A DNA stretch of 49,126 nucleotides, from assembly GCA_021786845.1 (NCBI GenBank), contig JAJYMO010000065.1, positions 1 to 49,126 of the forward strand, read 5' to 3'. Positions 1 to 49,126 of this stretch are shown piece after piece. Numbering within the stretch: the first letter of the stretch is position 1; each line of letters opens with the position of its first letter. The position numbers and the translations under genes are program-made. Under the pieces are notes generated by a model, which had not been told where the DNA came from, did no database searches, and was given only the letters and a program-made list of their open reading frames with translations. This DNA comes from Pseudomonadota bacterium. Lineage in GTDB: Bacteria > Pseudomonadota > Gammaproteobacteria > Burkholderiales > Sulfuriferulaceae.

Positions 1-52
1 CAAGTTAAGCGCAAAGCGCGGCCGGAGCCAAAGTAGGTCATCGTCAGACTTC
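1..52 (+). rRNA. 3' end of a 5S rRNA (partial, shortened-looking)
   Basis: The stretch at about 31-50 (AAAGTAGGTCATCGTCAGAC) matches the conserved 3' strand of proteobacterial 5S rRNA, and GTTAAGC at 4-10 resembles the 3' side of helix III. A strong terminator follows directly, as expected at the end of an rrn operon. Odd: only about 24 nt separate the two signatures where roughly 40-45 are usual, so helix IV and the loop E region look missing or reduced. The gene is cut by the window edge, so a pseudogene or unrelated RNA cannot be excluded. The exact 3' end is estimated. Confidence 0.5.
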
Positions 53-60
53 CAACAATT

Positions 61-89
61 AAAAGCCCCGGTTTATGCCGGGGCTTTTT
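61..89 (+). terminator. Rho-independent terminator after the 5S-like RNA
   Basis: Perfect 11-bp stem AAAAGCCCCGG / CCGGGGCTTTT around a 6-nt loop (TTTATG), ending in a T run at 85-89. This is a textbook intrinsic terminator and separates the rRNA transcript from aroA. Confidence 0.88.
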
Positions 90-289
90 GCGTTTCATCG
101 CAACGGGTCTTGGCAGACCTCGCAATGTTGGATAAACTTAACCAACAGATCAAAGCCGTTTCGGCAATAAAGGCTTGCATACCGCGTTTTTCATCCCGGA
201 TTTAGAGTAAGATTCGCACTTTTTCTGAGTTAAAAGCCAGATTTTTAACGTAACAAGGCAATAAATTAAGGATAGGGTAAAGAAGAATA

Positions 290-1576
290 ATGACGGCGTT
301 TTTAGATCTTCCGCTACTTAGCCGGGCGCAGGGCACGGTAAGCCTGCCAGGCTCCAAGAGTTTGTCCAATCGGGTGTTGTTGCTGGCAGCATTGTCCAGT
401 GGTGAGACGCGGATAAATCGCTTGCTGGACTGCGATGATACGAGAGTGATGATTGATGGACTCGGACAGTTGGGGGTTGTTTGTGAGCGCATTGGGCTTG
501 GTCAGAATTACATTGTGCATGGGGTGGCGGGAAATTTCCCAGTCAAAGAAGCAGATTTGTTTTTAGGGAATGCTGGTACGGCATTTCGCTCATTAACAGC
601 GGTTTTGGCGCTGTCTGGCGGTCATTACCGCTTGTCCGGCACATCCCGCATGCACGAACGACCAATTGCTGATTTGGTCGATGCTTTGCGAACATTGGGT
701 GCACAGATCACATACTTGGGTGCGTTGGGTTATCCGCCATTGCAGATTGCCCCACCGGTGTTGTTTGGAGAGGTTGCTGTCAGCGTACGGGGAAATGTGT
801 CCAGCCAATTTTTAACAGGTCTGTTGCTGGCGATACCGCTGCTTGGGCGAGAGGTTAACGTACAGGTTGAGGGGGAGTTGATTTCCAAACCTTACGTTCA
901 CATCACATTGAATTTGATGCGGCGTTTTGGGGTGGGCGTGGTCAATGAGGGCATGCATGCGTTTCGCGTGCCCGCTGGCAGTCATTACAGTAGCCCTGGA
1001 ACGATAGAGATTGAAGGAGATGCCTCTTCGGCTTCCTATTTCCTCGCGGCAGGCATTATTGGTGGTGGTCCGGTGCGTGTAGAAGGTGTTGGGAGCCTCA
1101 GTATTCAAGGGGATGTTCGTTTTGCTGAGGTGCTGGCGCAAATGGGTGCAATCATTGAATATGAGGATCATGCTATTGTCGCGCGTTGCGGAGAGGTTTT
1201 GCATGGCATCGATGGCGATTATAATCATATCCCGGATGCAGCCATGACTATCGCTGTCCTGGCCTTGTTTGCGCAAGGAGAAAGCGTGTTGCGTAATATT
1301 GGCAGTTGGCGAGTCAAGGAAACTGACCGCATCACAGCGATGGCCACAGAGTTGCGCAAGGTGGGGGCTTTGGTAGAGGCTGGGGAAGATTATTTGCGTA
1401 TTACGCCTCCGGTGCGTTTTATCCCCGCGACCATAGACACTTATGATGACCATCGTATGGCGATGTGTTTTTCCCTGGTAGCGCTTGCCGGGGTACCGGT
1501 ACGGATCAATGACCCGGCATGTGTGAACAAAACATTCCCCAACTATTTCAGTGTGTTTTCAGCGATTACGCGGTAA
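290..1576 (+). CDS. aroA: 3-phosphoshikimate 1-carboxyvinyltransferase (EPSP synthase)
   Basis: Transfers the enolpyruvyl group of PEP to shikimate-3-phosphate, the sixth step of the shikimate pathway. The 428 aa match the usual class I length. PGSKSLSNR lies at residues 20-28, the PEP-binding loop LGNAGTAFR at 92-100, VKETDR near 342-347 and [12 protein letters not shown] near the C-terminus; the protein resembles E. coli AroA along its length. The start has a weak AAGAAG Shine-Dalgarno at 280-285. Residue 101 is Ser (codon TCA, 590-592) where E. coli and most relatives have Pro101. cmk follows after 5 nt, so the two are probably cotranscribed, as in many proteobacteria. Confidence 0.97.
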
Positions 1577-1581
1577 ATCTT

Positions 1582-2256
1582 ATGACCTGTCATTCAATTC
1601 CTGTTATCGCTATTGACGGACCTTCTGCATCGGGCAAGGGAACGGTGGCAGCGCTGGTGGCGCAACGACTCGGTTTTCACTGTTTGGACAGCGGTGCGCT
1701 TTACCGCTTAACGGCTTTGGTTGCGAACAGCAATGGCGTGGCTTTGAGTGACGAAGCCGGGTTGGCGCAAGTGGCGTTAAGTTTGGATGTCGAGTTTGTG
1801 GCAGGCGGCATGACCTTAATGGGTCGGCCCGTGGATGAGGCCATGCGCAGTGAAGCCATCAGTGCTGCGGCCTCACGTGTGGCCCAATATCATGGTGTGC
1901 GCATGGCCTTGCTGGCGCGACAGCGCGCATTTCGCCAGGCACCCGGATTGGTGGCTGATGGGCGAGATATGGGCTCAGTGGTGTTCCCCGATGCGTGCTT
2001 GAAGCTATATTTAACGGCGAGTGTGGAAATGCGTGCGGAACGTCGTTATAAGCAGTTGATGGAGAAAGGAATACATGTTATTCTTCGTAACTTGCTTGAT
2101 GAATTGCGTGAACGTGATTTGCGTGATGCCACGCGCCAGCTTGCGCCATTGATTCAACAAGCAGATGCCATATTGTTGGACACCAGTCAGATGACGATTG
2201 CAGAAGCCGTTGAATTTGTGTTGGTGCACTACGAAAAGGTAAGGGTTCGTGAATGA
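1582..2256 (+). CDS. cmk: Cytidylate kinase
   Basis: Phosphorylates CMP and dCMP with ATP in the cytosol. The P-loop GPSASGKGT is at residues 13-21, and VADGRDMGSVVFPDA is the conserved CMP-binding segment near the middle. From ATG 1582 the protein is 224 aa, close to the 227 aa of E. coli Cmk. The frame is open further upstream (to 1519), but that would overlap aroA by 58 nt and add 21 residues the family lacks, so I chose 1582. It lies between aroA and rpsA, the conserved neighbours of cmk. Confidence 0.95.
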   Translation: MTCHSIPVIAIDGPSASGKGTVAALVAQRLGFHCLDSGALYRLTALVANSNGVALSDEAGLAQVALSLDVEFVAGGMTLMGRPVDEAMRSEAISAAASRVAQYHGVRMALLARQRAFRQAPGLVADGRDMGSVVFPDACLKLYLTASVEMRAERRYKQLMEKGIHVILRNLLDELRERDLRDATRQLAPLIQQADAILLDTSQMTIAEAVEFVLVHYEKVRVRE

Positions 2257-2352
2257 GTATGCGGGCCCTAATGGGTGTTCGGATGGATGTCCATCCCGAA
2301 TCAATTTAATTTTCCCCGCCATGTGGTGGGTTTTTGCTTAGGTCATTTGTTC
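2257..2352 (+). promoter_or_regulatory. rpsA leader with three tandem hairpins
   Basis: The cmk-rpsA gap holds three short hairpins with 4-nt loops: GCCC-taat-GGGT (2265-2276), GGATGG-atgt-CCATCC (2281-2296) and CCCGCC-atgt-GGTGGG (2315-2330). The last is followed by TTTTT and so looks like an intrinsic terminator. In E. coli the rpsA leader also folds into successive hairpins that S1 protein uses for translational autoregulation; a similar role here is inference. The third hairpin could instead attenuate transcription ahead of rpsA. Confidence 0.55.
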
Positions 2353-4071
2353 ATGTCTATTGTTTCCACCTCTACCGTTGCCGAATCAGGCATGGAAAGT
2401 TTCGCTGCTTTATTTGAAGAAAGTCTGAGTCGGCAAGAGCTGCGCGCTGGCGAAGTGATTACTGCAGAAGTCGTTGCGATTGACGACAATTTTGTTACCG
2501 TGAATGCGGGACTTAAATCTGAAAGTTTGATTGCCAGAGAAGAATTTCTTACCGATCGTGGTGAACTGGAAGTGGCCGTGGGCGATTTCGTCAGCGTTGC
2601 CATCGAAATGCTGGAAGATGGTTATGGCGCTACACGTTTATCGCGTGACAAAGCCAAACGGTTGGCGGCCTGGATAGGATTAGAAAAATCCATGGAAGAC
2701 GGTGAAATTATCACCGGCATGGTGAATGGTAAAGTAAAAGGCGGTTTGACCGTCATGGTCAACGGCATTCGTGCCTTCTTGCCGGGTTCACTGGTGGATG
2801 TCCGCCCAGTGAAGGACACCACGCCCTATGAAAACAAGGAAATGGAATTTAAGGTCATTAAACTTGACCGTAAACGTAATAATGTCGTGGTTTCCCGTCG
2901 AGCCGTACTGGAAGCCACCGTGGGCGCTGACCGTGACGCTTTAATGGCCAATTTGAAAGAAGGCTCTATCGTCAAAGGTGTGGTGAAAAACATCACCGAT
3001 TACGGCGCATTTGTTGATTTGGGTGGTATTGACGGCCTGTTACATATTACTGACATGGCTTGGCGTCGTGTGAAGCATCCAACTGAAGTGGTGCAAGTAG
3101 GTGATGAAGTCGAAGCCAAGATTCTTAAATTTGATCAAGAAAAAAACCGTGTTTCATTAGGCATCAAACAATTGGGTGATGATCCCTGGCATGGTTTGGC
3201 ACGGCGTTACCCTTCCGGTACGCGCATGTTCGGCAAGGTGGCTAACCTGACTGACTATGGCGCGTTTGTGGAAATTGAAACTGGAATTGAAGGCTTGGTT
3301 CACGTTTCTGAAATGGATTGGACGAACAAAAACGTACACCCATCTAAAGTTGTACAACTCGGCGATGAAGTTGAAGTCATTGTGCTGGAAATTGATGAAG
3401 AACGCCGTCGCATTTCTCTGGGCATGAAACAGTGCAAAACAAACCCATGGGATGATTTTGAAGCCAGCCATAAAAAAGGCGACAAAATCTCCGGCCAGAT
3501 CAAATCAATTACTGATTTTGGTGTGTTTATTGGTTTGCCCGGCGGCATAGATGGTTTGGTGCACTTGTCTGATTTGTCCTGGACCTTGCCCGGCGAAGAA
3601 GCTGTGCGTAATTTCCGTAAGGGTGATGAAGTTCAAGCTGTGGTGCTGGCGATAGATGTGGAGCGTGAACGCATTTCCATGGGCATCAAGCAGGTTGAAA
3701 ATGATCCTGTCAGCAGTTTCGTGAGTAATTTTGATAAAGGCAGTCTGGTCAAGGGGACTGTCAAGTCGCTCGATGCAAAGGGTGCTGTGATTCAACTCGA
3801 AAATGATGTAGAAGCTTACTTGCGCGCATCGGAGTTTTCGCGTGATCGGGTTGAAGACATTCGCAACCACCTCAAAGAGGGTGATGTCATTGAGGCCATG
3901 ATCACTAATGTGGATCGCAAAACCCGTAGCATTCAATTGTCCATCAAAGCGAAAGATGCAGCTGAACACACTGAAGCCATGCAAAAAATGGCAAGTGATC
4001 AGTCTGCTAACAGCGGGACCACCAATTTGGGCGCCTTGCTGAAAGCAAAACTTGACAACCGTAACGCTTAA
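2353..4071 (+). CDS. rpsA: 30S ribosomal protein S1
   Basis: S1 binds mRNA and helps the 30S subunit initiate translation. From ATG 2353 the protein is 572 aa with six S1 (OB-fold) repeats; clear repeat signatures are [40 protein letters not shown] and [20 protein letters not shown]. It begins [23 protein letters not shown] 2392 ([11 protein letters not shown]) is the alternative start and matches the E. coli N-terminus more closely. The open frame back to 2275 runs through the leader hairpins and is unlikely to be translated. ihfB follows after 17 nt, the classic rpsA-ihfB pair. Confidence 0.97.
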
Positions 4072-4088
4072 TTCTGAAAGGCAACGAC

Positions 4089-4373
4089 ATGACCAAGTCC
4101 GAACTTATTTCACAACTGGCAACACGCTATCCTTTGTTGGCTGTTTCTGATACAGAACTGGCGGTAAAGGTTATGCTGGATGCGGTTTCTCGTAGTTTAG
4201 CGGAAGGTAAACGCGTAGAGATAAGGGGTTTTGGCAGCTTTAACCTGAATTATCGCCCACCACGTGCAGGGCGTAATCCAAAGACAGGCTCTCCGGTTGC
4301 TGTGCCAGCGAAATATGTTCCGCATTTTAAGCCAGGTAAGGAATTGCGGGAACGGGTGGATTATCCTCTGTAA
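4089..4373 (+). CDS. ihfB: Integration host factor beta subunit
   Basis: A DNA-bending nucleoid protein that pairs with IhfA. The 94 aa match the family length, with [20 protein letters not shown] containing the minor-groove-inserting arm and [14 protein letters not shown] at the C-terminus, nearly identical to E. coli IhfB. A GAAAGG Shine-Dalgarno precedes ATG 4089. It is the last gene of the aroA-cmk-rpsA-ihfB block and is followed by a terminator. Confidence 0.97.
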
Positions 4374-4400
4374 TAGAGGCGTAAAAAAAAAAGCTTAACT

Positions 4401-4431
4401 AACGGCGTTCTCATAAGGGGCGCCGTTTTTT
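4401..4431 (+). terminator. Rho-independent terminator after ihfB
   Basis: AACGGCG pairs with CGCCGTT across a 13-nt loop and is followed by a T run to 4431. It closes the aroA-ihfB block. The rest of the gap to lapA (4432-4635) shows a TATATT at 4480-4485 but no convincing -35 partner. Confidence 0.75.
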
Positions 4432-4635
4432 CTGGTTACATTTGCGCAGATGCGCGACCTGGTTTGGTTGGTCATTCGTTATATTGGGGACATAAGCGGA
4501 TGACAGTGATGTAGAAGTCAAAAATTTATCGTTTTTTCTCCGATTGGAATACTGTTGGTTGGAGGATGCGGACCGTATTGTCAGTCACCAGTGAAACCCA
4601 CACACTTTGGCATGAGTTAGGGAGACGAATAAAAG

Positions 4636-4908
4636 ATGCGTTATGTAAGCGGTTTGATCAAGCTGATGTTGTTTGTTTTGTTATTGAGTTTTGCAATTGC
4701 AAACAGTGGGTTGGTGGTGTTGCATTATTATTTTGGTTATCAGTGGCAAGCGCCGCTGGTACTGATTATTCTGGTGGTGTATGTGTTGGGCACGGCAACT
4801 GGGGTCATGGCTTGTTTGGGTTATTTGTTCCGCCAGCGGCGAGAATTGCAAGCTTTACGTGTGGCGCTGGCTGCTTGCCGGTCTTTGCCCACGCATCACT
4901 CACATTAA
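4636..4908 (+). CDS. lapA: LapA domain inner-membrane protein
   Basis: A 90-aa protein of the LapA (DUF1049) family. Two hydrophobic segments at about residues 7-23 and 38-64 are followed by a basic tail (RQRRELQALR). It lies directly upstream of lapB, as in E. coli, where the pair is linked to lipopolysaccharide assembly; LapA's own biochemical role is not settled. GGAGA at 4621-4625 supports ATG 4636. A longer overlapping frame at 4566-4913 is a shadow. Confidence 0.88.
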   Translation: MRYVSGLIKLMLFVLLLSFAIANSGLVVLHYYFGYQWQAPLVLIILVVYVLGTATGVMACLGYLFRQRRELQALRVALAACRSLPTHHSH

Positions 4909-4934
4909 ACTAAATACGGACTAGTGATTTAACG

Positions 4935-6095
4935 ATGGAATTTGAACTCTGGTGGTTACTTGCGTTACCCTTGTTTTTTGGATTAGGGTGGTTGGCAGCT
5001 CGTGTGGATATACGTCAAGTCATGACAGAATCCAGAGCTGTACCTGCTTCATATTTTCGTGGGCTGAATTATTTGCTCAATGAGCAACCTGATCGCGCGA
5101 TAGAGGCCTTTATCGAAGTAGTGAAAGTCGACAGCGATACCGTCGATTTGCACTTTGCGCTGGGGGGCTTGTTTCGTAAACGCGGTGAAGTTGAGCGCGC
5201 TATTCGTATGCACCAAAACCTGGTTGACCGCGAAGATTTGTCGGTGGAACAGCAAGTTAAAGCACGCTTTGAGCTGGGGCAGGATTATCTTAAAGCCGGG
5301 TTGCTTGACCGCGCCGAAGCCATTTTTACTCATTTAAATATGGGTGAAATGGCGGAGCAAGCAAGAAATTTTTTGCTGGAAATTTATGTGCAGGAAAAAG
5401 ACTGGAGTAAAGCCATTTCTGCTGCACAGGAGTTGTCGCGAGGCAGTAATCAGGCCTTGCATGTGGAAATTGGGCATTATTACTGCGAATTGGCCAATCA
5501 GGCATGGTTAGGTGATCAGATTGAGGTGGCGCGGGCTTATCTCAGTGATGCGCTGACAGCCAATCGCGATTGCGTGCGAGCCAATATGCTGTTGGGCGAC
5601 ATTGCGATCGGTCGTGATGAAGTCAATGCTGCGATTACCGCGTGGCGCAGGGTAGAATCACAAAATGAGCCCTATCTGACCCTGGTGGCAGAACGTATTA
5701 TGGCGGCGTATCGTCGTGCAGGTCGTGAAGCGGAAGGACTGGCTTTTTTGCGTCATGCGTTAAACAGGCAAGCCTCGCATGAATTATTTGATGTAGAATT
5801 TTCTGCCGTGCTTCGACTGGAAGGTGCACAAGCGGCCTGGGTCGTTGCGAATGAGCAATTGCGGCGCAGCACCAATTTGCGTAGTCTGGACAGGATGCTT
5901 GAAGCAGAAATCATGATTGCGCCATCTGAGCGACAAGCGGAGGTACAACTGGTCAAACAGGCTGTACATGCTCATGTGCATAGCTTGTTGGTATATCAAT
6001 GTCAAGACTGTGGTTTTAAAGCGCGTAGTTTTTTTTGGCGTTGCCCTGCCTGTGGTCAGTGGGACAGTTTCCCCCCTCAAAGGAAAGAGGATTAA
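4935..6095 (+). CDS. lapB: Lipopolysaccharide assembly protein LapB
   Basis: A membrane-anchored TPR protein that in E. coli (YciM) controls LPS synthesis by promoting FtsH degradation of LpxC. The 386 aa contain one N-terminal membrane segment (about residues 6-22), TPR repeats over about 35-340, and a C-terminal rubredoxin-like zinc site with CQDCGF and CPACGQW. Length and architecture match E. coli LapB. It sits between lapA and pyrF in the conserved order, and pyrF starts 15 nt after its stop. Confidence 0.95.
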   Translation: MEFELWWLLALPLFFGLGWLAARVDIRQVMTESRAVPASYFRGLNYLLNEQPDRAIEAFIEVVKVDSDTVDLHFALGGLFRKRGEVERAIRMHQNLVDREDLSVEQQVKARFELGQDYLKAGLLDRAEAIFTHLNMGEMAEQARNFLLEIYVQEKDWSKAISAAQELSRGSNQALHVEIGHYYCELANQAWLGDQIEVARAYLSDALTANRDCVRANMLLGDIAIGRDEVNAAITAWRRVESQNEPYLTLVAERIMAAYRRAGREAEGLAFLRHALNRQASHELFDVEFSAVLRLEGAQAAWVVANEQLRRSTNLRSLDRMLEAEIMIAPSERQAEVQLVKQAVHAHVHSLLVYQCQDCGFKARSFFWRCPACGQWDSFPPQRKED

Positions 6096-6110
6096 GGAGA
6101 CCTGAGTACT

Positions 6111-6821
6111 ATGCAAAAATCACCGATCATTGTTGCGCTGGATTTTAATCTGCCTGAAGTGGCTTTGTCACTGGTTGATCGTTTAACGCCAGAATTATGC
6201 CGGCTCAAAGTGGGCAAGCAATTGTTTACGATTGCAGGGCCTGCATTGGTATCCCAGTTGATACAGCGTGGATTCGATGTGTTTCTCGATTTGAAGTTTC
6301 ATGATATCCCGACAACGGTAGAATTAGCGAGTCGGGCCGCAGCCAATTTGGGCGTGTGGATGCTCAATGTGCATGCCCTGGGTGGTACGGACATGATGCG
6401 TGCTGCACGTGAAGGGGTTGGACATGCCTCAGATCGTCCCATGTTAATCGCCGTGACTGTGCTGACCAGTATGAATGCAAGAGATATGGCTGATATTGGA
6501 TTGGCAGGCCCACCAGAAACTGCTGTGTTGCGTCTGGCGCATCTGGCTCAATTGTCCGGGTTGGACGGCGTGGTATGTTCTGCTCAAGAGGCGGCGCTGT
6601 TAAAACAACATGCAGGTGCGGATTTTAAATTGGTCACGCCGGGGATACGTCCAGTGTCTTCTGAACAAGATGACCAACAGCGTGTGATGACTCCTGTGGC
6701 CGCATTGATGGCGGGTTCGGATTATCTTGTGATTGGACGTCCTGTCACGCATGCACCTGATCCTTTGCTTGCATTGCAAGAGATCCATCAACAAATCAGT
6801 ACAATTTCTCCTGGGAGTTAG
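6111..6821 (+). CDS. pyrF: Orotidine 5'-phosphate decarboxylase
   Basis: Converts OMP to UMP, the last step of de novo UMP synthesis. The 236 aa show the barrel start IIVALDF, the catalytic [13 protein letters not shown] with Lys62, NVHALGG, and the phosphate-binding end VTPGIRP...[16 protein letters not shown] at 6094-6100 supports ATG 6111. It is cotranscribed with lapB and with ugd, which starts 3 nt after its stop. Confidence 0.97.
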
Positions 6822-6824
6822 ACA

Positions 6825-8147
6825 ATGAAAGTGACGGTAATTGGTACCGGTTATGTGGGCTTAGTGAGTGGTGCGTGTTTGGCCGAAGTGGGTAACAATG
6901 TGATGTGCCTTGATGTGAATGCTGAAAAAATTGCAATTTTACAGCAAGGGGGTATTCCTATTTTTGAACCTGGATTGGATGATCTGGTAAAACGGAATGT
7001 GGCGGCAGGGCGCTTACAATTTACCACGGACGTTGAAGCCGCCGCGCACCATGGCATGATTCAGTTTATTGCTGTTGGAACACCACCCGACGAAGACGGC
7101 TCAGCTGATTTGCAGTACGTGGTAGCCGCTGCCCGCAGTATCGGTAAATACATGGGTGAATACCGGTTGGTGGTCAATAAATCGACCGTGCCGGTGGGCA
7201 CGGCGGATAAGGTACGGGCGGCGGTGCGGGAAGAGTTAAACAAACGCAGTTTGGACATCGAGTTTAGTGTGGCATCAAATCCCGAGTTTCTGAAAGAAGG
7301 TGCGGCCATAGAGGACTTTATGCGGCCAGATCGTATTGTGATTGGCACGGACAATGCACGCGCCACCGATTTAATGCGCAAACTGTATGCGCCGTTTCAA
7401 CGTAATCATGAGCGTTTGGTGGTCATGGATGTGCGCTCATCGGAGCTCACCAAATACGCTGCCAATGCCATGCTGGCCACCCGGATTTCGTTTATGAACG
7501 AGTTGGCTAATTTGGCAGAAAAAATGGGTGCAGACATTGAATCTGTGCGTAAAGGTATCGGCTCGGATGAGCGCATTGGCTATCATTTCTTGTATCCGGG
7601 TTGTGGTTATGGCGGGTCGTGCTTTCCAAAGGATGTGCAGGCATTGCGCCGCACTGCTGCTGAAAACGGCGTGCCAATGCGGGTGATTGATGCTGTGGAG
7701 GCTGCAAATGAAGCCCAGAAACACCTGTTGCTGTCAAAAATAATTGCCCGCTTTGGCGAGGATTTGAGCGGCAAACGTTTTGCATTGTGGGGGTTGTCAT
7801 TTAAACCGAATACAGATGACATGCGGGAAGCACCGAGCAGGGTGTTGATGGAGGGGTTGTGGCAGCATGGTGCAGACGTGGTCGCATTTGACCCGGCGGC
7901 AGCACATGAAACTCGGCGCATCTACGGTGATCACCCTCAGCTTGGTTTGGTGGATACGCCTGAAGCCGCTTTGGTGGGCGCCGATGCATTGGTGATTGTC
8001 ACGGAATGGAAAGTATTCAAATCGCCCGATTTCGGCATCATTGCCAATTCACTCAAACAGCCGGTTGTTTTTGATGGGCGAAATTTGTATGATCCGCAGC
8101 AAATGCGGGAACTGGGTTTGGAATATTTCTCCATCGGACGGCGATAA
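6825..8147 (+). CDS. ugd: UDP-glucose 6-dehydrogenase
   Basis: Oxidises UDP-glucose to UDP-glucuronate with two NAD+, supplying polysaccharide or LPS sugar precursors. The 440 aa show the N-terminal Rossmann motif [10 protein letters not shown] (residues 7-16), [14 protein letters not shown], and the catalytic Cys266 in [12 protein letters not shown]; the C-terminal domain has [16 protein letters not shown]. It is packed between pyrF (3-nt gap) and the heptose kinase (0-nt gap), consistent with one envelope-sugar operon. Confidence 0.96.
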
Positions 8148-9095
8148 ATGCACAGTGGGGGTTTGAGCCAATTCAGGCTGGAGCGCTTATCCAGGACGCG
8201 TATTTTGGTGGTGGGTGACGTCATGCTGGACCGTTACTGGTTCGGCGAGGTGTCGCGGATATCACCCGAAGCACCTGTGCCCGTAGTTAAAATCAATCGC
8301 CAGGAAGACCGGCTGGGTGGTGCCGCCAACGTGGCGCGCAATGTGGCAGCATTGGGTGTCGCGACAACTTTACTGTCGGTTGTGGGTGATGACGCGGCTG
8401 GGGCATCTATTTCCCAGATGCTTGAGGTGGCGGGGATTAATGCCTGTTTGCACCAGGACAGTGCTTTGGAAACCATCATTAAGCTGCGTGTGATTGGGCG
8501 ACAACAACAATTGTTGCGTATTGACTTTGAGATGCCACCCAGTCAAGAAGTGTTGCGCGACAAACTCAGCCGCTTTCACACCTTGTTGCCCGAGTGTGAT
8601 GTGCTGATTGTGTCGGATTATGGCAAGGGCGCACTCACGCATGTCAATACCATGATTTCGGCGGCGAAATTGAAGGGTATCCCGGTATTGGTTGACCCCA
8701 AAGGGGAAGATTATGAGCGTTATCGGCACGCCGACGTACTGACCCCAAATTTGGCTGAATTTCGTGCTGTGGCAGGTGCTTGGGAAACAGAGCAAGAGTT
8801 CGATGAAAAAGCGCAAAATTTACGACTTGGCCTTGGGTTAAAAGCACTTCTCATTACACGTAGCGAAGCAGGTATGAGTTTGTTTACCGAACAGGGTGTG
8901 CTGCATCAGCACGCCCTGGCGCGAGAGGTATATGATGTCAGCGGTGCAGGGGACACCGTTATTGCGACTTTGGGTGTGATGCTTGCGAGTGGAATGGATG
9001 CGGCAGAAGCCATGGCTTGGGCCAACCGCGCGGCAGGAATTGTGGTTGGAAAATTGGGTACGGCAGTGGTCACCCAGCAAGAACTTTGGGGGTGA
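8148..9095 (+). CDS. rfaE1: D-glycero-beta-D-manno-heptose-7-phosphate kinase
   Basis: A PfkB-family sugar kinase making heptose-1,7-bisphosphate for LPS inner-core heptose. At 315 aa it has only the kinase domain of E. coli HldE: GGAANVARNVAALG near the N-terminus, VLIVSDYGKGAL mid-protein and the ATP/anion-hole motif DVSGAGDT near the C-terminus. The adenylyltransferase domain (HldE C-terminal half) is absent and must be encoded elsewhere, an arrangement known in many proteobacteria. ATG 8148 directly abuts the ugd stop codon. Confidence 0.92.
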   Translation: MHSGGLSQFRLERLSRTRILVVGDVMLDRYWFGEVSRISPEAPVPVVKINRQEDRLGGAANVARNVAALGVATTLLSVVGDDAAGASISQMLEVAGINACLHQDSALETIIKLRVIGRQQQLLRIDFEMPPSQEVLRDKLSRFHTLLPECDVLIVSDYGKGALTHVNTMISAAKLKGIPVLVDPKGEDYERYRHADVLTPNLAEFRAVAGAWETEQEFDEKAQNLRLGLGLKALLITRSEAGMSLFTEQGVLHQHALAREVYDVSGAGDTVIATLGVMLASGMDAAEAMAWANRAAGIVVGKLGTAVVTQQELWG

Positions 9096-9149
9096 CAAAT
9101 TTGCAGTGCATGGGCAGGCACTGGGTATTCGCTCACCCCAACGGTTTTG

Positions 9150-9914
9150 TCATGCTTTGTGTGCAATATAAATAAATTCATTATTCAATAAACCATAACG
9201 GGTTTCGTCCACTTCCGGCAAGCGGAATGAGTCGGCTTTGAAACCTGCTGTATTGAGTTTGTCCCCAAAATCCATGCCATAAAAGCGCAGGTGATCGGTG
9301 CCACCATAGCACTTGCGTCGTATAGCCGGGTCAAGGATGGTTTTGTCTTCATAGGTTTCGTAACGCGAAGTGTTGATGGGTACGGAAAGTACTGCCAGGC
9401 CCCCCGGTTTTAATATGCGAAACAATTCCTTCATCGCGGCTGTGTCATCGTCAATATGCTCAAGTACATGGTGACACATCACCACATCAAAACTGTTGTC
9501 AGGCAGAGACAGTTTAGTGATGTTTTCTTGATGGGTCACATTTTTTTGATATAAATCGGCGGTTTCATAATTCTGTTGCCCTTGCATTTTTTTCATCCAT
9601 ATTTTTTCTGGCGCAAAATGGATAATGCGTTTTCCGGTAAATTTATTGTTACCTGCTTCTGTCACCCAAAGCCAGGTCAAACGGTGGCGTTCCCGGCTGC
9701 CGCAGTCAGGACATCGTGCATCCCAGCGGGTAGGGCGTCCGACGCTGATAAACATGCCGTGATACCCACACATGGGACAGGTGAATTTCGGCACCCCACT
9801 TTGGGGGCGTGAGAACTGGGTCGGATCACGGAACCATGCCGCAACCAGACGACGTAATACCCGAAAACGGGAGCGATTTTGAGGATGTGATGAAACAGAA
9901 TCAATATCTGGCAT
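9150..9914 (-). CDS. SAM-dependent methyltransferase with N-terminal zinc finger
   Basis: A 254-aa class I methyltransferase (methyltransferase type 11 style): SFDVVMCHHVLEHIDDD is the motif after the SAM site, followed by LFRILKPGGLAVLSVPI. Before this domain, residues about 45-77 contain CPMCGY and CPDCGSRERHR, a four-Cys pattern suggesting a zinc ribbon. I do not recognise the substrate. It converges on the heptose kinase gene (54-nt gap) and lies 101 nt downstream of thiO on the same strand, so it may be the last gene of that cluster or have its own promoter. Confidence 0.8.
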   Translation of the reverse strand: MPDIDSVSSHPQNRSRFRVLRRLVAAWFRDPTQFSRPQSGVPKFTCPMCGYHGMFISVGRPTRWDARCPDCGSRERHRLTWLWVTEAGNNKFTGKRIIHFAPEKIWMKKMQGQQNYETADLYQKNVTHQENITKLSLPDNSFDVVMCHHVLEHIDDDTAAMKELFRILKPGGLAVLSVPINTSRYETYEDKTILDPAIRRKCYGGTDHLRFYGMDFGDKLNTAGFKADSFRLPEVDETRYGLLNNEFIYIAHKA

Positions 9915-10015
9915 ATTAATGAATGGGTTATTGATAATGTTGTTGCGAGAAACAGGTGTCTTTCGATGGATTATAGCAGTATTCGATGGGGCGATATGGT
10001 TTTATGGGTTTGATG

Positions 10016-11077
10016 CTACCCCCAGGCATAAGGCGCAATATCCAGAGGTGGTGTGCGATGGTTGATCAAGTCGGCAATGATTTGCGAGCTGGTCACCGCC
10101 ATGGTGACGCCATAGCGGAAGTGTCCGGCATTGATGTATAAATTGTGGGTGTGAGGGTGACGTGCAATGGTGGGAATGTTGTCAGGAGACCCGGGGCGAA
10201 GTCCGCTCCAATGTTTTTCCAATGTTGCGCTTCGCAAGGCAGGTAACAGGAAGAAAGCCTGTTCCATCAACCTGTTTTTTGCCTCTTCGGTCGTGCTTTT
10301 GTCAAAACCCACGTACTCCAGCGTGCTGCCTGCCAGGAGGTGTCCGTCACGCCGGGGGATAAGATACGTTCCTTTGTAATAAATGATGTGGTTTAGGGCG
10401 TCCGTTGTGGTACGAAACAATAACATTTGTCCCCGGACAGGGGTGATGGTTTTAGTGGGCGGCGCATCCGCCAGTATCTGCTGGCTCCATGCTCCGCCAC
10501 ACACTAAATAGGCACCGGCTTGATGGTTGCCGTGAGCGCTTGCTACGTGTTGAATGGCGGTAGAATTCGGGCTAAAAATTAATCGGGCCATGCCGCTGTG
10601 TTCAAGCACTGTCACCCCAAGGGCGGCAAGCGCTTCTCTTAGTGCGCTGATCAGGCGCGGATTGCGCACCTGAGCAATATTCGGGAGCCACAATGAGCCG
10701 CTATCGGTGCGGGATATTGAAAAACCGGGATACGTTGTTTCGTCTGTCGCGGATGTCCAGCGGAGGAGGTGAGGGTCGTCAAAAGGAAGCAATACCTGCA
10801 TACCGCATAGCCAGTATTCCGGATTCGTACTGCTGTGGGCGCGTATTTCGTCTATCCATTGCGGATAAAGTTGTGCGCTGTGATGACAGAGTTGATTGAT
10901 TGGGGCAGTGTAATCCCAGGGCAGCAGTGGTGATAGAATCCCGCCGCCAGCCCATGAAGCCTCCATGCCCAGCACATCACGTTCCAGTACTGCCACTTTC
11001 ATGCCTTCGCGCGCAAGACGAAAGGCGCTGGAAAGGCCGGAAATTCCACCACCGATAATCAAGGTGTCCAAGGTCAT
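10016..11077 (-). CDS. thiO: Glycine oxidase ThiO (FAD-dependent)
   Basis: A D-amino-acid-oxidase-family flavoprotein; ThiO oxidises glycine to iminoacetate for thiamine thiazole synthesis. The 353 aa begin with the FAD Rossmann motif IIGGGISGLSSA (about residues 7-18) and then EASWAGGGILSPL, typical of ThiO. The C-terminus has HWSGLRPGSPDNIPTIA and INAGHFRYGVTMA. It follows the SDR gene by 47 nt. No other thiamine gene is visible, so the exact substrate is inferred from family resemblance. Confidence 0.82.
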   Translation of the reverse strand: MTLDTLIIGGGISGLSSAFRLAREGMKVAVLERDVLGMEASWAGGGILSPLLPWDYTAPINQLCHHSAQLYPQWIDEIRAHSSTNPEYWLCGMQVLLPFDDPHLLRWTSATDETTYPGFSISRTDSGSLWLPNIAQVRNPRLISALREALAALGVTVLEHSGMARLIFSPNSTAIQHVASAHGNHQAGAYLVCGGAWSQQILADAPPTKTITPVRGQMLLFRTTTDALNHIIYYKGTYLIPRRDGHLLAGSTLEYVGFDKSTTEEAKNRLMEQAFFLLPALRSATLEKHWSGLRPGSPDNIPTIARHPHTHNLYINAGHFRYGVTMAVTSSQIIADLINHRTPPLDIAPYAWG

Positions 11078-11124
11078 TTTATTGTGTACTGGAATGGATA
11101 ATGAAAGGGTGTTACTTGAAAAAA

Positions 11125-11865
11125 TTACAGTACAATTGTTTGGCCCTTCATTTCCGCGCTGTCTTCGCCCATTAAATACAGATAAACAGGCATCAAATCA
11201 GCAGGTTGAGGGATGCTGGTGGGGTCTGCGCCGGGGTGGGTTTTGCGTCGGATAGGGGTGTTGACAGGGCCCGGAATCAGGGTGTTGATGCGAAGGTTAG
11301 GGTTGAGGTTTTCCCATTCCTGCGTCCAGATTTCTACCATCGCTTCCAGACTGGCTTTGCTGACGGCATAAGCGCCCCAAAATGCGGCGGGAACATGACC
11401 ATGGGTTTCACCCGTGACGATGACGGAAGCTGAGGGTGAGGCTTTAAGCAATGGCAAGCAGGCGCGAATAATGGAAGCCGGTGCAGCCACGTTGACACGC
11501 AACAAAACCAGCCAGTCTTCCAAAGTATGAAGCTCTAAGGGCGTCGGTGAGCGGGCGGCCGTGGCATTAAGCAAGATGCCGTCCAGGCGTTTGAGTTGCA
11601 GGCCAATGGAACCGGCCAGACCATCAAAACCGGTGTCATCCGTTTTTTCCAGGTCCAGCGGAATGATGGCCGCTTGTGGGTAGCCAGCAGCTTCAATTTC
11701 ATCATAGACGGCTTCCAAACACGCAACATTGCGGCCATGCAGGATCACTGTTGCGCCATGTGCTGCATAGGTGAGTGCGGCTTCGCGTCCCAATCCTGTG
11801 CCTGCTCCCGTGACGAGAATGACTTTGTTCGCCAATAAGTCCTTGCGTGCCTGATAGTTTTTCAT
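11125..11865 (-). CDS. yciK: Short-chain dehydrogenase, YciK family
   Basis: An NAD(P)-dependent SDR of 246 aa resembling E. coli YciK, function unknown. The cofactor motif TGAGTGLGREAA is at about residues 19-30 and the catalytic YAVSK at about 167-171. The residue 12 before the Tyr, Ser in YciK, is Thr here (GETHG), and the usual NAG is NAT. The C-terminal PADLMPVYLYLMGEDS matches YciK closely. AAGGT upstream supports the start. It lies 17 nt after hpnE on the same strand. Confidence 0.82.
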   Translation of the reverse strand: MKNYQARKDLLANKVILVTGAGTGLGREAALTYAAHGATVILHGRNVACLEAVYDEIEAAGYPQAAIIPLDLEKTDDTGFDGLAGSIGLQLKRLDGILLNATAARSPTPLELHTLEDWLVLLRVNVAAPASIIRACLPLLKASPSASVIVTGETHGHVPAAFWGAYAVSKASLEAMVEIWTQEWENLNPNLRINTLIPGPVNTPIRRKTHPGADPTSIPQPADLMPVYLYLMGEDSAEMKGQTIVL

Positions 11866-11882
11866 TGTTTACCTTAGTGATA

Positions 11883-13148
11883 TCAAATGGAGTGAATAAT
11901 TTTGTGCGCACATTGTACCCCGCTTTGTGTGGCGGCTTCCAGTGTGGCAGGATAAGGGCTTGCGGTGTAATCGCCTGCAAGATAAAAATTTGACCACGGT
12001 GTGCGTTGTTCAAGACGCTGAACTTGGGCCTCACACGAAAAAGTCGCGCGTTTCTCGAGAATAGCGTGTGCCCATGTTTCTTGTCGCGGTAATTTGAGGT
12101 GCTGATGAAGTTCTGCGACCACCGTTTTGGCCAAGTCAGCATGATATTGTTGTGGTGCGCTGATCACAGCGGCAAACAGTCCATGCTGCTGGTGGGTGTG
12201 CCCACGATCAAACACCCATTGTGTCAGCGTATGGTGTAAACCCGTCATGGCACGTGGCAGGCAGACATGCGGTGCATATTGTACATACACAGTGGCAATG
12301 CTTTGGTAACGTAGCGCACGGACGGTCTGTGTGAGCTGAGACAAGGCGGCATGGGGCACAGTGAGCGCGGCAAGATGTTGGGGGGCAACCGCACAGATCA
12401 CTGCACGGTAAGTTCGTGTGCCAATGCGGTATCTTGCGGCTTCAGGTTGGAGTTGTTGCACCCGCTGACCAGTCAGGATTTCTCCACCGCGTTCCCTGAT
12501 GTAACAGGCTGCTGCATCGGGGAACAGTGCGCTTAAATCAACAGTGGGTAAAATGAGGTGGCTGTTTTTTGCATCACCCAGCAGACTGTCTCGCAGGACA
12601 TTCAAAAACACTTGGGCAGAAGCCGTGTGGACCGGGGTGTTGAGTGCGGCCAGACAAAGCGGTTCCCACAATAACTGAATCGTGCGATGAGGTTGTTCGG
12701 CAAGCAGTTGAGCCAGCGGGAGATCGTGCGGCAACTGAAATCCATGTCTTTGCTGCACCAGCATAAAAGTCAATGCCTTGAAGCGTTCATTGACGGTGAG
12801 CCCGTGCGCACTCATCAAGCCTGCCAAAGTGTGCCATGGTGCTGAAATGCGTGGTACCTTGAGTTGTAAACCATTTTCGCTGTACAGGGCCAAAGGCGTA
12901 CGAAGGTAAGTGGGGCTTGGGTTGACCAGGTTGATCAGGTTCAGTGTGGTGTGGTACGCACCCAGTAATAAGTGTTGCCCGTTGTCCAGTGCGTGGTGGC
13001 TGTGTTTAAGTTTGATCCGGCGCGCCCGCCCGCCTAAAGTTTGGCTGGCCTCGTAAGTGGTGCTGGGAATGCCGTGTTGCGCCAGGGTGACGGCGGCGGC
13101 CATGCCGGCATAACCTGCGCCGATGATGGCGATGTCGGGGGGGCGCAT
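11883..13148 (-). CDS. hpnE: Hydroxysqualene dehydroxylase HpnE
   Basis: An FAD enzyme reducing hydroxysqualene to squalene in the bacterial HpnCDE route. The 421 aa carry the FAD motif IIGAGYAGMAAAVTLA (about residues 8-23), GGRARR and a C-terminal FYLAGDYTASPYPATLEAA, as in phytoene-desaturase-like oxidoreductases. Its ATG directly abuts the hpnD stop codon, so the two are translationally linked. No squalene-hopene cyclase gene is in the window. Confidence 0.9.
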   Translation of the reverse strand: MRPPDIAIIGAGYAGMAAAVTLAQHGIPSTTYEASQTLGGRARRIKLKHSHHALDNGQHLLLGAYHTTLNLINLVNPSPTYLRTPLALYSENGLQLKVPRISAPWHTLAGLMSAHGLTVNERFKALTFMLVQQRHGFQLPHDLPLAQLLAEQPHRTIQLLWEPLCLAALNTPVHTASAQVFLNVLRDSLLGDAKNSHLILPTVDLSALFPDAAACYIRERGGEILTGQRVQQLQPEAARYRIGTRTYRAVICAVAPQHLAALTVPHAALSQLTQTVRALRYQSIATVYVQYAPHVCLPRAMTGLHHTLTQWVFDRGHTHQQHGLFAAVISAPQQYHADLAKTVVAELHQHLKLPRQETWAHAILEKRATFSCEAQVQRLEQRTPWSNFYLAGDYTASPYPATLEAATQSGVQCAHKIIHSI

Positions 13149-13982
13149 TCAGGCAAGCATCCATGCACGCCAAGCCAGCCACAGCTTGCGCAAAGAGGTT
13201 AGTCGCGTGCGGTGAGTCAACACCGGGTAACCGTCAAAACGAATTTTGTCCAGCAAGCTGCGGTAAATTGCCGCCATGATCAAGCCGGTTTTTTGTGATT
13301 TTCGATCACAAAGAGGCAGGGTGTCGAAGGCCAGTTGGTAGGTGGCGTGCGCACGCTGGTACTGGTATTCCATCAGATTTTTAAAATTTTCAGAAGTTTT
13401 TGCGTTGAGCAGGTCGCACTCAGAGACATTAAACTGTGCCAGTTCATCCAGCGGTAAATAGATGCGGTTGCGCTTTGCATCTTCTCCGACATCCCGAATG
13501 ATGTTGGTGAGCTGGAAAGACAAGCCCAGTAGTGCCGCGTAGCGCAAAGTGTCAGGTTGGCTGTAGCCGAAGATGCGCGCAGACACTTCGCCCACCACGC
13601 CCGCAACGCGGTGACAATAAATCTTCAATGCGGTGAAATCTGTATAACGGACATGGGTCAGGTCCATTTCCATCCCGGCGATGATCTCGAGTAGCGATTC
13701 TGCAGGAATATGATAAGCGCTGATTGCCGGTGCAAGTGCCTGTGTGACGGGATGGTGTGGTACCCCCGCATACAAATCATGTATTTCTTGTTGCCACGCC
13801 TTTAATTTTTGTTGTGCCTTGGCGACATCCGTGCATTCATCCACGATGTCATCCACTTCGCGGCAAAACGCATAAAATGCAGTGATCGCCTGCCTTTTGT
13901 CCGTTGGTAAAAATCGGAAACTGTAGTAAAAACTTGAGCCGCTGGCAGCGGCTTTCTTCAAACAGTATTGGTTGGCATTCAT
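13149..13982 (-). CDS. hpnD: Presqualene diphosphate synthase HpnD
   Basis: Joins two farnesyl diphosphates to presqualene diphosphate. The 277 aa show both Asp-rich prenyl-diphosphate motifs of the squalene/phytoene synthase family: FCREVDDIVDE (about residues 40-50) and NIIRDVGEDAKRNRIYLP (about 160-177). It sits between hpnC (3-nt gap) and hpnE. HpnC and HpnD are homologous; I assign this as HpnD from YYSFRFLPTDKRQAITAFYA, the order hpnC-hpnD-hpnE, and its adjacency to hpnE. Confidence 0.9.
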   Translation of the reverse strand: MNANQYCLKKAAASGSSFYYSFRFLPTDKRQAITAFYAFCREVDDIVDECTDVAKAQQKLKAWQQEIHDLYAGVPHHPVTQALAPAISAYHIPAESLLEIIAGMEMDLTHVRYTDFTALKIYCHRVAGVVGEVSARIFGYSQPDTLRYAALLGLSFQLTNIIRDVGEDAKRNRIYLPLDELAQFNVSECDLLNAKTSENFKNLMEYQYQRAHATYQLAFDTLPLCDRKSQKTGLIMAAIYRSLLDKIRFDGYPVLTHRTRLTSLRKLWLAWRAWMLA

Positions 13983-13985
13983 AGG

Positions 13986-14807
13986 TTATTTTTTGCGCAC
14001 GGCACGGTAGAGAATAATGGGCCAATCACGCACAGTCAGCCGTACCGGCTGGTTGAACACGTCGCCACGCACACGATGTAATTTTTCTAACGCAATGGCT
14101 GCGCCAGAGATAATCAGGCGCATTTCCAGCCCGATCCGTCCCTTTAGCAGGATGCCCAGTGGGGCACCAGCCTGGAGCAACTTGCGCACGCGCTCAATTT
14201 GCGCCAGCATAAAGGGTGACCATGTACCCGATGCATCGTGGCGAGCAATTTGCGCCTCGTTGATATGATAGCGTGCCAGGTCTGATTGTGGCAGATAAAT
14301 GCGTTGTTTGTCATAATCGATGGCGATGTCCTGCAAGAAATTAAGCAATTGCAGTGCGGAGCAGATGGCATCGGAATAAGCTTGGTGACGGGCATCATGG
14401 TCGCCATACAGTGCCAGCATCAACCTGCCGACCGGATTGGCTGATTTTTTGCAATAACTCATTACTTCGGAAAAATCGGCATAACGTGTTTTGCTGACGT
14501 CTTGCATGAATGCATCCAGCAGATCATGAAATGCGCTGATGGGTAAATGGTATTGGTCGATGATGGCGCCTACATTGAGAAACAGCTCCGTTTGTGCAGG
14601 TTCTCCCCGTTCAATCCGGTGTAACGCTTCCCGATAAGCTTGCAATGCAGACAAACGCTCTTCATCCGTTGCGTGACCTTCATCGGCAATGTCATCCGCA
14701 GAACGGGCGAACCAGTAAATCACCCGGGTTGCCGCACGCAAACGGCGAGGCATGAGCAAAGATGCGACCGGGAAATTTTCATAATGTTGAACAGAGGGTG
14801 CGTGCAT
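13986..14807 (-). CDS. hpnC: Hydroxysqualene synthase HpnC
   Basis: Converts presqualene diphosphate to hydroxysqualene. The 273 aa belong to the squalene/phytoene synthase family with Asp-rich motifs ARSADDIADEG (about residues 34-44) and NFLQDIAIDYDKQRIYLP (about 157-174). The N-terminus HYENFPVASLLMPRRLR is typical of HpnC. AGAAGA lies just upstream of the start. It is the first gene of a minus-strand cluster hpnC-hpnD-hpnE-yciK-thiO and is divergent from tRNA-Leu. Confidence 0.9.
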   Translation of the reverse strand: MHAPSVQHYENFPVASLLMPRRLRAATRVIYWFARSADDIADEGHATDEERLSALQAYREALHRIERGEPAQTELFLNVGAIIDQYHLPISAFHDLLDAFMQDVSKTRYADFSEVMSYCKKSANPVGRLMLALYGDHDARHQAYSDAICSALQLLNFLQDIAIDYDKQRIYLPQSDLARYHINEAQIARHDASGTWSPFMLAQIERVRKLLQAGAPLGILLKGRIGLEMRLIISGAAIALEKLHRVRGDVFNQPVRLTVRDWPIILYRAVRKK

Positions 14808-14881
14808 AAGTCTTCTTTTTTATTGATACAGGCTGTTTAAATGAGCGTTAAATGCAGAATCCATGAAATTTCCGCGATAAT

Positions 14882-14909
14882 TTGCTGACAAATATACCCC
14901 GATTATATT
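14882..14909 (+). promoter_or_regulatory. Candidate promoter of tRNA-Leu
   Basis: A -10-like TATATT (14904-14909) lies 14 nt before the tRNA gene. A weak -35 (TTGCTG, 14882-14887) is 16 nt upstream. The -10 is good, the -35 poor. Confidence 0.45.
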
Positions 14910-14923
14910 ACACTCTGAGGTTC

Positions 14924-15008
14924 GCGAGAGTGGCGGAATTGGTAGACGCACTGGATTTAGGTTCCAGCGCCGTAAGGCGTGAGAGTTCGAGTCTCTCCTT
15001 TCGCACCA
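14924..15008 (+). tRNA. tRNA-Leu (anticodon UAG)
   Basis: An 85-nt class II tRNA with CCA encoded. The acceptor GCGAGAG pairs with CTTTCGC (one G-U), the anticodon stem CTGGA/TCCAG encloses loop TTTAGGT with anticodon TAG at 14958-14960, a long variable arm follows, and the T arm contains GTTCGAG. It lies between divergent hpnC and tig; in Pseudomonas a tRNA-Leu also precedes tig. Confidence 0.96.
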
Positions 15009-15142
15009 TCGAGATTGTCTTGGGGTTCGTTAACGTATCCAATGTTCTACAGTTTTCTTTAACGAGCCTTTAATTTAATAAACCTCTGCAGCGGCAAGCC
15101 ATGTTTTATCATTTGCCCTTCTTGCAATTTTAAGGATTTTAC

Positions 15143-16450
15143 ATGCAGCACGCACAAATCGAACAACTAGGCACTTTGGATCGTCGTATTGGCTTGGCGA
15201 TACCTGTGCAAGAGATAGAAACTGATGTGTCATCCCAACTGAGAAATATTGCACGCACAGTGCGTATTGCCGGTTTTCGTCCGGGCAAAGCACCGATGAA
15301 GCTGATTGCACAACAACACGGCAATGAAGTGCGTCAAGAGGTGATGGGGAAAGCCATTGAGCGCGCATTTTCGCAAGCCATGAGCACGCATCAATTGCGT
15401 GTCGCCGGCTATCCGCGCATTGAACCGAAGCCTGACTCTGCCACAGAAGGCGTTTTTGAATGTTATGCGGTATTTGAAGTGTTTCCTGAAGTGGTGCTGG
15501 GTGATTTGTCGGTACGAGAAATTAAGCGGCCTGTGTTTCAGTTGGGCGAAGCGGAGGTAGACACTACGCTGGCTGTGTTGGCCAAACAACGTGTGACTTA
15601 TCGTGCCATGTCGCGCGCGGCGCAGGAACAGGACCGTCTTGTACTGGACTATGAAGGCCGCGTGAAAGGAGAAGTGTTCGAGGGCGGCGAGGCGAAGGGG
15701 TTCGTGGTGGTGTTGGGTGCCGGGCGTACGTTGCCTGAATTTGAACAGGGTTTGATGGGGGCGGTGACAGGAGAGACGCGGAGCGTTGAAGTGAATTTTC
15801 CTGCCGATTACCACGCAGCGGCTTTGGCTGGAAAAAAAGCACAGTTTGCCATCACGGTGCAAGAGATCAGTGAGCCGGTATTGCCGGAGATCGACGCAGA
15901 ATTTGCACGCAGTCTGGGTATTGCCGATGGCGATGTGACAACGATGCGTGCGGAAATTTTAACGAATTTAACCCGTGAAGCGCAGCAACGGGTCAAAATA
16001 AAAATTCGTGATCAAGTGTTTCAAACGCTATTGGACATGACACCGATCGATCTGCCCAAAGTCCTGGTGTTGACTGAAGCGCAGCGCATGCATGAATCTG
16101 CACAGGAAGGCATGAAGTCGCGTGGCATAGATATTGCTCAAAATCCATTACCGGCAGAAATGATCGAAAATCAGGCCAAACAGCGCGTTGCCTTGGGTTT
16201 GATTGTGTCGCATATCATACAAGATCGCCAATTGACCGCGACACAAAGTGAAGTCATTGCGGCCATTGAAGCGTTGGCGCAAAGTTATGAAGATCCGCAA
16301 GGCGTCGTGGACTGGTACCGTCGGACACCAGAAAAAATGCAGGAAGTTACTTCCAGCGTGCTGGAAGATCATGTTGTGGCGTGGGTGTTGAGCCAGGTTA
16401 AACTGGTGGACGAACCCATGTCAGTTGAAACACTGATGGGAAGGGGATAA
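15143..16450 (+). CDS. tig: Trigger factor
   Basis: A ribosome-bound chaperone and peptidyl-prolyl isomerase. The 435 aa have an N-terminal ribosome-binding domain with the signature [12 protein letters not shown] (about residues 44-55; E. coli has GFRKGKVP), a central FKBP-like domain ([14 protein letters not shown], about 160-245) and a C-terminal chaperone domain. TAAGGA at 15131-15136 supports ATG 15143. clpP begins 2 nt after its stop, giving the conserved tig-clpP-clpX order. Confidence 0.96.
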
Positions 16451-16452
16451 AC

Positions 16453-17064
16453 ATGAGTTGGGATCCGCAGTCACTGGGTATGGTGCCCATTGTTGTTGAA
16501 CAAAGTGGACGTGGCGAGCGTTCTTACGACATCTACTCCCGGTTACTGAAAGAGCGGATTGTGTTTTTAGTTGGGCCGGTCAATGAGCAAGTGGCCAATT
16601 TGGTGGTGGCACAATTGTTGTTTCTGGAGTCTGAAAATTCGGAGAAAGATATCCATCTGTATATCAACTCTCCAGGTGGGTCAGTTTCGGCAGGTATGTC
16701 AATTTATGACACCATGCAATTCATTAAGCCGGATGTCAGTACGCTGTGTCTGGGACAAGCGGCCAGCATGGGCGCATTTCTGTTGACTGCCGGGGCAAAG
16801 GGCAAGCGTTATTCTCTGCCCAATTCGCGGATAATGATTCATCAGCCTTTGGGCGGATTCCAGGGGCAAGCCTCTGACATCGCGATTCATGCCAAGGAAA
16901 TTCTGTATTTGCGTGAGCGTTTAAATGGCATGATGGCGTTACATACCGGCCAAAGTTTGGAAGTGCTTGAAAAAGACACTGATCGTGACAATTTTATGAG
17001 TGCAGAGGAAGCTGTGAGCTATGGTTTGATCGACAAGGTGTTCAGTTCCCGGAAATCGGCCTGA
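16453..17064 (+). CDS. clpP: ATP-dependent Clp protease proteolytic subunit
   Basis: A serine protease forming the tetradecameric ClpP barrel. The 203 aa carry the catalytic triad Ser105 ([11 protein letters not shown]), His130 (NSRIMIHQP) and Asp179 ([12 protein letters not shown]), plus the oxyanion strand [11 protein letters not shown]. Cotranscribed with tig (2-nt gap) and probably with clpX, 89 nt downstream. Length is standard. Confidence 0.98.
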
Positions 17065-17153
17065 TCTCTTGCAAGTTGCCGGGAGGAGAGTCCGGTTTGG
17101 TACTGGCCAAGTCAGCCTGCAACTGAATATCCAAAAATAACGGAGTGAAAATG

Positions 17154-18413
17154 ATGTCAGAAAATACAAGTGGAGACAAATTGCTGCATTGTTCTTTTTG
17201 CGGAAAAAGTCAGCATGAAGTGCGCAAACTGATTGCTGGGTCTTCTGTGTTTATCTGTGATGAGTGCGTAGATTTGTGTACCGACATTATCCGTGAAGAA
17301 GTGCAGCAGGATAAAAAGGGCGGAATCGATAAATCAGGTTTGCCGACGCCTGCAGAAATCAGTGAAATCCTTGGCGACTATGTGATTGGTCAAGATAAAG
17401 CCAAACGCATTCTGGCTGTGGCAGTGTATAACCACTATAAACGTTTACGCTACGCAATGGGTAAAAATGATGTGGAGTTGTCCAAGAGCAATATCCTGTT
17501 AATTGGTCCCACTGGTTCGGGTAAAACGTTGTTAGCACAGACCTTGGCGCGTTTGTTGGATGTGCCCTTTGTGATGGCTGATGCGACCACCTTGACCGAG
17601 GCAGGTTATGTGGGTGAGGATGTTGAAAATATTATTCAAAAATTGCTGCAAAAATGTGATTACGATGTCGAAAAAGCCAAAAAAGGCATCGTTTATATTG
17701 ATGAAATAGACAAAATTTCGCGCAAGTCCGACAACCCTTCCATTACTCGTGATGTGTCCGGTGAGGGAGTGCAACAAGCGCTGCTCAAGTTGATTGAAGG
17801 TACATCTGCATCGATTCCTCCGCAAGGGGGGAGAAAGCATCCTAATCAAGAGTTTTTGCAAGTCGACACCACCGATATTTTATTTATTTGTGGCGGGGCA
17901 TTCGCCGGTCTGGAAAAGGTGATTCAAAACCGTGCCAGCAAGGGCGGTATTGGTTTTAATGCCGAAGTGCGCAGTCAGGACAGCAGCAAAGATGTTTCCG
18001 CCTTGTTGCGGGAAGTAGAGCCGGAAGATTTGATTAAGTTTGGGTTGATTCCCGAGTTAATTGGGCGTTTACCGGTCATTGCTACGCTTGAAGAATTGGA
18101 CGAAGCTGCTTTGGTGACGATTTTGACGCAGCCAAAAAATGCGCTAGTCAAACAATATGCCCGATTGCTTGAAATGGAAGGTGTTGAGCTTGAGTTTCGT
18201 GAGGACGCTCTGGATTCAATTGCAAAACGTGCGTTGGCCCGAAAAACGGGTGCACGTGGCTTGCGTTCAATTATTGAACATGCGTTGCTGGACACCATGT
18301 TTGATTTGCCCTCCATGAAAGACGTAAGTAAAGTGGTCATTGATGCGTCTGTCATTCAGGGTGAGTCCAAGCCTTTGTTGATTTATACCGAGCAGGAAAA
18401 AACCGCTTCCTGA
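17154..18413 (+). CDS. clpX: ATP-dependent Clp protease ATP-binding subunit ClpX
   Basis: A hexameric AAA+ unfoldase feeding ClpP. A four-Cys zinc-binding domain (CSFCGK...CDECVDLC) is at the N-terminus, Walker A GPTGSGKT about residue 118, the pore loop GYVGED, Walker [10 protein letters not shown], and sensor 2 [13 protein letters not shown] 17154 has GGAG (17142-17145) at 8-nt spacing; ATG 17151, one codon upstream, is equally possible, giving 419 or 420 aa. The frame also has a GTG at 17145 inside the Shine-Dalgarno, less likely. Confidence 0.97.
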
Positions 18414-18719
18414 TGGTTTTTGTTGTTCGTTGATACCCCTTGGGTCCCAATGGGGTGGTTGATTTAATGCGTATTCGGCTGGTTGTGCGGTTGCCGTGCC
18501 CGTGAAGGGAATAATCATTTTCTGTATTTTTTGCTTTGCATTTATTCCGGATACGCAACCATATCTGTTCCTTTATTGAACAAGCCCAGGCCAGCGTTTT
18601 CCCCATGAGCGTTCTCCTGCGCAAGTTTGTGAATATCACAGGGAATTTGTGAAAATTTGGGTTGAAATTGGGAAAATTGACTGCATATACATTCAAATCG
18701 AATCACTTTTTGAGAAAGT
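18414..18719 (+). other. clpX-lon intergenic region
   Basis: This 306-nt gap holds an imperfect hairpin at 18435-18456 (ACCCC/GGGGT outer stem, TTG/CAA inner stem), which may be a weak clpX terminator though it lacks a T run. A candidate sigma-70 promoter for lon lies at 18662-18691. I see no gene in it. Confidence 0.5.
18662..18691 (+). promoter_or_regulatory. Candidate promoter of lon
   Basis: TTGAAA (18662-18667), an 18-nt spacer and TATACA (18686-18691), about 30 nt before the lon start. Both boxes are partial matches to sigma-70. Confidence 0.4.
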
Positions 18720-21146
18720 ATGCCCATGACTACCTCGTCAACCAACGCTGAGATTATGACCCTTCCCCTTTTGCCTCTGCGGGATGTGGTTGTATTCCCC
18801 CATATGGTGATTCCCTTGTTTGTTGGGCGTGCGAAATCCATACACGCTTTGGAAATCGCTATGGAATCAGGCAAAAATATTCTTTTGGCCGCACAAAAAT
18901 CTGCGTCTGAGGACGACCCTTCCCCTGAAGATTTGTACCGTATCGGTAGCGTGGCGACGGTGTTGCAAATGCTTAAACTGCCGGATGGTACAGTCAAGGT
19001 GCTGGTAGAGGGCGTGCAACGTGCAGCAGTGATTGAGTATGCCGATGCCGACACCCACTTTGTAGGTACCGTTGAGTTGATCCCTCCCGAGACGGGGGCA
19101 CCGGACAAAGATGCCGAGGCGGGGCGACGCGCATTGGTGGCTCAATTTGATCAGTACATCAAATTAAATAAAAAGATTCCGCCAGAATTGCTTACCTCAC
19201 TGATTAGTATCGAGGACATTGGGCGTTTGGCGGATACTGTTGCAGCACACCTGCCTCTTAAACTGGAGCAAAAACAGCAAATTCTGGAGATGAATAATGT
19301 TCAGGAGCGCCTGGAACATTTGATGGGCTTGCTGGAGGGGGAAATCGATATCCTGCAAGTCGAGAAGCGTATTCGTGGACGTGTGAAGCGTCAGATGGAA
19401 AAGAGTCAGCGTGATTATTATTTGAATGAACAGGTAAAAGCTATCCAGAAAGAGTTGGGAGATGGCGAGGAAGGCGTTGAGATTGAGGATTTGGAACGCC
19501 GTATTAAAGAAGCGAAGATGAGTAAGGATGCGGAAACCAAGGCGGAAGCCGAGTTAAAAAAACTTAAAATGATGTCGCCCATGTCCGCTGAGGCGACTGT
19601 GGTGCGCAGTTATATTGAGGCTTTGCTGGCTTTGCCCTGGCGCAAACGCACGCGCATTAGTCGAGACCTCAAAAAAGCACAAACCATTCTGGATCAAGAT
19701 CATTATGCGCTGGACAAAGTCAAGGAGCGTATTGTTGAATACCTGGCGGTACAACAACGGGTAGAAAAGCTCAAAGGACCGATTCTGTGTTTGGTGGGGC
19801 CTCCTGGCGTAGGGAAAACATCTTTGGGGCAGTCGATCGCGAAAGCCACCAATCGAAAATTTGTTCGCATGGCTTTGGGTGGCGTGCGCGATGAGTCTGA
19901 AATTCGCGGTCATCGGCGTACCTATATTGGTTCGATGCCCGGAAAAATTTTACAAAGCATGAGCAAAGTGGCTGTGCGTAATCCTTTGTTTTTGCTTGAT
20001 GAAGTGGACAAGATGGGGCAGGATTACCGGGGTGACCCAGCTTCTGCTTTGCTGGAAGTGCTGGATCCAGAACAAAACCATACTTTTTCTGATCACTACA
20101 TTGAGGTGGATTTCGATTTGTCCGACGTCATGTTTGTGGCCACGGCTAATTCCATGAATATTCCTGCGCCGTTGATGGACAGGATGGAAGTGATTCGCCT
20201 GTCCGGTTATACGGAAGATGAGAAAGTGAGTATTGCTGAGCGGTATTTAGTGCCTAAACAGATGGAAGCGAATGGCTTGAAAGCGGATGAATGCGCCATC
20301 ACTGAAAGTGCTCTGAGGGATATCGTCCGTTATTACACGCGTGAAGCCGGTGTACGTAATTTAGAGCGTGATGTGGCCAAAATCTGCCGAAAAGCAGTGA
20401 CTGCGTTGTTAATGCACACCACAAAATCAAAGAAAATTACCGTTAATGCGCGCAATTTGGATAAATACCTTGGCGTTCGGCGTTTTAGTTTTGGTGTGGC
20501 GGAGAAATTTAATCAGGTGGGTCAAGTGACCGGTTTGGCCTGGACTGAAGTGGGTGGCGAACTGCTCACCATAGAAAGCGTACTGATGCCGGGTAAGGGT
20601 AATATGATTACCACAGGACAATTAGGCGATGTGATGCAAGAATCGATTAAAGCGGCGATGTCGGTAGTGCGTAGCCGCTCTCAGGCTTTGGGTATTCCGC
20701 AAGACTTTTTTCAGAAGTACGATGTGCATATTCATTTGCCCGAAGGTGCAACGCCCAAAGACGGGCCCAGTGCAGGGATAGGCCTTTGTACCGCCTTGGT
20801 GTCGGTGTTGACCAACATCCCGGTGCGTAGCGATGTTGCGATGACGGGTGAGATCACCTTGCGCGGAGAAGTGTTGCCAATTGGTGGCTTGAAAGAAAAG
20901 TTGCTCGCGGCACATCGGGGCGGAATTAAAACTGTTTTAATCCCCGAAGAAAATGTACGCGATTTGGTAGAAATTCCAGACAATATCAAAAATCGTTTGG
21001 ACATTCAGCCCGTGAGATGGATAGATCAAGTGTTGAAACTGGTGCTGGAGCGACAACCTGAACCGTTGCCGGATGCGGCAGCTGTTTCGCCGGAAGTCGT
21101 TATTGCTGCAGCCCCAGCGGTAGAGTCGGCACCTACAAAACACTAG
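18720..21146 (+). CDS. lon: ATP-dependent protease La (Lon)
   Basis: A cytosolic AAA+ serine protease degrading damaged and regulatory proteins. The 808 aa have the N-terminal LON substrate-binding domain (LPLRDVVVFPHMVIPLFVGR), Walker A GPPGVGKTS at about residue 360, Walker B FLLDEVDKM, and the Ser-Lys dyad Ser684 (PKDGPSAGIG) and Lys725 (IGGLKEKLLA). A GAGAAAG at 18712-18718 fits ATG 18726 slightly better than ATG 18720; the two differ by two codons. The C-terminal tail is Ala/Pro/Val-rich. It lies between clpX and hupB, the conserved order. Confidence 0.97.
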   Translation: MPMTTSSTNAEIMTLPLLPLRDVVVFPHMVIPLFVGRAKSIHALEIAMESGKNILLAAQKSASEDDPSPEDLYRIGSVATVLQMLKLPDGTVKVLVEGVQRAAVIEYADADTHFVGTVELIPPETGAPDKDAEAGRRALVAQFDQYIKLNKKIPPELLTSLISIEDIGRLADTVAAHLPLKLEQKQQILEMNNVQERLEHLMGLLEGEIDILQVEKRIRGRVKRQMEKSQRDYYLNEQVKAIQKELGDGEEGVEIEDLERRIKEAKMSKDAETKAEAELKKLKMMSPMSAEATVVRSYIEALLALPWRKRTRISRDLKKAQTILDQDHYALDKVKERIVEYLAVQQRVEKLKGPILCLVGPPGVGKTSLGQSIAKATNRKFVRMALGGVRDESEIRGHRRTYIGSMPGKILQSMSKVAVRNPLFLLDEVDKMGQDYRGDPASALLEVLDPEQNHTFSDHYIEVDFDLSDVMFVATANSMNIPAPLMDRMEVIRLSGYTEDEKVSIAERYLVPKQMEANGLKADECAITESALRDIVRYYTREAGVRNLERDVAKICRKAVTALLMHTTKSKKITVNARNLDKYLGVRRFSFGVAEKFNQVGQVTGLAWTEVGGELLTIESVLMPGKGNMITTGQLGDVMQESIKAAMSVVRSRSQALGIPQDFFQKYDVHIHLPEGATPKDGPSAGIGLCTALVSVLTNIPVRSDVAMTGEITLRGEVLPIGGLKEKLLAAHRGGIKTVLIPEENVRDLVEIPDNIKNRLDIQPVRWIDQVLKLVLERQPEPLPDAAAVSPEVVIAAAPAVESAPTKH

Positions 21147-21192
21147 GTTTGTGCTTTTTCGCGTCATTTGGTGGGTTGGATAAGGGTTTTGC

Positions 21193-21222
21193 TTGACAGG
21201 TTAATTTGAGGCTTGTTATAAA
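21193..21222 (+). promoter_or_regulatory. Sigma-70 promoter of hupB
   Basis: A consensus TTGACA (21193-21198) and TATAAA (21217-21222), 18-nt spacer (or TTATAA with 17), about 60 nt before the HU start. Likely drives HU and the two downstream tRNAs. Confidence 0.75.
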
Positions 21223-21281
21223 GCTAATTGCAGTAAGACTTGCTGCAGTAAAACTTGAAAACTTAACCCGAGGAGAATGGT

Positions 21282-21554
21282 GTGAATAAATCAGAACTGG
21301 TGGATGCGGTTGCGACGACGGCTGATGTAACCAAAGCTGCAGCGAGCCGCATGGTGGATGCGACGCTGCACGCCATCGTGGCAACCTTGAAAAAAGGGGA
21401 AGAAGTGACACTGGTTGGATTTGGTTCGTTTTATGTGGGTGATCGTGCTGAGCGCGATGGGCGTAATCCGTTGACAGGTGCAGCACTCAAAATTAAAGCG
21501 GCGAAAGTACCTAAATTCCGTGCTGGTAAAAGCCTGAAAGATGCGGTAAACTAG
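21282..21554 (+). CDS. hupB: DNA-binding protein HU (beta type)
   Basis: A 90-aa histone-like nucleoid protein. VGFGSFYVGDRAERDGRNP holds the DNA-binding arm, followed by VPKFRAGKSLKDAV. The start is GTG 21282 with AGGAG at 21271-21275, 6-nt spacing. The lon-hupB-ppiD order is conserved in gammaproteobacteria. No terminator separates it from tRNA-Val 20 nt downstream, so the RNA is probably processed. Confidence 0.96.
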   Translation: MNKSELVDAVATTADVTKAAASRMVDATLHAIVATLKKGEEVTLVGFGSFYVGDRAERDGRNPLTGAALKIKAAKVPKFRAGKSLKDAVN

Positions 21555-21574
21555 GAGGCTGTGGTTGCGTTATT

Positions 21575-21650
21575 GGGTGCTTAGCTCAGTTGGTAGAGCG
21601 TCGCCCTTACAAGGCGAATGTCGGGGGTTCGAACCCCTCAGCACCCACCA
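21575..21650 (+). tRNA. tRNA-Val (anticodon UAC)
   Basis: A 76-nt tRNA with encoded CCA. Acceptor GGGTGCT/AGCACCC, anticodon stem TCGCC/GGCGA with loop CTTACAA and anticodon TAC at 21608-21610, T loop TTCGAAC. Probably cotranscribed with hupB. Confidence 0.96.
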
Positions 21651-21672
21651 TGTGACCACAAATCAGTGAGGA

Positions 21673-21749
21673 GGAGTGGTAGTTCAGTTGGTTAGAATAC
21701 CGGCCTGTCACGCCGGGGGTCGCGGGTTCGAGTCCCGTCCACTCCGCCA
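21673..21749 (+). tRNA. tRNA-Asp (anticodon GUC)
   Basis: A 77-nt tRNA with encoded CCA: acceptor GGAGTGG/CCACTCC, anticodon stem CCGGC/GCCGG, loop CTGTCAC, anticodon GTC at 21707-21709. Identical, base for base, to the minus-strand tRNA at 34996-35072. Confidence 0.96.
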
Positions 21750-21807
21750 ACCGAAACCATTTCGGTGCTGAAGGTGATAGAACACCAATATGTATTTCCC
21801 ATTTTCT

Positions 21808-21832
21808 GGCGGGCTGTGGCTCGCCTTTTCTT
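21808..21832 (+). terminator. Terminator after the hupB-tRNA transcript
   Basis: GGCGGGC pairs with GCTCGCC (one G-T pair) over loop TGTG, followed by TTTTCTT. A second hairpin lies just upstream at 21750-21766 (ACCGAAA/TTTCGGT) and may help tRNA 3' processing or stop transcription. Confidence 0.62.
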
Positions 21833-21848
21833 CGTATAGCGAGAACCC

Positions 21849-23723
21849 ATGCCTGACTGGATACGCGCGCATAGTCAAGATCTAATCGTTAAATTGCTGT
21901 TGGCGATGATCGTTGTGCCATTTGCTTTGTTTGGAATCAGTTCTTATTTTGAGCATCGAAGTGATCATGGCGTGGCGTCTGTCGATGGTGAAGTGATTAC
22001 CACAACTGAGTTTCAGCATGCTTTGAAACAACAGCATATGACACAAGGGGTTGATAACGACCAGTTGCAGCGTGCTGTGCTGGATGCCTTGATCCGTCAA
22101 CATGCGATGTTGGCCGAGGCAAAACGTGTGGGCATGGTGGTGAGCGATCGTCAATTAGCAGATTTTATTGCAATGATTCCAGCCTTTCAGGACAAAGGGA
22201 AATTCAATTTGCAACATTATCAGGAAATATTGCGTCGGCAGGATTTGACCGTACCAAAGTTTGAAAAAATGGCGCGTCAAGAACTGCTGATTCAGGATTT
22301 GCGTGCGCCCTTTGAAGACGCGCATCCCTATTCGCAAACCTCACTCCAGTTGTTTGAACAGGCCTATGGGCAACAACGGGAAGTCAGTGCGGTAACTTTT
22401 CCTGTGTCTGGTGTTGCCACATCTGTCGTCATTACTCCCGCGCAAGTCAACGCTTATTATCATCAACATGCGGCGGATTTTGCTTTACCCCCTCGCGCAC
22501 AGTTTCAGTACGTTGTGTTATCGCTTGATGCTTTTGCACGTAATTTACCCGTTGATTCTGCGGCCATTCAGCAGTATTACACTCAAAATAAAGCGCAGTA
22601 TCTTCAACCGGAACAGCGTCAGGCCAGTCATATTCTCATTGCTGTCACCCCTGCGGATAATGCACAAAAACATGCGCAGGCGAAAGCCTTGGCTGATAAA
22701 TTGTACCAACAGGTGACTCAGCACCCAGATCGTTTTGCCGCATTGGCCAAACAATATTCCAGTGATACGGGGTCTGCAGCGCAGGGCGGTGATTTGGGCT
22801 GGTTTGGACGTGAGGCCATGGTTAAATCTTTTTCTGATGCTGCGTTTTCACTCAAGCCAGGACAGATTTCCCCGCCCATACTCACAAATTATGGTTATCA
22901 CATTATTCAGTTGAAAGGGATACGTCCAGCAAAAGAACGCAGTTTGGCTGAGGTAAGCCCGGAAATTACACTGTTATTACAAAAACAGCAGGCAAGCAGT
23001 CGTTTTGCCGATGCGGTGGATCGCTTTACTAACCAGGTGTTTGAACAGCCCAATAACCTCAGTGCCATTGCGCAGCGTTTAAATCTGCCCCTGCAAACTT
23101 CCGCATGGATGACGCATGCCGGTGGCGATACGGCGGTATTGAACTCACCCAAGCTGTTGCAGGATTTATTTTCTGATGATGTTCTGAAGAACCATCATAA
23201 TACTGAAGTGGTTGAAGTGTCACCGAATACTATGGTTGCTGCCCGATTGTTATCTTATCAGCCCGCTTCGCAGCAAAGCTTGTCTGCTGTAAGTGCGCAA
23301 ATCATTAGTCTGTTGCGAACGCAGCAAGCACGTTTGCAGGTGGCGCAGCACGGTGAGGCGATGTTGACACAATTGCGGGCAGGCAAGGAACCGGCTGGTT
23401 TGCGCTGGGGTAATTTTACCTGGATTTCGCGCACCAACCCTGGCGTAATCACCTCAACTCATTTGCTTACGAAAGTGTTCTCAGTGGATGATCATGCTTT
23501 GCCCGCTTATGTGGGCGGGCAGGATTCTCAAGGTAATTTTCAGTTGGTGCGTGTCACACGTGTGGTGCCAGTGGCTGCCGCAGATGCGGCCAAATTCCAG
23601 GCGTTGGGTGGACAGGTGGCGCGTATGCAGGCTGATCAGGCATTCAAGGACTATATTAATATGCTGGTCGCAAAAGCTAAAATTCAGGTGAATCAGTCGG
23701 CGCTATCGAAAGCCGTGCAGTAA
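21849..23723 (+). CDS. ppiD: Periplasmic folding chaperone PpiD
   Basis: An inner-membrane-anchored SurA/PpiD-type chaperone that helps outer-membrane and secreted proteins fold. The 624 aa start with one membrane segment (about residues 12-31), then SurA-like N-domain helices, a parvulin domain around 258-360 (RQASHILIAV... GGDLGWFGREAMVKSFSDAAF... NYGYHIIQL) and a C-terminal helical part. Length matches E. coli PpiD (623 aa). A short GAG precedes ATG 21849. It sits in the conserved lon-hupB-ppiD order. Confidence 0.94.
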   Translation: MPDWIRAHSQDLIVKLLLAMIVVPFALFGISSYFEHRSDHGVASVDGEVITTTEFQHALKQQHMTQGVDNDQLQRAVLDALIRQHAMLAEAKRVGMVVSDRQLADFIAMIPAFQDKGKFNLQHYQEILRRQDLTVPKFEKMARQELLIQDLRAPFEDAHPYSQTSLQLFEQAYGQQREVSAVTFPVSGVATSVVITPAQVNAYYHQHAADFALPPRAQFQYVVLSLDAFARNLPVDSAAIQQYYTQNKAQYLQPEQRQASHILIAVTPADNAQKHAQAKALADKLYQQVTQHPDRFAALAKQYSSDTGSAAQGGDLGWFGREAMVKSFSDAAFSLKPGQISPPILTNYGYHIIQLKGIRPAKERSLAEVSPEITLLLQKQQASSRFADAVDRFTNQVFEQPNNLSAIAQRLNLPLQTSAWMTHAGGDTAVLNSPKLLQDLFSDDVLKNHHNTEVVEVSPNTMVAARLLSYQPASQQSLSAVSAQIISLLRTQQARLQVAQHGEAMLTQLRAGKEPAGLRWGNFTWISRTNPGVITSTHLLTKVFSVDDHALPAYVGGQDSQGNFQLVRVTRVVPVAAADAAKFQALGGQVARMQADQAFKDYINMLVAKAKIQVNQSALSKAVQ

Positions 23724-23912
23724 GGCACCGCAGTCTGGATGAGACTGAAAACGGATGTTAGTGGTTTCGCAGGTCTGCGCTCCGGATACTAACCTGTGAT
23801 CGATAAACAGAAATTTTGCTGGGCTGTGTAAGACAGGCAAGGTAACCGGGCATCTAATTGTGTTGTGGACACAATCACCGAATCGCACCGAATCGATAAA
23901 CGGGATTCACCC

Positions 23913-23954
23913 AAATCACCCATCAGGCGAAAAAACCGTCTGATGGGTGATTTT
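23913..23954. terminator. Bidirectional terminator between ppiD and fabI
   Basis: A perfect 14-bp stem, AAATCACCCATCAG / CTGATGGGTGATTT, around a 13-nt loop. A/T runs on both sides give a U tract in either direction, fitting the convergent genes. The remaining gap (23724-23912) shows only short repeats such as GAATCG and no gene. Confidence 0.75.
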
Positions 23955-23957
23955 GAT

Positions 23958-24743
23958 TTAACCAATGTCCACGCCCATGGTCGTGCTGAATCCTGCGTCA
24001 ACATAAGTGATTTCACTTGTAATGCCGCTGGATAAATCAGAAAGCAGGAATGCGGCGACATTCCCCACTTCCTCTATGGTCACATTGCGCCTCAGGGGAG
24101 AGTTTTTTTCCACATGGCTTAATATTCTGTGAATCCCGCCGATGCCGCTGGCAGCCAGGGTTCGTATCGGGCCTGCAGAAATGGCGTTTACCCTGATGCC
24201 CTTGGGCCCCAGGCTCTGAGCCATGTAATTCACATTCGCCTCCAAACTGGCTTTAGCCAGACCCATGACATTGTAGTTGGGTACGGAACGCACAGCGCCA
24301 AGGTAAGACAGGGTAAGTAATGCGCCACGGCTGTCTTGCATCAGAGGCAGAGCGGCTTTAGCCATGGCGGCGAAGCTGTATGAGCTGATGTCATGCGCGA
24401 TCCTGAAATTTTCACGGTTAACCAATTCCAGATAGTCGCCTGCAAGCGCGGTTTTTGGTACGAAGGCAATCGCATGAACCAAGCCATCCAAACTGTCCCA
24501 TTCTTTTCCCAAAGACACGAACAGTTGTTCAATTTCTTCATCGCTGCCCACATCGCAGGGTAACACGATGCTGCTGTTGAATTCAGCAGCCATGGCTTTC
24601 ACGCGTTCAGCGATTTTTTCGCCTTGGTAAGTAAAAGCCAGTGTGGCGCCTTCCCGGTGGCACGCAAGCGCGATGCCATAAGCAATTGAGCGGTCACTGA
24701 TCATGCCGGTAATGAGGATGCGTTTGTCGCGTAGAAAGCCCAT
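23958..24743 (-). CDS. fabI: Enoyl-[acyl-carrier-protein] reductase FabI
   Basis: The NADH-dependent last step of the fatty acid elongation cycle. The 261 aa are close to E. coli FabI (262): the [15 protein letters not shown] cofactor region, [13 protein letters not shown], and the active-site Tyr157 and Lys164 in [12 protein letters not shown], with Tyr147 before it. The C-terminus [13 protein letters not shown] is typical. Divergent from the peptide transporter operon with a strong -10 upstream. Confidence 0.96.
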
Positions 24744-24775
24744 TTGATTGTCCTAAATGTGTCGATAGCCTGCGT

Positions 24776-24805
24776 ATTATACCGATTGTTAGCCAAGTGC
24801 GTTAA
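24776..24805 (-). promoter_or_regulatory. Candidate promoter of fabI
   Basis: On the minus strand, a consensus TATAAT (24776-24781) lies 18 nt from TTAACG (24800-24805). It is about 33 nt upstream of the fabI start. Confidence 0.6.
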
Positions 24806-24814
24806 ACTTACACC

Positions 24815-26962
24815 ATGAAACTTTTTTTAATTGTCCTATTCATGATGTTGTTGGCAGGATGTACGCAACGAGTCTGGAATGATCCTTATCCGACCAGCGA
24901 GCGTGTGAGCAATATTTTGTACCTTTCTTTTTTGGAACGTCCAAAACACCTTGACCCTGCGCGAGCTTACAGTGCGGATGCCTACGCATTAACGGCCCAA
25001 ATTCTTCAGCCGCCCTTGCAATACCATTATCTTAAAAGACCATATACCCTCATCCCACAAACATTGACCGCAATGCCCACGCTGACTTATTTGGATGCGG
25101 CAGGCAAATCTTTGCCGGCAACGGCCAATCCTGATCAAGTTGTGGAAAGCGTGTATGAATTGCATATTCGGCCGGGCATTTATTATCAACCTCATCCCGC
25201 TTTTGCGCGCGATGCTGGCGGCCACCCCTATTATCTGCCATGGCGCGCAAAGGACCGTTCACAGATACATCAATGGCAAGATTTTAAACATTTCGGCACA
25301 CGCGAGTTGACTGCGGAAGATTATGTTTATGAAATCAAGCGGCTGGCTTCCCCGCAGGTGAACTCCCCCATTTTCGGATTGATGTCCGGTTATATTGTAG
25401 GACTTAAAGCTTATGGGTCAATGTTGGCTCATATGGCAAACAAAGCGGGCCCAAATGATTATCTGGACTTGAGGCGCTACGATTTGCCGGGCGCGCAAGT
25501 GCTGGACCGTTATACGTATCGCATTCGCTTGCACGGCAAATACCCGCAGTTTCTGTATTGGTTGGCGATGCCATTTTTCGCACCGGTGCCACCTGAGGTG
25601 GATGCCTTTTATCACCAGACAGGGATGGCGGAACGCAATTTTTCTCTCGATTGGCACCCTGTTGGCACGGGCCCTTATCAATTGACGCTCATGGATCCCA
25701 ATTGGCGTATGGTGCTGGAGCGCAATCCCAATTTTCATGGCGAGCGTTATCCTTCTGAGGGTGAGCCAGGTGATGCGGCGGCTGGATTATTGCGTGATGC
25801 AGGAAAACCTTTGCCTTTTGTGGACAAGGTGGTGTTCAGCCTGGAAAAAGAGGTGATCCCTAATTGGAATAAATTTTTACAGGGTTATTATGATTTTTCT
25901 GCGATCAGCTCGGACACTTTCGCGCAGGCAATTACGCCGGACGCTCAGGGCAAGCCGCACCCCAGCCCAGTACTGCAAGCCCATGGCATTACACTGGAAA
26001 CGCCGACCATGCCTGCTGTCGGTTATGTTGGGTTTAATATGCTGGACAGTGTGGTGGGTGGTTATTCCGAACGCGCCCGTGCTCTACGACAAGCGATTTC
26101 CATTGCGGTCAATTATGAAGAATTTATCTCAATTTTCATGAATGGTCGAGGTATTGCGGCGCAAGGACCGATACCCCCAGGTATCGAAGGTTATCAGGCC
26201 GGTGTGTCGGGTATGAATCCTGTGGTTTACCATCAAGTCAACGGCCATATTGAGCGCCGCTCGCTTGCCGATGCCCGGCACCTGATGGTTGAAGCGGGTT
26301 ATCCGGGTGGTCGGAGTGCCAGGACCGGCGCGCCCTTGGTGCTGTATTATGACAACACCTATACCGGGCCCGAAGCCAAAGCCTATGTGGACTGGATGGC
26401 CAAACAACTGGCAAAGTTGAATATACAAATGATTTCGCGCAGCAGCGACTTTAACCGTTTCCAGGACAAAATACGCCGCGGCAATACCCAGCTCTTTGTG
26501 GCGGGATGGGATGCGGATTACCCTGATCCGGAGAATTTCCTGTTTTTATTTTATGGCCCCAACAGCAAGGTCTCCAGCGGTGGTGAAAACGATGCCAATT
26601 ACCGCAATCCTCAATATGATGCACTGTTTAACCAGATGAAATATTTGGACAATGGGCCGGAACGAGAAAAATTGATCACTCAAATGCTGGCTATTTTACA
26701 ACAGGATGCGCCTTGGTTATTTGGTTATTTCCCGCGTCAGTACGTGCTGAGTCAGGCTTGGGTCAGCCCGTGGAAACCGAATATGATTGCTAACAACACC
26801 TTAAAATACGTTCAGATTGATCCGGGACTTCGCGCGCGCGACCGTGCCGCCTGGAACCGGCCAGTGTGGTGGCCTTTGGGCGTTTTGGGTGGAGTTGTTT
26901 TGGCCCTGGTGGCTTCGGTCAGTTTCACCCGGCGCAAGCGCGAACGGAGTCTTGCCAAATGA
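24815..26962 (+). CDS. Peptide ABC transporter substrate-binding lipoprotein
   Basis: A solute-binding protein family 5 (Dpp/Opp/Yej type) protein, 715 aa, longer than typical. The N-terminus is a lipoprotein signal with lipobox LAGC (residues 13-16). The body shows family motifs such as HLDPARAYSADAYALTAQIL and GTGPYQLTLMDPNWRMVLERN. The C-terminus has a hydrophobic stretch (about residues 687-704) and a basic tail (TRRKRERSLAK), suggesting a second membrane anchor. No clear Shine-Dalgarno precedes ATG 24815. It is the first of four overlapping genes; a related cluster follows fabI in Pseudomonas. Confidence 0.88.
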   Translation: MKLFLIVLFMMLLAGCTQRVWNDPYPTSERVSNILYLSFLERPKHLDPARAYSADAYALTAQILQPPLQYHYLKRPYTLIPQTLTAMPTLTYLDAAGKSLPATANPDQVVESVYELHIRPGIYYQPHPAFARDAGGHPYYLPWRAKDRSQIHQWQDFKHFGTRELTAEDYVYEIKRLASPQVNSPIFGLMSGYIVGLKAYGSMLAHMANKAGPNDYLDLRRYDLPGAQVLDRYTYRIRLHGKYPQFLYWLAMPFFAPVPPEVDAFYHQTGMAERNFSLDWHPVGTGPYQLTLMDPNWRMVLERNPNFHGERYPSEGEPGDAAAGLLRDAGKPLPFVDKVVFSLEKEVIPNWNKFLQGYYDFSAISSDTFAQAITPDAQGKPHPSPVLQAHGITLETPTMPAVGYVGFNMLDSVVGGYSERARALRQAISIAVNYEEFISIFMNGRGIAAQGPIPPGIEGYQAGVSGMNPVVYHQVNGHIERRSLADARHLMVEAGYPGGRSARTGAPLVLYYDNTYTGPEAKAYVDWMAKQLAKLNIQMISRSSDFNRFQDKIRRGNTQLFVAGWDADYPDPENFLFLFYGPNSKVSSGGENDANYRNPQYDALFNQMKYLDNGPEREKLITQMLAILQQDAPWLFGYFPRQYVLSQAWVSPWKPNMIANNTLKYVQIDPGLRARDRAAWNRPVWWPLGVLGGVVLALVASVSFTRRKRERSLAK

Positions 26963-27936
26963 TGACTTATCTGTTGCGCCGCTTGGCTTATGCTGTGCCG
27001 ATTTTACTGGGTGTGAACCTGTTGACCTTCAGTCTGTTTTTTATGGTCAATACCCCCGATGACATGGCGCGTATGCATTTGGGCGTCAAGCACGTCACCC
27101 AGCCGGCAATCGAGGCGTGGAAGGTGCAGCACGGTTATGCCCAACCCCTGTTCTACAATGCGCGTGAACCCGGTTGGCGCGCGTGGCGCGATACCCTGTT
27201 TTTTAACCAGTCTGTCCACATGTTTGCGCTGGATTTTGGTGAATCCGACGATGGCCGTAATATCGGCGAGGCTTTACGTGCTCGCGCCGGGCCCAGTTTG
27301 TCCATTGCTTTGCCCACCTTTGTGTTGGGGCTGTGGGTGAACATCGGATTGGCCTTGATGCTGGTGTGGGCGCGCGCCAGTTGGCTGGATCGGTTTGGGG
27401 TGACGGCGACGGTGGTGCTGATGTCGGTGTCCAGCCTGTTCTACATCATTGCGGGGCAATATTGGGTGGCGCATTTGTGGCGACTGGTGCCAATTTCCGG
27501 TTTTGTGCCGGGTGCAGACAGTTGGCATTTTGTGTTATTGCCCATCGTGGTGTCGGTGATGGCCGGCGTGGGCAATGGCACGCGCTGGTACCGCAGTATT
27601 TTTCTGGAAGAAATTGGCAAGGATTATGTGCGCACCGCGCGTGCCAAAGGCTTAAATGAATCGCACGTGCTGTTTCGCCATGTGTTACAAAATGGGCTGA
27701 TTCCCATTCTGACCGGTGCGGTGGCTGTATTGCCCTTGTTGTTCATGGGCAGCTTGCTGACGGAGTCTTTTTTTGGCATACCGGGCCTGGGTTCGTACGT
27801 GATTGACGCGATCCAGGCACAAGATTTTGCCGTGGTGCGTGCCATGGTGTTTATCGGTTCGGTGTTGTATTTAATCGGGCTGTGGTTGACAGACCTGGCT
27901 TACAGTTGGGCTGATCCGAGAGTGAGGTTTTCCTGA
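26959..27936 (+). CDS. Peptide ABC transporter permease (DppB/YejB type)
   Basis: An integral membrane permease, 325 aa from ATG 26959. That start overlaps the upstream stop as ATGA; the frame stays open to 26866, but the extension lies inside the upstream gene and is not family-like. An N-terminal membrane segment (about 8-28) is followed by a periplasmic stretch, then more segments. The EAA loop contacting the ATPase reads YVRTARAKGLNESHVLFRHV, followed by GSLLTESFFGIPGLGSY. Confidence 0.9.
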   Translation: MMTYLLRRLAYAVPILLGVNLLTFSLFFMVNTPDDMARMHLGVKHVTQPAIEAWKVQHGYAQPLFYNAREPGWRAWRDTLFFNQSVHMFALDFGESDDGRNIGEALRARAGPSLSIALPTFVLGLWVNIGLALMLVWARASWLDRFGVTATVVLMSVSSLFYIIAGQYWVAHLWRLVPISGFVPGADSWHFVLLPIVVSVMAGVGNGTRWYRSIFLEEIGKDYVRTARAKGLNESHVLFRHVLQNGLIPILTGAVAVLPLLFMGSLLTESFFGIPGLGSYVIDAIQAQDFAVVRAMVFIGSVLYLIGLWLTDLAYSWADPRVRFS

Positions 27937-29351
27937 TGGGCTGGCAGCCGGTGATTTTGTGGGCGGATGGCCTGATCTGGTTGACGGTCGCCGCAGTGGG
28001 CTTGCTGTTTTGGCGCGGCGCTGACGGCTTTCGGGCGGGTTGGCAGCATTTGTGGCGAAAACCTGTCGCGATGGCAGCGGGTTTGGTTTTGCTGTGCTAT
28101 GTGGGCATCGGTTTGCTCGATTCTTTACACTTTCGTTTGCGTTTGCCTGCTCAGGCGGGCATGTCGGCGCAATACAGCGTTGAGGTCAACAGCGTGCTGG
28201 ATGTGCTGATTGCCCACTTAAATGCCTATCCGGAGCAGACCTATTCGGCACCACTGGCAAAACATCTGTTCGTTAAGATGCCGACGATACTGCCCGATGG
28301 GCATTTGGCACTGACCTATCCTGACCTCACGCTTTATCAGGCACAGAAGCTGGGGCACGATGAGCAGCGCGCAAGAGGGCGCGGTCAGGAAAAAATACGG
28401 CTTGGCCTGCGCGGTGTGCTCGTGGGTGTATTACTTGCGGCGGCGATGACGCTTCTGTTCGCTGGCTGGCAGGCGTACCGTGAAGGGATGCCTTTGCGTG
28501 ATTTGCTGCGCACGGCTTTACAAGGCAAGCACCCGTTGCCCTGGCGCACAGGGTGGGCAACGTTGACCGTTTTGTGTGTATTGGGCGCCATGATGGCTGA
28601 ATGGTCTACGGTGTATCACGTTCTGGGCACTGACAAAATTGGTCAGGATGTGCTGTATCAAAGTATGAAAGGTGTGCGCACCGGTTTAATGATGGGCACC
28701 CTGACCACCCTGGTGACTTTGCCCCTGGCGGTGGGTTTGGGCATCGCTGCGGGATATTTCGGCGGCTGGGTCGATGACGTGATCCAGTACATTTATACCA
28801 CCCTTAATTCGATTCCGGGCGTGTTGCTGATTGTGGCCGCAGTGCTGCTGATGCAGGGCTTTATCGAAACCCATCCGGCGTTGTTTGATTCGGCGGCGTC
28901 ACGGGCAGACTTCCGTTTGTTGTTTTTGTGCGGAATACTCGGCGTGACCAGTTGGACCAGCCTGTGTCGCGTGTTGCGCGGTGAAACATTCAAACTGCGC
29001 GAGCAGGATTATGTGTTGGCTGCGCGTACTCTGGGGGTATCCGACTGGCGCATCATGGGTCGGCATGTATTGCCCAACTTACTGCATTTGATTTTGATTA
29101 GCATGGTGATGGATTTTTCAGGTTTTGTGTTGGCCGAAGCTGTGCTGTCTTATTTGGGCGTGGGGGTGGATCCGGCCATGGCCAGTTGGGGCAACATGAT
29201 CAACGCTGCACGTCTGGAGCTGTCGCGTGAACCCGTGGTGTGGTGGCCATTGGCCTCGGCGTTCGGCTGGATGTTTGTATTGGTGTTGTCGGCCAACCTG
29301 TTTGCCGACAGTCTGCGCGAAGCGTTTGACCCCCTCGGGCGGCGGCGATGA
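27936..29351 (+). CDS. Peptide ABC transporter permease (DppC/YejE type)
   Basis: The second permease, 471 aa and longer than the usual 300-340. The N-terminal third adds hydrophobic segments (about residues 13-27, 44-64, 155-175) before the permease core. The core starts with VLGTDKIGQDVLYQSMKGVR, characteristic of DppC-like proteins, and the EAA loop reads QDYVLAARTLGVSDWRIMGR. The start ATG 27936 overlaps the upstream stop by one base (TGATG), and the end overlaps the ATPase start (ATGA), so all are translationally coupled. Confidence 0.9.
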   Translation: MGWQPVILWADGLIWLTVAAVGLLFWRGADGFRAGWQHLWRKPVAMAAGLVLLCYVGIGLLDSLHFRLRLPAQAGMSAQYSVEVNSVLDVLIAHLNAYPEQTYSAPLAKHLFVKMPTILPDGHLALTYPDLTLYQAQKLGHDEQRARGRGQEKIRLGLRGVLVGVLLAAAMTLLFAGWQAYREGMPLRDLLRTALQGKHPLPWRTGWATLTVLCVLGAMMAEWSTVYHVLGTDKIGQDVLYQSMKGVRTGLMMGTLTTLVTLPLAVGLGIAAGYFGGWVDDVIQYIYTTLNSIPGVLLIVAAVLLMQGFIETHPALFDSAASRADFRLLFLCGILGVTSWTSLCRVLRGETFKLREQDYVLAARTLGVSDWRIMGRHVLPNLLHLILISMVMDFSGFVLAEAVLSYLGVGVDPAMASWGNMINAARLELSREPVVWWPLASAFGWMFVLVLSANLFADSLREAFDPLGRRR

Positions 29352-31342
29352 GCGAAAGTTTATTGCAGGTCAGTGAGCTGCGCATCACCATTGACAAGGT
29401 TCGGGTGGTAGACGGGATCAGCTTTGCCGTTGCGCCCTGCCAGACCTTTGTTTTGCTGGGTGAGTCAGGTTCGGGTAAGTCGATGACCGCTCTGGCCATC
29501 ATGCGTTTGCTGCCCGAATCAGCACGTTATCAGGCTGGGGATATCCGTTTGCACGGGCAAGATTTATTAGGACTGCCCGAATCAGCCATGCGCTCGGTGC
29601 GCGGCGGGACAGTCGGCATGATTTTTCAGGAACCCATGACCAGCCTGAATCCGGTATTGACGCTGGGAGAGCAGTTGGAAGAAAGCTTGTCTTTGCACCG
29701 GGGTTTGCATGGACGAGCCTTGCACGAGGCGGCGGCTGATTTATTGCAATCAGTCGGTATTGCCGATGCGGCACAACGCTTGCGCGATTACCCGTTTCAA
29801 ATTTCGGGCGGCATGAAACAGCGGGTGATGATTGCCATCAGCCTTGCCGGTAACCCAGCCTTGTTGATTGCGGACGAACCGACTACGGCGCTGGATGTGA
29901 CGGTGCAAGCGCAAGTGCTGGAATTGTTGCGCAAGGTTCAACGTGAGCGCGGGATGGGGATGTTGTTGATTACCCATGATTTGGCGGTGGCGGCGTACAT
30001 GGCTGATCAGGTGGGCGTGATGTATGCGGGTGAATTGGTAGAGATGGCACCTCGCGCAGCATTTTTTAAACAGGCGCAGCATCCGTATAGCCAGAAATTG
30101 TTCGCCGCGTTGCCTGCTCAACCCGATCAGGTTCTGAAAGCTATCGCAGGCAGTGTTCCGGCACTGGACAGCGTGTTTGAAGGTTGCCGGTTTGCCGGGC
30201 GCTGCGATGAGGTGCAGGCAATATGCCGCAGTGTGGCACCTGTTTGGCAAGATTTGGGCAATGGTCATCAAGTGCGTTGCCATGCGGTGTCATCCCCATT
30301 CCAAATAAAATCGGGACCCGCGTTGACTTTGTCTCGCAGTGCGCAACCAGTTTTGTCTGTGCATCACAAACAGGCGTTGCTGACGGTGCGCGATGCGCAG
30401 GTGTATTTCGATCTGCGGTCGAGTACTTTGTTTGGCAAACGGCGGCAATTGAAAGCTGTGGATGGCGTGGATCTGGATTTGTTTCCAGGAGAAACTTTAG
30501 CGCTGGTCGGTGAATCCGGTTGCGGCAAAACAACTCTGGGTAAGTCTCTTGTGCAATTGCAACCCTTGACTGCCGGGCGCATCGAACTGGATGGCGTGGC
30601 TTTGGGCGGGAAATTGCGTCGAGTGTTACAGGCGCAGCGTGCCGCCATACAAATGGTATTTCAGGATCCGTTTGCTTCGCTTAATCCGCGCATGCGAATT
30701 CATGCCTTGCTGGAAGAGGGTATGGTGGCACTTGGTGTAGAACCTGATGCGCCGCGCCGTCAAATATTACTGGAACAGCTCATGACGCAAGTGGGCATGT
30801 CAAAGCAGGTTTTAAACCGTTATCCCCATGAATTTTCCGGCGGTCAACGCCAACGCATTGCCATTGCTCGTGCTTTGGCGGTGCAACCCCGTTTACTGGT
30901 GTGTGATGAACCCACCAGCGCGCTGGATGTGTCGGTGCAGGCGCAGATTGTCAACTTGTTGCGTGAGTTGCAAACCAGTATGGGGCTGAGTTTGTTATTT
31001 ATCACTCACAACCTGCCGCTGGCGCGTCATTTGGCGCAACGTATGGCGGTGATGTATCTGGGGCGTATTGTTGAGCAGGGTGATAGCGCAGCCATTGCAG
31101 CCTCCCCGGCACATCCATACAGCCAGGCTTTGTTGCAATCCGTGCCCACACTCACCACCCATGCGCTCGTCAGCTTGCGCGGCGAACCGGCCTCAGCCAG
31201 CCATCCGCCAACGGGCTGTCATTTTCATCCACGCTGTCCGCGTGCGGAAGCTGTATGTCAGGTGATTTATCCCGCGATACGCACTTTGCAGGATGGCAGA
31301 CAGGTCGCATGTTATTTCCCGATTGATCCGGTGGCGGCCTGA
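29348..31342 (+). CDS. Peptide ABC transporter ATPase with two fused nucleotide-binding domains
   Basis: A 664-aa YejF-type ATPase energising uptake. NBD1 has Walker A GESGSGKS, signature ISGGMKQR and Walker [16 protein letters not shown]2 has [16 protein letters not shown] and [12 protein letters not shown]. Each half ends with the Cys-containing tail typical of Opp/Dpp ATPases ([15 protein letters not shown] and [15 protein letters not shown]). This replaces separate D and F subunits. It closes the operon; downstream relA converges, with a small TGCCG/CGGCA hairpin but no clear terminator in the 112-nt gap. Confidence 0.94.
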
Positions 31343-31454
31343 ATCCGCTTTTGTTGGCTACTTCATTAAAACAATGCCGGAAACGGCAGTTGGAGACATC
31401 GCCCGAGGCGTGAAATTCTGAAAGCAGGGATATGCACCGCGTCCTTAACAAGGG

Positions 31455-33602
31455 TCAACTGCCATTTTCAGGATAATCCACTTGCTCCGCCAGCACCACA
31501 TGCGGCAAGTCACGGATGCGACCCAAGGCGCGATCCACTGTTGATCGGCCCTGCACCTGAAAGCGCATGATCGCCATATCTCCCTGTGACACAGTATTGA
31601 CTCTGAGTACGGAAATCTTTTCTTTGGTCAACAATGCAGAAACATCGCGCAACAGGCCCTGGCGATCAAAGGCCTCTACACGGAGTTCGACCAGGTTTTC
31701 CTGCGCGTTATCGCTCCAGGATGCCGCCAACAACCGGTCTTGCCGTGAAACATCGAGCCGCAAGATACTTGGGCAATTGCGCCGATGCACCGTCACCCCA
31801 CGCGCTTGTGTGATATAAGCCACAATGCCGGACGGAGGCGCGGGATGACAACATTTTGCGAATGTGACGGGTAAACCACTGACACCTTCTATCCGTACTG
31901 ATTGTGCATCCAGCAACATTGCCGCACGCGTACGCATTGGCGGTGGATTGGCTGGAACCGCTTGCGCCGTCAATGACTCAATGGCTGTCGCCAGTGCATG
32001 CATGCCAATATCGTTGCGCCCCAGTGCAGCAAAAAACTCCTCACCGCGCACATGCCCCAATTTCCCGGCCAGTTTGTCGATATTGATATCATGTGCGCGT
32101 AAACGCCGCAACTCGCGTTCCAGCACTTCACGACCCACGTTGACATGTTCCGTGAAATGTTCGGTCCGAAACCAGTGCCGTACTTTGGCGCGCGCACGCG
32201 CTGTCACCAGATAACCCAGTGCCGGATTGAGCCAATCGCGACTCGGCGTACCCTGTTTGACCGTGAGAATTTCCACCCGTTGGCCATTTTTTAATGGCGT
32301 ATTCAACGATACGATGACACCATCGACTCGGGCACCGCGACAACGGTGTCCCAGATCCGTGTGTACATGGTAGGCAAAGTCGACTGGACTGGCACCGGAT
32401 TCGAGATCAATGACGTGTCCCTGGGGCGTCAACACATAAATGCGATCCTGAAACAATTCATTTCTGAACAGGTCTGCCAAAGCTTGATTGTCTGAATTTT
32501 TCTCTTTCCAGCGTAAAATCTGACGTAACCAGGCAATCTTGTCGATCATGGCATCCGATTTTCCGCCACCCTCTTTATAACGCCAGTGCGCCGCCACACC
32601 CAGTTCAGCATGCTGGTGCATGGCAAAGGTGCGAATCTGCACTTCCAGCGCTTTATTTTCCGGTCCGACCACGCCTGTATGCAGCGAGCGGTAATCGTTA
32701 GGCTTGGGATGGGCGATGTAATCATCAAACTCACCCACAATCGGTTGCCACAAGTGATGCACCAGACCAAGTGCTGTGTAGCAGTCTTTCAGTTCTGGGA
32801 CCAGAATTCGCACTGCGCGAATGTCATACAGATCATCAAAACTCAAGTGCTTGCGGTTCATCTTGTTGATAATGCTGACGATGTGCTTGGGGCGGCCTGT
32901 CACTTCCGCCGCAATGCCTTCATGTGACAACCCGGCTTGCAATTGTGTTACTACCTTGTTGATGTAACATTCGCGATCCAGACGTTTTTCGTCCAGCAGA
33001 CGGGCAATGCGCTGATAATTTTCCGGCTCCAGAATGCGGTAGGCCAAATCCTCCATTTCCCACTTGATTTGCCACACACCCAGACGATTGGCCAGCGGCG
33101 CAAATAATTCCTGTGCCTCGGATGCCAAGCGTTGTTGTGTTAATTTGTCGCTACTTTGTATGATTGTCCGTAAACTCTGCAAACATTCAGCCAGCTTGAT
33201 CAATACCACCCGAATGTCAGTCACCATGGCCAATAACATCTGGCGCAGATTCTCGGCTTGGTCGTGCCCAGCGCGCCGCGACTTGTCCGTATTGCCCAGT
33301 AGTTGACCTATGCCTTCCAGCTGGTTAACGCCGCGAACCAGAGGCATGACCTCTTCATCCACCGGCGCATCCGTTACATCGGTACCCAATAACAGAGCTG
33401 CCGCTACGCTGTGAGCATCAAGCTGCAAGTGTGCCACCAATAATGCTGTACCTGAAGCATGTGCCCATGCCGTTTCATTTGCTTCGGCATGGCGCCATTG
33501 TGCCACACGGGTAATTAACCCCGACCCGACCTCATCGGCGCCTGCAATCAAATGCGGCAACTGTTGTGTTAAGACGTTGGCTTCTGGCTCTCGCATGACC
33601 AT
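31455..33602 (-). CDS. relA: GTP pyrophosphokinase RelA
   Basis: Makes (p)ppGpp on amino acid starvation at ribosomes with uncharged tRNA. The 715 aa have an N-terminal HD-like region that lacks the hydrolase HD signature (LLLGTDVTD), a synthetase domain with HLSFDDLYDIRAVRIL and PNDYRSLHTGVVGP, a TGS domain (RIYVLTPQGHVIDLESGASP), and a C-terminal ACT domain (VEAFDRQGLLRDVSALL). This is the RelA rather than SpoT pattern. Two starts are possible, ATG 33602 or 33596. It follows an Fsr-like transporter by 18 nt on the same strand. Confidence 0.95.
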   Translation of the reverse strand: MVMREPEANVLTQQLPHLIAGADEVGSGLITRVAQWRHAEANETAWAHASGTALLVAHLQLDAHSVAAALLLGTDVTDAPVDEEVMPLVRGVNQLEGIGQLLGNTDKSRRAGHDQAENLRQMLLAMVTDIRVVLIKLAECLQSLRTIIQSSDKLTQQRLASEAQELFAPLANRLGVWQIKWEMEDLAYRILEPENYQRIARLLDEKRLDRECYINKVVTQLQAGLSHEGIAAEVTGRPKHIVSIINKMNRKHLSFDDLYDIRAVRILVPELKDCYTALGLVHHLWQPIVGEFDDYIAHPKPNDYRSLHTGVVGPENKALEVQIRTFAMHQHAELGVAAHWRYKEGGGKSDAMIDKIAWLRQILRWKEKNSDNQALADLFRNELFQDRIYVLTPQGHVIDLESGASPVDFAYHVHTDLGHRCRGARVDGVIVSLNTPLKNGQRVEILTVKQGTPSRDWLNPALGYLVTARARAKVRHWFRTEHFTEHVNVGREVLERELRRLRAHDINIDKLAGKLGHVRGEEFFAALGRNDIGMHALATAIESLTAQAVPANPPPMRTRAAMLLDAQSVRIEGVSGLPVTFAKCCHPAPPSGIVAYITQARGVTVHRRNCPSILRLDVSRQDRLLAASWSDNAQENLVELRVEAFDRQGLLRDVSALLTKEKISVLRVNTVSQGDMAIMRFQVQGRSTVDRALGRIRDLPHVVLAEQVDYPENGS

Positions 33603-33620
33603 ATGGGGACCTGTTGTCGC

Positions 33621-34853
33621 TTATTTCATATCCACGCCATTCATCATATCCACGCTATCAGACCCTGATTTCGTGGGGCGTAACTCAGGTAATTTTAACG
33701 CAAAGATGCCCAGCAGTGGCAAGTATGAACAGAGATGATATAGCGTGACGATGCCATACGTGTCGGCGACCTTTCCGAGCAGTGCTGCGCCGATGCCGGC
33801 AAGGCCAAATGCCAAACCGAAAAACAAGCCGGAAATGGTGCCTACCCGACCAGGGAATAGCTCTTGTGCATAGACCACCATGGCGGGAAACGCCGAAGCG
33901 AGCATGAAGCCTATGATGATGCTTAAAAATAACGAACCTTGCAGACTGGCATAGGGTAATGCCAGGGTGAAAGGTGCAATGCCCAAAATTGAGATCCAAA
34001 TGACGCGACGGCGACCGATGCGATCGCCGATTGCGCCACCCAATAAAGTTCCCATTGCGACGGCAGCCAAAAACGCGAATAAATGGTATTGTGCCACCAG
34101 CGTAGAAATATGGAATTGATGTTGCAGGAAAAACATCAAATAGCTATTGAGGCTGCTCAAATAAAAGAACTTGGAAAACATCAGCGTGAACAGCAGCCCC
34201 AAGGTCATGAGTTGGCGACGCGAAATACTTGCTGGTGGCGTTAGCGATTGGTTGGCGCGTGCTTTTCGGTGTTGATGACGCATCCATCGACCGACATATG
34301 ACACGATAACCAAACCGATGAGTGCGGCAAGGGCAACCCAGGCAATGCTGTGTTGTCCACGAGGCAGCACGAACCAGGCAGCTAGCAAAGGGCCAGCGGC
34401 TGCACCGGCATTGCCGCCGACCTGAAAAATAGATTGTGCCCAACCGTGCTGACCACCGGAAGCCATGCGGGCAACACGGGAAGATTCGGGATGAAAAATG
34501 GATGAGCCTAAGCCGACCAGTGCGGCCGCCAACAATACATGTGCGAAGCTGCTGGCTTGAGACAGCACCATTAAGCCGGTAAAAGTGCAGACCATACCTG
34601 CCGCCAATGACCACGGCATAGCACGGCGGTCAGTAATGAGGCCAACGATAGGTTGTAATATAGAGGCGGTAAGTTGAAAGCACAGGGTAATTAGCCCGAT
34701 TTGCACAAAGCTTAACGCGAATTCTCCCTTAAACAAAGGATAAAGGGCGAGCAGCAACGACTGCATGATGTCGTTCAGAAAATGAGAAATGCTGATGGCA
34801 CCCAAAATGGCGTAAACGGGTTGCTTGGCTGGGGAAGCAGAAGGAGGTGTCAT
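33621..34853 (-). CDS. fsr: MFS transporter, fosmidomycin-resistance (Fsr) type
   Basis: An inner-membrane efflux protein of 410 aa with about 12 hydrophobic segments. The N-terminal SISHFLNDIMQSLLLALYP and GLGSSIFHPESSRVARMASG are hallmarks of the Fsr subgroup. The C-terminal half has YAQELFPGRVGTISGLFFG. The native substrate cannot be read from the sequence. It is upstream of relA with an 18-nt gap, so relA is probably cotranscribed from it. Confidence 0.85.
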   Translation of the reverse strand: MTPPSASPAKQPVYAILGAISISHFLNDIMQSLLLALYPLFKGEFALSFVQIGLITLCFQLTASILQPIVGLITDRRAMPWSLAAGMVCTFTGLMVLSQASSFAHVLLAAALVGLGSSIFHPESSRVARMASGGQHGWAQSIFQVGGNAGAAAGPLLAAWFVLPRGQHSIAWVALAALIGLVIVSYVGRWMRHQHRKARANQSLTPPASISRRQLMTLGLLFTLMFSKFFYLSSLNSYLMFFLQHQFHISTLVAQYHLFAFLAAVAMGTLLGGAIGDRIGRRRVIWISILGIAPFTLALPYASLQGSLFLSIIIGFMLASAFPAMVVYAQELFPGRVGTISGLFFGLAFGLAGIGAALLGKVADTYGIVTLYHLCSYLPLLGIFALKLPELRPTKSGSDSVDMMNGVDMK

Positions 34854-34952
34854 GGTTGTTATCTTTTTACCTTGTTATCTGTGGAAACAGGCACGTGCCC
34901 CGTCGAATTCCAGTTCCGAAAAGAAGGAGCGTGGACTGGCTTAAGGGGATCC

Positions 34953-34961
34953 ATTCTAGCA
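34953..34961 (-). promoter_or_regulatory. Candidate extended -10 promoter of fsr-relA
   Basis: The minus strand reads TGCTAGAAT (TGn plus TAGAAT), about 100 nt before the fsr start and downstream of tRNA-Asp. No good -35 at 17 nt. Readthrough from the tRNA operon is an alternative. The rest of 34854-34995 shows nothing else. Confidence 0.35.
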
Positions 34962-34995
34962 GAACAGCTTGCACCATACATGACAAAGATAATAT

Positions 34996-35072
34996 TGGCG
35001 GAGTGGACGGGACTCGAACCCGCGACCCCCGGCGTGACAGGCCGGTATTCTAACCAACTGAACTACCACTCC
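34996..35072 (-). tRNA. tRNA-Asp (anticodon GUC), second copy
   Basis: A 77-nt tRNA with CCA, identical to the copy at 21673-21749. Acceptor GGAGTGG/CCACTCC, loop CTGTCAC. Flanking sequence differs apart from a few bases, so only the tRNA is shared. It lies 43 nt downstream of tRNA-Glu in one transcript. Confidence 0.96.
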
Positions 35073-35115
35073 TGATAGGGCGTATTGCAACGCGTTGGAC
35101 TGATGACTCAGTTTT

Positions 35116-35191
35116 TGGCGTCCCCAACGAGATTCGAACTCGTGTTATCGCCGTGAAAGGGCGGTGTCCTAGGCCTCTAGACGATGGGGAC
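35116..35191 (-). tRNA. tRNA-Glu (anticodon UUC)
   Basis: A 76-nt tRNA with CCA. Acceptor GTCCCCA/TGGGGAC, anticodon stem CCGCC/GGCGG, loop CTTTCAC with anticodon TTC (35157-35155 on the minus strand), T loop TTCGAAT. First gene of the minus-strand Glu-Asp tRNA pair. Confidence 0.96.
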
Positions 35192-35274
35192 TTTGAAATT
35201 ACAGGCTGTTAGACGAGTGAGGATAACAAGTTCTCCCTGCATCAGTTTTGGCGGTGCAATCACATAAGCTGCGC

Positions 35275-35303
35275 ATTATAGCAGGGGATTATGGTTTTGA
35301 AAA
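35275..35303 (-). promoter_or_regulatory. Promoter of the tRNA-Glu-Asp operon
   Basis: A consensus TATAAT (35275-35280 on the minus strand) followed by GCGC, a GC-rich discriminator typical of stable-RNA promoters. A -35-like TTTTCA (35298-35303) lies at exactly 17 nt. The -35 overlaps the last codons of the small ORF at 35289-35501. Confidence 0.68.
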
Positions 35304-35501
35304 TAGGGTAAGTACAACTCCTGAGAGTAATCCCAAAAAACTGGCAGGTACGGCTGTCCACCAATCGTTGGTTTCGTGATACACGACCAGATGCCATAAA
35401 CCCAATACAATGCCGAGGGCACATACGATAATACTGATCCAGGTGGTGATCACGCCGATTGTGTGTAAAGTTTTCATGGGTTTGTGGATGAAATGACTCA
35501 T
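35289..35501 (-). CDS. Small hypothetical membrane protein
   Basis: A 70-aa ORF with two hydrophobic segments (about residues 13-37 and 48-67) joined by a short polar linker (YHETNDWW). I do not recognise a family. There is no clear Shine-Dalgarno before ATG 35501; an internal ATG (residue 9, MKTLHTIG) is an alternative start. It lies 85 nt after the Bcr-type gene and its 3' end carries the tRNA promoter. Membrane-like composition and length support a real gene, but with reserve. Confidence 0.5.
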   Translation of the reverse strand: MSHFIHKPMKTLHTIGVITTWISIIVCALGIVLGLWHLVVYHETNDWWTAVPASFLGLLSGVVLTLFSKP

Positions 35502-35527
35502 CGTGAGTTGATGTTGATGTAGGGGAA

Positions 35528-35544
35528 CACATTTTAAAAATGTG
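35528..35544. repeat. AT-rich palindrome between bcr and the small ORF
   Basis: CACATTTT-A-AAAATGTG, 8-bp arms with a single central base. It could be an operator or a weak terminator for the Bcr-type gene. There is no strong T run after it on the minus strand. Confidence 0.4.
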
Positions 35545-35586
35545 ACATAATAACCGTTTTGAATTGTATCAGCCTTACATCGGCTG

Positions 35587-36810
35587 TCAAATAGTCAGTG
35601 TGGCTGTTGTTTGGTTTTTCCTCATCAGTTGGACGTATCGACGCCAAAAAGCATATCCGCTGAGGAGAAAAATGGCCATCCCAAGAGCCAAATAAAGCGG
35701 GGTACTGGACAGTAACGGAGAAATTGCACCAGCCACGATCACATTTAACAGGGTTTGAACGAAGCCTTGCATAGAGGACACCAGGCCGCGATGTTGTGGA
35801 AATAAATCCAGTGCCAGCAAAGTAATGCTGGGCATCGCTAAAGACATGCCTGTGCTGTAAAGGGCCAGTGGTAATATTGCCCAAGGCCAACTGGGGACAA
35901 ATAAACTGTTGTAAATGAGGTTGGCGCTCACTGCAGTAAATAATAAAAAATAGGCGATGCGCACGGTTCCTTCAGCCGAGAGACGCCCGGCCAGACGACC
36001 AGAGAGAAACGCTCCCAACATCACACCGGAAATTGCCGGCATGAATAAATGTGCGAATTGATTTGAACGCAGGTGCAGCGTGTCGAGGACGAAGTGGGGG
36101 GCAGAAGCAATATATAAAAAGAATCCCGCAAAATGACAGGCTATGGTCGCAGCCAGTAACAAAAAATGCGGGTGACTGGCGACTTCGTGGTAATTGCGCG
36201 TCAGCGGTCGCAGTGAAAAATGATTGCGTCGGTGTCTGGCATGGGTTTCCGGTAAATAGCGGTAACACAGGATAAATAACACTACGGCCAGTGCGGACAT
36301 AAATAGAAACACTGAATGCCAACCGAAAAGATTATGCAGCCAGCCGCCGATAATGGGGGCGATTGCAGGTGAAATCGCAAACATCATGGTGATGCGCGAC
36401 ATCAGCAATTGTGCGTCGGTACCCTGGTAGACATCCCGGACAATAGCGCGACCTACGATCATGCCTGCACCGGCAGAAAGGCCCTGTATTCCTCTCAGCA
36501 GAATGAGTGTTTGAATGTCATTCACCCAGATCGCACCCAGAGACGTCAGCGCAAAGGCGATGAGCGAGATTAAAATCACCGGGCGGCGGCCATAAGCATC
36601 CGACAAAGAGCCGTGAAATAGCATCATGACCGCAAACCCGAGTAAATAGACACTCAAAGTTTGCTGCAGTTGCCATGCGCTGGCGTGCAGGCTGGTTTCG
36701 ATGCTGGGAAAAGAGGGCAGGTAGGTGTCGATGGAAAACGGCCCCAGCGTGGCCAAGCCTGCCAGGAGCAGCGTGAGGGTGAGGCGGTGTACCGGTTTCG
36801 TTACTGTCAA
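35587..36810 (-). CDS. bcr: Bcr/CflA-type multidrug efflux MFS transporter
   Basis: An inner-membrane drug/H+ antiporter with about 12 segments, 407 aa. Family motifs are PFSIDTYLPSFPSI near the N-terminus, GSLSDAYGRRPVILI (loop 2-3) and GIQGLSAGAGMIVGRAIVRD. I place the start at TTG 36810: it overlaps the upstream DUF2288 stop as TTGA and gives a normal length. The first in-frame ATG (36882) lies inside DUF2288 and would add 24 non-homologous residues; the next internal ATG is far too late. AAGAG about 11 nt upstream is a weak Shine-Dalgarno. Confidence 0.82.
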   Translation of the reverse strand: MTVTKPVHRLTLTLLLAGLATLGPFSIDTYLPSFPSIETSLHASAWQLQQTLSVYLLGFAVMMLFHGSLSDAYGRRPVILISLIAFALTSLGAIWVNDIQTLILLRGIQGLSAGAGMIVGRAIVRDVYQGTDAQLLMSRITMMFAISPAIAPIIGGWLHNLFGWHSVFLFMSALAVVLFILCYRYLPETHARHRRNHFSLRPLTRNYHEVASHPHFLLLAATIACHFAGFFLYIASAPHFVLDTLHLRSNQFAHLFMPAISGVMLGAFLSGRLAGRLSAEGTVRIAYFLLFTAVSANLIYNSLFVPSWPWAILPLALYSTGMSLAMPSITLLALDLFPQHRGLVSSMQGFVQTLLNVIVAGAISPLLSSTPLYLALGMAIFLLSGYAFWRRYVQLMRKNQTTATLTI

Positions 36811-37109
36811 TGTGAGCGCTCTTGTACCAGGATCCACGGTGCGACAACGACAGTCCAGATCGGGGGCTTGCGTCCCTGCCAATCCTGTGCGGTGGCATCA
36901 TCGAGTTTGCTGAGTCGTCCTGTCATCAGCCATGTTTGCACGCTGGGTGCATGGTCGGCAGCAATGTGTGCCGCCACGTCAACCAAGTCCAGCGTGCTGT
37001 CCACATGCAGCAATTGCCCTTTGGCAAAAAAAGGCAGCAATTCACTCCAATCGGCTTTGGCGGTTTCAGCGTTTAATTGAACGCGCAGCGCATCTATATT
37101 TTGGCTCAT
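36807..37109 (-). CDS. DUF2288 family protein
   Basis: A 100-aa soluble protein of unknown function; ALRVQLNAETAKADWSELLP, TLDLVDVAAHIAADHAP and WTVVVAPWILVQE resemble the DUF2288 family as I recall it. ATG 37109 gives MSQNIDAL; a GTG two codons upstream (37115) is possible. It is 45 nt downstream of rmuC and overlaps the efflux gene start. Many shadow frames cross it. Confidence 0.75.
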   Translation of the reverse strand: MSQNIDALRVQLNAETAKADWSELLPFFAKGQLLHVDSTLDLVDVAAHIAADHAPSVQTWLMTGRLSKLDDATAQDWQGRKPPIWTVVVAPWILVQERSH

Positions 37110-37154
37110 GGTCACTTAGTTATTGTCACGCAGATTACACAGATTAACGAGCCC

Positions 37155-38630
37155 TCAATCGCCGTTGGCAGGTTCATCAGGCAACAGTGGTTGCGCTTCA
37201 CGCAGGGTATCCAAATCCACCGCTTCAATTTGGCTAAAACGCCGGCTGATTTTCTGGCTGGTGGTGTGGACATCCGCAGCGTCTTCATGCGCTTGGCGGA
37301 TATGGTCGGCCAGCTTTTTCATGCGGGTGTCAAAACGGTTAAATTCTTTCCCCAATCGGGACAACTCATCTTTGATGATGTGTACTTGACGGCGTGTTTC
37401 GACGTCTTTTATCACGGCACGCGCGGTATTCAGGACTGCCATCAGTGTGGTGGGCGAGACGATCCATACCCGATGCAGTTGGGCGTATTCATTCAGCTCG
37501 GCATGATTGCCGTGGATTTCTGCGAACACCGCTTCGGCAGGCACAAACATGACTGCGCCGTCCGACGTTTCCCCCTCGATGAGGTATTTGCTGGCGATGT
37601 CGTCGATGTGCTTGCGGATATCTGCCTTGAATGCACGGATATGCAAGATACGCTCAGACTCCGGCAGCGCGGCAACCATCATGCGATGGTAGTTTTCCAG
37701 TGGAAATTTCGCGTCGATGGCTACATTGCCGGTGGGTTCAGGCAATTGGAGCAGGCAATCCACCCGATTACCGTTGGAGAGCGTCACCTGGAACGCGTAG
37801 GCATCCGGCGGCAGGATGTTGCGTACCAGGCTTTCCAGTTGCACTTCGCCAAACGCGCCGCGTGAGCGTTTGTCACCCAACAGCGACTGCAGGGTCACGA
37901 CATTGCTGGTGAGGCTGTCGATTTTTTTCTGCGCTTCGTCGATGGTGGCCAGGCGGGTCATCACATTGACAAAGGTTTCATTGGTTTTTTTGAAGCCCTC
38001 ATCCAGTCGTTCAGTGACTTTGCCGGAGATTTCACCCAGCCGGGTATTGACTGTGGCATTCAGACCTTCAATCACCGTGGTCAATTGGGCAGAAATGTGC
38101 TGCATGGTGTTCTGCATGACGACTTGTTGGGCGCGACCTTGTTCGGCCAGCGTTTGCAAGGTTTGGCCGAGAAATTCAGTTTGTGCCTGTTTGAGCCCGG
38201 CCGAAGACGCGTTCAGTTGCGTGGCGAGGGTCTCCCGGTTTTGTGCCAGTTCTGTTGCCTGGGATACCCCCAGCGAATTCAATGCGGATTGTGTGGCGGC
38301 GCGTGTTCCGGCGAGTTCGCTGGATTGAGCCAGTTGCAACTGGTGAATGACTTCACGCAGTTGGTTGAGCTCGCCACCCAGTCCGTTGCGCAAGCGCTCG
38401 GAATGGTCGAGCAGGGCGCCCTGGTTGCGTTCTGCGAGGCTGCTCAAACCCTGTTGTAAGGCCTGTGCGAGCGTGTTCTGGTCTGTTTCGGCGGTGAGTG
38501 TGAGCTGTGCTGCGAGCATTTCCATTCGGCTGCGTAACGCGCGTGTGGTGATGAGCAACCACACGAGCAAGGTAAAGAGTACGATGAGAAATGCCAGTAA
38601 ATAAGCGGGGCCCGTAACGGAATTTAACAT
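37155..38630 (-). CDS. rmuC: DNA recombination protein RmuC
   Basis: RmuC limits DNA inversions and is predicted to be a nuclease-related protein. The 491 aa have an N-terminal membrane segment (about residues 9-27), a long coiled coil rich in Gln/Glu/Leu (about 35-250), and the RmuC domain with KRSRGAFGEVQLESLVRNIL, NVAIDAKFPLENYHRM and VWIVSPTTLMAVLNTARAV. It is first in a minus-strand series rmuC-DUF2288-bcr. No strong Shine-Dalgarno is seen. Confidence 0.92.
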   Translation of the reverse strand: MLNSVTGPAYLLAFLIVLFTLLVWLLITTRALRSRMEMLAAQLTLTAETDQNTLAQALQQGLSSLAERNQGALLDHSERLRNGLGGELNQLREVIHQLQLAQSSELAGTRAATQSALNSLGVSQATELAQNRETLATQLNASSAGLKQAQTEFLGQTLQTLAEQGRAQQVVMQNTMQHISAQLTTVIEGLNATVNTRLGEISGKVTERLDEGFKKTNETFVNVMTRLATIDEAQKKIDSLTSNVVTLQSLLGDKRSRGAFGEVQLESLVRNILPPDAYAFQVTLSNGNRVDCLLQLPEPTGNVAIDAKFPLENYHRMMVAALPESERILHIRAFKADIRKHIDDIASKYLIEGETSDGAVMFVPAEAVFAEIHGNHAELNEYAQLHRVWIVSPTTLMAVLNTARAVIKDVETRRQVHIIKDELSRLGKEFNRFDTRMKKLADHIRQAHEDAADVHTTSQKISRRFSQIEAVDLDTLREAQPLLPDEPANGD

Positions 38631-38720
38631 GATGAGTCAAGTTGGATGCGCAGTACGAATGTGTTCCAAGTATAACGCACCCCAACGGCGCTATCTGCAA
38701 TTATCTGCCACATTCAGAAG

Positions 38721-38790
38721 AATGGGGGACAGACCACGATTTTCACAATCATTCCCGGAGTTCATCATAAATTGTGGTCTGTCCCCAATT
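38721..38790. repeat. Inverted repeat, copy 1 (GGGGACAGACCAC type)
   Basis: The left arm 38721-38742 and right arm 38769-38790 are inverted copies of about 22 nt with two mismatches around the core GGGGACAGACCAC. The loop is about 26 nt. The same core occurs at 39499-39597 and 41942-42010. No transposase is in the window. Confidence 0.8.
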
Positions 38791-38866
38791 TATCCCTTTC
38801 ATGCTTGTGCAGGCAACTGGTTGAATGTAATATGACTATGTGGTAATGACCAGGGGTTAATTTAAA

Positions 38867-39103
38867 ATGCATAACAGGCAAATATCGAAATCAGCATTCA
38901 AGGCAAAGGCGCTCGAATATTTTCGTCAAATTGCATCATCTGGAGAGAGCGTGATTGTGACGGATCATGGCAAGCCCGCGCTGGAAGTACGCCCATATCG
39001 GGACACCGCCCGACAGCCACTCGATGTCTTGCGCGGCTCTTTAATCAGGTATGAGCATCCAACAGACCCGGTTGCGGTGGATTTTTGGACGGCTGCGCAG
39101 TGA
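38867..39103 (+). CDS. Antitoxin, Phd/YefM family
   Basis: A 78-aa protein of the Phd/YefM type: SAFKAKALEYFRQIASSGESV and VIVTDHGKPALEVRPY form the usual N-terminal DNA-binding fold. The C-terminal tail (about 50-78) would bind and neutralise the toxin. It likely represses its own operon. Weak AGGGG upstream of ATG 38867. Its stop overlaps the toxin start as GTGA, so the pair is translationally coupled. Confidence 0.88.
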   Translation: MHNRQISKSAFKAKALEYFRQIASSGESVIVTDHGKPALEVRPYRDTARQPLDVLRGSLIRYEHPTDPVAVDFWTAAQ

Positions 39104-39495
39104 TCGTTCTGGATACCCATGCACTGGTATGGTGGGTGACAGGCGATGCCGCGTTAAGCAAAAGCGCCAAAGCGGCCATTGAATTCGAGCAGACCAGCGG
39201 CGAAATTATTATTTCGGCCATTACTGCCTGGGAAATTGCAATGCTGGTTGAGCATGACCGGTTGGTGCTGTCCATGGATGTTGATAACTGGATTTCAACC
39301 GTGGCCGACATTGATGCGGTGAGGTTCATGTCAATTGATATTGAAATTGCGATGAAATCTGTTGTATTACCGGGCGAGTTTCATAAAGACCCCGCAGACC
39401 GCATGATTGTGGCGACGGCACGTAAACTGGCTGCACCGCTCGTCACTAAGGACGATAAATTACGCGGGTATCCGCACGTCCACACCATTTGGTAG
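39100..39495 (+). CDS. vapC: Toxin, PIN-domain ribonuclease (VapC type)
   Basis: A PIN-domain RNase, 131 aa from GTG 39100. The four acidic active-site residues are visible: Asp5 (VLDTHALVWW), Glu45 (AITAWEIAML), Asp97/Asp100 (KDPADRMIVATA) and Asp118/Asp119 (VTKDDKL). The frame is open to TTG 39085, but GTG 39100 overlaps the antitoxin stop and begins directly at the PIN strand. PIN toxins paired with Phd-type antitoxins are common. A repeat copy begins 4 nt after the stop. Confidence 0.9.
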   Translation: MIVLDTHALVWWVTGDAALSKSAKAAIEFEQTSGEIIISAITAWEIAMLVEHDRLVLSMDVDNWISTVADIDAVRFMSIDIEIAMKSVVLPGEFHKDPADRMIVATARKLAAPLVTKDDKLRGYPHVHTIW

Positions 39496-39498
39496 GGA

Positions 39499-39597
39499 GA
39501 ATGGGGGCAGCCCACAATTTTCATACGTCTTCCCTGTTCCCTGCTACCAGATAATCCACATTCTTCGCTTGCATCATTTGTAGTCTGTCCCCCATTC
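39499..39597. repeat. Inverted repeat, copy 2 (degenerate)
   Basis: The left arm GAATGGGGGCAGCCCACAAT starts at 39499; the right arm, reverse-complemented, reads GAATGGGGGACAGACTACAA and ends at about 39597. The arms differ at several positions and enclose about 50 nt. It starts 4 nt after the toxin stop, so copies 1 and 2 bracket the toxin-antitoxin pair. Confidence 0.7.
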
Positions 39598-39640
39598 CAC
39601 AGATAAGTACAATTTAATTGTGTTTATTATGAAAAATTGA

Positions 39641-39669
39641 TTGACATTGCTGGCGCTTGGCAGTAAAGT
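39641..39669 (+). promoter_or_regulatory. Sigma-70 promoter ahead of the structured leader
   Basis: A consensus TTGACA (39641-39646), exactly 17 nt, then TAAAGT (39664-39669). The predicted start is near 39676. No long ORF follows for 340 nt, which points to a long 5' UTR or a small RNA. Confidence 0.68.
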
Positions 39670-39675
39670 CCGCCC

Positions 39676-40022
39676 GTTATTATTACTTGGAGGCCCATCT
39701 TGGACAGTTGCTCCTGTAGATTATTCTACGCGCAGTAAGTCAGCGAGATCGCGGCCTTTTCTTATATACCGCCGTCTCGCTGATAAAGCGGGGCGGTGCG
39801 TCACATCAGCAGTGCAGTTGTTATCACTGCGATCAGCACCCCCATAAAATTGTTGAATGGCTTTGCCATATTTCCGTTTCGGATATGGTTTGGCTGACAT
39901 GTTCATTTTGCCTTGGCGTTTGTCGCTTTGTCTGGGTGAATTGTGCGTAAATTCAACGTTAATACGCAGTCGAAATCCGGTATTGCCGGATCAGGACTTG
40001 CAATTTATGTGAGGTCGAAATC
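39676..40022 (+). ncRNA. Structured untranslated leader or small RNA, unidentified
   Basis: About 350 nt without a credible gene but with four hairpins. (1) 39740-39783: TCAGCGAGA/TCTCGCTGA with inner CGGC/GCCG. (2) 39790-39843: outer GGGG and GGTGC pairing with GCACC and CCC, inner GCAGT/ACTGC. (3) 39866-39888: CCATAT/ATATGG with CCG-ttt-CGG tip. (4) 39975-39991: ATCCGG-tattg-CCGGAT, 31 nt before the first short ORF. Riboswitch, leader or sRNA are all possible; I do not recognise a known class, and I found no diagnostic core motif. Confidence 0.45.
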
Positions 40023-40211
40023 ATGAAAATAAATTTCTTTTTGAGCAAAGTGGCATTCTGCATTTCCATGGAAAACTGCTGGCAAGTTGTTCGCGGTCGT
40101 GTAGCCAAAAACGTGCCCAGCCACACCATGGATCCCGGTGTAGTGCCTGTCCGTGCCGGCATGTACGGCCTTCTGGTCATGTCGGGGCATGAGCAGGATC
40201 GCAGTCGCTAG
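40023..40211 (+). CDS. Short ORF upstream of the porin, unknown
   Basis: A 62-aa frame starting MKINFFLSKVAFCISMENCW, with GAGGT at 40011-40015 and 7-nt spacing to ATG 40023. I recognise no family. It lies in the long leader and could be a leader peptide, a small protein, or a remnant. Another Shine-Dalgarno and a short ORF follow 17 nt after its stop. Confidence 0.4.
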   Translation: MKINFFLSKVAFCISMENCWQVVRGRVAKNVPSHTMDPGVVPVRAGMYGLLVMSGHEQDRSR

Positions 40212-40240
40212 GCGGTCTGCAGATTTTAAAGGAGTAAACC

Positions 40241-40285
40241 ATGGAAAGTGACAGTAAGTCTGGCGTGACCGTTCTGGCTCGGTAA
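40241..40285 (+). CDS. Very short ORF (14 codons) with strong ribosome-binding site
   Basis: AAAGGAG at 40228-40234 lies 6 nt before ATG 40241, the best Shine-Dalgarno in this region. The frame encodes MESDSKSGVTVLAR and stops at 40283. In the porin frame, codons are open from 40269 (just after a stop at 40266-40268), so a one-base shift near 40266-40282 would join this start to the porin. Either a leader peptide or a broken 5' end. Confidence 0.4.
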   Translation: MESDSKSGVTVLAR

Positions 40286-40454
40286 TCCTGTCCCGCAATT
40301 CATTTGCGTCGATTGGTGGCTGGCCGGTACGGTCGCTCCGCTCGACGGTTTCCATGTGGCTGATCGCCACCTGATCCGTCTTCTGACACCTGAACACGTA
40401 TGCTGTGCGCTAATGATGAAGGCACGCATTCGCCAAAGACAGGAAAGTAACCAA

Positions 40455-41924
40455 GTGGAAAAAATGATTGATGTACATATTGATGCCAAAGCAGACCTGT
40501 TTGCGCCCGCACAGCGCCTCAGGTTTTTGCAAGGCATGATGGTGATGCTGGGCTTGACCACCGTTCAATTTGCATTTGCGCAGTCTGTAGATCCGGCTGA
40601 AAGGCCAAATGAAACGGGCAGCCCCTCCAATTTGAGTGCTGCATCGGTGAGTTCAGCGCAAATAACGCCTGTTGCAGTTGATTCTGTATCGCAATGGGCT
40701 GTTTACGGCCAGTACACCAATGTTTATCAATGGCACCCAGCGTTTAACTCGCCTTATTCAGGCACCAATAGCCTGACTGCGACCAACAATGGTGAGCAAA
40801 CGAACGATGCGACGCTTTATTTGGGATACCAGTTGTCACCCACTACCGAATTTTGGATTAACCCGGAATATGATCAAGGGTTTGGATTAAATGATACCTT
40901 GGGAGTGGCAGGTTTCCCCAGCGGCGAGGCGTATAAAGTAGGGGCCAATAATCCCTATTACCGTACGCCGCGTTTATTTATGCGCAAGGTGTTTAACCTG
41001 GGCGGTGCGGCGCAATCGATTGAAGCTGACGCCAATCAAATGGCAGAGACACGCAGTGCGGATAACCTTGTGTTGACGGTAGGCAAATTTGCGGTGACTG
41101 ATGTGTTTGATACCAACAGCTATGCGCATGACCCGCGTGCGGATTTTTTAAATTGGTCAGTCATTGATGCCGGTGCGTTTGATTATGCAGCAGATTCTTG
41201 GGGGTACAGCTATGGTGCGAGTGCTGAATGGACGCAATCATGGTGGACTTGGCGCAGCGGGGTGTTTGATTTGTCCACAGTACCAAACGGCGAAAAACTG
41301 AGTGAGAACATGAGTGAGTTTGAATTGGTGACGGAGTTTGAAGAACGGCATCAATGGCACAGCTTCCCGGGAAAAGTGAAAGTATTGGTGTTTGCGAATC
41401 ATGCACCTATGGGCAGTTATGGGCAAGCTGTGTTGCTGGGTCAGCAGACTGGGCGTGTTCCAGATACCGCACTGGTGAGGCAAATGAGTTGGCGGCCTGG
41501 TGTGGAATTGAATATGGAACAGGGTTTAAGTGAGAGTCTGGGTATATTTGGGCGTGCCAGCATGAATGATGGTGCGCAAGAGGCTTATGAGTTTACGGAT
41601 ATTAATCAATCTATTTCCGCAGGATTTTCCTTGCAAGGCAAGTCTTGGGGCAGGGAACAAGACACGGTAGGCGTGGCTTACGTGCTGAACGGCATTTCTC
41701 GTGCTGCGCAATCTTATTTTGCGGCAGGTGGCTTGGGTGTGTTGGTGGGTGATGGACAATTGCCTCATTACGGATATGAAAATATCACTGAAATGTTTTA
41801 TGCGTGGCAAATACAGCCCCGTGTGGCATTGAGCCTGGATTATCAATACATTGCCAACCCTGCGTATAACGTGGATCGTGGCCCGGTTAATGTGTTCGGC
41901 GTGCGCACACACCTGAATTTTTAG
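40455..41924 (+). CDS. Outer-membrane porin, OprB (carbohydrate-selective) type
   Basis: An outer-membrane beta-barrel of the OprB family: GYQLSPTTEFWINPEYDQGF, GAAQSIEADANQMAETRSADN, LTVGKFAVTDVFDTNSYAHDPR, DFLNWSVIDAGAFDYAAD and a C-terminus ending in Phe (FGVRTHLNF). From GTG 40455 it is 489 aa; AGGAAAG (40441-40447) supports this, and ATG 40464 is close behind. The hydrophobic signal core (MMVMLGLTTVQFAFA) follows an unusually long n-region. The substrate is not readable; OprB-like porins carry sugars, and one relative is a manganese porin. Confidence 0.83.
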   Translation: MEKMIDVHIDAKADLFAPAQRLRFLQGMMVMLGLTTVQFAFAQSVDPAERPNETGSPSNLSAASVSSAQITPVAVDSVSQWAVYGQYTNVYQWHPAFNSPYSGTNSLTATNNGEQTNDATLYLGYQLSPTTEFWINPEYDQGFGLNDTLGVAGFPSGEAYKVGANNPYYRTPRLFMRKVFNLGGAAQSIEADANQMAETRSADNLVLTVGKFAVTDVFDTNSYAHDPRADFLNWSVIDAGAFDYAADSWGYSYGASAEWTQSWWTWRSGVFDLSTVPNGEKLSENMSEFELVTEFEERHQWHSFPGKVKVLVFANHAPMGSYGQAVLLGQQTGRVPDTALVRQMSWRPGVELNMEQGLSESLGIFGRASMNDGAQEAYEFTDINQSISAGFSLQGKSWGREQDTVGVAYVLNGISRAAQSYFAAGGLGVLVGDGQLPHYGYENITEMFYAWQIQPRVALSLDYQYIANPAYNVDRGPVNVFGVRTHLNF

Positions 41925-41941
41925 TACGATAACGCGAGAAA

Positions 41942-42010
41942 CAGGGGGGGTAGACCAAAAAACAGGGGACAACCCGCAATTTATTTAATTGTGGGTTGTC
42001 CCCTGTTTTT
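41942..42010. repeat. Inverted repeat, copy 3, also a likely terminator
   Basis: A near-perfect palindrome at 41957-42010: AAAACAGGGGACAACCCGCA with its complement ending GGGTTGTCCCCTGTTTTT, one mismatch, short AT loop. The T run would stop the porin transcript, and the A run the convergent PDH transcript. A partial extra arm (GGGGGTAGACCA) lies just before it at 41945-41956. Confidence 0.75.
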
Positions 42011-42030
42011 CTGTTTCTTTTCTCCGGGGT

Positions 42031-44994
42031 TTATTTTGCCGCTGTGCGGCGTAGCCGCGACAACAGGCGCCGTGCCAGTTCACCAAATAACTCGGTTTGG
42101 GTGGGATGAGGATGGATGGCTTGCGCCACTTGTTCCAAACTCAGTCCAGCGGAGACCATGAGCACGGCTTCACCAATCAGTGTGTCGGTGTGTTCGGTGA
42201 GGAAGTGCACCCCAATGATTTTGTGACTGGTTTTGTTGGCGACCAGTTTAATCATGCCGTTTGTTTCGCCGGTAATCATCGCCTTGGCGTCAATGCTCAT
42301 CGGCATTTTGACTTCGACAGCGTCGATGCCGCGTGCTTTGGCTTGCGCCAGAGACAGGCCGACAAAACCCGCCTGCGGACGACTGAATGTCACGCCGCAG
42401 TCTACATCCTGATTGTATTGCGCATCTTCACCCAGCAGGTTAGTGGCCGCCACACGCCCTTGGGTGGCAGCGGTGTGTGCCAGCATGTAACCACCGATGA
42501 CATCGCCTACTGCGAAAATGTTGGGTTGCGACGTGCATCCACGTGCATCCACTTTGATGGCCGCGCCGTTCAGGACAACGCCTGCAGCAGCCAGATTGAG
42601 TTTGCTGGTGTCTGGACGCTTGCCCGTAGACATCAAGATATAATCACAGGCATATTCAACAAGTTGGCCGTCCTGATCGTGATAAGCGACATGCATGTTA
42701 CCCGCAGTACCCTTGATCTGGCTAATTTTTACCTGGGTACGTACGGTCAATTCTTGTTGCAGAATGCCTGTGAGTTGTTTGGCAATTTCATCTTCCACTT
42801 CGGCCAAAATTCGTTCTTGTGCTTCGAGGATAAGAATCTCAGTGCCGAAATCATGGAAAATTTGCGCCATTTCGATGCCAATCACGCCACCACCGATGAT
42901 GGCCATGCGTTTCGGTGGTGTGGGCAGATTCCAAATGGTGTCAGAGGTAATGACGCCACCGCTGACCAAGCCATCTTGTGCGCCAGGAATAGGTGGAATA
43001 AATGGAGGCGCGCCGGTGGCAATGACCGCTGCACCAAATTTAAGTGTATAGGTTTCGCCTTGGGATGGCACCACTTGCAGGGTGTGCTCATCAACAAAAG
43101 AAGCAAAGCCTTCGCGCATGTCAATTTTGACACCCTTGTCGGTTTTGAGCGCCATTTCACCACGTGTTTGCAACACCGTTTTACGGTGCTGCTCTAACAC
43201 AGGCCAATTTAATTTGGGTTTGTCGGTGTTCAAAACGCCCTTGTCGGCGTCGTGGGCACGATCGCGCAATAAATCCGCAGTATGTCGCCATGCTTTGGAT
43301 GGAATGCAGCCACGCCACAAACATTCGCCGCCGGGCAGGGGGGCGTTGTTGATCAGTGTGACTTTTGTCCCGTGCTCAACCAAGTCACGGGCGCAGTCTT
43401 CTCCACCGGGGCCGCCACCAATGACAACAACCGACACATCCCAGTCCCCATCAGGGATGGGTTTGGGTTTTTCACCAGGCTCACCAGACATCCAGGTTTC
43501 AGGTTGCTCGATGATCTGTTTTAAGTGTGCCAGATAGTTGGCAACATGGGCGCCATTGACGACACGGTGGTCGGCGGTGACACAAATCGGCATACCATTC
43601 GAGCCATTGGCGGCTATGGCCATGATGGCGCCAATTCCGGGCGTTGGTATTGCCGTGAAATGGGTGACGCCGAGCATGCCCATATTGGAAATGGTGAAGG
43701 TCGGGTTGGTGTATTCGGCTGGCGCCAGCTTGCGGGCGCGGGCACGGGGCATCAGGTCAGACCATTCCGCCTGCAACTGTTCCAGTGTTTTATTGCCCAC
43801 ATCCGACAAAATCGGCACCACCAAACCGCCACCATCCGCTGACACCGCAATACCAAAATTGTGTTCCTTGTGTTCAACAATTTTGTCCACCGGCTGGTAA
43901 CAGCAATTGAGCATGGGGTGCTCAAGCATGGCCTGTGAACAGGCTTTGGCGATGGCGACTGTGATGGACACTTTGCGTGCTTTGGCCGCAGCAATCAGTT
44001 TTTCCGGATAGATATTGAAGGTAACATCAAAGGTGGGTAGCGTCAGTGAGGCCGTCATGGAATGCGACACGGCCTTTTCCATGGAAGTCATTGCGCGACC
44101 TGTGCCTGGTACATCCACTTGCGGCAAAGCGTGCGCGATTTCTTTCATGTTCGGACGGGCATGCAGGACATCTTGCGCCACAATGACATGGTTTGGACCC
44201 GAACCGTGCAGTTTGCTCAAGTCAACACCTTGCTGACCAGCCAGTTTGCGGGCATAAGGCGAGGCATAATGGCCTTGTGGACGCGCGGCGGGGGAAACAT
44301 TGCTAACTGCTGCTGCGGCAGGGACAGCTTTGGTCATGCTGGCATGGGCGGCGGCAGGTTGGGGATGACTGGTGGAATGCGTGACAACGATTTTGTGTGC
44401 GGCTGAAAGCGTCACTTCGGTATCGTTTATGGCGCCAGACTCGGCGACAATAAAGGCCATGGGGTGCGCCACCTGCACGGTGCTGCCCACAGCAGCCATT
44501 GGGCCGGAAAGCCAGCCATCCTGGAATACCTCGACATCCATGATGGCTTTGTCGGTTTCGACAGTGGCCACGATATCGCCACGCTTGATGGCATCACCCA
44601 GCTGTTTTTCCCAGCTGACCACAATGCCTTCTGTCATGGTGTCGGACAATTGCGGCATGACAATCGCAGTGCCGGAATGGCGCGGAATCATTTCAGTGGA
44701 TGCGACATCGGTCACCACTTCGTTTGGCGCAATATTGGCTTCACCCAGTGCGTCGCTGATGTAGCCCAATGCACCGGACACGGCAACGCTGGCACCGATT
44801 TCAGCCAGAGGACCCATCAGGTACCCGGCTTTAAATACCTCTACATCCATGATGGCCTTGTCGGTTTCCACGGTCGCAACAATGTCGCCACGTTCAACCC
44901 GGTCGCCAATTTGTTTTTCCCAACTGACCAGAATGCCCTCGGTCATGGTGTCCGAGAGTTGGGGCATAGTGATAACGTAATGCTGTGAGGACAT
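42031..44994 (-). CDS. Pyruvate dehydrogenase E2-E3 fusion (acetyltransferase plus dihydrolipoyl dehydrogenase)
   Basis: A 987-aa fusion. Two lipoyl domains with lipoyl lysines Lys46 and Lys149 (ETDKAIMD in both), a subunit-binding domain (about 243-279, SPYARKLAGQQGVDLSKLHG), the E2 catalytic domain (about 295-500) with ADHRVVNGA where HxxxDG is usual, then an E3 from about 520. E3 shows FAD motif VVVIGGGPGGEDCA, redox Cys558/Cys563 (GGECLWRGCIPSK), NAD motif IIGGGVIGIEMA and C-terminal HPHPTQTE. Transcribed after pdhB, 14 nt downstream. It serves entry of pyruvate into the TCA cycle. Confidence 0.93.
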   Translation of the reverse strand: MSSQHYVITMPQLSDTMTEGILVSWEKQIGDRVERGDIVATVETDKAIMDVEVFKAGYLMGPLAEIGASVAVSGALGYISDALGEANIAPNEVVTDVASTEMIPRHSGTAIVMPQLSDTMTEGIVVSWEKQLGDAIKRGDIVATVETDKAIMDVEVFQDGWLSGPMAAVGSTVQVAHPMAFIVAESGAINDTEVTLSAAHKIVVTHSTSHPQPAAAHASMTKAVPAAAAVSNVSPAARPQGHYASPYARKLAGQQGVDLSKLHGSGPNHVIVAQDVLHARPNMKEIAHALPQVDVPGTGRAMTSMEKAVSHSMTASLTLPTFDVTFNIYPEKLIAAAKARKVSITVAIAKACSQAMLEHPMLNCCYQPVDKIVEHKEHNFGIAVSADGGGLVVPILSDVGNKTLEQLQAEWSDLMPRARARKLAPAEYTNPTFTISNMGMLGVTHFTAIPTPGIGAIMAIAANGSNGMPICVTADHRVVNGAHVANYLAHLKQIIEQPETWMSGEPGEKPKPIPDGDWDVSVVVIGGGPGGEDCARDLVEHGTKVTLINNAPLPGGECLWRGCIPSKAWRHTADLLRDRAHDADKGVLNTDKPKLNWPVLEQHRKTVLQTRGEMALKTDKGVKIDMREGFASFVDEHTLQVVPSQGETYTLKFGAAVIATGAPPFIPPIPGAQDGLVSGGVITSDTIWNLPTPPKRMAIIGGGVIGIEMAQIFHDFGTEILILEAQERILAEVEDEIAKQLTGILQQELTVRTQVKISQIKGTAGNMHVAYHDQDGQLVEYACDYILMSTGKRPDTSKLNLAAAGVVLNGAAIKVDARGCTSQPNIFAVGDVIGGYMLAHTAATQGRVAATNLLGEDAQYNQDVDCGVTFSRPQAGFVGLSLAQAKARGIDAVEVKMPMSIDAKAMITGETNGMIKLVANKTSHKIIGVHFLTEHTDTLIGEAVLMVSAGLSLEQVAQAIHPHPTQTELFGELARRLLSRLRRTAAK

Positions 44995-45008
44995 ATTCGG
45001 GGATACCT

Positions 45009-45992
45009 TTACGCTTTGCCAAACAGCTTGAGCACGGCACGGACCACGTCGTCGTGGTCAGGGATGGCGGCAGCTTCCAGAGTGTGGTTGTAAGGTTGTG
45101 GGACAAATGCTGAGTGCACACGCACTGGGGCAGCATCCAATTCAAAGAAACATTCTTCGTTGATGATGGCGATGATTTCAGATCCTACGCCAACGGGCGC
45201 TTCGTCTTCTTCCGCGATGACTGCGCGGTGGGTTTTGCTGACGGATTTGCGTATGCCCGCGCGGTCTAAAGGCGACAAGCAATACAAATCGATCACTTCA
45301 GCGGAAATGCTGTGTTGCGTTTGCAAAATCTCTGCCGCTTTCAAGCACCAATGCACGGAAATATTATAGCCGAACAAGGTCACATCACTGCCGGTGCGGG
45401 CGACTTCCGAGCCTTCCAGAGGGTGCAGGTATTCACTGTCAGGCACTTCACCCTTCATGTTGTACATCAGTTCGTGTTCATTGATGAACACTGGGTCGTT
45501 GCTGCGAATGGCGGATTTCAGCAGGCCGTAGGCCTGTTTGGGGTTGGAGGGCGTCACTACGCGCAATCCGGCGATGCCCATAAACACTTTTTCCATGCGG
45601 GCGGAATGTTGTGCGCCCAACTGGTGCGCTGCGCCACCGGCAGAACGAAACACGCAAGGGGCGGTCAACTGGCCGCCAGACATGTAGCGCACTTTGGCTG
45701 CGGAATTAAACATTTGATCCATCGCCAGCCAGGCGAAATTGACCGACATGATTTCGATGACGGGGCGTACACCCAAAAACGAAGCGCCGATGCCCAAACC
45801 TGTGAAACCGCCCTCGGAAATGGGGGTGTCCATAACGCGTTTTTCACCGTATTTCTCAAATAAACCTTTGGTGGCTTTATAAGTGCCACCGGCCACGCCG
45901 ATGTCCTCACCCATACAAATAACCATGGGATCACGCGCCATTTCTTCGTCTTGCGCACGCAATAATGCTTCCCAGTACATGATTTCAGCCAT
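45009..45992 (-). CDS. pdhB: Pyruvate dehydrogenase E1 component, beta subunit
   Basis: The beta subunit of the alpha2beta2 thiamine-diphosphate decarboxylase, 327 aa. RVMDTPISEGGFTGLGIGAS is a core beta-subunit motif, followed by QLGAQHSARMEKVFMGIAGL and VVTPSNPKQAYGLLKSAIR. AAGGAAT upstream supports ATG 45992. It lies 107 nt after pdhA and before the E2-E3 gene. Branched-chain or acetoin dehydrogenases share this fold; the gene set fits pyruvate best. Confidence 0.92.
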   Translation of the reverse strand: MAEIMYWEALLRAQDEEMARDPMVICMGEDIGVAGGTYKATKGLFEKYGEKRVMDTPISEGGFTGLGIGASFLGVRPVIEIMSVNFAWLAMDQMFNSAAKVRYMSGGQLTAPCVFRSAGGAAHQLGAQHSARMEKVFMGIAGLRVVTPSNPKQAYGLLKSAIRSNDPVFINEHELMYNMKGEVPDSEYLHPLEGSEVARTGSDVTLFGYNISVHWCLKAAEILQTQHSISAEVIDLYCLSPLDRAGIRKSVSKTHRAVIAEEDEAPVGVGSEIIAIINEECFFELDAAPVRVHSAFVPQPYNHTLEAAAIPDHDDVVRAVLKLFGKA

Positions 45993-46099
45993 ACTTCAAT
46001 TCCTTCGTGGTGTCAGTGCGCCCCGATTGATCGGGGTGAGCAAACAGGATGGGCCCGTTCATGAAAGAAACGTTAGCCCATTTATTTATTCAATGAGTC

Positions 46100-47059
46100 C
46101 TAAGCCAGGACGTAATGTTCAAGTTCAGACACATCGGGTTCGGGGGATGATTCGGCAAACGCGATCACTTCAGTTTCAATGTAAACATCGGCATCGCGTT
46201 CAAACTGTTGAAACGCATCCATGGTTAATTGTCCAGCCCCGATGAGCTTGTCGCGCAAAATATTGATGGGGTCACGCTGTTTCCAGTGCTCTTCTTCCTC
46301 ACGGCTGCGGTAGCCACGGGAATCCGACATGGAGTGACCGCGATAACGATAGGTCATTAACTCAAGAAAATAGGGACCTTTGCCGCTGCGCACGTAATCG
46401 ACGGCTACTTTGGCGTGCTCATACACCACATCAATGTCCTGCCCGTCGCACTGCGCCGCTTCAACGCCGTAAGCGCACACGCGTTTGTATTGGTCGACGA
46501 CGGCTGTCGAGCGATCAAGTGCCGTGCCGATGCCATACAGGTTATTCTCGCACACAAACAGGACGGGCAGATTCCACAGCTTGGCCATATTCATGGTTTC
46601 ATGGAACACGCCCTGGTTGTTGGCCGCATCACCCAGAAAACAGATGGAGATTTCATCGCCACCTTGCAGTTGTATCGCTTTGGCCATGCCCGCCGCCAGA
46701 GGAAAAGGGCCGCCAACCAAAGCATAACCGCCCATGAAACGGTGTGCCGCATCAAAAATGTGCATGGAACCGCCGCGCCCTTTGGAGCTGCCGGTGGCTT
46801 TGCCGTACAGTTCCGCCATCACCACTTTGGGGTCGGACCCGCATTTAATTGCATGGATGTGGTCACGGTAACCGGTAATCACATAATCGTGGCCGGGGCG
46901 AGCGGCCTCCATCACCCCATTGCAGCAGGCTTCCTGCCCTGGGTAAAGGTGCAAAAACCCACCAATTTTGCGTTCGATATAGGCTTGATAACAGCGTTCT
47001 TCAAAGCGGCGATGCAGCACCATCTCTTGCAAAACACGCTTTTTGTCGTCCAGGGTCAT
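46100..47059 (-). CDS. pdhA: Pyruvate dehydrogenase E1 component, alpha subunit
   Basis: The thiamine-diphosphate-binding alpha subunit, 319 aa. GKATGSSKGRGGSMHIFD, the ThDP motif FLGDAANNQGVFHETMNMA and the phosphorylation-loop-like YRYRGHSMSDSRGYRSREE are diagnostic of E1 alpha. AAGGAAG upstream supports ATG 47059. It is the first gene of pdhA-pdhB-E2/E3, under the promoter at 47108-47136. Confidence 0.93.
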   Translation of the reverse strand: MTLDDKKRVLQEMVLHRRFEERCYQAYIERKIGGFLHLYPGQEACCNGVMEAARPGHDYVITGYRDHIHAIKCGSDPKVVMAELYGKATGSSKGRGGSMHIFDAAHRFMGGYALVGGPFPLAAGMAKAIQLQGGDEISICFLGDAANNQGVFHETMNMAKLWNLPVLFVCENNLYGIGTALDRSTAVVDQYKRVCAYGVEAAQCDGQDIDVVYEHAKVAVDYVRSGKGPYFLELMTYRYRGHSMSDSRGYRSREEEEHWKQRDPINILRDKLIGAGQLTMDAFQQFERDADVYIETEVIAFAESSPEPDVSELEHYVLA

Positions 47060-47107
47060 GAAAGTCTTCCTTGCCAGATGCGGAAATTAAGTCGCGTAAA
47101 CTCTGTT

Positions 47108-47136
47108 ATTATCTGACAAACTTGGCATTAGGTCAA
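47108..47136 (-). promoter_or_regulatory. Sigma-70 promoter of the pdh operon
   Basis: On the minus strand, TTGACC (47131-47136), exactly 17 nt, GATAAT (47108-47113), each one base off consensus. It lies about 50 nt before pdhA in the divergent region with the aminopeptidase gene. Confidence 0.75.
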
Positions 47137-47189
47137 AATTACTCGCGTCCGCCGCGTTGCGCGATGGGTGCTACGACTAAGAGATAAAC

Positions 47190-48644
47190 ATGTTGGCAAA
47201 AATTAAAACCTGCTTAAAACAGATCGTCGAAGACGACCTGACGGCCACATCACATCATTTAATTCTGCTGCAGAACGGTGACTGTATTCCTGAGAGTTTA
47301 GCCTCAAGTAAACGTTTAAAGAGGAGTTTAACCCGACGTGACATGTTAAAGAAAGTTTTCGTAAAAACCCCTGTGTTGACGGAAAATCAGGCCGGCGGTT
47401 TGGTGGTGTGGTTGGTGCTTGATCTGCTTTCGAGCCGATTTGCCCAAATGGAGCAAGTGCGTAAAGCAGTCATGCTGTTGCTGGCAGAGTCGCCGGATAC
47501 GTTGAGTTTGGCAGCGTTTGGCGATACTGATTTTCAGCATGCGGCATTGTGTTTGGCAGCCTATGTCAGCTGGATCAATGGTGAAAAATTACCCAATTAC
47601 AAAACGGACAAGCCTTCGCGGTCTTTTAAAAAAATGCAGGTATTCGGGGTGAATTCGGCTGATGCGTTTGCACACGAACATGCGCTGGCGGCCGCAAATG
47701 TCTTGAGTCGCACTTTAACGGCTACACCGGGCAATCAGCTGACACCGCGTGTTTACCGGAAAAAAATAGCGGAATTAGCGCAAATACACGGTTGGCAGAT
47801 CAAGGAGTACGATCAGAAAGCGTTACGGAAATTGGGTGCGGGTGCCTTTCTGGCCGTTGCACAGGGCAGTCAAGATGATGAGGCTGCTATCGTACATTTG
47901 CGCAGGCATGTGGCCGGGGCAAAGAAGACCGTGGCATTGGTCGGCAAAGGTATTTGTTTTGATACGGGTGGGCACCAACTTAAACCAGCCAAATACATGC
48001 TGGGTATGCACGAAGACATGGCAGGGTCGGCAGTGGCTTTGTCCATCTTGCAGGCTGCCACCGAACTCAATCTGCCTGTGAATCTGGAGGTGTGGTTAGC
48101 GATCGCAGAAAATCATCTTGGCCCACTTGCTTATAAGCCGGGTGATGTGGTGACCGCATTGAATGGCACCACGATAGAAATGATGCACACTGATGCCGAA
48201 GGCCGTTTGGTGCTGGCGGATACGCTGAGTCTGGCTGCGCGCAATCAGCCGGATGTGATGGTTGATTTTGCGACGCTCACTGGCAGCATGGTGACCGCCC
48301 TGGGTACCCGTTACAGTGGTGTGCTGGGCAACAATGAGACTGAACTGACTCGTGCTTTGGCTGCAGGTGTAGCCAGTGGTGAACGCTTGTGTGCATTTCC
48401 TGTGGACGATGACTATGCGCCGGCGCTGGATTCTGAAGTAGCCGACATCAAGCAATGTTTATTGGAGGGTGAGGCGGATCATATTCTGGCGGCGTGTTTC
48501 CTCAAACGCTTTGTGTCTGACATTCCCTGGTTGCATGTGGATTTGTCGGCGGCAAACAGCCCGAAAGGCTTGGGTGGCGTAGACACCGAAGTAACGGGTT
48601 TTGGTGTGGCATGGGGGATTAACTGGCTGGAGAGTCAGTGCTAA
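47190..48644 (+). CDS. Leucyl aminopeptidase family protein (M17)
   Basis: A cytosolic two-zinc aminopeptidase, 484 aa. The catalytic domain shows GKGICFDTGG (Lys253, Asp258), MHEDMAGSA, and HTDAEGRLVLAD (Asp335, Glu337, Arg339), matching the PepA metal and catalytic positions. PepA usually has MKxDM; this has MHEDM, and HTDAEGR replaces NTDAEGR, so it is a diverged M17 branch. The N-terminal domain is hard to match. AAGAGAT is upstream of ATG 47190. Divergent from pdhA. Confidence 0.9.
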   Translation: MLAKIKTCLKQIVEDDLTATSHHLILLQNGDCIPESLASSKRLKRSLTRRDMLKKVFVKTPVLTENQAGGLVVWLVLDLLSSRFAQMEQVRKAVMLLLAESPDTLSLAAFGDTDFQHAALCLAAYVSWINGEKLPNYKTDKPSRSFKKMQVFGVNSADAFAHEHALAAANVLSRTLTATPGNQLTPRVYRKKIAELAQIHGWQIKEYDQKALRKLGAGAFLAVAQGSQDDEAAIVHLRRHVAGAKKTVALVGKGICFDTGGHQLKPAKYMLGMHEDMAGSAVALSILQAATELNLPVNLEVWLAIAENHLGPLAYKPGDVVTALNGTTIEMMHTDAEGRLVLADTLSLAARNQPDVMVDFATLTGSMVTALGTRYSGVLGNNETELTRALAAGVASGERLCAFPVDDDYAPALDSEVADIKQCLLEGEADHILAACFLKRFVSDIPWLHVDLSAANSPKGLGGVDTEVTGFGVAWGINWLESQC

Positions 48645-48895
48645 CGGACAGGGCAAATTGTCGCCCCGAATCATGCAACAGCACAGTCGTCATGTCCGTT
48701 TCCCCTTACGCCTTACTCTCTCCCACAGGGGAGAGAAGGACGAAGTCTCGCTATGCGATCACGCTAACGCATAGCTGTTATCCGGCTTTCAGTTATCAAG
48801 TTCCTTGCTGGTTTATGAAAGACCTGCCCTTCAGTGTGGCGGGCGCACCACGTGCCAGCGAAAGCTGAAGTGTTATACGGCTTTATTGCTTGGGT
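48645..48895. other. Intergenic region with two hairpins
   Basis: The gap between the convergent aminopeptidase and galE genes. Hairpin TCTCTCCC-acag-GGGAGAGA at 48717-48736 and hairpin GCTATGCG/CGCATAGC at 48750-48775 (10-nt loop). Neither has a T run. No gene seen. Confidence 0.55.
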
Positions 48896-49126
48896 TTAAT
48901 CCCCATAACCTTGAGGATTGCCTTGTTGCCAGCGCCACGCATCGGCGCAGATACTGTCTAAACCACGTTTGGCCTTCCATTCCAAAAGTTGTTCGGCTGC
49001 GGCAGGGTCCGCCCAACATTCGGCGATGTCACCGGGTCTGCGATCAACAATCTCATAGGGCAAATCGCGCCCGATGACCTGTCCAAACGCTTGCAGCATT
49101 TGTAATACGGAATAACCCTGCCCCGT
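48896..49126 (-). CDS. galE: UDP-glucose 4-epimerase, C-terminal part (cut by window end)
   Basis: An open frame from the window edge, starting TGQGYSVLQM and continuing PYEIVDRRPGDIAECWADPA and WKAKRGLDSICADAWRWQ, typical of the C-terminus of GalE. GalE interconverts UDP-glucose and UDP-galactose for LPS and polysaccharides. The 5' part lies beyond 49126. About 76 residues are visible; the stop is TAA at 48896-48898. Confidence 0.92.
   Translation of the reverse strand, partial: TGQGYSVLQMLQAFGQVIGRDLPYEIVDRRPGDIAECWADPAAAEQLLEWKAKRGLDSICADAWRWQQGNPQGYGD

Follow-up and report, generated by a model that had tools for sequence, protein, structure and literature searches.

A candidate Mg2+-responsive, uORF-controlled leader upstream of an OprB-family porin gene in Burkholderiales

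Introduction

Cytoplasmic Mg2+ sensing outside the enteric bacteria is, to our knowledge, poorly worked out. The closest described systems are leader RNAs of Salmonella and its relatives, in which translation of a short upstream open reading frame (uORF) influences the structure of the mRNA.

The leader of the Salmonella mgtCBR mRNA carries mgtM as its first uORF (PMC3641672, PMC6908480). The start codon of mgtM is UUG, and mgtM(UAG) or abolished initiation is described as raising MgtC (PMC6908480). The 2012 account of this leader describes mgtM as lacking conservation of its peptide and emphasises a run of adenines within the ORF that serves ATP sensing (PMC3641672). A further uORF, mgtQ, lies between Salmonella mgtC and mgtB; its Asp2 and Glu5 codons are reported to be needed, and alternative stem-loops are described for it (PMC8092293). 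The uORFs mgtL and corL belong to the leaders of mgtA and corA, respectively, and their efficient translation is reported to go with lower expression (PMC11552253).

Here we present a computational analysis of a leader of comparable design that precedes a porin gene. It was found in a contig assigned to the Sulfuriferulaceae; the whole stretch of DNA that was analysed (49,126 nt) is referred to as the window, and all window coordinates are given on it.

Results

Promoter and folding of the leader RNA

The leader begins with a promoter that is followed by a conserved RNA element:

39641–39669, plus strand: sigma-70-type promoter, TTGACA (39641–39646), 17 nt, TAAAGT (39664–39669)
39672–39803, plus strand: whole conserved element, 105.5 bits with covariance model R2 (the window sequence is one of the 19 members of R2)

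The promoter agrees with the consensus at 10 of 12 positions. The match alone is weak, since five promoter-like sites were found in the 6-kb region and 6.2 are expected by chance. Of 53 homologous leaders, 47 have a promoter of at least 9/12 in this position, compared with 2.6% of shuffled upstream sequences, and the promoter proposed in the original prediction is thus borne out by its match and by the conservation of its position. The structured nature of the RNA, claimed there as well, is confirmed by folding: z is -2.4 for 39670–40030 (2 of 100 shuffles equally stable), -3.6 against shuffles for 39670–40460, and -4.4 for the core at 39682–39805 (0 of 200 shuffles equally stable). The two conserved helices of this RNA are alternatives to each other, as described below.

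An Rfam search, suggested along with the original prediction, assigned the element to no known class in the window or in 14 relatives. The covariance-model scan of the window at the gathering score found no known family at the element, the scan of 39500–40500 with E up to 5 matched no family, and the only match among the 14 relatives with E up to 1 was a separate yybP-ykoY motif. The families covered include M-box, yybP-ykoY and Mg_sensor, the last of which we take to be Rfam's mgtA-leader family. The yybP-ykoY match is a manganese riboswitch in L051 (701–869, minus strand; 87.5 bits) that lies less than 1 kb from the copy of the element.

A conserved short uORF

A ribosome-binding site and a short ORF are located within the element:

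39689–39693, plus strand: Shine-Dalgarno site of uORF1, GGAGG, 6 nt before the start codon
39700–39738, plus strand: uORF1, TTG start, LDSCSCRLFYAQ, 12 codons plus stop

This 12-codon ORF corrects the earlier statement that the leader is free of ORFs with a ribosome-binding site up to position 40023. uORF1 lies within the most strongly conserved portion of the element, a purine-rich stretch precedes its start in relatives as well, and its length varies between 9 and 20 codons among them. Codon usage was counted in a set of 53 leaders, one per place, which also served for the duplex counts of helix A. The start codon is ATG in 24, TTG in 18 and GTG in 11 leaders, and codon 2 encodes D in 47, E in 2, G in 3 and N in 1; these start and codon-2 figures lean upwards because the scan admitted ATG, TTG and GTG starts only and preferred D, E or G at codon 2, and because the search model carries GGAC. 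Codon 3 encodes S in 43 of the 53 leaders. The uORF1 of the window contains one acidic residue, Asp2, and no proline. The codon for Asp2 also sits in a nucleotide-conserved block, so that its conservation may reflect constraint at the RNA level, at the peptide level or at both.

Two mutually exclusive helices

The region after the uORF1 stop contains three strands that can form two helices, designated A and B:

39740–39755, plus strand: first (5') strand of helix A, adjoining the stop codon of uORF1; TCAGCGAGA at 39740–39748 and a second block to 39755
39768–39783, plus strand: shared strand, comprising the 3' strand of helix A at 39775–39783 (TCTCGCTGA) and the 5' strand of helix B at 39768–39781
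39787–39801, plus strand: 3' strand of hairpin B, AGCGGGGCGGTG from 39787; 39764–39803 alone folds with z -4.5

Helix A is underlain by an inverted repeat (39740–39754 and 39769–39783). The helices are mutually exclusive, as the common strand pairs either upstream or downstream, and across relatives the 5' strand of helix A is formed by bases that follow the uORF1 stop immediately or lie close to it.

Compensatory changes, which the original prediction had proposed to look for in homologous upstream regions, are present in both helices. They were assessed in the 19-member alignment, made without structure, and the controls had the partner strand slid by 1–3 columns. In helix A, 89.7% of the cells are paired (30–43% in the slid controls) and two-sided changes are found at 5 of 9 pairs; the corresponding values for helix B are 96.9% (37–55% in the slid controls) and 4 of 12 pairs. 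The pairs of helix A are not part of covariance model R1 or R2. When compared with dinucleotide shuffles, 36 of the 53 leaders have a significant duplex energy of helix A at p≤0.05, and 19 still do so at p≤0.01 (mean z -2.4). The leaders are mutually related and hence not independent trials; these counts include four leaders mishandled by the automatic hairpin finder (L134, L126, L127 and L078). Helix A is not significant at p≤0.05 in 17 of the 53, and several members, such as L144, L124, L131 and the plus-strand copy of L121, lack a duplex signal. The minimum-energy fold of 39670–40030 contains helix A, and that of 39676–39803 contains hairpin B together with a helix over the uORF1 ribosome site, in agreement with two states predicted to be close in energy.

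Two further roles for hairpin B were considered and rejected. The first involves a site located downstream:

39836–39843, plus strand: GCACCCCC, putative anti-Shine-Dalgarno-like site; CACCTCC at the same place in several relatives

Pairing of the 3' strand of hairpin B with the downstream CACCTCC/GCACC had looked convincing by eye in several sequences, and gave a mean z of -0.02 with 0 of 53 leaders at p≤0.05. The second is that of an intrinsic terminator: no U-run follows hairpin B in the window, and the terminator scan (12 sites found, 7.7 expected) revealed no terminator-like site at it. A weak terminator-like site of 5 pairs is located downstream, at 39857–39869.

The conserved element might also be a Mg2+ riboswitch proper, whose own fold binds Mg2+ and in which uORF1 is incidental or a mere read-out. 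The strong nucleotide conservation within the uORF (most of the 19 aligned sequences share GGACAGTTGC) and the Mg2+ genes in its neighbourhood speak for such a reading, and an M-box riboswitch is reported to govern an NRAMP-related Mg2+ transporter gene elsewhere (PMC4072509). However, ATG, TTG and GTG interchange at the start of an ORF that is preceded by a purine-rich site and closed by an in-frame stop, the helices supported by covariation are simple and mutually exclusive, and no Rfam family matched at the thresholds used, all of which makes a Mg2+ riboswitch unlikely. As to the riboswitch of the original prediction, the conserved uORF and the helix competition beside its stop favour a translation-coupled attenuator over a ligand aptamer, although direct binding of Mg2+ is conceivable.

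Attenuation by an amino acid is a second option, with the Ser/Cys-rich uORF1 sensing charged tRNA. Many uORF1 peptides indeed read DSC(S/P)S..., and Salmonella mgtP is described as responding to proline charging (PMC3641672). Nevertheless, Cys4 and the Ser run are absent from some subfamilies (LDCQSRQQRFQFTR, MGSRPSSTEKSRRG, MNADSGRSLNAKQ), and the neighbouring genes have no evident tie to Ser or Cys metabolism; we regard this option as highly improbable.

Distribution of the element

The leader is found in two genomes of the same genus, G006 (69% identical across some 600 nt) and G005 (73% across 116 nt). Covariance model R1, built from these two leaders and that of the window, was run at E≤0.1 against the 399 genomes of the order and matches 35 of them; the order searched is what we take to be Burkholderiales in GTDB's sense. 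Model R2, with 19 members and a threshold of E≤0.01, matches 49 of the 399 genomes, and 40 of these matches are full-length and reach at least 22 bits. The matches in the other nine genomes (G024, G061, G136, G222, G323, G349, G364, G365 and G390) are short or weak. The one in G390 (L136) spans 68 nt, seemingly within a gene, and was left out, as were the matches in the remaining eight genomes, weak second places in G078 (C5) and G159 (C63), and antisense matches to hairpin B alone.

An exact-pattern search of the GTDB-species collection returned 19 contigs, 18 of which score at least 66 bits with R2; the archaeal pattern match L074 scores 10 bits and was taken as chance. Ferrovum myxofaciens P3G and Polaromonas sp. 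KJH.2, the latter with two copies, are among these contigs, and the other labels are those of MAGs assigned to Rhodocyclaceae, Gallionellaceae, Burkholderiales, Betaproteobacteria, Proteobacteria and, once, Rhodospirillales. Some of the contigs are the same records as genomes of the order search (JAJYPN010000010, for example, is G006:C12).

A class-wide search matched 1 of 321 genomes, the window's own. The phylum-wide search matched 5 of 249: the window's own, three genomes of one genus that belongs to another order of the same class, and a partial match (L160) that was regarded as chance. Within that genus, 16 of 25 genomes match; at the family level, matches occur in 10 of 99 genomes, spread over three genera. 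Of the 16 genomes matched in the genus, 15 have mgtC directly downstream; their MgtC is 58–60% identical to the MgtC of L085, and Pfam MgtC was confirmed on a piece of one. The sole exception among the 16 is L164, in which the element (1501–1624) was not found to be followed by an MgtC gene. Plasmids searched with the leaders of the window, L079 and L140 gave no match, and neither did E. coli genomes searched with the Serratia leader described below.

Two genomes have two oppositely oriented elements close to a transporter gene: in L133, at 1760–1889 (plus strand) and 5485–5614 (minus strand), and in L121, at 3165–3297 (minus strand) and 3590–3732 (plus strand).

Downstream genes

The presumed target of the leader in the window is a porin gene:

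40464–41924, plus strand: OprB-family porin gene, presumed target (PF04966, 7.4e-46)

This gene is the only one of the Mg2+/OprB neighbour set in the window, and no transporter gene adjoins it in this genome, whose two NRAMP genes are located elsewhere and are at most 36% identical to the leader-linked NRMT queries. Relatives of the porin adjoin NRMT or MgtA genes. The leader is followed by the porin gene and then an NRAMP-like gene in G006, and by an NRAMP-like gene and then the porin gene in G005.

The neighbours of the full-length R2 matches were surveyed on the same strand within 4.5 kb by tblastn, the queries being proteins of these loci and of the window. The 57 rows were reduced to 51 informative places by dropping duplicates (L087, equal to L144; L088, equal to L040; L090, equal to L139) and places with less than 650 nt downstream (L082, L145 and L078). 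An NRAMP-type, MgtA, MgtE, MgtC or OprB gene is found in 42 of the 51 places, with a transporter or MgtC in 31 and OprB alone, so far as the sequence reaches, in 11. The suggestion that the RNA is a leader for the porin gene is in good agreement with this survey. Among the 31 places, L155 has an NRAMP of a different type, and the NRMT gene of L149 is present only as pieces. The NRMT gene of L146 was found as two short tblastn pieces (2193–2396 and 2486–2626) and hence looks broken or incomplete in the assembly.

Neither a Mg2+ gene nor OprB was found downstream in the remaining 9 of the 51 places. The element precedes katG, encoding a catalase-peroxidase (1968–4175), in L150, and a small protein outside the Mg2+/OprB families in L128 and L119. 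In L130, L132 and L134, three genomes of one genus, it is followed by an MgtA-like fragment and a DnaJ-type gene; the fragment comprises about 200–220 aa and resembles only part of MgtA, with about 40% identity over 119–131 residues in L130. L147 contains an orphan element, followed by an ORF of the uORF2 type (see below) and then by opposite-strand genes, and nothing was recognised downstream of the minus-strand copy in L133 and the plus-strand copy in L121. A stand-alone small RNA of about 130–350 nt, also named in the original prediction, would suit the orphan element and the weak 5-pair site downstream of hairpin B, but very little room is left for it: hairpin B has no U-run directly after it, the uORF is conserved, and 42 of the 51 places have a Mg2+ or porin gene on the same strand.

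The assignment of the neighbours to families was examined with profile models, and Pfam confirmation covered part of the loci. With the NCBIfam model for MgtA (cut-off 611), all three proteins tested (L156, L123 and L126) score 1264–1363 bits, and the MgtE of L122 scores 294 bits against a cut-off of 233. The MgtC of L085, at 221 bits, is just below the NCBIfam cut-off of 255 and above the Pfam MgtC cut-off. Six NRAMP proteins, of which that of L155 is cut by the locus end, reach 72–117 bits against an MntH cut-off of 430; with the general model Nramp_1 (cut-off 50), one of the six is above (57.5) and one at the cut-off (50.0). The signature reported for NRMTs consists of DxxG on helix 1, TxxA/T on helix 6 and the replacement of a His by Trp (PMC8806188). 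Helix 6 reads TTVAPW or TTIAPW in 11 of 12 sequences, which fits the motif TxxA/T with His replaced by Trp. Helix 1 was found in 11 of the 12 and reads DAGA in 7, DAGG in 3 and DPSG in 1, the NRMT pattern DxxG thus being present in 4 of 11.

These data bear on the metal. NRAMP family proteins are often Mn2+/Fe2+ transporters and two of the six are over or at the Nramp_1 cut-off, but the low MntH scores, the helix-6 motif and the presence of MgtA, MgtE and MgtC among the neighbours make control of a metal porin by manganese, iron or another such metal hardly credible. The idea of metal control contained in the original prediction therefore stands in kind, with Mg2+ indicated by the neighbours in preference to manganese.

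Further small ORFs and flanking features

Two additional ORFs lie between the element and the porin gene, which is followed by an inverted repeat:

40023–40211, plus strand: uORF2, small protein of 62 aa with YGLLV near the C-terminus; ORF of the same type in relatives
40241–40285, plus strand: uORF3, MESDSKSGVTVLAR followed by a stop, preceded by AGGAG; a relative in G006 at the equivalent position (L040, 3565–3609)
41958–42010, plus strand: strong terminator-like inverted repeat after the porin gene, from the terminator and inverted-repeat scans

The ORF noted previously at 40023 is real. ORFs of its type, with [Y/F]-[G/A/S/V]-x-L near the C-terminus, are found in 23 of 56 downstream stretches compared with 6 of 1120 shuffles. 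Eighteen of the 23 are clear and distinct; the others were discounted, as L121 is chance-like, the ORF in L130 and L134 is the end of a longer protein, the case of L081 is uncertain and L088 duplicates L040. The relatives of uORF2 comprise about 50–71 aa and are positioned between uORF1 and the transport genes (L040, L041, L053, L077, L137, L140, L147 and others). Pfam gave no match for the uORF2 of the window. The MgtA-like fragments in L130 and L134 have a uORF2-like ending as well.

The evidence for uORF3 comes from two genomes only. Its peptide, MESDSKSGVTVLAR, has two acidic residues within the first four and is encoded ahead of the porin.

The inverted repeats at 38721–38790 and 41958–42010 have arms that resemble GGGGACAGACCACGATT and GGGGACAACCCGCAATT. 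Near copies of 17 bases taken from the first are rare, with four sites in the genome at up to one mismatch, two of them here. Directly upstream of the leader lies a toxin-antitoxin-like pair (38867–39103 and 39085–39495), consisting of a Phd/YefM-type antitoxin, below the Pfam cut-off, and a PIN-domain protein.

Discussion

The promoter, the uORF, the two exclusive helices and the Mg2+-transport neighbours are supported by computation. The element is most likely a Mg2+-responsive switch, because the same arrangement precedes Mg2+-transport genes in many other bacteria, and we consider it probable that the leader of a Mg2+-regulated porin mRNA acts here as a translation-coupled, uORF-controlled attenuator. 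Mg2+ as the signal, the ON/OFF direction, the output step and Mg2+ as the cargo of the porin are inferred. The ON/OFF direction is borrowed from Salmonella mgtM and mgtL, and hairpin B is taken as the OFF form by analogy with the behaviour of mgtM, mgtL and corL.

In such an attenuator, transcription would start just after the promoter and a ribosome would initiate on uORF1 (LDSC..., with Asp as codon 2). When Mg2+ is ample, uORF1 would be completed, and the ribosome on the stop codon (39736–39738) would cover the 5' strand of helix A, since the stop nearly abuts this strand in the window. With the strand masked, the shared strand would pair into hairpin B and porin expression would be held down. 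Acidic residues near the start of a nascent chain destabilise ribosomes, and when Mg2+ is low, ribosomes on such N-termini would be unstable; a ribosome that fails early or does not initiate would leave the 5' strand of helix A free to capture the shared strand, so that hairpin B could not form and the mRNA would be expressed. Hairpin B is without a U-tract, and the output step may be Rho or the access of ribosomes to uORF2 and the porin. The porin would pass Mg2+ through the outer membrane, and in relatives the same element also stands before the gene for an inner-membrane Mg2+ transporter.

If this is true, one Mg2+ regulon would join an outer-membrane porin family and NRAMP-related transporters. 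The uORF switch, kept across many genera, would supply natural variants for studying the first-codon basis of the sensitivity of ribosomes to Mg2+. Beyond the enterics, the element provides a leader candidate for an mgtC gene; in P. aeruginosa, strong induction of mgtC at low Mg2+ is reported (PMC4469704).

A wider reading is put forward tentatively, being in our judgement almost as credible as its denial. One ancestral leader class, with an M/L/V-D-S uORF and a three-strand helix switch, would constitute a Mg2+-stress switch common to many beta- and gammaproteobacteria that was previously noticed only as enterobacterial mgtM and that spread in Burkholderiales over MgtA, MgtE, MgtC, NRMT and a dedicated outer-membrane Mg2+ porin. 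On this reading, ribosome performance on one short peptide would set the path of Mg2+ from the outer membrane to the cytoplasm.

Comparison with known Mg2+ leaders

The original prediction envisaged an undescribed RNA. That description is apt insofar as no Rfam family matched and no published account of the element was found in the open-licence literature searched, and it needs qualification insofar as the design, and perhaps the descent, is shared with the mgtM leader.

The more distant systems resemble the element in their targets. The mgtE motif of Thioalkalivibrio, compared here by its description, is likewise a structured leader before a Mg2+ transporter gene, but is reported as a riboswitch candidate in one genus (PMC11109978). 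The M-box (ykoK) riboswitch is described as controlling Mg2+ transporter genes, including an NRAMP-related one (PMC4072509), and as tied to an uORF in Mycobacterium (PMC12810186). The element shows no sign of the M-box fold, given that Rfam yielded no match, and it differs from the mgtA leader (Mg_sensor) in the same respect.

The uORF-based leaders are closer in design. In the mgtL and corL leaders, as in the model proposed here, uORF translation is reported to set alternative structures in the leaders of Mg2+ transporter genes, and corL shares the UUG start (PMC11552253). By contrast, mgtL is described as acting through proline and acidic codons, which are lacking in uORF1 of the window except for Asp2. 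The element has in common with mgtQ, as described, a tiny uORF with an acidic codon 2, competition between stem-loop strands and the control of a Mg2+ transporter gene; mgtQ differs in its position inside an operon and in its second acidic codon, Glu5, where the window uORF1 has Asp2 only.

The greatest likeness is to mgtM. Both leaders have a short UUG-start ORF near the 5' end (TTG at 39700 in the window), mutually exclusive structures beside this ORF (the Salmonella helices being known here by description), and a second uORF with Mg2+-stress genes downstream. Differences are found in the target, which in the window is a porin gene instead of mgtC, and in the adenine stretch reported for mgtM, which is absent from uORF1 of the window; the Serratia uORF is A-rich. 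The second ORF of the window has 62 codons and no consecutive prolines, unlike mgtP, which is described as a proline-rich ORF of 17 codons.

R2 gave no match in the mgtC regions of one Pantoea and two Cupriavidus. It matches just upstream of mgtC in Klebsiella pneumoniae (CP125156; 16.8 bits) and Serratia marcescens (AP028600; 14.5 bits, with about half of the model skipped). These two mgtC leaders contain TTG-GAC-AGT uORFs, encoding (M)DSHPYCDFPAS and (M)DSCSCNKTNKAS, respectively, helices A and B are recognisable in them by eye, and the matches sit where mgtM sits in Salmonella. From these sequences and low R2 scores, homology of the element with the enterobacterial mgtC leaders is tentatively judged likely.
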